This document shows, piece after piece, positions 1 through 40,267 of a stretch of 40,267 bases of DNA. The notes under the pieces were generated by a model. That model was not told the DNA's origin and searched no databases. It saw only the letters and a program-made list of their open reading frames with translations. How positions within the stretch are numbered: the first letter of the stretch is position 1; each line of letters begins with the position of its first letter. The translations under genes and the position numbers were made by a program. The stretch spans positions 1 to 40,267 of the forward strand of contig JAAYKY010000005.1 of the NCBI GenBank assembly GCA_012522185.1. The letters run 5' to 3'. Source of the DNA: Flavobacteriaceae bacterium (GTDB lineage Bacteria > Bacteroidota > Bacteroidia > Flavobacteriales > Weeksellaceae).

Positions 1-95
1 CTTTCTAACAAACCTCTCCCCATTATTTTGTGAACTTCGATTGCGCTTCCAATTATTTCGTATGTCAATTCGTCTAAATATTTCTTTGTCAGCAT
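1..95 (-). CDS. GxxExxY protein, N-terminal part (cut by window edge)
   Basis: The reverse strand from an ATG at 95 reads through to the window edge without a stop. The 31 visible residues begin MLTKKYLDEL and end in a G-R-G-L-L-E stretch, which is the start of the GxxExxY signature. They align well with the complete family member at 31935-32333 (LTDQI..AFYDVYNEMGYGFLEKVY). The family is predicted to have a PD-(D/E)XK nuclease-like fold, and its function is not established. It lies 75 bases downstream of mod on the same strand, so it may belong to the restriction-modification transcript. The nuclease residues lie outside the window. Confidence 0.75.
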   Translation of the reverse strand, partial: MLTKKYLDELTYEIIGSAIEVHKIMGRGLLE

Positions 96-112
96 GATTT
101 TTGTTTTTTTAT

Positions 113-165
113 TTTAAACCACATAGTAACATAGTTTTTTTCTATGTATCTATGTGGTTTATAAA
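113..165. repeat. AT-rich inverted repeat between mod and the GxxExxY gene
   Basis: AAACCACATAG and CTATGTGGTTT form an inverted repeat around a T-rich centre that itself contains CATAG/CTATG. The same CTATGTGGTTTAAAA word recurs in the repeat-rich spacer near 4105-4125. It could act as a weak terminator or attenuator after mod, but the stem is AT-rich and no function is shown. Confidence 0.5.
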
Positions 166-170
166 CATAA

Positions 171-2048
171 TCATTTTCTTCCATAAAAATCTTGGGCAAC
201 TTTCTTTTCCTCTTCAGTGCAAGCAAAATCTTTGTCATCCAAGGCTGAAAGATTTACATACAACTGATTTTTATCTAAAATGTCAACCAAATGCTGTTTT
301 TGCTCTGCCAAAGTCAAGGTTTTAAATTCTTCGATATGTTCTTCTTGTTTTTGGATATCTACATTGTAATTTAAGAACGATTTCACTTTCATTTGCTCCC
401 AAATCTTTAGTAATTCCTCTGTGTTTTTTGCTTCTTGGATTTGTTCGATAAAAATTTGATTGTATTTTTTGAGTTCTAAGTAAACGAAAGAACCTGATTC
501 ATTTTGTTCGATTACTTTCTGAACACGTTTTGTAGTAACAGTTTCAATATAATCCATTTGTTCACTTAAAATGAACTGTCTGTTTCCACCATCTTCTTTA
601 TTTAATTCCAAAACCGCGTGGGCTGTTGTTCCGCTTCCACCAAAAAAATCTAAAACAATGTCATTTTTATCTGAACCAATTTGGATTATGTGTTTAATCA
701 ATTTTGTAGGTTTTGCAAATGAAAATGCTGCATTTGTTCCAAAAAATCGTTCAATTTCTTTAGACGCTTCGTCATTTGTCGCAATGTTGTCTAGCCAAGT
801 ATTTGGTATTTGCCCCTCAAGTTCGGAAAGGAAAATTTTTATTCTAGGCATTCCCTCTCCCCCTCTTGGAATAACCAATCTGTCTTCTTTTACGTATCTA
901 TCAAACGTTTGTTGAGAACAACTCCATTTGGCTTTGATTTCTCTGCCGTTAGGCATTGTTAAAACATATTCTTTATTACTTGAATTTGCTGGTCTCGCTA
1001 AAGGACCTGTTTGATATAACCCTCGTTCATCATTATCTGGATTGGAGAAAGACTTTTTTATAAAATCTTCTGAATAGGGAACTTTATTAATGTTTAGGAC
1101 GCTTTTATTCTTCGCTACACAAATAATGAAATCGTGGACAGGTGCTATATTCTTAGCAAGATTTGCTTGTGTCTTCCTTCTTCTCCAAACAAAATTTGTT
1201 ACAAAATTTCCTCTACCAAAGACTTCGTCTAATATTATTTTTAAATAAGCTTGTTCATTGTCATCACAACTAATAAAAATACTTCCATCATCCTTCAATA
1301 ATTCCCTTGCAACCTGAAGTCGATTCTTCATAAAAGTCAACCAAGTCGAATGATTAAAATTGTCGTTGTATTTAAAACCATCATTTCCTGTGTTATAAGG
1401 AGGATCGATATAAATGAGTTTTACCTTTCCCGTAAATTCCTTTTTTAAGGAATGTAAAGCCAATAAATTATTTCCTTTGATAATCAAGTTATCAGTAATC
1501 GTATCTTCTGGCAATCCCCGATTTTTGTTTAATTCGGCATCTCGGTTGAATTTTCTCAACGAGTTTTCACCCTCTTTATCAATATGCTTGGCGTTGGTTA
1601 GAACCTTTGGCTCTAAAAGTTGAGTGATTTCGTCCTGTGCCAAAATTTCATTAAAGAAAATCTCTTCCCGTTTGTCTTCTTCTCTGCTTTGTCCTCCTTC
1701 CAAAACACAATCTTTAAATGGCCAAACCAAAGCGACTTCATTGCGTTGTTTGAGGTATTTACCATCAATGGTTAAGCCTATTTTATTTTTAAATTGGGTA
1801 TAACTGTCATTTAAAAAATTCTTTTGCTCTAAAAATTGCAAAAACAAAGACTGATTAAATACTGTAATGCCTGCAATTTCTTTAAAAAAAAATGATTTAA
1901 CGGTAGGTTCTTTTAATAAAAGTTCAATTAGTTCTTCATCAAAGTTTTGCGCTTTATCAATGACTACCCATTTTTTGAGTTCGCCATTATCGGAAACGTA
2001 ATTGGGTTCTTTTTTGAGTTGAGATTCTAATGTTTGGTATAATTTCAT
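171..2048 (-). CDS. mod: Type III restriction-modification methyltransferase (Mod)
   Basis: This 625-aa protein is a site-specific adenine DNA methyltransferase of the N6/N4 class. The catalytic motif DPPYNTGND (motif IV) is at about residues 215-223, and the AdoMet-binding motif FFGGSGTTAHA (motif I) is at about 468-478. Motif IV before motif I is the beta-class order typical of type III Mod subunits. The roughly 200 residues before the catalytic core and the central target-recognition region between the motifs also fit Mod. In type III systems Mod gives sequence specificity to a Res helicase-nuclease. No res gene is inside the window; it may lie beyond the GxxExxY gene at the left edge. A run of nine T residues on the coding strand (1884-1892) falls in codons for F-F-F near residues 53-55. 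The ATG at 2048 is the first good start. Confidence 0.9.
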   Translation of the reverse strand: MKLYQTLESQLKKEPNYVSDNGELKKWVVIDKAQNFDEELIELLLKEPTVKSFFFKEIAGITVFNQSLFLQFLEQKNFLNDSYTQFKNKIGLTIDGKYLKQRNEVALVWPFKDCVLEGGQSREEDKREEIFFNEILAQDEITQLLEPKVLTNAKHIDKEGENSLRKFNRDAELNKNRGLPEDTITDNLIIKGNNLLALHSLKKEFTGKVKLIYIDPPYNTGNDGFKYNDNFNHSTWLTFMKNRLQVARELLKDDGSIFISCDDNEQAYLKIILDEVFGRGNFVTNFVWRRRKTQANLAKNIAPVHDFIICVAKNKSVLNINKVPYSEDFIKKSFSNPDNDERGLYQTGPLARPANSSNKEYVLTMPNGREIKAKWSCSQQTFDRYVKEDRLVIPRGGEGMPRIKIFLSELEGQIPNTWLDNIATNDEASKEIERFFGTNAAFSFAKPTKLIKHIIQIGSDKNDIVLDFFGGSGTTAHAVLELNKEDGGNRQFILSEQMDYIETVTTKRVQKVIEQNESGSFVYLELKKYNQIFIEQIQEAKNTEELLKIWEQMKVKSFLNYNVDIQKQEEHIEEFKTLTLAEQKQHLVDILDKNQLYVNLSALDDKDFACTEEEKKVAQDFYGRK

Positions 2049-2377
2049 TTATTTTTCAGGATTTTGAAACGCTCAAAAATCCCTAAAAAACAACGTGGGC
2101 AATTCCTAAGTTGCTTGCAATCGAAGCCCGACCAAAGGCAAAGCACAAAGCAAAAGGGACGCCCACGCATAATCGTAGGCGTTTCCACTTTCACTTCCCC
2201 GTGCTTTTTGAAAAATTGGTCGTATTTCGATTGCGGGAAATTTTAAAGCGAAACGCTAATATTTTATATGTTTAGTTTTATTTTTTTCTTATATTTTATT
2301 GTTTTTTGTTGGTGCTAAGATAATTTTATTTTATCTAATATGTGTGCAAAATTATTTGAAAAGTATCCGACAAAGAA
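2049..2377. other. Spacer between mod and the DUF4143 gene, with an imperfect stem element
   Basis: This 329-base stretch has no convincing gene. A 60-codon open frame at 2064-2246 has no recognisable protein features. The part from 2092 to 2167 is GC-richer than its surroundings and is flanked by an inverted CGTGGGC/GCCCACG pair. The bases from 2260 to 2350 are very AT-rich. It may be a remnant of a mobile or intergenic repeat. Confidence 0.4.
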
Positions 2378-3688
2378 TCATTCCACCCCCTGAATCATCG
2401 ACCGAATTTCTCGAATGGCGTATAACGGAATATTCATTAACCAATCCTCATTTCTGAAATGAGACAGAGAAGTTCGAATACTCATCTTAGGCTCAAATTG
2501 CTGGTGATAGCTTTTTAAGGATTTTGATTGTAGATTTTCCTCGGCTTTCACTTCTAACGGATACAGGTTTTGTTGGTGTTCTATGATAAAATCGACTTCA
2601 TTGCTTGAGGTGTCATTCGACCAATAATTGGGATGAATTCCATTTTCGCTAATCAGTTGCTGTAAAATAAACTGTTCGGTCAACGCACCTTTAAACTCTG
2701 TAAAAAGTTTGTTTTTTTGAAGCAATAGTTGAGCATCCAAGCCTGACAAAGCCCCTAAAAGACCAGTGTCTAAAGCAAATATTTTAAAAGCCTTTAGGTC
2801 CTCATACGAGCGAATCGGAAATCCAGGTTTGGTGATTCTATAAATACGATGAATTAAACCGTAATCCACCAACCAGTTCAGTGTGTCTTCATATTCTCTT
2901 GCCCTTGCACCCGTTTTTACCAAACCATAAATAAATTTTTTATTTTCTCTTGCCAACTGCGAAGGTAAACTGTTCCAAACCATCCTTATTTTTGGTACAA
3001 TTTGTGCCGGAGCATGTTTTGAAAAATCAAGTTCGTAAGCTGCTAAAATATCTTTTTGTAATTCCCTCACCTCTTCAAAATTTCGACTATCTGCATAATT
3101 TTTAACAGCTTCTGGCATTCCTCCTACAAAATAATATTGCTTTAATAAAGCAACAATTTTTTCATGAAAAGTCTGCATCAATTTCCAATCTTTTACTTTC
3201 AATAAGTTTAAAATAGAAATTTCTCCCATTGCTTCTAAAAACTCAGAAAAACTCATGGGATGCATCTCTAAAAATTGGACTTTACCAACAGGAAAAGACG
3301 TTTTGTTTAATGCAATTCCCAATAAAGAACCGGCTCCAATGATGTGATACTCGGGAGCTTCTTCCTGAAAATACTTTAAGGCGGTCAATGCACCTTCCGC
3401 TTCTTGTATTTCATCAAAAATAATAAGTGTATTTTCAGCGTTTGGGACGATTCCTGATTGAACTTGTAAAGCAGATAAAATTCGAGAAATATCAAAATCG
3501 GTTTTGAATAAATTTTGTAATAATTTATCTCTTTCGAAGTTGATGTAAAGCACCTGTTCATAATATTTACGACCAAATTCTTTCATAACCCAAGTTTTAC
3601 CAACCTGACGAGCACCTTTCAACAAGAGAGGCTTTCTGGTTTTCGCTTGTTTCCAATGGTTCAGTTTTGTTAAAATCGCTCTTTCCAT
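2378..3688 (-). CDS. DUF4143-type AAA ATPase
   Basis: This 436-aa protein has a Walker A motif GARQVGKT at residues 25-32, a Walker B segment LIIFDEIQEA near residues 90-99, and the long C-terminal DUF4143 region with the EVDFIIE and LEVKA segments. That last pair is a PD-(D/E)XK-like signature (D...E-x-K). Proteins of this family are widespread in Bacteroidetes and archaea, and their substrate is unknown. The open frame extends to a TTG at 3709, but the ATG at 3688 is preferred because a perfect -7 box ends five bases upstream of it. The gene therefore appears almost leaderless. Its promoter is overlapped by three 32-bp tandem repeats. It lies upstream of mod on the same strand, 329 bases away, so co-transcription is doubtful. 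Confidence 0.85.
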   Translation of the reverse strand: MERAILTKLNHWKQAKTRKPLLLKGARQVGKTWVMKEFGRKYYEQVLYINFERDKLLQNLFKTDFDISRILSALQVQSGIVPNAENTLIIFDEIQEAEGALTALKYFQEEAPEYHIIGAGSLLGIALNKTSFPVGKVQFLEMHPMSFSEFLEAMGEISILNLLKVKDWKLMQTFHEKIVALLKQYYFVGGMPEAVKNYADSRNFEEVRELQKDILAAYELDFSKHAPAQIVPKIRMVWNSLPSQLARENKKFIYGLVKTGARAREYEDTLNWLVDYGLIHRIYRITKPGFPIRSYEDLKAFKIFALDTGLLGALSGLDAQLLLQKNKLFTEFKGALTEQFILQQLISENGIHPNYWSNDTSSNEVDFIIEHQQNLYPLEVKAEENLQSKSLKSYHQQFEPKMSIRTSLSHFRNEDWLMNIPLYAIREIRSMIQGVE

Positions 3689-3692
3689 TCCA

Positions 3693-3723
3693 CAAAAATA
3701 CAATAACAATCACATTTTTCAAA
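3693..3723 (-). promoter_or_regulatory. Bacteroidetes-type promoter of the DUF4143 gene
   Basis: On the minus strand the sequence is TTTG (3723-3720), a 19-base spacer, then TATTTTTG (3700-3693). This matches TTTG-N19-TAnnTTTG exactly. Transcription would begin within a few bases of the ATG at 3688. The -33 box lies inside tandem repeat copy 1. Confidence 0.8.
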
Positions 3724-3800
3724 GGACTTTCGTGCATTACATCACATTTATCAAAGGACTTTCGTGCAGTCTATCACATTTATCAAAGCACTTTCGTGAT
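3711..3800. repeat. 32-bp tandem repeat, three copies, over the DUF4143 promoter
   Basis: Copies begin at 3711, 3743 and 3775, each CACATTT(A/T)TCAAAG followed by (G/C)ACTTTCGTG. The period is exactly 32 bases, close to three helical turns. Each copy carries a TTTG on the minus strand, and the promoter-proximal one is the -33 box. The copies are contiguous with no variable spacers, so this is not a CRISPR. An operator array for a repressor or activator is the simplest reading. Confidence 0.85.
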
Positions 3801-3821
3801 TTAAATCCCATTTTATTGATG

Positions 3822-4190
3822 TAAACTGTAGATTGTATTCTTGTAGAATGTATTTCGAACTTCGAGTTTCGCCCTCCTATGTTTCTACGCAAGTAGCTAT
3901 GAACACTATGTTCACTCATTTCGGATGTCTAAAAAACTATGTGTTTTAAAAAAATCAGCGAACATCCGCGCAATCAGCGGGCTTTCTTTACTGTAGAATG
4001 TAGATTGTATTCTTGTAGGATGTATTTTTTTCGATCTTCGAGCTCCTATGTTCTACGCAAGTAGCTATGAACACTATACCACACTCACTAAAAAAACTAT
4101 TGTCACTATGTGGTTTAAAAAAATATCAGCGAACATCCGCGCAATCAGCGGGCTTTCTTTACTGTAGAATGTAGATTGTATTCTTGTATA
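3822..4190. repeat. Direct tandem repeat with a period of about 172 bp
   Basis: The word TGTAGATTGTATTCTTGTA occurs at 3827, 3999 and 4170. Between them, CTACGCAAGTAGCTATGAAC and an ATCAGCGAACATCCGCGCAA segment recur in the same order. Two copies are complete and a third starts near 4165 and then diverges. The CATCCGCG/ATCAGCG core resembles the element at 31742-31850. Confidence 0.85.
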
Positions 4191-4345
4191 TTGTATTTTG
4201 AGCTGAATTCTCTTAATACCTTAATAGTTAAAAAAAACATTGCCCCCTTAGTGAAAAATCTTCCTGCTCATTGGGGTTTAAAAAACAGTTAACGTAAGCA
4301 CAAACAACTTCTACATTCTAACTTCTGCCTTATAACTTCTAACCC
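4189..4345. repeat. Dispersed repeat, first copy (second near 4930-5095)
   Basis: The words TTGTATTTTGAGCTGAATT, CTTAAT.CCTTAAT and CCCTTAGTGAAAAATCTT are followed by runs of CTTCTA-type words. They appear in the same order at 4931-5090. By eye the two copies are roughly three-quarters identical. No gene overlaps either copy. Confidence 0.7.
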
Positions 4346-4417
4346 CTAAACTCATCTAAAAAAACACCCATCCCAAAAATAAAAATACCCCTAAACGGCG
4401 AAAAATTTCACCTTATT

Positions 4418-4480
4418 CCATAGATACTCCATAGATACTCCCAGTATACTCCCAGTCAACCCCCAGTATACTCCCAGTCA
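4418..4480. repeat. Short tandem repeats
   Basis: A 12-base unit CCATAGATACTC occurs twice in tandem. It is followed by two copies of CAGTATACTCCCAGTCA at 4442 and 4464 (period 22). This explains the spurious open frame on the minus strand here. Confidence 0.8.
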
Positions 4481-4746
4481 GAAAACTCCAAAAAACCATG
4501 ACATACGGAGATAAAAACGCCATAATAGGACAATAACGCCATAAATTCAAAAAAGCCGATACCCCAAAACGGCGAAATTTAAGCATCGATTTTTCAGCCT
4601 CAAAAACAACCAAAATCCAGGCCTCATTTTAACTTAAAAATTCGGATTCTTCACACTCATTCTTCGTGTTCTGAATGACATCTAGCTCGTTGCCATCCAG
4701 AACATTTGATATTAAGAGGAAAATCTTCCAGTGGAAGATTGGAAAA

Positions 4747-4785
4747 GCTCCTTGTCATCCAGACGATAGGATGGATCTAAGGAGC
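4747..4785. repeat. Palindromic intergenic repeat (GTCATCC/GGATGGATCT type)
   Basis: GCTCCTT pairs with AAGGAGC, and inside it CATCC pairs with GGATG, giving a two-part stem. The GTCATCCaga...aGGATGGATCT core resembles palindromic elements dispersed between genes in many Bacteroidetes. A second small hairpin, CCCGA/TCGGG, lies near 4830-4846. Confidence 0.6.
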
Positions 4786-4930
4786 CTCTAGAGATTCCTC
4801 ACCTTCATTCTTCTGCTTCAGTCCCGAGGCTTCGGGAGACAACATCTTTTTTTTTTACAGTTGCACTATGTCACTCAGAGCTGAGTTTAGGAAGTGAAGA
4901 GTCTCAGGTTTTTTTTGCTGTAAACTGTAG

Positions 4931-5095
4931 ATTGTATTTTGAGCTGAATTTTCTTAATGCCTTAATGGTAAAAAAAACTTTACTCCCTTAGTGAAAAATC
5001 TTTGGATTCCTTGTGGTTGAAAAAACGGTCAACGTTAATTAGGCATAAACAGACTTCTGACTTCTACCTTCTAATCTCCGGCCCAAACCCTATGC
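4931..5095. repeat. Dispersed repeat, second copy
   Basis: This matches 4189-4345 in word order (TTGTATTTTGAGCTGAATT, then CCCTTAGTGAAAAATC, then ACTTCT-rich words). It ends about 120 bases before lepB. Confidence 0.7.
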
Positions 5096-5216
5096 CCTAC
5101 CCAGTAGCCCTTAAACTGAACCGCTTCGATTAAAAAAAGTAAAAATTCAATTGAATCTCAATTTTCTTGTTACGACTTATCATAAAACATTAAATTAGCA
5201 CACTAAATCAGAATAA

Positions 5217-6761
5217 ATGGAATTATTAGTCAATTGGCTGATCGGATTTTTAATTTACAACCTCATTTACGGAGCTTCCACTTGGCAACTCTATAAAAAA
5301 GCCGGTAGAAAACCCGGGGAAGCTTTTATACCCTTTTACAACTTCTGGATCGGACTGGATCTCATCAAACGACCCAAATGGTGGATCATCCTTTTCTTTA
5401 CCCCCATCGTCGCACCCATTATGTGGTGGGTGTTTTGGGTCGATTTCGCAAGAAGCTTCGGAAAAAGAACTTGGACAGATGCCATTCTGATGATTATCAC
5501 CGTGGGACTCTATGCCTTCTATTTGAACTATGTAGAAAAACCAGATTACGAAGGGCCGGAAGAAAGAAAAGGAACTTTTATCGCAGCCTTATTATTCGCC
5601 GTCGTATTGGCAACACTCGTTCACACATGGTTCATTCAACCCATGGTCGTACCAACCGGATCCATGGAAAATACCATAAAAATTGGAGATGCACTCTTTG
5701 TCGATAAATTAAGCTATGGCGTAAGAGTACCCTTCACGCCCATTGGACTTCCTTTTTCGGAATTCATCAATCGAAAAGCTTATGTGGACAAAGCAAGACT
5801 TCCTTATATGCGATTGCCCGGATGGAGCGATTTGAAATCAAATGATATCGTCGTTTTCAGCTATCCGACCGACTCCGTTTTCGATGCAATTGACCGAAAA
5901 GATGCCTATGTGAAAAGACTCGTGGGGATGCCCGGCGATACCGTAGTATTTGACCAAGGAGACTTATTTGTAAACGGAAAACCATTTATTCCCAAAAAAG
6001 ATGCAATCGTTCAAAACCGATACAAAGTCACCACCAAAAATATGTTCAGTCCGGAATTATTGTACCAAGAATACGGATTGGTTTATTCTTCCCAATTCGA
6101 TCAAACGGATTATTACATAATGGCTAAAAATGGAGACGAGCTGGTCTATATATTCAAAGGATTGAGCGAAGCCATGGCCAAAGATTTAAACGCAAATCCC
6201 AATATTCAGGTAGAAAGATTTAAATCTGAAGAAGGTGAAAAAGAATACGGTCCCAACAAAGAAAACTCCTTCCCACTCGACCGAAATTGGAATCAGGACT
6301 TCTACGGACCTTATTATGTACCCAAAAAAGGAGATCAGGTAAAATTAGACAAATCCAACATCGAACTTTACAAAAGAATCATTCAAACTTATGAAAATCA
6401 TGATTTAAAAATCGAAGGCGAAAAAATACTCATTGACGGAAAAGAAGCAAATGAATACACCATCGAACAAGATTATTTCTTCATGAGTGGAGACAACCGA
6501 AACCAATCCCTTGACTCTCGTTTCTTTGGCCCGGTTCCCGAAGACCACATCATCGGAAGACCCGTTTTGGTTTGGGCCAATATGAATGGAATGTTTGAAC
6601 CCGCTCCCAAAAAGTTTATCTGGAGCCGATTTATGACATCCATAAACAATGATAACCCCGACAAAAAATCATATCTCGTCTATGTGGTCATTGGGTTGAT
6701 TGCCTTCTTCACATGGGATTATTTCCGAGTGAAAAAGAAGAAAGAAAAAGAAGAAAATTAA
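5217..6761 (+). CDS. lepB: Signal peptidase I, large Bacteroidetes form
   Basis: This 514-aa inner-membrane serine protease removes signal peptides from exported preproteins. The nucleophile is Ser149 in VVPTGSMENT, the general base is Lys233 in YVKRLVGMPGD, and the conserved SGDNRNQSLDSR box lies near residues 422-433. Hydrophobic segments at about residues 5-20, 55-77, 87-104 and 121-140 precede the catalytic serine, and a further one near 485-503 ends the protein before a lysine-rich tail. It is much longer than the E. coli enzyme (about 324 aa). Additional residues lie between the Lys box and the SGDNR box, as is usual in Flavobacteriia. The ATG at 5217 follows an AT-rich leader, with no clear Shine-Dalgarno. 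The WbqC-like gene follows after 78 bases. Confidence 0.95.
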   Translation: MELLVNWLIGFLIYNLIYGASTWQLYKKAGRKPGEAFIPFYNFWIGLDLIKRPKWWIILFFTPIVAPIMWWVFWVDFARSFGKRTWTDAILMIITVGLYAFYLNYVEKPDYEGPEERKGTFIAALLFAVVLATLVHTWFIQPMVVPTGSMENTIKIGDALFVDKLSYGVRVPFTPIGLPFSEFINRKAYVDKARLPYMRLPGWSDLKSNDIVVFSYPTDSVFDAIDRKDAYVKRLVGMPGDTVVFDQGDLFVNGKPFIPKKDAIVQNRYKVTTKNMFSPELLYQEYGLVYSSQFDQTDYYIMAKNGDELVYIFKGLSEAMAKDLNANPNIQVERFKSEEGEKEYGPNKENSFPLDRNWNQDFYGPYYVPKKGDQVKLDKSNIELYKRIIQTYENHDLKIEGEKILIDGKEANEYTIEQDYFFMSGDNRNQSLDSRFFGPVPEDHIIGRPVLVWANMNGMFEPAPKKFIWSRFMTSINNDNPDKKSYLVYVVIGLIAFFTWDYFRVKKKKEKEEN

Positions 6762-6839
6762 AAGAATCTAATTAATTACATTACAACTTCAAATAAAATT
6801 CATAATAAACTATAAACCACTATTTAATCAGTATAAATA

Positions 6840-7448
6840 ATGATTTTTCCAGCCTTTTATTTCGGACCGATTTCTTACTTTGCGGAATTGATAAATGCAG
6901 AAGAATATAAATTAGAAGCTTGTGAACATTTTCCCAAGCAAACCTACCGGAACCGATGCTACATTCAAGGAGCAAATGGAAAACTTCGACTGGGAATCCC
7001 TACCCAACACGATGGAGCGAGAATCATGAAAGAAATTCAAATTTCGCAAGAATATAACTGGCAAAAAGAACATTTCAAATCCTTGGTTTCGGCTTATAAA
7101 AGTTCGCCCTATTTTGAATTTTATGAAGATGACCTTTGGCCGATTTTCGAGAAAAAAGAAAAATACCTACTGGATTTCAATCTAAAAACCATCGAATTCA
7201 TTTCGTCCAAACTCAAACTAAATCTGAAATTGGAATTAACAGAAACCTATGAAAAGGTGGATGAAAAACAAGATTTTCGAAACCATTTCGATGCCAAAGC
7301 TCAACCCATCGGGGAGTTTCCAAAATACTTTCAAGTCTTTGATGAGAAATTCGAATTTATGCCCGATTTGAGCATAATCGATTTGCTTTGTAACAAAGGC
7401 CCCGAAACTGCGACCTATTTACGTGAATTCAATAATAAAATTAAATAA
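6840..7448 (+). CDS. WbqC-like family protein
   Basis: This 202-aa protein begins with the family hallmark FGPISYFAELINA, followed by EHFPKQTYRNRCYI and LRLGIPTQHDG, which together match the WbqC-like family. Members are cytosolic and often lie near polysaccharide or core genes. The biochemical function is not settled. The stop codon is one base before the start of the subtilisin gene, so the two are probably co-transcribed, possibly with lepB. Full length for the family. Confidence 0.85.
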   Translation: MIFPAFYFGPISYFAELINAEEYKLEACEHFPKQTYRNRCYIQGANGKLRLGIPTQHDGARIMKEIQISQEYNWQKEHFKSLVSAYKSSPYFEFYEDDLWPIFEKKEKYLLDFNLKTIEFISSKLKLNLKLELTETYEKVDEKQDFRNHFDAKAQPIGEFPKYFQVFDEKFEFMPDLSIIDLLCNKGPETATYLREFNNKIK

Positions 7449-7449
7449 G

Positions 7450-9060
7450 ATGAATAAATTCTGGTTAACATTTGGACTGGCTTTTACGCTGTCCGCGACC
7501 ATAACTGCTCAGGACTCCATTCTGCTCAGAACCGAAAAAGCTTGGTACAATAAAAGCTTCGAAGATACAGGAGTGTACGGAGTAAATACCGAAAAAGCAC
7601 ATCAGTTCCTGAAAGACAATAACCGAAAACCCGTGGAACTCATCGCTGCGGTATTGGACGGAGGAGTTCAGGCAGACCACATCGACCTGAAAGATAATAT
7701 GTGGGTAAACCCAAAAGAAATTGCCGGAAATGGAAAAGATGACGACAAAAACGGATACATCGACGACATTCACGGATGGAACTTCATAGGAGGTGCCGAT
7801 GGAGAAAACGTGGACGGTGATACTTTTGAGAAAGTTAGACTCCTGCGTTATACCTATATGCCGATGTTTGAATCAGACGACGCAAATAAAAACGCAGACA
7901 ACAAAGCTAAACATCCAGAAGAATTTGCGGATTACGAAGAAATCAAAGCGGAAATTCAAGTCAAACTGCAAGAAACCAATGCCTATTTGGCGCAGTATCA
8001 AATGATGAAAGATGCACTCGATCAAGGCTTCCCTCCTTTGATTGAAGAATTTGGTTCCAAATTAGTGACCGAACAAAGCTTGAGCCAATACACGCCCAAC
8101 GAGAACACCATGCCGGCACTTCAGTTCTTTGCCTTCATCCCAAAAGAATATTGGGAAGGAATGACCATGGAACAGGTTTACAACGAATTGTCCGATGAGT
8201 TTCAAGGAGGACTTGATTATTTCAATGCACAAATCAATTACCACTACAATGTGGATTTCGAATCACGTCACATCGTAGGCGATGATTACAGCAACAAAAA
8301 AGAAAGATTTTATGGAAACCCTGACGTAGAAGGTCCTGATGCCGGACACGGAACACACGTAGCAGGCGTAATCGCAGCCGTGAGAGGAAACGATAAAGGA
8401 ATCGATGGAATCGCAGGAAACCATGTGAAAATTATGGGCGTGCGTACCGTTCCAAACGGTGACGAACGCGATAAAGACGTTGCAAACTCCATCCGATATG
8501 CAGTGGACAACGGCGCCAAAATCCTCAATATGTCTTTCGGAAAATCCCATTCGCCCGAGAGAGAACTTGTTTGGGATGCGATGAGATATGCAGAGAAAAA
8601 AGGAGCTTTATTGGTGAAAGCAGCCGGAAACGATGATCTAAACATCGACGTGGATGTACATTACCCAAGCAATTTCGACGACGAAGACAAGAAAGTAATC
8701 GATGCAGTAATTACCGTAGGAGCTTCTACCCCCGATGCGGAAGTACTGAAAGCCAGTTTCTCCAATTACGGAAAGAAATCAGTAGATGTATTTGCACCCG
8801 GAACAGAAATCCTTTCGACCGTTCCGCACGATGAATTCAAAGAAGAACAAGGAACGAGCATGGCCTCACCTATCACAGCCGGAGTTGCCGCTTTGGTTTG
8901 GTCACACTATCCAAAACTAACCGCCAAAGAAGTGAAAGAAATCATTTTACAATCAGTGAACAAAAACCCTCAACTGACAGATATATCAGTTACAGGTGGC
9001 GTGGTAGATGCCTACAAAGCCGTTCAATTAGCCGAACAGATGTACAAAGGAAGAAAATAA
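7450..9060 (+). CDS. Secreted S8 (subtilisin-like) serine protease with a long insertion
   Basis: This 536-aa exported protease has a signal peptide (MNKFWLTFGLAFTLSATITA, then Q). The catalytic triad is Asp70 in VLDGG, His300 in GHGTHVAG and Ser470 in GTSMASP. In classical subtilisins the Asp-His distance is about 32 residues; here it is about 230. The extra segment (roughly residues 100-285) is rich in charged residues and looks largely helical. The Asp is followed by Gly-Gly rather than the usual Ser/Thr-Gly. No T9SS sorting domain is present, so the protein probably stays periplasmic or uses another route. The start at 7450 is chosen because it places the signal peptide at the N-terminus; the frame also opens at 7423 inside the upstream gene. 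Confidence 0.9.
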   Translation: MNKFWLTFGLAFTLSATITAQDSILLRTEKAWYNKSFEDTGVYGVNTEKAHQFLKDNNRKPVELIAAVLDGGVQADHIDLKDNMWVNPKEIAGNGKDDDKNGYIDDIHGWNFIGGADGENVDGDTFEKVRLLRYTYMPMFESDDANKNADNKAKHPEEFADYEEIKAEIQVKLQETNAYLAQYQMMKDALDQGFPPLIEEFGSKLVTEQSLSQYTPNENTMPALQFFAFIPKEYWEGMTMEQVYNELSDEFQGGLDYFNAQINYHYNVDFESRHIVGDDYSNKKERFYGNPDVEGPDAGHGTHVAGVIAAVRGNDKGIDGIAGNHVKIMGVRTVPNGDERDKDVANSIRYAVDNGAKILNMSFGKSHSPERELVWDAMRYAEKKGALLVKAAGNDDLNIDVDVHYPSNFDDEDKKVIDAVITVGASTPDAEVLKASFSNYGKKSVDVFAPGTEILSTVPHDEFKEEQGTSMASPITAGVAALVWSHYPKLTAKEVKEIILQSVNKNPQLTDISVTGGVVDAYKAVQLAEQMYKGRK

Positions 9061-9082
9061 ATCCTTTCTGAAAATAAATAAT

Positions 9083-9115
9083 AAAATCCCGCTCGAATTA
9101 CTCAAGCGGGATTTT
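9083..9115. terminator. Bidirectional hairpin terminator
   Basis: AAAATCCCGCT (9083-9093) pairs perfectly with AGCGGGATTTT (9105-9115). A T-run follows in either direction. It ends the lepB/WbqC/S8 transcript and can serve the comM transcript coming from the other side. Confidence 0.85.
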
Positions 9116-9157
9116 ACATTTGAGAAAGTATAGGTTTGAAAGTTTGTGAAAATTAAA

Positions 9158-9328
9158 TCATTCAACTGATTGAAAAGATGTCCATTTTTCAAATTGGTTC
9201 ATCATTATTATAAGCACACCCATAATTTGATTAAAATTTTCATTTGATCCTTTAAATTCCGATGTCGATAAATATTTACAACTCATAGAATTGTGGCCAT
9301 ACACTATATTTTCGCAATACCTTACCAT
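9158..9328 (-). CDS. Possible small protein of 56 aa downstream of comM
   Basis: The minus strand is open from an ATG at 9328 to a TGA at 9158. The peptide begins MVRYCENIVYGHN and ends KWTSFQSVE. It starts 27 bases after the comM stop and runs up to the terminator, so it would share the comM transcript. I recognise no family. Composition is plausible for a protein, but the short length leaves chance as a real option. Confidence 0.3.
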   Translation of the reverse strand: MVRYCENIVYGHNSMSCKYLSTSEFKGSNENFNQIMGVLIIMMNQFEKWTSFQSVE

Positions 9329-9355
9329 TCAAACATCTCACTCCCAAAATCAAAC

Positions 9356-10891
9356 TCAAATCCCCCAACCTTCCCGATCCAAACTTCTATATTGAATCGC
9401 TTCGGCGATATGCGAACTTTTCAAATCCTCTACACCTTCCAAATCGGCAATCGTACGGCTCACCCTTAGAATCCGGTCATAGGCACGCGCGGAAAGATTC
9501 AGTTTTTCCATCGCTACTTTAATCAGGTTTTTACCCGTCTCATCCAATTGACAAAATTCATCCAATTGTCTAGGTCCCATTTGTGCATTGTAATGGATTT
9601 TGGGCAAATCTTTGTATCGTTTCGTTTGAACTTCTCGGGCTTTGATCACCCTTTCTCGAATCTCAATGCTTTTCTCACCTGTCCTTTCGGCCGATAAATC
9701 TTCAAAAGGAACCGGATTCACCTCGATATGCAAATCAATTCTATCCAACAATGGCCCTGAAATCTTGTTCATATACCTTTGCATCTCTTGCAAACTCGAA
9801 GTATTATTGGGGTCATCCGGGAAATAACCACTCGGACTTGGATTCATCGAAGCTACCAACATAAAACTCGACGGATAAGTCACGGTAAATTTCGCTCTGG
9901 AAATCGTAATTTCACGATCCTCCAACGGCTGACGCATTACCTCAAGTACACTTCGTTTAAACTCCGGCAATTCATCCAAAAACAAAACCCCATTATGTGC
10001 CAATGAAATCTCTCCCGGTTGGGGAAAAGACCCACCGCCCACAAGCCCGACATCCGAAATCGTGTGGTGAGGAGAAGAATACGGTCTGACGGTCATCAAA
10101 GCCGTCTTTTCACCTAATTTCCCGGCAACCGAATGGATTTTCGTGGTTTCCAAAGCTTCCTGTATAGTTAATGGAGGAAGTATAGAAGGGATTCGTTTCG
10201 CTAACATCGTTTTTCCACTTCCAGGCGGACCGATAAGGATTATGTTGTGCCCACCTGCCGCAGCGATTTCCAAAGCACGTTTCACATTCTCTTGACCCTT
10301 TACATCCGCAAAGTCAAAAGGAAAAGAATTCAACTGCTCGTAAAATTCTTTCTGAATATCAATTTTTGTAGGTTCAATGGCTTTCTTCTCATTGAAAAAC
10401 TCAATGACTTCCGAAATATTTTCCACCCCAATTACTTCCAATTCATCTACAATAGCAGCTTCACGCGCATTTTGTTTGGGCAAAATAAATCCCCGAAATC
10501 CTTCATCTCTCGCCTGAATCGCAATCGGCAAAACACCTTTGATAGGACGTATACCTCCATCCAACGCCAACTCACCCATAATTAAATAATCAGAAATTCC
10601 TTCCGATAAAATCTGTTCGGAAGCAGCTAAAACACCCATGGCAATTGTCAAATCATAAGCAGTTCCTTCCTTATGCAAATCCGCCGGAGCCATATTGATC
10701 GTCACCTTCTTTCCCGGAATCTTATAGCCCGTATTCAAAAGTGCCGTACTTATCCTATAATTACTTTCTTTTATCGCATTGTCCGGTAACCCTACAAGAT
10801 TATACCCATAACCTGTATCCACATTCACTTCTATAGTGATCGTTTTCGCAGAAACTCCGTAAATAGCACTTCCAAATACTTTTACCAACAT
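9356..10891 (-). CDS. comM: ComM/YifB-family Mg-chelatase-like AAA+ ATPase
   Basis: This 511-aa cytosolic ATPase belongs to the YifB/ComM family. Known members act as helicases that promote branch migration during natural transformation. Residues 1-165 form the N-terminal ChlI/Lon-like domain. Walker A GPPGSGKT is at 221-228, and Walker B GVLFLDELPEF is near 300-310. The C-terminal helical domain with RAYDRILRVSRTIADL ends the protein. Length is normal for the family. It is divergent from cdd, with a 66-base AT-rich gap. A TAACTTTT element on the minus strand in that gap is one mismatch from the -7 consensus. Confidence 0.93.
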   Translation of the reverse strand: MLVKVFGSAIYGVSAKTITIEVNVDTGYGYNLVGLPDNAIKESNYRISTALLNTGYKIPGKKVTINMAPADLHKEGTAYDLTIAMGVLAASEQILSEGISDYLIMGELALDGGIRPIKGVLPIAIQARDEGFRGFILPKQNAREAAIVDELEVIGVENISEVIEFFNEKKAIEPTKIDIQKEFYEQLNSFPFDFADVKGQENVKRALEIAAAGGHNIILIGPPGSGKTMLAKRIPSILPPLTIQEALETTKIHSVAGKLGEKTALMTVRPYSSPHHTISDVGLVGGGSFPQPGEISLAHNGVLFLDELPEFKRSVLEVMRQPLEDREITISRAKFTVTYPSSFMLVASMNPSPSGYFPDDPNNTSSLQEMQRYMNKISGPLLDRIDLHIEVNPVPFEDLSAERTGEKSIEIRERVIKAREVQTKRYKDLPKIHYNAQMGPRQLDEFCQLDETGKNLIKVAMEKLNLSARAYDRILRVSRTIADLEGVEDLKSSHIAEAIQYRSLDREGWGI

Positions 10892-10957
10892 TTAAGCAAG
10901 TTTTAGATTTAAAAGTTAATAATAATTTCTAAATTGGCTGTAATTTAATCATTATTT

Positions 10958-11431
10958 ATGAGCAAAAAGATATATCAATTTGAATATCAAAAATATAAGA
11001 ATCCAAGCGAACTCAGTCAAGAAGTTCAAAATCTAATCGAAGAATCCAAAAAAGCAGCCGAAAAAGCCTATGCACCTTATTCAAAATTCCGTGTAGGCGC
11101 TGCAATTCTTTTGGAAAATGGAGAAATCCTAAAAGGCAGCAATCAAGAAAATGCATCCTATCCGGTTGGAGTCTGTGCCGAAAGAACTCTTCTCTCATTT
11201 GCCCATGCCAATTATCCGGAATTTAAAAAAGTAAAATTAGCTGTTTCCGTACTTGATACCGATAAGGACGTTTCACCTTGTGGGCTTTGCCGACAAACCC
11301 TTTTGGAATACGAAGCACTTCAATCACAACCAATTGAAATCTTTCTTCACAACCAAAGTGGATCGGTAATCGTTCTTCCATCAGCCGCTTCCCTCCTGCC
11401 TCTGCATTTCAACAATGAGATGTTAAGCTAA
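10958..11431 (+). CDS. cdd: Cytidine deaminase
   Basis: This 157-aa zinc enzyme deaminates cytidine and deoxycytidine to the uridine forms in pyrimidine salvage. The zinc ligands and catalytic acid are visible as Cys73-Ala-Glu75 and the P-C-G-L-C box (Cys108 and Cys111). The AYAPYSKFRVGAA segment at about 38-49 is the usual substrate-binding region. It is transcribed divergently from comM and ends about 55 bases before pdhA, which has its own promoter. Confidence 0.93.
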   Translation: MSKKIYQFEYQKYKNPSELSQEVQNLIEESKKAAEKAYAPYSKFRVGAAILLENGEILKGSNQENASYPVGVCAERTLLSFAHANYPEFKKVKLAVSVLDTDKDVSPCGLCRQTLLEYEALQSQPIEIFLHNQSGSVIVLPSAASLLPLHFNNEMLS

Positions 11432-11437
11432 AAGAGG

Positions 11438-11469
11438 TTTGCACAAATAAATTATAACGACTAAATTTG
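11438..11469 (+). promoter_or_regulatory. Promoter of the pdhA-E2 operon
   Basis: TTTG (11438-11441), a 20-base spacer and TAAATTTG (11462-11469) match the Bacteroidetes consensus in both boxes. The start codon at 11487 would be about 12-15 bases into the transcript. Confidence 0.75.
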
Positions 11470-11486
11470 CCTTTCACGAAGTTTTT

Positions 11487-12488
11487 ATGGAAAAGATTAC
11501 AAAAGAAACTTACCTCCAGTGGTACCGAGAAATGACTTTCTGGAGAAGATTTGAGGACAAATGCCGCTCACTTTATTTAAAGCAAAAAATCAGAGGTTTT
11601 TTACACTTATACAACGGACAGGAAGCACTTCCTGCGGGATTCCTTCATGCAATGAAGCCCGAGGACAAAGTCATCACTGCCTACCGTTGTCACGTATGGC
11701 CCATGGCCATGGGCGTTGACCCCAAAAGAGTTCTGGCCGAACTATGCGGTAAAGAAACCGGAACCTCCAAAGGACTGGGAGGTTCTATGCACATTTTCAG
11801 TAAAGAACACCATTTTTATGGTGGACATGGAATTGTAGGGGGACAAATTCCCGTAGGAGCTGGAATTGCTTTCGGAGACAAATACAACGGAAAAAACAAT
11901 GTAACCATTTGTTTATTTGGTGACGGAGCAGCCCGACAAGGAACTCTTCATGAAACCTTTAATATGGCTATGAACTGGAAACTCCCTGTGGTATTTGTGT
12001 GTGAAAATAACGGATACGCAATGGGAACTTCCGTAGAAAGAACTGCCAATCACAACGATATTTACAAATTGGGATTGGGCTACGAAATGCCTTCACTTCC
12101 GGTCGATGGAATGGATCCGGTAAAAGTAGCAGAAGCCGCTTTCGAAGCATTGGAAAGAGCAAGACGTGGCGACGGACCGACTTTCTTGGACATCCGAACT
12201 TATCGTTACCGCGGACACTCCATGTCCGATGCGGAACCTTATAGAACCAAAGAAGAAGTTGCCAAATACAAAGACGAAGACCCTATTTTATTGGTACAAC
12301 ATACACTTCTTGAAAATAATTGGGCGACTCAAGAAGAATTGGAGAAAATAGTAGATGAAGTAAAAGCTGACGTGGAAGAATGTGAAAAGTTTGCAGAAGA
12401 ATCCAACTTCCCACCACAGGACACCATGTATAAATACACCTATTCACAAGACGATTATCCTTTTATAGATCTAATCGAAAACAAATAA
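11487..12488 (+). CDS. pdhA: Pyruvate dehydrogenase E1 component, alpha subunit
   Basis: This 333-aa thiamine-diphosphate enzyme subunit decarboxylates pyruvate in the pyruvate dehydrogenase complex. The TPP/Mg motif runs from GDGAARQGTLHE (about 145-156) to CENN (172-175), with HGIVGGQIPVGAGIAFG just upstream. A SMSDAEPYRTKEE segment near 245-257 matches the phosphorylation-loop region of the family. The E2 gene follows after three bases, so the two are co-transcribed. The E1-beta gene is not between them and must lie elsewhere, as must E3. Confidence 0.95.
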   Translation: MEKITKETYLQWYREMTFWRRFEDKCRSLYLKQKIRGFLHLYNGQEALPAGFLHAMKPEDKVITAYRCHVWPMAMGVDPKRVLAELCGKETGTSKGLGGSMHIFSKEHHFYGGHGIVGGQIPVGAGIAFGDKYNGKNNVTICLFGDGAARQGTLHETFNMAMNWKLPVVFVCENNGYAMGTSVERTANHNDIYKLGLGYEMPSLPVDGMDPVKVAEAAFEALERARRGDGPTFLDIRTYRYRGHSMSDAEPYRTKEEVAKYKDEDPILLVQHTLLENNWATQEELEKIVDEVKADVEECEKFAEESNFPPQDTMYKYTYSQDDYPFIDLIENK

Positions 12489-12491
12489 ATT

Positions 12492-14096
12492 ATGGCTGAA
12501 AAAATTACAATGCCGCGGTTGAGCGACACAATGGAAGAAGGAACAGTTGTAAAATGGCATAAAAATGTCGGCGAAAAAGTTTCGGAAGGAGATATTCTGG
12601 CAGAAATCGAAACCGATAAAGCAATTCAAGAATTTGAAAGTGAATACGACGGTGTGCTTCTTCATCAAGGAATCGAAGAAGGAAAATCAGCTAAAGTAGA
12701 CACTATTCTGGCCATCATAGGGGAAGAAGGAGAAGAATTCTCCATCGAAACTGAAGATTCCCAAACCGAAGAAGTAAAAACTGAAGAAGTAAAAACTGAA
12801 GAAGATTCAGAAGCTCCATCCGATACCACAGAAGAAACCGAAGTTTCAAATGAAATCCCGGAAGGTGTCAACGTAATTACTATGCCACGCTTAAGTGATA
12901 CCATGGAAGAAGGAACTGTGGCCAAATGGCATAAAAAGGTTGGAGACAAAGTTTCGGAAGGAGATATTTTGGCAGAAATCGAAACCGACAAAGCAGTTCA
13001 GGAATTCGAAAGCGAATACGACGGAACACTATTGTTCATCGGTTCGGAAGAAGGCAAATCAGCTCCAGTAGATACCATTCTAGCTATCATCGGCCCAGAA
13101 GGAACAGATGTTTCAGGCATTTCTGCTGACAAACCCAAAAAGAAAGTAGAAGCACCAAAAGAAGAAATTAAAGAAACCAAAGCACCGGAAGTGAAACCCG
13201 CTGAAACGCCGAAAGAAGAAAAACCCAAACCCGTTGCAGCTAATTCCGGTGAACGTATTTTCGCTTCACCACTTGCTAAAAAACTGGCAGAAGAAAAAGG
13301 AATTGATTTGAGTCAGGTCGAAGGATCAGGTGACAACGGAAGAATCATCAAAAAAGACGTTGAGAATTTTACACCAAGAGCGGTTTCGGCTTCGACACAA
13401 AACTATGTGAAACGCGAAAGCCAAACTCTTACAAATTCTCAGATGAGAAAAGTAATCGCCAAACGACTTTCGGAATCCAAATACACCGCACCGCATTATT
13501 ATTTAAATGTGGAAGTAGATATGGACAATTGCATCAGTTCGCGCGAGCAAATCAACAAAGCCAATCCGGATTTCAAAGTTTCTTATAACGATATCATTGT
13601 AAAAGCATGCGCACTCGCCTTGCGTAAACACCCGCAGGTAAATTCAACTTGGAAAGGGGATGAAACCGTGATTCATGGCGACATCAACATCGGAGTTGCA
13701 GTAGCTGTAGATGATGGACTTTTGGTTCCGGTAATTAAAAACACCGATTTCAAATCATTTTTTGAAATATCATCCGAAGTCAAAGACATGGCCAAACGAG
13801 CACGTGATCGTAAATTGAAAGCCGATGAAATGGAAGGAAGCACATTTTCTGTTTCCAATCTGGGAATGTTTGGAATTGAATCCTTTACTTCGATTATCAA
13901 TCAACCCAACTCCTCGATTTTATCTGTAGGTGCTATCGTTCAAAAACCTGTTGTGAAAAACGGTCAAATTGTAGTCGGAAACACGATGATGCTAAGTATG
14001 GCATGTGATCACAGGACAGTGGACGGAGCTACCGGTGCACAATTTTTACAGACTTTGGTAATGTATTTAGAAAACCCAATAACAATGTTTGTTTAA
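12492..14096 (+). CDS. pdhC: Dihydrolipoamide acetyltransferase (E2) with two lipoyl domains
   Basis: This 534-aa core protein of the pyruvate dehydrogenase complex transfers acetyl groups from lipoamide to CoA. Two nearly identical lipoyl domains carry the modified lysines in E-T-D-K-A at Lys43 and Lys167. They are separated by an acidic Glu/Thr/Val-rich linker (about 82-125) and followed by a Lys/Pro/Glu/Ala-rich linker. The peripheral-subunit-binding domain is about 255-291. The catalytic domain ends with DHRTVDG, giving His507 and Asp511. The two lipoyl coding stretches (from about 12498 and 12882) form a long diverged direct repeat. It is the second gene of the pdhA operon. Confidence 0.95.
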   Translation: MAEKITMPRLSDTMEEGTVVKWHKNVGEKVSEGDILAEIETDKAIQEFESEYDGVLLHQGIEEGKSAKVDTILAIIGEEGEEFSIETEDSQTEEVKTEEVKTEEDSEAPSDTTEETEVSNEIPEGVNVITMPRLSDTMEEGTVAKWHKKVGDKVSEGDILAEIETDKAVQEFESEYDGTLLFIGSEEGKSAPVDTILAIIGPEGTDVSGISADKPKKKVEAPKEEIKETKAPEVKPAETPKEEKPKPVAANSGERIFASPLAKKLAEEKGIDLSQVEGSGDNGRIIKKDVENFTPRAVSASTQNYVKRESQTLTNSQMRKVIAKRLSESKYTAPHYYLNVEVDMDNCISSREQINKANPDFKVSYNDIIVKACALALRKHPQVNSTWKGDETVIHGDINIGVAVAVDDGLLVPVIKNTDFKSFFEISSEVKDMAKRARDRKLKADEMEGSTFSVSNLGMFGIESFTSIINQPNSSILSVGAIVQKPVVKNGQIVVGNTMMLSMACDHRTVDGATGAQFLQTLVMYLENPITMFV

Positions 14097-14117
14097 GTTT
14101 ACATGTTAAATATCATG

Positions 14118-14172
14118 TATTTTTGAGAAAGTGTTAATTTTTTTTTCTAACTTAGGGATAAATTAACACTTT
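14118..14172 (+). promoter_or_regulatory. -7 box and perfect hairpin just before the T9SS protein start
   Basis: TATTTTTG (14118-14125) is a perfect TAnnTTTG box. No good TTTG sits 19-20 bases upstream. It is followed by a perfect 13-base inverted repeat, AAAGTGTTAATTT (14128-14140) and AAATTAACACTTT (14160-14172), with a 19-base loop. The ATG is at 14177. The stem plus T-run could terminate the pdh operon, or it could form the 5' end of the next mRNA. Both readings are compatible with the sequence. Confidence 0.6.
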
Positions 14173-14176
14173 TTTT

Positions 14177-16693
14177 ATGAGACAACTTTATTTTCTGAGC
14201 TGCATTCTATTGTGGCTTCCCTTTGGTATAGATGCTCAAGTCTATAGCCAAACTGAACAAGAGGAAATTGAAGCCTCAATTCAAGCTTCAAACTTTCAAA
14301 CATCCTTATCATTTGAGAATCCTTTCGAAGTGATTACATTTGGTACAGATGGCACGCATGAAGATTTTATACCAACTGCTGGTGCCACTGAAACTTTTAC
14401 ACCCGCAGTCGGTGACCGCTTCTATGATACGGGAGGACCCGGTGGTGGGGGGTTAAATGCTGGTGGTGGAAACGGAACAGAACTTCCAGGAAATTATTTA
14501 AACTGTGGCTGTACTACAACCACTACTTTGGCTGGTGTAACCCAAATTCAATTTCACGAATTTGAAGTATTCGGGGATTGGGACTGGCTAAAGGTTTATG
14601 ATGGAACGGACACTTCCGGTGCAGTTTTGTATGATAGTAACGCTAACTCGACCACCGATAGCTTCGCAGGGATGATTGCCTATCATGGATCGGCTGTATT
14701 TACTGGAACTTCAGGAGCCATGACCTTTGAATTTGCAGCATCTACAGTAGTCGATCACACAGGTTGGGATGTGGAAATTTTGGAAACCGAAAGCACAGGC
14801 GGCGGAGGAAATTGTGAATGGACGGTGTCTGTATTTAGTAGTAGTTTTGGCGATGAAATCTCTTGGGAATTCCGTGATGCAGACGGGAATACCTTACTCT
14901 CAGGTGGCCCCTACTCTTCTTTCCCTTATGTGGATACGCAAACTATTACGGCCGATGACCCCGTAGAGTTTTACATTGAGTCCATGGGTACTTTCAATGA
15001 CAATTCTGCCAGCTTTACAATCGCAAATGGAAATGGAATTATCTTAAATAACGCAATTTCAGGCGGAAATGAACTCACCTTCTCCAATTTATTATGTAGT
15101 GATTTACCCGCACCTGCTCCGGACAATGACAATTGTGAAGACATTACACCAACTACACTTACAAACGGCGTCACCACAACTTTCACAGGAACTACTGAAG
15201 GAGCAACAGGCAGCGATTACGAAATCGATGTATTGGGCTATCCCGCAGTTTGGGAAGCAGTAACACTTACAGGAACTTGTAATAATTTAACGGTTGATTA
15301 TTGCGGAACTACAGCAGGTGTAATGGACGGACAAATGTTCATAATTTACACAGACTCCTGTACCGCTGATGAATTCGTAATTGGTAATTATGACTTCTCC
15401 ACTTGTGGCGATGGCAATGGAACCGTAAGATTCTATAACCTACCCGCCGGAACTTATTACTTACCCGTAATTGTGGATCCAACCTATAATACACTTGGCG
15501 AATACACCATGAATGTATTATCAGTGGATTGTCCTCCAGTTCCAGACAATGACGATTGTGAAAATGCAACTCCTTTGTCTTGTGGAGATTCTTCAAGCGG
15601 AACAACAATCAGCGCAACGGATTCAGGTGGAAATTTAGCACCAGATGTATTCTATAGCTTTACAGGAGATGGAACAGAACAATTAGTCACCGTATCACTA
15701 TGTGGTTCTACTTTCGATACAGCTCTAAGAGTATTCACTGATTGTTCACTTTCCAATGAAATTGCTTTCAATGATGATTTCTGTGGGCTTCAATCAGAAC
15801 TTAATTTCATATCTGACGGAACAAGCACTTACTACATCATGGTAGAAGGTTATGGAAGCAATGGAGGAGATTATGAAATCAATGTTAGTTGTTCGGTCCC
15901 TCCGGTATTCGACCCTTGTTCTCCAGTACATACAGGCGAACCAACTGTTGGGGTAGGCTTCAGTGATGGGTACTCTGCCGCAAACGATTTCAATGTTTTG
16001 GCAGAAACTAAATTTACAGTAGAAAAAATATCTTTTGATGTAGCCACGGTTATGGGTGATCCCACAACATTTGATATTTCTTTCTACGAAGGTGAATCAG
16101 GAGTAGAAACCCAAGTAGGCGATGCCTTTACAAACATCACACCTACGGCAGTTACACCCAACGGTTATCTCTTTGGGTTTTATCCGATGTACACAGTGGA
16201 AATTGACTTGCCAACTTCTCAAACCTTCGAAGCTACGATGACGGAGGATAAGAAATATTGGGTCGTAATCTCTTCGGCACTTGATGCAAGTGGTGGATTC
16301 ACTTATTGGGTTGCTTATGATTATCTCGCTTCAAGTAGTCAGCAGCCTACTTGGCAAAACGACGGCTCAACTTGGTTCCCTTACCAGGACTTAGGCGATC
16401 AGTTTGAAGGAGTGATGAGCATTGAAGGCGAATGTGAAACACTGGGATTGAGTGAACTAAGCCATTCAGATTTTGCTTATTATCCTAATCCGGTGAAAAA
16501 CACATTGAATATCGTATCCAAAAAGGCAGTTGAAACAGTTACCGTTTACAATATGACAGGCCAAACCGTGATAAACAATATGAAAGTCAGAAACGGTGAA
16601 ATCAATCTTTCAGCTCTAGCACCCGGAACTTATTTATTCCGCGCTACACTGCAAGGTGGTCAAGTGGAAACTTTCAAAGTCATAAAGAATTAA
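14177..16693 (+). CDS. Large secreted protein with CUB-like and pre-peptidase-like domains and a T9SS sorting domain
   Basis: This 838-aa protein has a signal peptide (ending about FGIDAQ, residue 21) and a C-terminal type A sorting domain from about residue 762: YYPNPVKNTLNI, VTVYNMTGQTV, INLSALAPGTYLF and a basic end. It should therefore be exported across the outer membrane by the T9SS. A CUB-like domain with F-G-D-W-D-W-L-K-V-Y-D-G lies near residues 105-200. Two modules that start with DNDNCED and DNDDCEN, near residues 315 and 458, look like bacterial pre-peptidase C-terminal type beta-sandwiches. They contain paired cysteines. No catalytic domain was recognised, so it is more likely an adhesin or structural surface protein than an enzyme. 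It stands alone between two terminators. Confidence 0.85.
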   Translation: MRQLYFLSCILLWLPFGIDAQVYSQTEQEEIEASIQASNFQTSLSFENPFEVITFGTDGTHEDFIPTAGATETFTPAVGDRFYDTGGPGGGGLNAGGGNGTELPGNYLNCGCTTTTTLAGVTQIQFHEFEVFGDWDWLKVYDGTDTSGAVLYDSNANSTTDSFAGMIAYHGSAVFTGTSGAMTFEFAASTVVDHTGWDVEILETESTGGGGNCEWTVSVFSSSFGDEISWEFRDADGNTLLSGGPYSSFPYVDTQTITADDPVEFYIESMGTFNDNSASFTIANGNGIILNNAISGGNELTFSNLLCSDLPAPAPDNDNCEDITPTTLTNGVTTTFTGTTEGATGSDYEIDVLGYPAVWEAVTLTGTCNNLTVDYCGTTAGVMDGQMFIIYTDSCTADEFVIGNYDFSTCGDGNGTVRFYNLPAGTYYLPVIVDPTYNTLGEYTMNVLSVDCPPVPDNDDCENATPLSCGDSSSGTTISATDSGGNLAPDVFYSFTGDGTEQLVTVSLCGSTFDTALRVFTDCSLSNEIAFNDDFCGLQSELNFISDGTSTYYIMVEGYGSNGGDYEINVSCSVPPVFDPCSPVHTGEPTVGVGFSDGYSAANDFNVLAETKFTVEKISFDVATVMGDPTTFDISFYEGESGVETQVGDAFTNITPTAVTPNGYLFGFYPMYTVEIDLPTSQTFEATMTEDKKYWVVISSALDASGGFTYWVAYDYLASSSQQPTWQNDGSTWFPYQDLGDQFEGVMSIEGECETLGLSELSHSDFAYYPNPVKNTLNIVSKKAVETVTVYNMTGQTVINNMKVRNGEINLSALAPGTYLFRATLQGGQVETFKVIKN

Positions 16694-16717
16694 GTTTTAT
16701 TCCAACTTAACTATTTG

Positions 16718-16741
16718 GCCCCGGATTTCCGGGGCTTTTTT
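16718..16741 (+). terminator. Terminator of the T9SS-exported protein gene
   Basis: GCCCCGG (16718-16724) and CCGGGGC (16729-16735) form a perfect 7-bp GC stem with a 4-base loop followed by six T residues. It is a textbook intrinsic terminator 25 bases after the stop codon. Confidence 0.93.
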
Positions 16742-16781
16742 ATGAAATCATTTTTAAAATTTTTCAATACGAAATTTAATT

Positions 16782-16813
16782 CAAAAAAAATTCCTCTCAT
16801 ACGAAAGGAATTT
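16782..16813 (-). terminator. Terminator of gcvT
   Basis: On the minus strand AAATTCCT (16813-16806) pairs with AGGAATTT (16795-16788) and is followed by a run of T residues. It lies 24 bases beyond the gcvT stop codon. Confidence 0.85.
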
Positions 16814-16837
16814 CATTTATTTTAATTCTTTGTTTTA

Positions 16838-17914
16838 TTATACAAATGGAGTTTTCACCACTTCAGCCAAAACATTTTTGTCACGAATCTGAATATAAAT
16901 TCGGTTACCAGGTTTCGAGAAATCTACTGCAACATATCCCAATCCAATCCCTTCTTTCAACATAGGTGATTGGGTTCCCGAAGTCACTACACCCAAGGTA
17001 TTTTCGTATTCATCGACGATTTTATATCCCTGACGCGGAATACCTTTTTCAATCATTTTGAACCCGATTAATTTTCGGTTAATTCCTTCTTCTTTTTCTT
17101 TGGCAATAATTTCTTTCCCCAAAAACTCGGTGTTAAGTTTTGTAATCCACCCAAGACCTGCTTCCAATGGGTTTGTATCATCATTGATATCATTCCCATA
17201 AAGACAGAAACCTTTTTCCAGGCGAAGTGTATCTCTGGACGCTAAACCACAAGGTTCAATTCCAAAATCCTTACCGGCTTCCATCACTTTTTCCCAGATC
17301 GTTTGGGCTGCTTCATTTTTGAAATAAATTTCAAATCCACCCGAACCGGTATAACCCGTAGCCGAAATAATCACATCCTCAACGCCTGCAAATTTTCCAA
17401 TAACAAATTGATAAAAAGGAATCTCCGAAAGATTAATGTCCGTCAAAGATTGCATGGCTTCGATCGCCTTAGGACCTTGAATGGCCAAAAGAGACATTTC
17501 ATCCGAACGGTCTTCCAATTGAACATTCCAGCTATTTTGCCTATTGATCCATTCCCAATCTTTTTCGATGTTGGCTGCGTTGACCACAAGCATCCACTCA
17601 TCCTCAGAAATTTTATAAATGATTAAGTCATCTACAATTCCGCCGTTTTCATTGAGCATACAAGTATATTGAGCTTGACCAATTGCTACTTTCGAAACAT
17701 CATTTGTTCCAACGAACTGTAAAAGATTTTCAACCTCAGGACCTTTTGCAAAAAATTGCCCCATATGACTGACATCGAAAACGCCCACTCCCTCACGCAC
17801 AATCATATGTTCGTGATTAACTCCTTTATACTGAACCGGCATTTCAAATCCGGCGTAAGGAACCATCTTGGCACCCAAATCTTTATGAATTTGATTGAAG
17901 GATGTAACTTTCAT
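16838..17914 (-). CDS. gcvT: Glycine cleavage system T protein (aminomethyltransferase)
   Basis: This 358-aa cytosolic enzyme transfers the methylene group from aminomethyl-lipoyl-H protein to tetrahydrofolate in glycine breakdown. The N-terminal HKDLGAKMVPYAGFEMPVQY and GVFDVSHMGQF segments, ATGYTGSGGFEIYF near residues 192-205 and GLASRDTLRLEKGFCLYG near 235-252 are all hallmark stretches. Length is normal. A TACATTTG box on the minus strand at 17954-17947 supplies a likely -7 promoter element about 32 bases upstream of the ATG. The gene is therefore probably transcribed separately from the response regulator 72 bases upstream. Other gcv genes are not nearby. Confidence 0.95.
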   Translation of the reverse strand: MKVTSFNQIHKDLGAKMVPYAGFEMPVQYKGVNHEHMIVREGVGVFDVSHMGQFFAKGPEVENLLQFVGTNDVSKVAIGQAQYTCMLNENGGIVDDLIIYKISEDEWMLVVNAANIEKDWEWINRQNSWNVQLEDRSDEMSLLAIQGPKAIEAMQSLTDINLSEIPFYQFVIGKFAGVEDVIISATGYTGSGGFEIYFKNEAAQTIWEKVMEAGKDFGIEPCGLASRDTLRLEKGFCLYGNDINDDTNPLEAGLGWITKLNTEFLGKEIIAKEKEEGINRKLIGFKMIEKGIPRQGYKIVDEYENTLGVVTSGTQSPMLKEGIGLGYVAVDFSKPGNRIYIQIRDKNVLAEVVKTPFV

Positions 17915-17986
17915 AACTTAATTCTATTTTTTTTTAATGGATCTTACAAATGTATTAAAATAAGCCAAGCTTTTTTGCGATTTAAA

Positions 17987-18625
17987 TCATTCTACAATTT
18001 TTTGGTTCATAGCAAATAAAACCAAACCTACCCTACTTTTTATATTGAGTTTGTCAAATAAAGCATGACGATATCCATCGATGGTCTTAGGACTAAGCGA
18101 CATCTCCTCTGCTATCTCCCTATAAGTCATTTCAGTACAAGCAAGTTTAAGGAAACGAATTTCATGTTCTTTGAGTGCTTCATGCGGTTTTTGAGGTTTG
18201 GCATTCACACTATTGAGCAATGCAGAACTTACGACTTCATTGTGGTAGAAACCATTTTCGAGTACATGATCCAGTGCAAATTTCAAATCACTTGGTGTGG
18301 TATTTTTCAGTAAATAACCATTGGCTCCATTTCTTACGGCCTGAATGATATTTCTTTCCTCATCGTTCATAGAAAGGATAAGCACCTTTAAATCAGTTTG
18401 TTTTGCTTTGATCCAAGCAAGGGTCTCAAAGCCATTCATGATGGGCATATTCAAATCAAGCAAAACAATATCTGGTTTTGCTTTTTGTTTGGAGAGTTTA
18501 TCGATGAAGTCTTTTCCATTTTCAGCACAAAAAAGAACTTCATATCCCTCAAAATTATTAACCATGTCTTCCAAAGCCCTTGTGAAAAGGTAATGATCAT
18601 CAATTATTACAATTTTATGCGACAT
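17987..18625 (-). CDS. NarL/LuxR-type response regulator
   Basis: This 212-aa regulator has an N-terminal receiver domain with the acidic pair Asp9-Asp10 and the phosphoacceptor Asp57 in VLLDLNMP. The C-terminal LuxR helix-turn-helix contains EHEIRFLKLACTEMTYREIA and LSPKTIDGYR. It overlaps the histidine kinase gene by 11 bases, so the two are translationally coupled. It is expected to bind DNA when phosphorylated; the target genes are not apparent from the window. The nearest downstream gene, gcvT, has its own promoter. Confidence 0.93.
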   Translation of the reverse strand: MSHKIVIIDDHYLFTRALEDMVNNFEGYEVLFCAENGKDFIDKLSKQKAKPDIVLLDLNMPIMNGFETLAWIKAKQTDLKVLILSMNDEERNIIQAVRNGANGYLLKNTTPSDLKFALDHVLENGFYHNEVVSSALLNSVNAKPQKPHEALKEHEIRFLKLACTEMTYREIAEEMSLSPKTIDGYRHALFDKLNIKSRVGLVLFAMNQKIVE

Positions 18626-19370
18626 TGTCAGTAGTTTTTTTTCGGTAGGTGATTTCGAGTCGGGTACCTTTGTTAATTTCTGAGTCTAAGTTAAGAAAAG
18701 CTCCGATAAGTTTCGCTCTATTCCGCATATTTATAATTCCTGTTCCAAAAACTACGTTGCCATCAAAACCAACTCCGTTGTCTTTTACAGAAATATTTAA
18801 CTCTTTTCCATTGAAACGAAATCTTACTTCCATTTTGGTTGCACGTGCATATTTCATGGAATTGGAAAAGAATTCCTGTATAATCCTTAGCAAAATTATT
18901 TCCGTATCATCGGAAATTATAAAAGGTTGACCTTCCAAAACTAATTCTGTTTCCATGAATTTAAGTCTTTCGAAACGTGACAATTCCAGTTCTATCGATT
19001 TAATCAACCCTACATTTTTTATGTAATCTGTATTCAAAGCTTTGGAAAGCCCCCTTACTTCGGATATCGCCGTTTGAATTAAATCCTGAAGCTCATCGAC
19101 TTTAGGCTTTAATTCCGTAGGAGCCTCTTCCTGAACTTTGTAACTGTATAAATTGAGTGTGGACAGGATTTGTCCTATGTTGTCATGAATTTCCCAAGAA
19201 ATATTCCGTAGTGTCTGTTCTGAAATTTCAATCCGAGTTTTTGTTATTTCTTTACGATAATAATCCTTTCTTCTATGATAAAGAATAAACAATGTAACCA
19301 GCGAAATACTGAATACCAAAGAGGTCACAGATGCCGAGACAATCAATAAGAATATTTCTTTTTGCTCCAT
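18615..19370 (-). CDS. Sensor histidine kinase of the NarX/HisKA_3 type, no periplasmic sensor
   Basis: This 251-aa kinase has one predicted membrane helix (about residues 7-31) with almost no residues before it. A dimerisation/phosphoacceptor segment follows, SWEIHDNIGQILS, with His62 as phosphoacceptor. The ATPase domain shows an N-box (IIQEFFSNSMKYA), DNGVGFD and GTGIINMRNRAK. There is no input domain in the protein itself. It overlaps both neighbours: 11 bases with the response regulator and 28 bases with the upstream membrane-protein gene. That coupling suggests that the membrane protein supplies the sensing part. Confidence 0.93.
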   Translation of the reverse strand: MEQKEIFLLIVSASVTSLVFSISLVTLFILYHRRKDYYRKEITKTRIEISEQTLRNISWEIHDNIGQILSTLNLYSYKVQEEAPTELKPKVDELQDLIQTAISEVRGLSKALNTDYIKNVGLIKSIELELSRFERLKFMETELVLEGQPFIISDDTEIILLRIIQEFFSNSMKYARATKMEVRFRFNGKELNISVKDNGVGFDGNVVFGTGIINMRNRAKLIGAFLNLDSEINKGTRLEITYRKKTTDNVA

Positions 19371-19993
19371 AAAAATCCTATAATAAATATTGTATGCATA
19401 ATCAGTACTGCAAACAATAATACTTTGACAGCCTGAACCTGAAAACTACCCAAAACTTCTTTTAAATTAGAAATCGAAAATATTGGGAAAGAAGTGGCAT
19501 AGAACACAAAATAACCGGCAGCTATCCAAAATAGTAGATTCTTAGTTATTCCTTCAATTCCTTCAAGTTTGAGCATTTCATTGAAAACCATCATGATAAT
19601 AATAATGAAAATTATACTGCTCAGAACATAAGTATAGGGCATCAAAAAAGGTTGGAAACCTTGAGATATTGTCTGAATGAAAAGAAATGCAAGATTGTAC
19701 AAGACAATTAAGCCCCAACTGATTTTTTTGGTTAAACCAGCTAAATAGCCAAAGAAGATAAAGCAAAGAAAATTAAACTCAAATAAAGATTTGATATTAT
19801 AAAGCCAAGCATTATCCTGCTTATAGAAGTGATAACAAAAAAACTCCAAAAAAGCATTTAGCCCCAAAAGAATAGGCAAATATTTCAAACGGGTATGCTT
19901 ATACTTATTCCAAGTCAGTAAACTTATTAAAAAAGTTACGACCTGTATATAGGTTGCCAGCCCAATGAATAATTGAAGAGTCTCCAAAGCCAA
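19343..19993 (-). CDS. Multi-pass membrane protein of a two-component operon
   Basis: This 216-aa protein is almost entirely hydrophobic, with about six or seven predicted membrane helices and a short basic C-terminus (WSKKKYSY). No family was recognised with certainty. The first codon is a TTG at 19993 (residues M-A-L-E-T-L-Q); no ATG lies upstream in frame. It starts 10 bases after the lipoprotein stop and overlaps the kinase by 28 bases, so it is part of the same operon. By position it is a candidate membrane sensor for the kinase, which is an inference and not a homology result. Confidence 0.8.
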   Translation of the reverse strand: MALETLQLFIGLATYIQVVTFLISLLTWNKYKHTRLKYLPILLGLNAFLEFFCYHFYKQDNAWLYNIKSLFEFNFLCFIFFGYLAGLTKKISWGLIVLYNLAFLFIQTISQGFQPFLMPYTYVLSSIIFIIIIMMVFNEMLKLEGIEGITKNLLFWIAAGYFVFYATSFPIFSISNLKEVLGSFQVQAVKVLLFAVLIMHTIFIIGFLWSKKKYSY

Positions 19994-20003
19994 TTATATT
20001 AGA

Positions 20004-20585
20004 TTAAGGACAAATAGGTGGACAGGCATTTAAAGAGTTCGCAATACCGCTTTTACCATTCGGTGAACTTTGTTCTTTAGCTTTATTTTCAGAATCTGAA
20101 TTGATGGAATCGCCTACTTCCTTTTTGGCAAAAACATCTCTCAGTTTGACAATCTTATTCTCCTCTGAATTCATAGGATCAAAAGCTTCATTTTTACCGC
20201 TTTCACTATCTTTAAAAGTAGGAGCGTACATAAGCGTCAACTCATAATCCTTATTTGATTCATTCGGCATATTAGGTTTTGAATTCTGGTATTGCGTATA
20301 AATAAATTCCATACCATTTACCTCAATTCCACTTCTCTTTCCTTCTGATTTTACATAATTAATGTAATTTTCCAAATCCTCAATCGAGACCCAAACCCGA
20401 AGTGCATACTCATCACCCGACACATCCGGATGAGCACTATTAAAATTGTTTAATTGCTCAAACGCCTTTTCATAGCTAATTAAATTCGAAGGCGGCTTCA
20501 CCTCTGCTGAATTTTCCGTCTGCTGACTACAAGAAATCATGCCCAACACAATCAGTACTGGCACAAATAATTTTAGAGTTTTCAT
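20004..20585 (-). CDS. Hypothetical lipoprotein, first gene of the two-component operon
   Basis: This 193-aa protein has a lipoprotein signal with lipobox GMISC, so Cys19 is the likely lipidated residue. The mature part is hydrophilic. The C-terminus ends in a short Cys/Pro segment, NACPPICP. No known domain was recognised. The gene begins the operon with the membrane protein, kinase and regulator. It may be the envelope-facing partner of the sensor or simply a co-regulated lipoprotein. Confidence 0.8.
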   Translation of the reverse strand: MKTLKLFVPVLIVLGMISCSQQTENSAEVKPPSNLISYEKAFEQLNNFNSAHPDVSGDEYALRVWVSIEDLENYINYVKSEGKRSGIEVNGMEFIYTQYQNSKPNMPNESNKDYELTLMYAPTFKDSESGKNEAFDPMNSEENKIVKLRDVFAKKEVGDSINSDSENKAKEQSSPNGKSGIANSLNACPPICP

Positions 20586-20614
20586 GTTTTTTTAGTTTTA
20601 AAGAATGTAAAACG

Positions 20615-20646
20615 CTAAAGTAAAGGAATAATAATAATTTAACAAA
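20615..20646 (-). promoter_or_regulatory. Promoter of the lipoprotein/two-component operon
   Basis: On the minus strand TTTG (20646-20643), a 20-base spacer and TACTTTAG (20622-20615) match the Bacteroidetes consensus with one mismatch in the -7 box. The start codon follows after about 30 bases. Confidence 0.55.
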
Positions 20647-20784
20647 CACTTCCTTCTTAAAAAAACAAAAATACTACTGTATATCAAATGATTACACGAA
20701 ATAAAAGTGTAAAAAAACAGGAAAAATCCTTAATTCATTCAGGAAAATTACCGTACTAATCTTCTATCAAACTTCAAATCTGAG

Positions 20785-20792
20785 TATATTTG
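20785..20792 (+). promoter_or_regulatory. -7 box of the YiiX-like gene
   Basis: TATATTTG matches TAnnTTTG and ends four bases before the ATG at 20797, which implies a leaderless or nearly leaderless mRNA. No TTTG is found at the -33 position. Confidence 0.5.
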
Positions 20793-20796
20793 TCCC

Positions 20797-21417
20797 ATGA
20801 AAAATTTACTGATTTTCTCTTTTTTACTGATTATTTCCTGCCAAACCATCAATTCTCCTGACTTAAAAAACGGTGATTTATTGTTTGTAGGCAATTCATC
20901 GGGAAATCTTTCCAAAGCAATTGATGAAGTAACTCAAACCGATAAACAAACAAATTTTTCTCACATTGCACTTCTCGAAAAATCAGGAAAAGATTTCTGG
21001 GTTTTACACGCCGCTCCAGAAAACGGTTCCGAACGGATTCCACTGAAAGAATTTATCCAAAATCAAAAAAAAGACGGTTCTCAAATCGAAGTTTTCCGAA
21101 TTAAACCCCAATATCAACCCGACTTTGACACTGCCATTGAAACCGCTAAAACCATGCTCGGAAAACCCTATAATTTCTCCTATGTTTTGAGCGACACCGC
21201 CTATTATTGTTCCGATTTTGTTTACCATTCCTTTGCCAAAGATTCTATATTTGAAATGAACCCGATGACTTTTAAAAATCCAGGAGAAACTGAATTTAAT
21301 CCCGGCTGGGTTAAATTTTACGAAAACCTGGGGATGGAAATCCCCGAAGGACAACCCGGTTGCAACCCAAACGGAATGGCCGCTTCTGAAAAACTGATAA
21401 AAATCGGTGATTTATAA
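20797..21417 (+). CDS. YiiX/YebB-like (NlpC/P60 superfamily) lipoprotein
   Basis: This 206-aa protein has a lipoprotein signal with lipobox LIISC (Cys15). The fold is the circularly permuted NlpC/P60 papain-like type. D-L-K-N-G-D-L-L-F-V starts the domain, His near FSHIAL is the probable catalytic histidine, and the nucleophile is in A-Y-Y-C-S-D-F-V. Related proteins act as cell-wall or lipid amidase/peptidases; the substrate of this one is unknown. The ends of the gene overlap regulatory sequences: its last bases precede the crcB promoter by about 15 bases. Confidence 0.8.
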   Translation: MKNLLIFSFLLIISCQTINSPDLKNGDLLFVGNSSGNLSKAIDEVTQTDKQTNFSHIALLEKSGKDFWVLHAAPENGSERIPLKEFIQNQKKDGSQIEVFRIKPQYQPDFDTAIETAKTMLGKPYNFSYVLSDTAYYCSDFVYHSFAKDSIFEMNPMTFKNPGETEFNPGWVKFYENLGMEIPEGQPGCNPNGMAASEKLIKIGDL

Positions 21418-21430
21418 GTAGGGTTTAACC

Positions 21431-21438
21431 TATCTTTG
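21431..21438 (+). promoter_or_regulatory. -7 box of the fluoride-responsive transcript
   Basis: TATCTTTG matches TAnnTTTG perfectly. Transcription would start just at the first stem of the riboswitch. A TTTA at 21411-21414 is the closest -33 candidate but its spacing is short. Confidence 0.6.
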
Positions 21439-21498
21439 CAGCGGGAAATGGGGTCTTCCCTGAATTCAAAACCGCCACTGGCTGATGACTCCTGCTCT
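21438..21498 (+). ncRNA. Fluoride riboswitch (crcB motif)
   Basis: The order GCAG, GGGAAATGGGG-TCTTCCC, AAACCGCC, then GGCTGATGACTCCTGC is the conserved skeleton of the crcB RNA. GGGAA pairs with TTCCC, GCC with GGC, and GCAG with CTGC. The invariant GCTGATGACTCC block is intact. Known members sense free fluoride and switch on crcB-type transporters. The next gene is indeed CrcB. No intrinsic terminator is obvious between the aptamer and the start codon, so control may be translational. A 10-base word GTTTAACCTA is repeated on both sides (21423 and 21499). Confidence 0.93.
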
Positions 21499-21517
21499 GT
21501 TTAACCTAAAAAAGAAT

Positions 21518-21898
21518 ATGGGTAGGATGGTTTTATTGGTCGGATTGGGTGGATTTCTCGGGAGCATTGCCCGTTACGGATTGGGTTTGGGTTTTTCCAA
21601 AATTTTTCCACTGAATTTTCCATACAGCACATTTATCGTCAATGTTTTAGGCTGTTTGCTTATCGGAATTTTCTTTGGTTTATCGGAAAAATCCGAATGG
21701 ATGAATGAAGAATTGAGAATTTTTCTGACCATCGGTTTCTGTGGCGGATTTACCACATTTTCCACCTTTGCATACGAGAATTTATCGATGCTGAACAATC
21801 AGAATTACATCGGTTTTTTTCTCTATTCGGCCGGAAGTTTCCTTTTGGGATTACTGGCAGTTTTTGGAGGATTAACCTTAACTAAAATAATAAATTAA
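21518..21898 (+). CDS. crcB: Fluoride ion channel CrcB/Fluc
   Basis: This small membrane channel of about 126 aa exports fluoride as a dimer. Family hallmarks are [23 protein letters not shown] and [13 protein letters not shown], with four predicted helices. The frame is open from 21485, but that ATG lies inside the invariant GCTGATGACTCC block of the riboswitch and adds non-family residues. The start is therefore placed at 21518, or alternatively at 21527. The pyrophosphatase gene begins one base after the stop, so both are under the riboswitch. Confidence 0.93.
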
Positions 21899-21899
21899 A

Positions 21900-22460
21900 A
21901 TGAAATTTAATCCCTGGCACCACGTATCGGTGGGCGAAAATCAACCCGACACCGTAGAAGCCATCATTGAAATTCCGCAAGGAAGTAAAGCCAAATATGA
22001 ACTGGACAAAGCCTCCGGACTTTTGCGACTGGACCGCGTACTTTTTTCCTCAGTTTCTTATCCGCACAACTACGGATTTATCCCGCAGACTTTGGGTGAA
22101 GACAATGACCCGTTAGATATCATTGTGATTTGTCAAATCGCTGTGGATCCACTATGTATCATCGAAGCAAAAGTAATCGGTGTTTTGCGTATGATTGACA
22201 ACGGTGAAGGCGACGATAAAATCATCGCAGTAGCGAGCAACGACATGAGTGTCAACCACATAAATGACGTTTCTGAACTTCCGCCCCACTTGACTGTGGA
22301 ATTACAGAATTTCTTTGAAGATTATAAAAAGCTGGAAAACAAAGTGGTAATCGTAGAGGAATTCCAAAATGCTGAAATTGCCAAGGAAATCGTTACCAAA
22401 TCCATCCAAAATTACAAAGACAACTACAAACGCATCAAAAGCGAAACAAAGAAGAATTAA
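21900..22460 (+). CDS. ppa: Inorganic pyrophosphatase, family I
   Basis: This 186-aa cytosolic enzyme hydrolyses pyrophosphate to phosphate. The metal-binding aspartates are in [10 protein letters not shown] and [11 protein letters not shown], and [11 protein letters not shown] is a further signature. It starts one base after crcB and is thus in the fluoride-controlled transcript. Fluoride is a classic inhibitor of family I pyrophosphatase, so raising its dose together with fluoride export makes physiological sense. Confidence 0.95.
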
Positions 22461-22472
22461 ATTAAAACCTAG

Positions 22473-22579
22473 CTTTGTCAAAGTTTTATTCAAACCGAAA
22501 CTCACTTTGACAAAGTTTTTCCACAAAATCAAATTAACTTTGACAAAGTAGAAGCACTACGCTGAGAACTTTGTCAAAG
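22473..22579. repeat. Four palindromic CTTTGwCAAAG elements between convergent genes
   Basis: CTTTGTCAAAG at 22473, CTTTGACAAAG at 22505 and 22538, and CTTTGTCAAAG at 22569 are spaced by 32, 33 and 31 bases. Copies 1 and 4 have T in the centre, and copies 2 and 3 have A. Copy 1 can therefore pair with 2, and 3 with 4, giving two hairpins. The first is followed by TTTTT on the plus strand. The array fits a double terminator for ppa and queD, though a protein-binding array is also possible. Confidence 0.85.
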
Positions 22580-22580
22580 T

Positions 22581-22988
22581 TTACCCTGAATACTCCACAA
22601 AATTTCTTGGCGTTTCAAAAAGAGTGATTTTCAGTTTTAATTTAGCATCTAATTTTTCACGAATTCGACTCCAGATGACCACCGAAATATTTTCAACCGT
22701 AGGATTCAGATTTTTAAATTCAGGGATTTCCAGATTTAAATTTTTGTGGTCGAGATAGTCATCTACTTGTTCCTGAATGATTTGTTTCAACTCATCCAAA
22801 TTCATCACAAAACCCGTATCAGGATTGATTTCTCCAGTTATACTTACGATAAGTTCGTAGTTATGACCATGAAAGTTCGGATTGGAACATTTCCCAAAAA
22901 TCTCAAAGTTTTTTTCATCGCTCCAATTGGGATTAAACAACCGATGCGCCGCATTGAAATGCGCTTTTCTGCTAATCGTTACCTGCAT
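22581..22988 (-). CDS. queD: 6-pyruvoyl-tetrahydropterin synthase / QueD family
   Basis: This enzyme of about 135 aa belongs to the 6-pyruvoyl-tetrahydropterin synthase fold and probably makes 6-carboxy-tetrahydropterin for queuosine biosynthesis. The zinc histidines are in AHFNAAHR and HGHNY, and the catalytic Cys is in GKCSNPNFHGH. The ATG at 22988 is preferred over the TTG at 22994. The start overlaps the last 17 bases of idi, so the two are coupled. No other que gene is close, which leaves a pterin role open. Confidence 0.88.
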   Translation of the reverse strand: MQVTISRKAHFNAAHRLFNPNWSDEKNFEIFGKCSNPNFHGHNYELIVSITGEINPDTGFVMNLDELKQIIQEQVDDYLDHKNLNLEIPEFKNLNPTVENISVVIWSRIREKLDAKLKLKITLFETPRNFVEYSG

Positions 22989-23499
22989 ACTCAAGTTTTG
23001 CTAAATATTCATCAAAAATAATACGGAACCAAACGGTATATTTTTCAGGACTTTCATTTATATCAGCAATCAGGGCTTCCATTGAAATCCATTTATAATC
23101 TGCCACTTCTTCTGGATTCACAGTTATTTCGCCTTCATAAAATCCCGTAAAAACATGATCAAGTTCGTGCTCAAACAATTGTTCCCCGAGCTGTGCTTTG
23201 TAAATGAAATGAAACTTCGGTTCAATTTCACAATCAAAACCCATTTCTTCTACCAAACGACGATGCGCAGCTTGTTCATAAGTTTCTCCGTCCCGCGGAT
23301 GACTGCAACAAGTGTTGGTCCACAAACCCGGCGAATGGTATTTATCATGCGCACGTTGCTGAAGCAAAACTTCGCCTTTTGAATTGAATACAAAAACCGA
23401 AAAAGCACGGTGCAACAACCCCGCTACATGCGCCTGTTGTTTTTCCATTAGACCGATCTGCTCGTCTTTTTCATTAATCAAAACCACAAATTCTTCCAT
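22972..23499 (-). CDS. idi: Isopentenyl-diphosphate delta-isomerase, type I
   Basis: This 175-aa Nudix-fold enzyme interconverts isopentenyl and dimethylallyl diphosphate. The active-site Cys is in TNTCCSHPR (Cys64 or Cys65) and the partner acid is in EHELDHVF (Glu112). The frame is open for another 102 codons upstream, but those residues overlap the divergent glycosyltransferase gene and are unlike the family. The ATG at 23499 gives the normal family length. A perfect TAACTTTG box (23512-23505 on the minus strand) ends five bases before this ATG. Confidence 0.93.
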   Translation of the reverse strand: MEEFVVLINEKDEQIGLMEKQQAHVAGLLHRAFSVFVFNSKGEVLLQQRAHDKYHSPGLWTNTCCSHPRDGETYEQAAHRRLVEEMGFDCEIEPKFHFIYKAQLGEQLFEHELDHVFTGFYEGEITVNPEEVADYKWISMEALIADINESPEKYTVWFRIIFDEYLAKLEYAGND

Positions 23500-23504
23500 A
23501 CCGA

Positions 23505-23512
23505 CAAAGTTA
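23505..23512 (-). promoter_or_regulatory. -7 box of idi-queD
   Basis: TAACTTTG on the minus strand matches TAnnTTTG and ends five bases before the idi start, which supports the short start and implies a near-leaderless mRNA. No TTTG is seen at -33. Confidence 0.55.
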
Positions 23513-23589
23513 GAACTTTTGATTGAGATAAGGAATTTAGATAGCCAAGTCAAAGCAAATGAATCCATTAAAAATCGGATATTTGAACC

Positions 23590-24819
23590 ATGACAGAAAA
23601 TAAAGTCTTGTTCATCGGACTCGTATGGCCGGAACCTACTTCTTCCGCCGCCGGAAAAAGGATTCTCCAATTGGTGGAATTTTTCCTCAAACGCGGCGAT
23701 GCAGTCATTTTCAGTTCCGCTGCTACTAAATCGGAGGCGAGTTTTGAATTGAACAAATGGAACGTAAAAGAAGTTCCCGTTCAACTCAATCATTCTTCTT
23801 TTCATGAATTCCTAAAAAAAATCAATCCCAATATTGTGGTTTATGATCGATTCGTTTCGGAAGAACAATTCGGCTGGCGCGTCACTCAAGAATGTCCAAA
23901 TGCTGTGCAGATTTTAGATACCGAAGATTTGCATTTTTTAAGAGCTGCAAGAGAAAAAGCCTATAAAAAACAAGAAGAAATTGATTTATACAATGAGATA
24001 ACTACTCGAGAAATTGCTTCCATCTTACGTTCCGATTTGAGTTTGATGATTTCGGAATTTGAAATGGATTTACTTCAAAATGAATTTAAAATAACGCCTT
24101 CACTTCTTCATTATTTGCCTTTTTTGGAAAATACTTCTCTGCGGTGGCTGAGCGAAGTCGAAGCCAAATCATTTGATGAAAGAAAAGATTTCATTTTCAT
24201 CGGAAATTTTCTCCACGAACCCAATTGGCAAACGGTTTTGCATTTGAAGAAAAACATCTGGCCAAAAATCAAATCAAAATTACCAGACGCCAATCTTCAA
24301 ATTTACGGGGCTTATCCTTCTCAAAAAGTCTGGGATTTACACAATGAGAAACAAGGATTTTTAGTACAAGGAAAAGCAAAAGATGCGCTCGAAGTCATTT
24401 CAAAAGCAAGGATCTTGTTGGCTCCAATCCCTTTTGGTGCCGGACAAAAAGGGAAATTCATCGATGCGATGCAGGCCGGAACGCCCATTGCCACAACTTC
24501 CATCGGTGCGGAAGGAATGTTTTCGGATGTAATTCCGGGAATTATTGAAGACAACGAAAATATTTTTATTTCCAAAACAATAGAATTGTATCAAAAGGAA
24601 AGTCTTTGGCATAATGCACAAGAAATCGGATTTCAAATTCTCAATAAAAAATTCGATAAAAATTTATTTCAAGAAGAATTCAACCAAAAAATCATTGAAG
24701 TTCAATCCAATTTATCCCAGCACAGAAAACAAAATTTCATCGGACAAATTCTGAAATCCAATGCCACAAATGCTTTGAAATATATGAGTTTGTGGATTGA
24801 GGCGAAGAATTCTAAATGA
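23590..24819 (+). CDS. Glycosyltransferase, group 1 (GT4-like)
   Basis: This 409-aa protein has a two-Rossmann GT-B layout. The N-terminal half begins VLFIGLVWPEPTSSAAGKR, a glycine-rich acceptor-side loop. The C-terminal half has FIGNFLHEPNW and the nucleotide-sugar region GAGQKGKFIDAMQAGTPIATT followed by IGAEGM. It should transfer a sugar from an activated donor; acceptor and pathway cannot be told from the sequence. It is divergent from idi and has no polysaccharide gene cluster around it. Confidence 0.8.
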   Translation: MTENKVLFIGLVWPEPTSSAAGKRILQLVEFFLKRGDAVIFSSAATKSEASFELNKWNVKEVPVQLNHSSFHEFLKKINPNIVVYDRFVSEEQFGWRVTQECPNAVQILDTEDLHFLRAAREKAYKKQEEIDLYNEITTREIASILRSDLSLMISEFEMDLLQNEFKITPSLLHYLPFLENTSLRWLSEVEAKSFDERKDFIFIGNFLHEPNWQTVLHLKKNIWPKIKSKLPDANLQIYGAYPSQKVWDLHNEKQGFLVQGKAKDALEVISKARILLAPIPFGAGQKGKFIDAMQAGTPIATTSIGAEGMFSDVIPGIIEDNENIFISKTIELYQKESLWHNAQEIGFQILNKKFDKNLFQEEFNQKIIEVQSNLSQHRKQNFIGQILKSNATNALKYMSLWIEAKNSK

Positions 24820-24887
24820 GAAAATAAAAGAAAATTTCGCAATAAATTTAGGTGAAACTAAATCAAAAAAATCACATTTAATTAGTG

Positions 24888-24914
24888 CATTGTTATAACA
24901 ATGTGATAACTTTG
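24888..24914 (+). promoter_or_regulatory. Operator palindrome and -7 box of mazEF
   Basis: CATTGTTATAACAATG (24888-24903) is a perfect 16-base palindrome directly upstream of TAACTTTG (24907-24914). A second inverted pair, ATCACATT (24871-24878) and AATGTGAT (24900-24907), surrounds it. A palindrome in this position fits an autorepressor site for the antitoxin or toxin-antitoxin complex. Confidence 0.7.
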
Positions 24915-24927
24915 CTTAAAATCAAGT

Positions 24928-25173
24928 ATGGAAACCAATATTATTAAAGTCGGAAATTCCAAAGGAATTATCATTCCGTCAAAACTTCTGAAAATGATTG
25001 GTTTGACCGACAAAGCTCGCATCAAAGTTTTGGACGATAAAATCATGATTGAACCCATTAAAAATCCGCGTGAAGGTTGGGAAGAATTAATTCTCGCGGA
25101 TATTGAGAAAAATGGTGTTCCGGTCAATGAATTACCGGATGTTTTTGAGGATGAAAATTTCGAGGAATGGTAA
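24928..25173 (+). CDS. mazE: MazE/AbrB-type antitoxin
   Basis: This 81-aa protein has an N-terminal swapped-hairpin (SpoVT/AbrB) DNA-binding domain: IIKVGNSKGIIIPSKLLK, then a beta strand with KIMIEPIK. An acidic C-terminal tail (NELPDVFEDENFEEW) would bind the toxin. It overlaps the toxin gene by seven bases. The palindrome upstream is the likely autoregulatory site. Confidence 0.9.
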   Translation: METNIIKVGNSKGIIIPSKLLKMIGLTDKARIKVLDDKIMIEPIKNPREGWEELILADIEKNGVPVNELPDVFEDENFEEW

Positions 25174-25487
25174 AGCAATATGAAATTTACTGGATTAATT
25201 TAGATCCGACCGTCGGAAGTGAGATCAAAAAAACTCGTCCTTGCGTGGTCATTTCACCGGATGTTTCCAATAAATTATTGAATACGGTTTTGATTGCTCC
25301 TATAACTTCTACCCTTCGGAATTTGCCCATGCGATTTGAATTAAATTTAGAAAATAAAACCGGAATTGTTTGTCTGGATCAAATTCGATGTGTCGATAAA
25401 TCAAGGTTAACTAAAAAAATCAGTAAACTTTCAAATTCGGAAACAGAAGTTCTGAAATCAATTTTAAAAGAATATTTAATTGATTAA
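25167..25487 (+). CDS. mazF: MazF-type endoribonuclease toxin
   Basis: This 106-aa protein of the PemK/MazF family cleaves RNA. It begins QYEIYWINLDPTVGSEIKKTRPCVVIS, with the catalytic Arg in KKTRP, and continues with LIAPITST and GIVCLDQIRCVDK. Length is normal. The start overlaps the antitoxin stop, the usual coupling in such modules. The target sequence cannot be told here. The macroglobulin gene follows after 45 bases. Confidence 0.93.
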   Translation: MVKQYEIYWINLDPTVGSEIKKTRPCVVISPDVSNKLLNTVLIAPITSTLRNLPMRFELNLENKTGIVCLDQIRCVDKSRLTKKISKLSNSETEVLKSILKEYLID

Positions 25488-25532
25488 CCAACCCTTTTGC
25501 ATTAAATTACATCTATATAGAAAAACCCATTT

Positions 25533-28500
25533 ATGAAAAATTTTCTTTTTCTCATCATAATTTTAACCTTCTCATTTTCAATGGCACAGAAAAAATTTGA
25601 TTATAATTCCAAATGGAAAGAAATCGAAAAGCAGGAACAAGACGGCTTACTGAAAAGCGTTTTACCTGCGGTCAATTCGATTTATGCGCAAGCAAAAAAA
25701 GACAAAAATTCGCAGGAAATCATTCGGGCTTTGCTTTATCAGTCCAAAATTGCAATTGCCACTTCCGATGATGATGATACTGAATTACAGATAGTTGAAA
25801 ACTTCCAAAAAGAAATTTTCGAAGCCAAAGGAATGGAGAAATCGGTTTTGCAATCTATGTTGGCAGAATTGTATTTCAATTATTACCAGGAAAATCAATG
25901 GAAAATCAACCAAAGAACCGAAACTGCCGAAAGCACCGGAAATGATTTCCGCTTCTGGACTGAAAATATTTTTCAGCAAAAATCCGCTGAATTATATCTG
26001 CAATCCATTGAAAATCAAAAAGAATTGCAAAATGAACCGATTGGGAATTGGGATTATCTGCTGACGAAAGTCGAAGAAAGCCGTTCGCTTCGTCCTACTT
26101 TGTATGATTTTCTGGCGCACCGAGCGATTCAATTTTTCCAAACGGAAAACAATTATTATTACCGTGGAAATTACGACGCAAAATCAAACGAGGAGAAAAA
26201 AGAAAAAGTATGGCAAATACTGAAAGACCTCTCCGCATTCCATCTCCAAAAAAACAACCAAGATGCGTATTTGTACAACCAATTTGAATTATTAAAAGCC
26301 GAAACAAATGATAGAAATTCAGACGAATATTTGAATGAATTAATTGCATTGTCAAAGAAATTCCCAACTACGGAGTACAACGCTTATATCTTGTTTGAAA
26401 TTGCCAATTTTCATTTGACAAAAGCGGCCAACGAAGAGCCAAAAGCCTTTGATAAAAAGAAAGTATCAACCGAAAAAACTTTATCGGTGCTGAATGAAAT
26501 TCAAACCAAATACCCGAAATCATCGATTTTAATTGAAGCAGAAAAGCTTCAAAAACAAATTCTTTCGTCGGATTTTAGAATTCAGGTTGAAACTTATATT
26601 TCTCCGGATCTGAATACGCCGATACGGGTTTCGCATAAAAATCTGGACAAATTGTATTTTAAAGTATTGAAATACAACGAAGATTTGCTAATGATTTTAA
26701 GACGCTTGCCAAATGACTTTGAAAAATATAAACAACAAAATTTAGACGAAGGAATTAAAAAGTCACAATTAGAAAAAGAATTCCAACTCGATTTAAAAAC
26801 CTTTGACGATTATCAGGAACATTCCACCATCGCCAAACTCGATCCGTTGAAATCCGGTCGTTATCTGGTTTTGGCTTCCAATAATGCGGATTTCCAAGTC
26901 AGTTCAGAAGGCTTTGTTTTTCAGTACCAAATTCTGGATGTTTCGGCTTATTCCATTGTTTTCCGAGAAAATGAAATTTTGGTGACCGAACGGGAAAGTG
27001 GAATTCCGGCGGTCAAACAAAAAGTAGATGTTTTTGAAACGAAAAACAACAAGGAATCAAAAGTTAAAACACTCACCACCAACGAATTTGGAATAGCCGA
27101 TGTAAATTATTCTAAAGAAAATTATCGGACTCTTGCTTTTAAAATGGTCGGCGAAGAAGTTTCCTATCATAATTATTATTATAGAAATCATTCCGATAAT
27201 TCACCACAAGTTGGTAAAAGTTCAAAAATTTTTACGGATCGTGCCATTTATCGTCCTGGACAAACTGTTTATTTCAAAGTAATTCATTATCAAACGAATA
27301 AAGACGAAACTAAAACCGTTCTTAAAGATTTTAAAACTTATGTGAGTTTATATGATGTAAATGATCAATTGATTACCTATTTAGAATTGACAACAAATGA
27401 TTTTGGTTCTGTTTCAGGTGAATTTATTTTACCTTCTGGGGGTTTGACAGGGCAATATTACATCAAGGATACAAATAGTGCGAAATATTATTTCAGCGTG
27501 GAAGAATACAAACGCCCACGATTTGAAGTGGAATTTGAGGATGTAAAAGACACTTTCAAACTCGAAGAAGAAATCACCGCCAAAGGAAAAGCCACGGCTT
27601 ATTCGGGCGCCAACATCGACAATGCCAAAGTCGTTTACAGAGTGTATCGCCAGGCGATTTATCCGTATTGGCCTTGGTGGAAACGCGGCTCTTTCCCTCA
27701 AAGTGAACCGGCAGAAGAAATCACGCACGGCGAAACAATGACCGACGCAGACGGGAAATTTGAGGTAAAATTCAATGCAAAAGCTGCTCCGGTCGTTTCG
27801 AGTAGCCTCAACGACCGGAGTTCGGGGGCTGAGGATACTCGAAGCCCCAGAACCTATACTTATCGCATCGTTGCCGACATCATCGACCTTAATGGCGAAA
27901 CCCGTTCGTCCGAGCAGTCGATTACCGTGGGCGATCTTCGTTTTATGCTGAATATTCCGGTGGCGGATCGAATTGAAATTTCAGAATTCGACTCCATTCC
28001 GATTGTGACGAATAATCTCAACGGACAATTTGTTCCGGCAAAAGGAAAAATCACGCTGACCAAAATCAATCCGCCTTCAAGGGTTTTACGCGATTCGCCT
28101 TTGCAACCAACCGATTATGAATTGTATCCGAAAGATGAATTCATCAATTATTTCCCACACGAAGCTTATGGCGATGAAAACCAAAAAGAAAACTGGGCAA
28201 AAGAAACTCCGGTTTTGAATGAAAATTTCGACACAGAAAAATCCAAATCCCTGAAAATCAATCCTAAAAACTGGAAAGAAGGAACTTATATTTTGCGTGG
28301 ATTTATTCTGGACGGAAAAGACAGCATTCCGCACGAACGATTGGTTTATCTCTACCGAAACGAAAAGAAATCGCCCGTGGACAACGAGATTTTCAATGCG
28401 ACTTTGAACCAATCGACTTACAAACCCGGTGAAACAGCCGTTCTTAATTTGACTTCCGCAACGGAAAATTCAGAAGTTTTGGTTCAATTGGAAGCAGACG

Positions 28501-31500
28501 GAAAAATCATTAAATCGGAAAAAATTAAATTGAACAACAATGTAAATAACTTCCGTTTTCCGATTGATGAAAAACACCGTGGAAATGTCTTTCTACATTA
28601 TTATTTCGGGAAATTCAATACCGCAAAATCCGGAACGATTACGGTAAATGTTCCGCAGGTCGATACTTCGCTGAAAATCACCGCCGGAACACTTCGGGAT
28701 AAATTACAACCCGGACAGGAAGAAATTTGGGAACTGACCGTGAGCGGCGAAGGAAAAGATAAATTCCTGGCCGAAATGCTGGCGACGATGTACGATGCTT
28801 CTTTGGATCAATTCAAATCGAATTCCATCAACTTCCCGATGGGCATCAAAACCAATTATTCATCCTTTCGTTGGAATACCTATCAGAGTTTCGGAACGAA
28901 TTATTTCAATTATTTAATTCAAAATCCTTATCAATATTATTACCCAAATATTTACTTGGCTTTTGATGAACTCAATTGGTTTGGGTTTGGTTGGAACCAA
29001 TACGAGCAGAGAAGATATATGATGATGAAATCAGTGGCTCCGGTTGGAAATGTAGCGGATGCACTTCAAGGTCAAGTTGCCGGAATTGCTTTGGAGGAAA
29101 GTGCTGTGGAAATGGAAGTTGTCACAACAACAGCTTATTCAAGTGCAAATGTTGTAACAATTCGAGGAAACTCTACTTTAGAAGATAATCCAAATGCTTT
29201 AATAGTGGTGGATGGAGTAATCGTAAATCGTGAAGATTTTAAAGCAGAAAGTGTAACTAATATAAATGTTTTAAAAGGAGACGAGGCTACTGCTATTTAT
29301 GGTGCACGTGGTGCAAACGGAGTTATTATCATTACGACCAAACAGGCAGAAGAAAAGTTGAACCAAGTACAAGCAAGAAGTAATCTACAAGAAACCGCTT
29401 TCTTCTATCCGAATTTGCGCACCGACGAAAAAGGAAATGTGAAAATCCAATTCACCACTCCCGAAAGCCTGACTTCCTGGAAATTTATGGCGACGGCGCA
29501 TACACCTGACTTACGCACCGGATATTTCGAAACCACCGTCAGAACCCAAAAAGAATTGATGGTTGTTCCCAATCCGCCGAGATTTTTACGAGAAGGCGAT
29601 CAAATTACTTTCTCTTCCAAAATCACCAATCTTTCCGACAAAGAACTGAGCGGACAAGCCAAACTGATGTTGTTTGATGCGTTTACAATGCAACCGGTGG
29701 ATGCGGAATTTAATAATACAAATGCGACGAAAAACATCTCCGTTTCCAAAGGCAACAGCACAGAAATTTCCTGGACACTGAACATTCCGCAAACCCGACA
29801 GGCCATTGTGTATCGGGTTGTGGCTTCGGCAAGCGATTTTTCGGACGGCGAAGAATCGGCTTTACCGATTTTATCGAACCGTATGATGGTAACCGAAACT
29901 TTGCCGATTCATGTGCGCGAAGGTCAGATCAAAACTTTCACTTTGGATAAATTAAAAAACAATCAGTCGGAAAGCTTAGACCATTTTAAATTGACTTTTG
30001 AAATGACAAGCAATCCGATTTGGTATGCGATTTTCTCTTTGCCGTATTTGCGCGAATATCCATACGAATGTTCGGAACAGGTTTTTGCGCGGCTTTACGG
30101 AAATATGATTTCGCAGCACATCATCCATTCCAATCCGAAAATAAAAGCGGTTTTTGATGATTGGAACGCCAAAGGTGAATTGGTTTCAAAACTCGAACAA
30201 AATCAGGAGCTGAAATCCCTTCTTTTGGAAGAAACGCCTTGGGTGCGCGATGCGCAAAGCGAAGAAGAACAAATGAAACGAATTGCAGTTTTGTTTGATT
30301 TGAATAAAATGCGAAACGAACTTCAATCTGCGTATCAAAAATTAGCAGCCAAACAAAGCGGTTCGGGCGGATTTCCTTGGTTTGAAGGCGGCGATGATAA
30401 TCGATACATCACCACGCACATCGTTTCCGGTTTCGGACATTTGAAAGAAATGGGCATTGATTATGAATCCAATTTCGATATCAATTCCGAAAAAATCTTG
30501 GAAAAAGCCATTGAGTTCATCGACAATGAAATGGAAAAAGAATTTGACAAATATTTGAAAAACAATAAATTGACACCATCGGTTTACAATGGAATTCAAT
30601 ATTTGTATGCGAGAAGTTATTTCTTGGAGAAATATCCGATGAGCAAAAAAGCCAATCAGGCAAAAGATTATTTCCTGAAGGAATTGGACAAAGGAAAATT
30701 TGAACAAGGCTTACAAACCCAAGCGATGTTGGCGATGATTTTCAATCGTTTCGGAAAAAAAGATTTGGCCGTCAAAATTTTAAATTCAATCAAAGACAAT
30801 TCGGTGGAAAGTGACGAAATGGGAATGTATTGGAAATCCAATGTAGCCGGATGGTTCTGGTACCAAGCACCGATTGAAACACAGGCGATGTTGATTGAAG
30901 CATTTGACGAAGTTTTAAGCGATGTTGAGAGCGTAGAAAGTATGAAAGTTTGGTTGTTGAAAAATCGTCAAACCAATCAATGGAGTTCTACCAAATCCAC
31001 TACCGAAGCGGTTTTTGCCCTAATGAGTACCGGAAAAGATTGGGCCAATGCCGAAGAAGGAATTTCAGTGAAAATTGGTGGCGAAAATTTAGACTTAAAA
31101 AAATTGGAAAAAGCACCACAAAGCGGAAGTGGTTATGTAAAAACAAGTTGGGACAAAGAAGAAATCCAACCGGAAATGGCAATAGTAAATGTTCAGAAAA
31201 CTTCTCCGGGCGTGGCTTGGGGCGCGATGTATTGGCAATATTTTGAAGATTTAGATCAAATTACCTCGGCTGAAACAGGCGTGAAATTCCGTAAAGAATT
31301 ATTCCTGAAAAAGAATTCAGATAGCGGACCGGTTTTGACCAAAATTACCGAAAATACACCGATACAAATCGGAGATTTGGTTACGGTACGATTGGAAATC
31401 CAAACCGACAGAGAAATGGAATTTGTGCATATCAAGGACATGCGTGCCAGCGGATTTGAACCGACCAATGTGCTCTCGACTTACAAATGGCAGCAAGGAA

Positions 31501-31697
31501 TGGGTTATTATGAAAGCACCCGCGATGCGGCTACCAATTTCTTCATTGACCGCATGCCGAAAGGAACTTATGTTTTTGAATACGATGTGAGAGCCAACAA
31601 CGCCGGGAATTTCTCCAACGGAATTACTTCGCTTCAAAATATGTATGCGCCAGAGCTAAGCGCCCACAGCGAAGGAATTCGGGTGGAGATTGAGTAA
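25533..31697 (+). CDS. Alpha-2-macroglobulin-like protein with an inserted TonB plug domain
   Basis: This 2054-aa exported protein has a signal peptide (about residues 1-18, ending SFSMAQ) without a lipobox. The N-terminal third is a Bacteroidetes-specific region. Macroglobulin (MG) domains follow, with the FTDRAIYRPGQTVYFKV signature near residues 566-582. Residues of about 1172-1270 form a SusC/RagA-type plug: TIRGNSTL, LIVVDGV, INVLKGDEATAIYGARGANG and IIITTK. The alpha-2-macroglobulin core resumes at TAFFYPNLRTDEKGNVKI. The thioester motif C-x-E-Q is intact at 1513-1516 (YECSEQ). The protein should trap proteases in the cell envelope. The plug occupies the place of the bait region. A palindromic element is read in frame at residues 752-772. 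No PbpC-type partner gene is adjacent. Confidence 0.9.
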   Translation: MKNFLFLIIILTFSFSMAQKKFDYNSKWKEIEKQEQDGLLKSVLPAVNSIYAQAKKDKNSQEIIRALLYQSKIAIATSDDDDTELQIVENFQKEIFEAKGMEKSVLQSMLAELYFNYYQENQWKINQRTETAESTGNDFRFWTENIFQQKSAELYLQSIENQKELQNEPIGNWDYLLTKVEESRSLRPTLYDFLAHRAIQFFQTENNYYYRGNYDAKSNEEKKEKVWQILKDLSAFHLQKNNQDAYLYNQFELLKAETNDRNSDEYLNELIALSKKFPTTEYNAYILFEIANFHLTKAANEEPKAFDKKKVSTEKTLSVLNEIQTKYPKSSILIEAEKLQKQILSSDFRIQVETYISPDLNTPIRVSHKNLDKLYFKVLKYNEDLLMILRRLPNDFEKYKQQNLDEGIKKSQLEKEFQLDLKTFDDYQEHSTIAKLDPLKSGRYLVLASNNADFQVSSEGFVFQYQILDVSAYSIVFRENEILVTERESGIPAVKQKVDVFETKNNKESKVKTLTTNEFGIADVNYSKENYRTLAFKMVGEEVSYHNYYYRNHSDNSPQVGKSSKIFTDRAIYRPGQTVYFKVIHYQTNKDETKTVLKDFKTYVSLYDVNDQLITYLELTTNDFGSVSGEFILPSGGLTGQYYIKDTNSAKYYFSVEEYKRPRFEVEFEDVKDTFKLEEEITAKGKATAYSGANIDNAKVVYRVYRQAIYPYWPWWKRGSFPQSEPAEEITHGETMTDADGKFEVKFNAKAAPVVSSSLNDRSSGAEDTRSPRTYTYRIVADIIDLNGETRSSEQSITVGDLRFMLNIPVADRIEISEFDSIPIVTNNLNGQFVPAKGKITLTKINPPSRVLRDSPLQPTDYELYPKDEFINYFPHEAYGDENQKENWAKETPVLNENFDTEKSKSLKINPKNWKEGTYILRGFILDGKDSIPHERLVYLYRNEKKSPVDNEIFNATLNQSTYKPGETAVLNLTSATENSEVLVQLEADGKIIKSEKIKLNNNVNNFRFPIDEKHRGNVFLHYYFGKFNTAKSGTITVNVPQVDTSLKITAGTLRDKLQPGQEEIWELTVSGEGKDKFLAEMLATMYDASLDQFKSNSINFPMGIKTNYSSFRWNTYQSFGTNYFNYLIQNPYQYYYPNIYLAFDELNWFGFGWNQYEQRRYMMMKSVAPVGNVADALQGQVAGIALEESAVEMEVVTTTAYSSANVVTIRGNSTLEDNPNALIVVDGVIVNREDFKAESVTNINVLKGDEATAIYGARGANGVIIITTKQAEEKLNQVQARSNLQETAFFYPNLRTDEKGNVKIQFTTPESLTSWKFMATAHTPDLRTGYFETTVRTQKELMVVPNPPRFLREGDQITFSSKITNLSDKELSGQAKLMLFDAFTMQPVDAEFNNTNATKNISVSKGNSTEISWTLNIPQTRQAIVYRVVASASDFSDGEESALPILSNRMMVTETLPIHVREGQIKTFTLDKLKNNQSESLDHFKLTFEMTSNPIWYAIFSLPYLREYPYECSEQVFARLYGNMISQHIIHSNPKIKAVFDDWNAKGELVSKLEQNQELKSLLLEETPWVRDAQSEEEQMKRIAVLFDLNKMRNELQSAYQKLAAKQSGSGGFPWFEGGDDNRYITTHIVSGFGHLKEMGIDYESNFDINSEKILEKAIEFIDNEMEKEFDKYLKNNKLTPSVYNGIQYLYARSYFLEKYPMSKKANQAKDYFLKELDKGKFEQGLQTQAMLAMIFNRFGKKDLAVKILNSIKDNSVESDEMGMYWKSNVAGWFWYQAPIETQAMLIEAFDEVLSDVESVESMKVWLLKNRQTNQWSSTKSTTEAVFALMSTGKDWANAEEGISVKIGGENLDLKKLEKAPQSGSGYVKTSWDKEEIQPEMAIVNVQKTSPGVAWGAMYWQYFEDLDQITSAETGVKFRKELFLKKNSDSGPVLTKITENTPIQIGDLVTVRLEIQTDREMEFVHIKDMRASGFEPTNVLSTYKWQQGMGYYESTRDAATNFFIDRMPKGTYVFEYDVRANNAGNFSNGITSLQNMYAPELSAHSEGIRVEIE
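27787..27848. repeat. Two palindromes read in frame inside the macroglobulin gene
   Basis: CTCCGGTCGTT (27787-27797) pairs perfectly with AACGACCGGAG (27810-27820). GGGGCT (27825-27830) pairs with AGCCCC (27843-27848). Loop words TTCGAGTAGCCTCA and CTGAGGATACTCGAAG resemble the CTTCGACTxCGCTCAG-type repeats seen between genes in many Bacteroidetes. They encode a Ser/Asp/Arg-rich stretch, unlike the flanking beta-domain sequence. Confidence 0.75.
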
Positions 31698-31741
31698 TAG
31701 ATTTCAAGTTTAAGTATGTTCTAAAAAGTCCTGTATAAATA

Positions 31742-31850
31742 GAACGCGGATACCGCTGATCCGCAAGCGGAACCGCGGATTTTTGCAGATTGAAAATAAT
31801 AAAATCCGTGTACATCAGCGATTTGTTTTAGCAATCCGCAGTCAGCGTTC
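31742..31850. repeat. Dispersed GC-richer repeat with GAACGC...GCGTTC ends
   Basis: The stretch starts GAACGCGGAT and ends GCAGTCAGCGTTC, so its ends are inverted. It contains several CCGCGGAT/ATCCGC words and the CCGTGTACATCAGCG core, similar to the repeats near 3955-3985 and 4125-4160. It stands between the macroglobulin and GxxExxY genes and may also act as a terminator. Confidence 0.6.
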
Positions 31851-31934
31851 AAAAAAAACTTGTAAAATTAAACGCGAGTAATTAAACTTATATAACTAAT
31901 CTTCAAAAAATTTTATCTTCAGCTAAAAATTGCT

Positions 31935-32333
31935 ATGGAATTATTACACAAAGATTTAACAGATCAAATTCTTAAAGCATTCTACGATGTTTATAACGAG
32001 ATGGGGTATGGATTTTTAGAAAAGGTTTATCAGAATTCGCTTTATTTAGAATTAAAAACAAGAGGTTTTGATGTGAAAGCACATAGTCAGATTAAGGTAT
32101 TTTACAAAGGATTTGAAGTTGGAGTATATTTTGCCGATTTAATCGTAAATGATTTAGTTATACTCGAATTGAAGGCGACAGATTTTAATATTGAAGAATT
32201 TGAATGGCAATTGGTAAATTATCTACGTGCGACTCCTATAGAAGTTGGATTACTGCTCAATTTCGGAAAACAACCTGAGTTTAAAAGAAAAGTATTCTCC
32301 AATGAGAGAAAAAAATTAAAGGATTTTCATTAA
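31935..32333 (+). CDS. GxxExxY protein (predicted PD-(D/E)XK fold)
   Basis: This 132-aa complete member has the defining G-F-L-E-K-V-Y at residues 26-32. The segment YFADLIVNDLVILELKA gives Asp68, Glu78 and Lys80, the pattern of a PD-(D/E)XK nuclease core. The C-terminal GLLLNFGKQPEFKR is also typical. The family is very common in Bacteroidetes, and its function is unproven. It sits alone between repeats, with no restriction genes near. A second, incomplete member is at 1-95. Confidence 0.88.
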   Translation: MELLHKDLTDQILKAFYDVYNEMGYGFLEKVYQNSLYLELKTRGFDVKAHSQIKVFYKGFEVGVYFADLIVNDLVILELKATDFNIEEFEWQLVNYLRATPIEVGLLLNFGKQPEFKRKVFSNERKKLKDFH

Positions 32334-32342
32334 ATTTTCTAA

Positions 32343-32378
32343 AAAAGCCGCCTCAGGTTTTATTTTGAAACGGCTTTT
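32343..32378. terminator. Bidirectional terminator between convergent genes
   Basis: AAAAGCCG (32343-32350) pairs with CGGCTTTT (32371-32378). T-runs follow on both strands. It separates the GxxExxY gene from the CFDC lipoprotein gene that converges on it. Confidence 0.8.
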
Positions 32379-32394
32379 CTTATTTTAGACATTA

Positions 32395-32646
32395 TTATAA
32401 TCCCATATTACAAGCTTCCTGCAATCCGGATTTAACCTCACCCCAAGTCGCTCCGTCCAATGAGACTTCTTCATGTTCTCCCAAAAAGGAAATTGTATAA
32501 AAATCATCCCCTTCGTTGTAACAATATTGCATCTTGACAAACAAGTTACAATCAAAACAATCTCGTCCGCCGTCATCATCTTTGGAACAATTAATAAAAC
32601 TTAGAGAACTGGCTACAGCCAATAAGATAAACGCAATTTTTTTCAT
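32395..32646 (-). CDS. CFDC small lipoprotein, paralog 1
   Basis: This 83-aa protein has a lipoprotein signal with Cys20 in SLSFINC, followed by S-K-D-D-D. The mature domain of about 63 residues contains Cys30-Phe-Asp-Cys33, Y-Cys42 and a final Cys79 near the end. The same pattern occurs in the proteins at 32782 and 33774. Four mature cysteines suggest two disulfides in the envelope. I know no named family for it. It probably came from local duplication. Confidence 0.8.
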   Translation of the reverse strand: MKKIAFILLAVASSLSFINCSKDDDGGRDCFDCNLFVKMQYCYNEGDDFYTISFLGEHEEVSLDGATWGEVKSGLQEACNMGL

Positions 32647-32781
32647 GATAATTTATTTAATTTTATAAGTGAATTGGATTGAATACAAACCCGATTCACA
32701 GTCTCTAACTTAGTGTCCGGATTCCTCAGAAGTAAACATTCAAAAATTAAAAAATTATCTTTTCACAAAAATAGTAAGAAA

Positions 32782-33027
32782 TCAGTACTGCTCACATAGC
32801 TCTTCCATTTCAGCTTTAAATTCTTCCCAAGACTGATCGCCCAATGGATATTCATGCGTCACGCCCATTCCTATTGTGGTAACGGTATAATTATCTCCAG
32901 ATTTACAATATTGAATTTTAATTCCGCTGGTTCGGCAATCGAAACAGTTGCCACTGTCATCATCATTTGAGCAATTCACGTTAAAAAAGGAAGAGGCTAG
33001 TAGTAAAATAATTACGATCTTCTTCAT
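32782..33027 (-). CDS. CFDC small lipoprotein, paralog 2
   Basis: This 81-aa protein is lipidated at Cys19 (FFNVNC), followed by S-N-D-D-D. The motif C28-F-D-C31, then Y-C41 and C78 three residues before the end repeats the pattern of its two paralogs. It is the most divergent copy, with shorter loops and KIQYCKSGDNYTV in the middle. It has its own promoter and is 135 bases upstream of paralog 1. Confidence 0.8.
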   Translation of the reverse strand: MKKIVIILLLASSFFNVNCSNDDDSGNCFDCRTSGIKIQYCKSGDNYTVTTIGMGVTHEYPLGDQSWEEFKAEMEELCEQY

Positions 33028-33050
33028 GTGAATTAATATTTTATGAAACG

Positions 33051-33081
33051 CGAAATTAGTGCTTTCTATTCAATGCACAAA
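33051..33081 (-). promoter_or_regulatory. Promoter of CFDC lipoprotein paralog 2
   Basis: On the minus strand TTTG (33081-33078), a 19-base spacer and TAATTTCG (33058-33051) match the consensus with one mismatch. The ATG follows after 23 bases. Confidence 0.55.
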
Positions 33082-33267
33082 TATGCTTTGAGAACACAAA
33101 CTATACTCATTTTTATAAAATCATAGTTTTCAGCACTTTGATAGAATTATAATTAATTTTAAATATCCAGTTTTAACTTAATGATAATTTAAAAGTACCA
33201 GAATTGAGTTACATCTATGCAGATATTTGAGTTCCAATAAAGAATTTAGAAAAATTTGGTTACAAAA

Positions 33268-33289
33268 AAAGTCGAGAGAATTCGGCTTT
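33268..33289 (-). terminator. Terminator overlapping the stop of the TonB-C-like gene
   Basis: On the minus strand AAAGCCGA (33289-33282) and TCGACTTT (33275-33268) form a stem with one mismatch followed by TTTT. It overlaps the stop codon at 33289. Confidence 0.6.
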
Positions 33290-33720
33290 TATTTATCTTG
33301 TGATAAATCAATTGTAAATTTATAATTAACCAATTTCCCTTTATAAGTGGCAGGTTTTATAAAGTTTCCTTTATTATTTTGATGTTTAAACACCTCATTT
33401 AATCTTTTTAAAACTTTAACAGCAATGAAGGGATTACTGTCCTCCGTATAGCTAAAATCTTTTACGGTTCCGTCTCGGCTGACTGTAAAGTAAATTATAA
33501 CTTTGTGATTCTTTTTAATTTCTTTTTGAAACTCGTCTCTGTTTAAAGAATATAAATCCCGTAATTCATAAATAAGTTTATCGCGGAAACAAGACTTAAG
33601 CTTTTCATTGGAATCCTTGCGATGGCAGCCATGATAAACTGGAAGAGTATCCACTTGAATTAGTTGAGACCATACCATCGTTCCGAATAGTACTGCTATG
33701 AGAAAAAGAGAAATTTTCAT
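33289..33720 (-). CDS. Exported protein with a TonB C-terminal-like domain
   Basis: This 143-aa protein has a signal peptide (about residues 1-19, ending MVWSQ). A short lead with VDTLPVYHGC and a second Cys in KSCF follows. The rest, VIIYFTVSRDGTVKDFSYTED through VNYKFTIDL, matches the TonB-C-like fold commonly found in small Bacteroidetes periplasmic proteins. It lacks the membrane anchor and proline-rich region of a true TonB, so energy transduction is unlikely. It sits between CFDC paralogs 2 and 3 on the same strand. Confidence 0.75.
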   Translation of the reverse strand: MKISLFLIAVLFGTMVWSQLIQVDTLPVYHGCHRKDSNEKLKSCFRDKLIYELRDLYSLNRDEFQKEIKKNHKVIIYFTVSRDGTVKDFSYTEDSNPFIAVKVLKRLNEVFKHQNNKGNFIKPATYKGKLVNYKFTIDLSQDK

Positions 33721-33736
33721 ATTTGGTTAAATAAAA

Positions 33737-33755
33737 AAGCCGGAAAATCCGGCTT
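33737..33755 (-). terminator. Terminator after CFDC lipoprotein paralog 3
   Basis: AAGCCGGA (33737-33744) and TCCGGCTT (33748-33755) form a perfect 8-bp stem with a 3-base loop. On the minus strand it is followed by TTTT. The downstream TonB-C-like gene would need read-through or its own promoter. Confidence 0.85.
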
Positions 33756-33773
33756 ACATTATCTGAACTTGCA

Positions 33774-34019
33774 CTAGTCACAAATCTCTTGCAACCCGGC
33801 TTTGATATTTGCCCAAGACTCTCCTTCCAATGGAATGTTTTCACTTTGTCCCATTACTTCAACTGTGTAATAATCATTACCGTCTTCATAACAGTATTTT
33901 GCTGTAACGATCATATTACAATCAAAACAATCTTTCCCTCCTTTGTCATCATCACTTGAACAGTTAACGAAAGCAAGAGATCCTGCTACAGCCAATAAAA
34001 TAAATGTTAATTTTTTCAT
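33774..34019 (-). CDS. CFDC small lipoprotein, paralog 3
   Basis: This 81-aa protein is lipidated at Cys20 (LAFVNC), followed by S-S-D-D-D. The mature domain has C31-F-D-C34, Y-C43 and C80 as the next-to-last residue. It is closest to paralog 1 (shared DCFDCN, YC, YT.. and GLQE.C). A perfect TACTTTTG -7 box is present upstream and a strong terminator downstream, so it is probably monocistronic. The function is unknown. Confidence 0.82.
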   Translation of the reverse strand: MKKLTFILLAVAGSLAFVNCSSDDDKGGKDCFDCNMIVTAKYCYEDGNDYYTVEVMGQSENIPLEGESWANIKAGLQEICD

Positions 34020-34058
34020 GTTAATTAATTAAAAATTGTTCTTGTTTAAAATAAGTTG

Positions 34059-34066
34059 CAAAAGTA
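34059..34066 (-). promoter_or_regulatory. -7 box of CFDC lipoprotein paralog 3
   Basis: TACTTTTG on the minus strand matches TAnnTTTG. A TTTG lies 17 bases upstream, slightly close. The ATG at 34019 follows after about 39 bases. Confidence 0.55.
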
Positions 34067-34260
34067 TCCTTTTTTTTTGATTTTCAAAGTTTTACAATAA
34101 AAAACTACCAATAAATTAAATTATTAAAAATTAAAACTGACGTAATTACTGGTGAATCAATAAATTATAAAAAAATGTTAAATTATTATTTTTTTTTTAT
34201 TATAAACCATGGAGAATCAATTCATTAATCGGTATTTTTATTTTTTATTAATCAAATTCT

Positions 34261-34827
34261 ATGGCAAAATCAAATCAAACGCTTACTGCAAAAGGGAAAG
34301 AGGACATTTTAAAAATTCTCAAAGAACGTTTTAAAAAAAATAGGAATCGTAACAAAGATTTGGTTTGGGAGGAAATCCAATCAAAACTGGAAAAAAATCC
34401 CAACAAACTTCAGGCATTAATTCAAATGGAAAAAACCGAAGGAGAACCTGATTTGGTGAAATTTGACTCCAAAGAAAAGGTTTATATTTTCATGGATTGC
34501 TCCGCCGAAAGCCCCAAAGGTCGTAGAAGTCTTTGCTATGACCGAAAAGCATTGAACGCGCGTAAACAACACAAACCTTCCAACAGTGCTATGGATTTAG
34601 CAAATGAAATGGGAATTGAAATTCTTAACGAAAACCAATATCGGGAATTGCAAGAAACCGGTGAATTTGATTTAAAAACTTCGAGTTGGATTTTAACGCC
34701 CGATGATGTGCGATCCAAAGGCGGTGCCATATTTTGTGATCGTCGCTATGGAAAAGTTTTCACCTATCACAACGGGGCAGATTCCTATTATGCCGCACGA
34801 GGATTTAGAGCAATTTTGAAGGTATAA
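34261..34827 (+). CDS. DUF4256 protein
   Basis: This 188-aa cytosolic protein matches DUF4256 along its length: VWEEIQSKLEKNPNKLQAL, the block IFMDCSAESPKGRRSLCYDR, then MGIEILNENQYRELQ and a C-terminal YHNGADSYYAARGFR. The family is conserved in Firmicutes and Bacteroidetes and has no assigned function. Start and length agree with the family. The upstream 240 bases are very AT-rich and hold no gene. Confidence 0.88.
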   Translation: MAKSNQTLTAKGKEDILKILKERFKKNRNRNKDLVWEEIQSKLEKNPNKLQALIQMEKTEGEPDLVKFDSKEKVYIFMDCSAESPKGRRSLCYDRKALNARKQHKPSNSAMDLANEMGIEILNENQYRELQETGEFDLKTSSWILTPDDVRSKGGAIFCDRRYGKVFTYHNGADSYYAARGFRAILKV

Positions 34828-34828
34828 A

Positions 34829-34858
34829 AAATTCCGATTTTTGAAAAAACCGGAATTT
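34829..34858. terminator. Terminator between DUF4256 and DUF1508 genes
   Basis: AAATTCCG (34829-34836) pairs with CGGAATTT (34851-34858), with an additional T5/A5 pairing inside. On the minus strand it is followed by TTT. It serves two converging genes. Confidence 0.75.
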
Positions 34859-34876
34859 CAGGTTTAAAAATAATTT

Positions 34877-35203
34877 TTAGCTCTCCACTTCTTCTACCGA
34901 AGCCTCGGGTGCATTGGTCATCACAGATTGGATGCCGTTTTTGGCTCCCGACTCGCTCTCGTACATCTGACTGGTTCCAATCACTTGTCCGTTTGTAGCT
35001 TTCAGATTAAACATCCATTTCTCGTTTCCGCTTTGCTTTAACTCAAACATAGATTCGTCTTGTGAATTTTTTTTCACGGATTCAATTCCGTTTTGACAAC
35101 TTGATTTTTGAGAATATCCCTGACTGGCCAAGATGTTTTGCCCGTTTTTGGCTTTCAGCCGAAACCGATATTCACCGGCTTTGTCCTGATACATTTCAAA
35201 CAT
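34877..35203 (-). CDS. YegP/DUF1508 protein with two repeats
   Basis: This 108-aa protein has two copies of the DUF1508 unit. The first is FRLKAKNGQNILASQGY...NGIESVKKN, and the second is FNLKATNGQVIGTSQMY...NGIQSVMTN. Each forms a small beta-beta-beta-alpha module. Proteins of this type are small and soluble with no known activity, and often occur in tandem. A short acidic tail (ASVEEVES) ends the protein. Confidence 0.9.
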   Translation of the reverse strand: MFEMYQDKAGEYRFRLKAKNGQNILASQGYSQKSSCQNGIESVKKNSQDESMFELKQSGNEKWMFNLKATNGQVIGTSQMYESESGAKNGIQSVMTNAPEASVEEVES

Positions 35204-35313
35204 ATTTGTATATTTAATAGGTTAAAGCAAACAAGATATAAAATATAGTCCACCAAGTAAAATTAAATTATTGTAATTTATTTTTTAAATTTAAGCCCCA
35301 ATTAACTCCCAAT

Positions 35314-35649
35314 ATGAAATCAAGATTTACTTTTTTAGTTTTCCTTCTTGGGTTAAACTTCGCATTCGGACAAATCATTTTCTCAACGGACTGGAAATCG
35401 GAGGCCGACGTAAAAGTTTTCGTAACCGAATGGAAAAGCGAAGCCGATTTAATCGTTTACAGCACCGAATGGAAATCCGAAGCCGGTCAAAACAATGGAA
35501 TCTGGTTTTTTACCGAATGGAAATCAGAAGCCAAAAAGAAGATTTATTTCACCGAGTGGAAATCCGAAGCTGATGTCATCGTATTTTTCACAGATTGGAA
35601 AAGCGAAGCCGGCTGGAAAAACAAATCCAGACAACATTATTTTTATTAA
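35314..35649 (+). CDS. Secreted protein of six T-[DE]-W-K-S-E-A repeats
   Basis: This 111-aa protein has a signal peptide (ending NFAFGQ, residue 20). The remainder is six units of about 13-16 residues, each a short beta strand (such as IIFS, KVFV, IVYS, IWFF, KIYF, IVFF) followed by T-(D/E)-W-K-S-E-A. The DNA of the units is diverged, so the repeat is old and under selection. It recalls a small-repeat family I associate with DUF6150-type Bacteroidetes proteins (Y-x-S-x-A-D-L units), but this is not verified. The regular strand-turn pattern suggests a closed toroid or solenoid. The function is unknown. Confidence 0.8.
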   Translation: MKSRFTFLVFLLGLNFAFGQIIFSTDWKSEADVKVFVTEWKSEADLIVYSTEWKSEAGQNNGIWFFTEWKSEAKKKIYFTEWKSEADVIVFFTDWKSEAGWKNKSRQHYFY

Positions 35650-35654
35650 ACAAA

Positions 35655-35682
35655 AAACCTCAGAAAATCAATCCTGAGGTTT
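35655..35682. terminator. Terminator between the WKSEA repeat gene and fabI
   Basis: AAACCTCAG (35655-35663) pairs with CTGAGGTTT (35674-35682), a perfect 9-bp stem with T-runs on both strands. It serves two converging genes. Confidence 0.88.
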
Positions 35683-35702
35683 CTATTTTAGTTTAATTTA
35701 TC

Positions 35703-36509
35703 TTATAAAAATCGATCTGCCACCTGCTGTGAAACACCTGTGGTAGAATATCCGCCATCGTTATAAAGATTTTGCATCGTCACTTTTTTAGTCAAGTCGG
35801 AAAACATCGTAACGATGTAATTTGCACAATCATCCGCCGTTGCATTTCCAAGCGGTGACATTTCATCGGCAAATTTCATAAATCCACTAAATCCTTTCAC
35901 TCCTTGTCCGGCAGTCGTTGGTGTCGGAGACTGAGAAATCGTATTAACACGCACATTTCTTTCAGTTCCCCAATAGTAGCCAAAACTTCTGGTAATCGAC
36001 TCCAGATACGCTTTGTTATCGGCCATATCGTTATAATCCGGATAAACTCGCTGCGCCGCAATGTACGTCAGAGCCAGGATACTCCCCCACTCATTCATCG
36101 CATCTTTGTCCCAAGCGGTTTTCATCACTTTGTGGAAAGAAACCGCCGAAATATCCCAACCTTTGGTCAGGAAATTATAATCCATATCGGTATAGTGTTT
36201 TCCTTTTCGCACATTGACACTCATCCCGATCGAATGTAAGATAAAATCAATCTTGCCAAATTTTTCGATCGCTTTGTCAAACAAATTGGAAAGATCCTCC
36301 ATAGAAGTCGCATCGGCTCCGATTACTTCCGAACCTGTTTTTTCTGCCAGTCCGTTCAGCTCACCCATTCTGAGAGCTACAGGCGCATTGGTCAAAATAA
36401 ATTCCGCTCCTTCTTCGTGACATCTTTCAGCAGCTTTCCAAGCAATCGAATTGGAGTCAAGCGCACCAAAAATAATTCCTTTCTTTCCTTTTAATAATCC
36501 GTATGACAT
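35703..36509 (-). CDS. fabI: Enoyl-ACP reductase (NADH), FabI
   Basis: This 268-aa short-chain dehydrogenase catalyses the last reduction of fatty-acid elongation. The nucleotide loop GIIFGALDSNSIAW is near residues 11-24. The catalytic pair is Tyr159 and Lys166 in YNDMADNK (Y-x6-K). The substrate loop SQSPTPTTAGQGVKGFSGF follows. The SIAW and Y-x6-K features identify FabI rather than FabG. A TACTTTTG box (36540-36533, minus strand) lies about 24 bases upstream of the ATG. It is monocistronic. Confidence 0.95.
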   Translation of the reverse strand: MSYGLLKGKKGIIFGALDSNSIAWKAAERCHEEGAEFILTNAPVALRMGELNGLAEKTGSEVIGADATSMEDLSNLFDKAIEKFGKIDFILHSIGMSVNVRKGKHYTDMDYNFLTKGWDISAVSFHKVMKTAWDKDAMNEWGSILALTYIAAQRVYPDYNDMADNKAYLESITRSFGYYWGTERNVRVNTISQSPTPTTAGQGVKGFSGFMKFADEMSPLGNATADDCANYIVTMFSDLTKKVTMQNLYNDGGYSTTGVSQQVADRFL

Positions 36510-36532
36510 ATTCTTAAATTTTAAATCAATTC

Positions 36533-36540
36533 CAAAAGTA
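36533..36540 (-). promoter_or_regulatory. -7 box of fabI
   Basis: TACTTTTG on the minus strand matches TAnnTTTG, giving a leader of roughly 20 bases. No TTTG is found at -33. Confidence 0.55.
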
Positions 36541-36589
36541 AAGAATTTTGTTGGATGAATAATATTGGAAAATGGATGTTATACTATTT

Positions 36590-37000
36590 TTATTCAATCT
36601 CCAGCAATTCCTCCAACTCTGGATGATTGAACAAATGTGAATAAATCTCCATTTTTTCGGATTTAAACAAACAAATTTCTTCCAGAAACAAACTTGTAAA
36701 ATGCCGTGAATCCAAATCCAAAATCCCAAAACTTTCTGTAGCATCATTTTTCAAAATAACACCTTTTCGCATCTGTGCTTTGGCATTTAAGCGGTAATTT
36801 ACCAAATCATTTTCATAAATATCACGATGAAATTTATCCTGAATCCCTACAAATTTGTCTATCTGATTGTAATTCGGTTTGCCGCGCATCCACCAGAGCG
36901 GTTCGCGACCTTTGAACAAAAGTCCGTCGACCGTTTCTTCGGCATAACCGATAATCCGTTTGTTGAGTCGTAAGCGGTATTTATTATTTTGGTTAATCAT
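36590..37000 (-). CDS. YopX-like domain protein
   Basis: This protein of about 136 aa contains FVGIQDKFHRDIYENDLVNY and GVILKN near the middle, matching the YopX pattern (x-V-G-x-x-D-x-x-x-x-x-I-Y-E-x-D). YopX-type proteins were first named in phage SPbeta and are common in prophages and Bacteroidetes. No phage genes surround this one. The open frame begins at 37048 with TTG, but the ATG at 37000 is a more usual start. It is divergent from the methyltransferase gene, with 28 bases between starts. Confidence 0.7.
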   Translation of the reverse strand: MINQNNKYRLRLNKRIIGYAEETVDGLLFKGREPLWWMRGKPNYNQIDKFVGIQDKFHRDIYENDLVNYRLNAKAQMRKGVILKNDATESFGILDLDSRHFTSLFLEEICLFKSEKMEIYSHLFNHPELEELLEIE

Positions 37001-37015
37001 CTTTGGTAAAAATCG

Positions 37016-37023
37016 TAATTTTG
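37016..37023 (+). promoter_or_regulatory. -7 box of the methyltransferase-glycosyltransferase pair
   Basis: TAATTTTG matches TAnnTTTG and ends five bases before the ATG at 37029, supporting that start and a near-leaderless transcript. Confidence 0.55.
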
Positions 37024-37028
37024 CGCTT

Positions 37029-37547
37029 ATGTACAAAGTTGTTCCCAAAAAACGTTATCAACATACTTTGGATTTGGTTGATAAATTTTTCTCACCTGAT
37101 GAAAAAATCCTGGATTTAGGAATTGAAAATCCATTATCCAACCTGATTCGTGAAAAAGGATTTCAGGTGACCAATACAGATGGTGAAGATCTAGACGATC
37201 ATTACGAACATTTAAAAGAGATTGATACTGATGCGGTTACAGCTTTTGAAATTCTGGAACATTTGCTCAATCCTTATTCGGTTTTAAAAAATTTACCCGG
37301 AAAAAAACTTTTGGTGACGGTTCCTTTGAAACTTTGGTTTGCCGACCCTTATCGAAATATGGACGACATCCGCGACTGGCATTACCACGAATTTACCGAT
37401 TGGCAGTTAGACCGACTTTTGGATAAAGCCGGATGGGAAATCAAATTCCGAAAGAAATGGACAAATCCTTCCGGCAAAATCGGAATTCGGCCTTTGTTGA
37501 GAAGAATTACACCACGCTATTACGCGGTTTATGCCGAACGAAAATAA
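37029..37547 (+). CDS. Class I SAM-dependent methyltransferase
   Basis: This 172-aa protein has a short AdoMet-binding motif I ILDLGIENPLS, the acidic second strand VTNTDGEDLDD, and FEILEHLLNP as the motif-III-like segment with the E-x-L-E-H common to this superfamily. The substrate is unknown. The frame opens at 36960, but the promoter position favours 37029. It overlaps the glycosyltransferase by 17 bases, so the methyl group may go to the same glycan or lipid product. That link is inferred only. Confidence 0.82.
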   Translation: MYKVVPKKRYQHTLDLVDKFFSPDEKILDLGIENPLSNLIREKGFQVTNTDGEDLDDHYEHLKEIDTDAVTAFEILEHLLNPYSVLKNLPGKKLLVTVPLKLWFADPYRNMDDIRDWHYHEFTDWQLDRLLDKAGWEIKFRKKWTNPSGKIGIRPLLRRITPRYYAVYAERK

Positions 37548-38409
37548 TTTAAAATACAGCATCATTCTTCCTGCGCACAATGAAGAAAAATTCATTGGAA
37601 ATGCGTTGGAGTCCATCGTGAACCAAACTTATTTACCGATGGAACTAATCGTTGTGGATGATAATTCTTCGGATTCTACTGCGGAAATCATTCGTGAATT
37701 TGTAGAAAAATATCCTTTTATCCAAACGATTGATTCCGGAAATCCTTCGGAAGCGCACGAGCCGGGAACTAAAATTGTCAATGCTTTTTACAAAGGTTTT
37801 GAAAAACTAAATCCAAATTGGGATGTAATTGCAAAGCTCGATGCCGATGTAATTTTACCTCCTGATTATTTCGAGAAAATCATTCAGACTTTTCAATCCG
37901 ATAAAAAAACCGGAATTGCAGGTGGTATTGCAATGATCGAAGAAAACGGAAATTGGGTTTATGAAAAGATTGGCAACAAAAAGCAAGTCCGCGGACCTTT
38001 TAAATCCTATTCAAAAGATTGTTTTGAAAAAATTGGCGGACTGAAAAAATCAATTGGTTGGGACACAGTTGACGAACTTCTGGCGAGATATTATGGTTTT
38101 GATGTCAAAGTTTTGCCCGAACTACAAGTCAAACTTCAAAAACCAACCGGAAAAAACTATCAAAAAATTCACAGCGAGAAAACCGGTGAGGGTTTCTATA
38201 AGATGGATTATGGTTTTTGGATTTCATTGATAGCTTCCTTAAAAGCTAGTTCAAACAAAAAAAGTTTTTCAGTTCTTATTTCTATGCTAAAAGGCTACTA
38301 CAAGGCGAGGCAGAATTCTCATTCTAAAATAGTTACAAAAGAAGAAGGGAAATTCATACGTTCTTATAGATGGAAAGGGATTCTTAATAGATTGGTAAAT
38401 CGTGCTTAA
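37531..38409 (+). CDS. Glycosyltransferase family 2
   Basis: This 292-aa GT-A fold protein begins YSIILPAHNEEKFIGNALESI, followed by ELIVVDDNSSDST. The divalent-cation motif is in KLDADVILP near residue 108. A later GWDTVDELLARYYGF holds the likely catalytic acid. There are no evident membrane helices apart from a weakly hydrophobic stretch near 228-235. It is translationally coupled to the methyltransferase before it. Acceptor unknown. Confidence 0.85.
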   Translation: MPNENNLKYSIILPAHNEEKFIGNALESIVNQTYLPMELIVVDDNSSDSTAEIIREFVEKYPFIQTIDSGNPSEAHEPGTKIVNAFYKGFEKLNPNWDVIAKLDADVILPPDYFEKIIQTFQSDKKTGIAGGIAMIEENGNWVYEKIGNKKQVRGPFKSYSKDCFEKIGGLKKSIGWDTVDELLARYYGFDVKVLPELQVKLQKPTGKNYQKIHSEKTGEGFYKMDYGFWISLIASLKASSNKKSFSVLISMLKGYYKARQNSHSKIVTKEEGKFIRSYRWKGILNRLVNRA

Positions 38410-38466
38410 TCATTTGTTAAATTGAAAAACACTCACATACTAAATCCATTACTTTGTCGTTTAGTT

Positions 38467-38730
38467 ATGCAGAGAAACATTCTCATATTAGTAGTTTTTT
38501 TTAGCTTTTTGGGTGTTGTTCTCGCTCAGAAAAAAAATCTCAAAGTTCTTGTCATTACAGATGGCGAGCCAGAAGAACACCCGGGAAGCGTCTACTTCGT
38601 TTTAAATCCATTCGTCTTTAAAAATATTGATTTAAAAAAGGCGAAATTTAAACCTTTGAATTCTTTGAAAGAATTTAATTCTCAATATATTTCCTGTCCA
38701 ATTATTTTTAATTCAAAAGCCACGCAATGA
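38467..38730 (+). CDS. Small exported protein of unknown function
   Basis: This 87-aa protein has a signal peptide (QRNILILVVFFSFLGVVLAQ). The mature region of about 65 residues (KNLKVLVITDGEPEEH...) has no recognised domain. The frame opens at a TTG at 38422, but the ATG at 38467 places the signal peptide at the N-terminus. The stop codon is directly followed by the ATG of the next gene, so the two are co-translated. Confidence 0.65.
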   Translation: MQRNILILVVFFSFLGVVLAQKKNLKVLVITDGEPEEHPGSVYFVLNPFVFKNIDLKKAKFKPLNSLKEFNSQYISCPIIFNSKATQ

Positions 38731-39519
38731 ATGAAAAACATTAGTATTTTCTTTCTTCTATTTCTATTCAGTTTTTATGCACATGCACAGGAAAAAATTG
38801 TCAATGGCCAAATCATTATCGACGTGGACGATGCCAACCCTGAAGGTATTTACATCACCAATTCACGTACAGATTTTAGTACTATAACCGATTTGACAGG
38901 AAGTTTTAGCATACGAGCAAGTCAAGGCGACACTTTGCTCATTCGTTCGGCTTTTTATGAATCCCGCCGTTTTTTCTTATCAGAAGAATTAATTAAGAAA
39001 GAATTCATCAACATTCATTTACATCTACAACCCATCTTATTTGAAGAAGCAGTAATCACTCAAAAATTAACAGGATTTCTAGACAAAGATGCCAAATACA
39101 GCAGTAAATTTGACGTGGTCGATAAACTTTATCAGGAAATGGGCGTAAATCCCGATGCAAGTAAACTCCGGGATTCTTCAAATTTCAAGTTTGGACAAGA
39201 CATCAGTATCGGCCATCTCAATGTTGAGAAACTCTATGATGTTATAAGTGGCGATTTGAGAAGAAGACAAAATCTTTATGCGTATGAAGGAACTGAGTAC
39301 AAAATCACTCAGATCCGTGACTATTTCGGTGAAGAATATTTCACAAAAGATTTGAGAATTCCAGAAGAGAAAATTAGAGAGTTTATTTATTTTTCTTTCA
39401 ACAATTCTCAAATCCCTACCTATTATGACAGCAGAAACTTTTTGAGTATCATGGCTGAATTAAGTCGGACAGCGATTGTTTATCTTGGACGATTGAACAA
39501 AGCAACTCCAAAAGATTAA
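38731..39519 (+). CDS. Exported protein with carboxypeptidase-regulatory-like N-terminal domain
   Basis: This 262-aa protein has a signal peptide ending FYAHAQ (residue 20). Residues 22-100 (IVNGQIIIDVDDANPEGIYITNSRT through GSFSIRASQGDTLLIRSAFYE) form the carboxypeptidase D regulatory-like beta-sandwich that is common in Bacteroidetes surface proteins and at the N-terminus of TonB receptors. The remainder (about 100-262) is mostly helical and not recognised. It starts immediately after the upstream small protein. No outer-membrane barrel follows. Confidence 0.75.
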   Translation: MKNISIFFLLFLFSFYAHAQEKIVNGQIIIDVDDANPEGIYITNSRTDFSTITDLTGSFSIRASQGDTLLIRSAFYESRRFFLSEELIKKEFINIHLHLQPILFEEAVITQKLTGFLDKDAKYSSKFDVVDKLYQEMGVNPDASKLRDSSNFKFGQDISIGHLNVEKLYDVISGDLRRRQNLYAYEGTEYKITQIRDYFGEEYFTKDLRIPEEKIREFIYFSFNNSQIPTYYDSRNFLSIMAELSRTAIVYLGRLNKATPKD

Positions 39520-39556
39520 AAAATTTATCGTAATATTAAACCCGATTTAATTCAAT

Positions 39557-40267
39557 ATGAAATTACGTTCTGCTCATCTGACGCGCTATATTTTGCCGCT
39601 TCGCGAAGGAGGTTCGCTTCCTGCCTTGGCCGAAGCCGATGATGATTTCAAATACGTGGTCAAATTCAAAGGATCGGGGCACCGCGAGAAATCCGTCATT
39701 GCCGAACTTCTGGGTGGTGAAATCGCCAGAAATTTAGGTTTCAAAGTACCCGAACTCGTCTTTCTAAATGTGGACGAAGCCTTTGGCAGAACCGAAGGCG
39801 ATGAAGAAATTCAGGATTTATTACAGGCCAGCCAAGGAACGAATTTGGGTTTGCATTTCCTTTCAGGTGCGATCAATTACGATCCGAATGTCATGAAAAT
39901 AGATGCAGAAACTGCCTCGAGAATTGTTTGGCTCGATGCCTTCATTACCAATGTGGACCGCACCTTCCGAAATACCAATATGCTGATGTGGAACAAGGAA
40001 TTATGGCTGATTGACCATGGTTCTAGCTTTTATTTTCACCACAGTTGGGACAATTGGGAAAAACAGGCAGAAAGTCCTTTTTCGTTTATCAAAGACCACG
40101 TTTTATTGGGCGAAGCAAGCGAAATCGAAAAAGCAGATGCCGATTTAAAACCTTTGATTACGGACGAATTCATCCATGAATTGGTTGAATTAATTCCCGA
40201 CGAATGGTTGGAGTGGGGTTATGCTAAATAGCCCGCCGAACTGCATGAAGTCTATGCAGACTTTATA
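39557..40267 (+). pseudogene. HipA-like kinase with an in-frame TAG near its C-terminus
   Basis: The gene reads 224 aa to a TAG at 40229-40231. Hallmarks are KYVVKFKGSGHREKS near the start, AFITNVDRTFRNTNML with its Asn/Asp catalytic residues, and LIDHGSSFYFHH with the metal-binding Asp. These match the small HipA-like kinase family (HipA_2). The 12 codons after the TAG continue in the same frame to the window edge as P-A-E-L-H-E-V-Y-A-D-F-I, which looks like the family's C-terminal helix. The gene may therefore have lost its last few dozen residues, or it carries a base error. The kinase core is intact and could still work. In other genomes such genes often precede a DUF3037 gene, which would lie outside this window. 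Confidence 0.65.

Follow-up and report, generated by a model that had tools for sequence, protein, structure and literature searches.

The window analysed here, 40,267 nucleotides of contig JAAYKY010000005.1 from a Flavobacteriaceae bacterium placed by GTDB in the Weeksellaceae, carries a gene for an alpha-2-macroglobulin (A2M), a bacterial relative of the protease-trapping blood protein; the gene is open throughout from ATG to stop (Table 1). An initial annotation had described the product as a macroglobulin with a thioester core, and this was confirmed: the MG2, BRD, A2M and bMG10 domains all score above curated cut-offs in a Pfam search of the whole protein, and C1513 of the CSEQ motif is its sole cysteine. 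The N-terminus is hydrophobic and has no lipobox cysteine. No PBP1c-type gene (pbpC) was found in the 20 scanned ORFs of the window, and no operon partner was apparent among the window ORFs or the neighbours in 72 relatives, where the commonest same-strand neighbour cluster (clusters carry no annotation) was found in 10 loci.

Table 1. Features of the A2M gene, in positions of the window.
Feature	Residues	Positions	Strand	Basis
Alpha-2-macroglobulin gene, thioester type	2054 aa	25533..31697	+	ORF, domain search
MG2 domain	566-646	27228..27470	+	Pfam PF01835, 51.3 bits
A2M_BRD, bait-region domain ahead of bait	957-1064	28401..28724	+	Pfam PF07703, 30.8 bits
Predicted disordered bait stretch, includes LQGQVAGI and IRGNST of SusC	1099-1219	28827..29189	+	AlphaFold2 pLDDT 22-41, ten-residue blocks
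SusC/RagA plug-derived insert	1173-1270	29049..29342	+	PF07715, TIGR04057, TIGR04056, local plug HMM
Plug C-terminal half, predicted beta-beta-beta-alpha-beta-alpha	1220-1281	29190..29375	+	AlphaFold2 pLDDT about 68-80
A2M domain, immediately 3' of insert	1288-1375	29394..29657	+	Pfam PF00207, 74 bits
Thioester motif CSEQ	1513-1516	30069..30080	+	Sequence
bMG10, C-terminal macroglobulin domain	1916-2041	31278..31655	+	Pfam PF17973, 118.8 bits

The same annotation had placed a SusC/RagA-type plug in the bait region, and the domain search that it proposed returned Plug as well as A2M and MG2 above cut-offs. Plug (PF07715) matches residues 1170-1264 with 32.6 bits against a cut-off of 23.9 (E 1.2e-7), the NCBIfam SusC/RagA signature TIGR04057 reaches 49.9 against 46.2 bits, and a local plug HMM matches the insert at E 1.1e-18. 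The full-length model TIGR04056 matched solely across its positions 109-220 out of 981, at E 1.7e-27 and with 96.2 bits where the cut-off is 368.25, which upholds the claim that the protein has no beta-barrel. The A2M gene is absent among the 18 matches at E<=0.001 of a genome-wide PF07715 search, and thus the plug is weak and partial. When compared with shuffles, the bait of the window contains the LxGxVAGV motif at p<=0.01, while IRG is not significant and the TonB box is degenerate (p>0.01).

The codons of the plug had been said to differ from the rest of the gene, and they do. GC3 is 0.173 in the plug and 0.402 in the remainder (2nd percentile of 196 gene windows), and the Lys plus Glu content is 0.112 against a mean of 0.169 over these gene windows (8th percentile). 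Low GC3 as a general property of plugs is contradicted by seven SusC plugs of the same genome (mean GC3 0.37), indicating that the codon difference of the insert is real. A chimeric assembly, named at the outset as a finding that would undo this reading, is ruled out by a congener (L031/L108) with a plug 51% identical at the same site and a downstream segment 83% identical, and by other Flavobacteriales with plugs at that site. The expectation that the plug would be conserved in relatives held for its site and failed for its presence, since two carry a plug among the five A2Ms of the main type found in the genus.

The plug follows the bait-region domain and precedes the A2M domain, at the place where E. 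coli A2M (ECAM) has its bait. Searching PDB sequences with a profile of the post-bait region yielded no match at 0.01; the bait was therefore located by scripted profile alignment to ECAM, in which ECAM 923-972 aligns to residues 1124-1284 of the window A2M and the plug stands as an insertion. According to PMC4498604, ECAM residues 923-942, within the bait, are without density. Foldseek indicates that the segment fold resembles E. coli and Salmonella A2M and C3/C4. The AlphaFold models were built on 24-28 alignment rows and their overall confidence is low; they predict folding for the C-terminal half of the plug only.

It is well supported at the sequence level that the periplasmic N-terminus of SusC-type transporters recurs in many Flavobacteriales A2M baits. 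The pieces comprise a CarboxypepD-like N-terminal extension (NTE, PF13715), the TonB box LDEVVV, LxGxVAGV, IRG and the plug. Complete, colinear copies exist beside partial or permuted ones; the bait of Algibacter marinivivus, for example, has NTE and TonB box. Since relatives often carry the whole SusC N-terminus or permuted motifs, the plug of the window belongs to a broader pattern. SusC-profile matches, 113 in all and wholly N-terminal, were found in 107 of 300 unique baits. None of the 300 had a match starting in the barrel, and 67-97% of held-out barrel fragments were recovered in a control for this absence. In a scan of 127 baits the SusC model matched 43, Plug 19 and NTE 17. Complete in-frame NTE-TonB box-plug units recur, also outside Flavobacteriales (L313, L314), and some divergent A2Ms outside the order have the same kind of SusC insert at their bait site. 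Baits were excised by two sequence patterns, and non-fitting loci, including several divergent A2Ms that came up in later ORF scans, lie outside these counts.

Three SusC motifs were scored with matrices from the 16 of 30 SusC loci that fitted a pattern. At p<=0.005, at least one motif was found in 50/81 baits of family f1 and 33/45 of f3 (Weeksellaceae and Flavobacteriaceae, respectively, as judged from named matches), in 34/37 length-picked f3 baits (f3_long, L238-L277, selected mainly for long ORFs and counted separately), in 34/69 named baits, a set sharing some genomes with the others, and in 4/67 other baits of the class, one of which (L326) belongs to the window's order but to a different family. 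L111-L128 and L210-L237 are best-scoring rows of their searches and no random draw. In control windows of the same ORFs the three motifs occurred in 4, 0 and 0 of 226 at p<=0.01; this comparison used 300 shuffles per bait and 100 per control window, and its 62 other baits of the class all lie outside the order. The TonB box is present at p<=0.01 in 35/81 f1 and 25/45 f3 baits.

Bait content changes fast. In 128 overlapping pairs bait identity was 41% and flank identity 82%; L058/L137, whose baits were cut too short, are kept in this comparison and dropped from the motif pair tests. In independent close pairs no motif was conserved more than the rest of the bait, with motif and remainder at 0.46 versus 0.37 for the TonB box (Wilcoxon p 0.13), 0.33 versus 0.37 for LxG and 0.45 versus 0.42 for IRG. 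An apparent hold by selection on motifs at fixed places, seen for the TonB box in overlapping pairs (0.49 versus 0.31), vanished with the independent pairs and was rejected. Yet the aligned inserts mostly have dN/dS well below 1: values were 0.12-0.34 in six aligned pairs with SusC parts of more than 300 nucleotide sites, and 0.57-1.06 in four pairs with short parts (62-87 nucleotide sites).

A search for a recent DNA-level donor gene, for one bait each in genomes G718 and G574, gave only short partial matches. The best in G718, where 40 of 76 candidates were scored, reached 77% across 87 bases, and the best in G574 reached 84% across 43. On whether A2Ms captured the plug once or repeatedly, a tree built from 75 plugs over 92 columns requires 8 label changes, or 7 without two long rows. 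Its well-supported branches alone call for two or more, and one clade was recovered in 0/200 bootstrap trees. A single A2M plug clade was not rejected by the AU test (p 0.198).

The protein shares with type I bacterial A2Ms (ECAM/YfhM, SaA2M) the MG domains, BRD, A2M domain, CXEQ thioester, segment fold and a bait ahead of the A2M domain. It differs in the SusC N-terminal pieces in its bait and in having no PBP1c-type gene among the scanned ORFs, and from ECAM also in having no lipobox cysteine. Type II (MagD) A2Ms, as characterized in PMC5764988, are without the CXEQ motif, unlike the present protein. With SusC/RagA transporters it shares a plug signature above cut-off, and relatives share NTE, LDEVVV and plug in SusC order; in contrast, the A2M pieces have no barrel, are often partial or permuted and are embedded in another protein. 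Complement C3/C4/C5 were top Foldseek matches, and C3-C5 have an anaphylatoxin domain inserted close to this site. That domain is unrelated, however, and the protein described here would be a protease trap and not an opsonin. Among the papers listed by literature searches, none describes SusC N-terminal pieces in A2M baits.

The sequence structure of these genes is well supported. As to function, we tentatively propose, at a little under an even chance, a protease trap in the periplasm with a bait that imitates the exposed N-terminus of the cell's own outer-membrane transporters. The product would be a soluble periplasmic A2M that, once its bait is cut, collapses round the protease and binds it through C1513-Q1516. 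The bait would consist of SusC/RagA N-terminal pieces, in the window probably about 120 disordered residues followed by a plug remnant that is half folded, and a putative protease attacking the transporters' exposed N-termini would be caught on cutting this self-mimic. Human A2M offers a precedent for the exchangeable bait: according to PMC8267569, the bait is fully replaceable and an inserted substrate sequence determines the protease trapped. The bacterial case would differ in being a natural modular exchange that uses pieces of self proteins. According to PMC9352918, a bait longer by 10-20 residues harms the native form of human A2M, which counts against the proposal; pieces that fold with their ends close together (NTE, half-plug) may keep a 150-350-residue bait effectively short. 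Three roles had been offered for the plug at the outset, and that of the bait itself fits best. Anchoring to a barrel found no support, as only the C-terminal half is predicted to fold. Docking with a TonB-dependent receptor is conceivable and becomes more concrete when recast as direct docking of TonB via the TonB box of relatives; in the window that box is degenerate.

Several observations count against mimicry: all three motifs are missing at p<=0.01 from 29/81 f1 baits, baits also contain other envelope sequences (TSP_3 in 5/127, GldJ in 2/127), in independent pairs the motifs are conserved no more than the rest of the bait and a partner bait shares a motif at about base rate, and dN/dS is high in some short SusC parts. 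In a rival reading, length, flexibility and cleavability may be all that a bait requires, with fragments of susC and other envelope genes captured, or cassettes swapped between A2M alleles, and then drifting; the SusC origin would reflect supply and compatibility with the periplasm alone. We regard this as rather unlikely, although it would account for the fast turnover, for motifs whose presence is not passed on where flanks are about 83% identical, for the TSP3 repeats and for two Algibacter relatives (L362 and L392) whose baits are wholly different while the pre-bait stretch is nearly identical. Human A2M, moreover, functions with a Gly-Ser bait, according to PMC8267569. Drift sits poorly with SusC matches that are N-terminal and never begin in the barrel, with the lack of a DNA-level donor in the two genomes searched, with the low dN/dS of most aligned inserts and with the recurrence of complete in-frame units even outside the order. 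An assembly chimera or pseudogene relic, to which the unusually low GC3 of the plug might point, is extremely improbable given an open ORF, an intact thioester and the identical architecture in many independent assemblies and isolates.

Alternatively, NTE and TonB box could form a portable module that lets TonB-ExbBD hold periplasmic proteins or pull on them; bound to the bait of A2M, TonB would position the trap where TonB meets the transporter, or put the bait under tension. The LDEVVV of relatives resembles in kind VDEVVV, the TonB box of the SusC protein Bt1763, which was shown by deletion (PMC7782687), and the frequency of the TonB box in f1 and f3 baits is in keeping with such a handle. 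SusC N-terminal matches also occur outside A2M, in 8/17 VWA loci (3 with a clear TonB-box motif) and in 1/30 DUF4139 loci plus L409, and VWA and DUF4139 proteins with NTE-TonB box are not known protease traps, which again counts against mimicry. However, the window A2M and other baits retain a plug without a detectable TonB box, the box is kept no better than its surroundings in independent pairs, and in f1 baits it follows LxG in 17/19 cases, unlike the order in SusC. We therefore consider the handle unlikely. A combined view is slightly less probable still: in Bacteroidota the SusC N-terminus (NTE and TonB box, with or without plug) may be grafted into non-transport periplasmic proteins such as A2M, VWA and DUF4139 proteins for a grip by TonB, so that the A2M trap is tethered or armed by TonB while its bait also mimics transporters.

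We know of no agreed natural target protease for bacterial A2Ms. If their baits copy the ends of the cell's own transporters, the bait sequence would name the substrate class of the protease that is trapped, and the question of the A2M target would turn into a direct test. Such baits would be a natural counterpart of the engineers' retargeting of human A2M by bait exchange. Furthermore, NTE-TonB boxes in proteins other than transporters would imply that TonB may serve non-transporter clients.

The A2M (alpha-2-macroglobulin) of the window displays the Pfam domain series MG2, A2M_BRD, Plug, A2M and bMG10, along with a SusC/RagA signature above cut-off, and its sole cysteine belongs to the thioester CSEQ at position 1513. 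The match to the full SusC model is confined to positions 109-220 of 981. The insert is 50-51% identical to the plugs of other A2Ms (L108, L109 and L105) and 34-43% identical to SusC of its own genome (six loci with E<1e-9). Its GC at third codon positions, 0.173, is low compared with 0.402 elsewhere in the gene and with a mean of 0.37 in the SusC plugs of the same genome (n=7). In three related A2Ms the plug was also lower than the rest of the gene, by 0.14, 0.02 and 0.08.

Features of the window and of two further loci (L409, L410) outside the A2Ms
Feature	Coordinates	Strand	Remarks
MazF/PemK-like toxin gene	25167-25484	+	adjoins A2M gene upstream
A2M ORF	25533-31697	+	2054 aa
SusC plug-type insert	29049-29342 (aa 1173-1270)	+
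PD-(D/E)XK nuclease-superfamily ORF (PDDEXK_3)	31935-32330	+	next after A2M gene
HipA-like kinase ORF	39557-40228	+	at window end
L409 VWA protein	305-2131	-	NTE, TonB box and IRG ahead of VWA part
L410 DUF4139 protein (same protein in L455)	1164-3167	+	NTE + TonB box inserted mid-protein

In a profile alignment of 25 A2Ms (that of the window and 24 from named loci) against E. coli A2M (ECAM), residues 923-972 of ECAM correspond to residues 1124-1284 of the window protein, and the plug forms the insertion. In cleaved ECAM, as described in an excerpt of PMC4498604, residues 923-942 are without density and residues 947-963 bind the C-terminal domain. Therefore, the insert lies within the bait, as the initial annotation had proposed; the bait was analysed as the sequence from the end of the bait-region domain up to the A2M domain. 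Structure prediction for residues 950-1518 (28 rows, mean pLDDT 62.5, pTM 0.47) gave ordered MG domains followed by ~120 disordered residues and then a small beta-alpha fold at residues 1220-1281, which is the C-terminal half of the plug. The top structural matches of the predicted segment were C4, C3, Salmonella A2M and E. coli A2M. The sequence profile of the same 28-row alignment had no A2M among its PDB matches; it matched nine SusC/RagA-type sequences there by way of the insert (5t3r, E 3.5e-10). For L366, a relative with the full insert, the CarboxypepD-like N-terminal extension (NTE) of SusC/RagA transporters was predicted to be folded (pLDDT about 86-90), the TonB-box stretch disordered and the plug half-folded (mean pLDDT 65.3, pTM 0.32).

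Of 100 genomes from the window's family, 86 have A2M domains, as do 211 of the 295 in the class sample; the window A2M segment was matched at E<=0.001 in 47/196 genomes of the order sample and 137/249 of the f3 family (presumably Flavobacteriaceae). The baits are hypervariable, with a mean bait core identity of 41% at 80-85% flank identity (128 overlapping pairs). Among five main-type A2Ms of the window's genus, two contain a plug (the window and genome G009) and three contain none (G038, G055 and G079). The window's genome encodes a second, divergent A2M (L049, G000:C1:107445-107687; 1867-aa frame, CLEQ), the fetched part of which had no SusC profile match. A2Ms 53-59% identical to that of the window occur at eight loci (L341, L343, L345, L356, L364, L369, L400 and L405) in assemblies labeled Cloacimonadota, Ignavibacteria, Acidobacteriota, Aminicenantes and Calditrichota, which may reflect transfer or mis-binning.

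Many baits hold SusC N-terminal blocks, both by eye and by test. Motif matrices were built from 16 SusC N-termini and each bait was scored against its own shuffles. At p<=0.01, the TonB box was detected in 35/81 baits of f1 (presumably Weeksellaceae), 25/45 of f3, 31/37 of f3_long (an f3 set picked largely for long ORFs) and 3/62 outside the order; the corresponding counts were 31/81, 21/45, 25/37 and 2/62 for LxGxVAGV (LxG) and 20/81, 13/45, 20/37 and 1/62 for IRG. Control windows elsewhere in the same ORFs gave 4/226, 0/226 and 0/226, respectively. A domain-model scan of 127 baits (f1, f3 and window, E<=0.01) matched the SusC model in 43, the SusC signature and Plug in 19 each, two CarboxypepD_reg models in 17 each, BamP in 14 (over the NTE in three inspected) and TonB-siderophore receptor models in 8 and 6. 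The remaining matches were CooC_C (7), TraB (5), TSP_3 (5), TTR_TEN1-4 (4), PA1041 (3), CILP (2), the gliding lipoprotein GldJ (2, best E 1e-9; none in ten of the baits scanned singly) and further models in one or two baits each. By eye, baits L047, L084, L086, L090 and L098 contain thrombospondin type 3 repeats (DxDGDGxxDxxDACPTVPG), and a motif of the type V-I/V-QN-I/V-VPEP-x-KAPK recurs in f1 baits L061, L085 and L134. The 67 other baits of the class gave two CarboxypepD_reg matches and one Plug match.

With a full-length SusC profile, matches were entirely N-terminal in 107 of 300 unique baits and started in the barrel in none, and this profile recovered 67-97% of 40-90-residue barrel fragments from held-out SusCs. 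Any SusC profile match was seen in 22/81 f1, 27/45 f3, 35/37 f3_long, 21/69 named-organism and 3/67 other baits, plus the window; NTE, TonB box and plug occurred together in 8/45 f3, 19/37 f3_long, 6/69 named-organism and 0/81 f1 baits. Eight of 90 further class loci (88 from beyond the order and 2 from its other families) had a SusC N-terminal match in the longest ORF, the A2M, and by coordinates the match at L308, L313 and L314 lies within about 100 bases ahead of the A2M domain. Among the open-licence papers listed, none joined bacterial A2M with plug, SusC or TonB box, and queries combining A2M and plug returned no open-licence paper. The domain pair may already be displayed in protein databases without comment.

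We tentatively favor a self-mimic bait as the likeliest reading of these sequences. Next stands a neutral spacer, which we consider rather unlikely. In excerpts of PMC8267569, human A2M tolerated Gly-Gly-Ser repeats as its bait, and which protease cuts it depended on the substrate sequences inserted. Bait length also matters, with disulfide-closed loops excluded from the effective length (PMC9352918, in part), and by analogy a folded NTE or half-plug could behave like such loops. Less probable still is a handle for TonB. The SusC TonB box, VDEVVV, was established by deletion, and the SusC NTE is PF13715 (both from part of PMC7782687). The main ground for keeping the TonB reading is that the SusC N-terminal module also occurs in VWA and DUF4139 proteins, and because of this presence the data speak for a portable NTE-TonB box module. 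At class level, 8/17 VWA loci had a SusC N-terminal match, three with a clear TonB-box motif, and 1/30 DUF4139 loci (L455) had a SusC profile match, with L451 showing a TonB-box-like motif alone. L409, L424, L431 and L437 are YfbK-like VWA proteins with a SusC-type NTE and TonB box, without a barrel.

The motif order in SusC is TonB box, LxG, IRG. Where TonB box and LxG were both significant, the TonB box came before versus after LxG in 2 versus 17 f1, 9 versus 6 f3 and 21 versus 2 f3_long baits, and L220, L221 and L226 read IRG, LxG, TonB box (IRG p 0.013 in L220 and 0.023 in L226). Thus, the pieces have been rearranged, beyond mere decay. In independent close pairs, motif positions were no better preserved than the remaining bait, and the partner carried the motif at about the all-bait base rate (TonB box 19/47 vs 0.38, LxG 14/42 vs 0.34, IRG 7/25 vs 0.25). 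The SusC part had dN/dS <1 in 17/18 computable pairs (19 aligned; pairs overlap and counts are small), with values of 0.12-0.34 in six pairs with >300 nucleotide sites and 0.57-1.06 in four very short pairs, mostly higher than in the downstream MG part. A DNA donor with high identity was not found in the two genomes tested. Together, bait turnover, dN/dS below 1 and the negative donor search lead to the conclusion that baits are swapped often, constrained during residence and refilled from the same source. The simplest candidate route for this replacement is exchange between A2M alleles.
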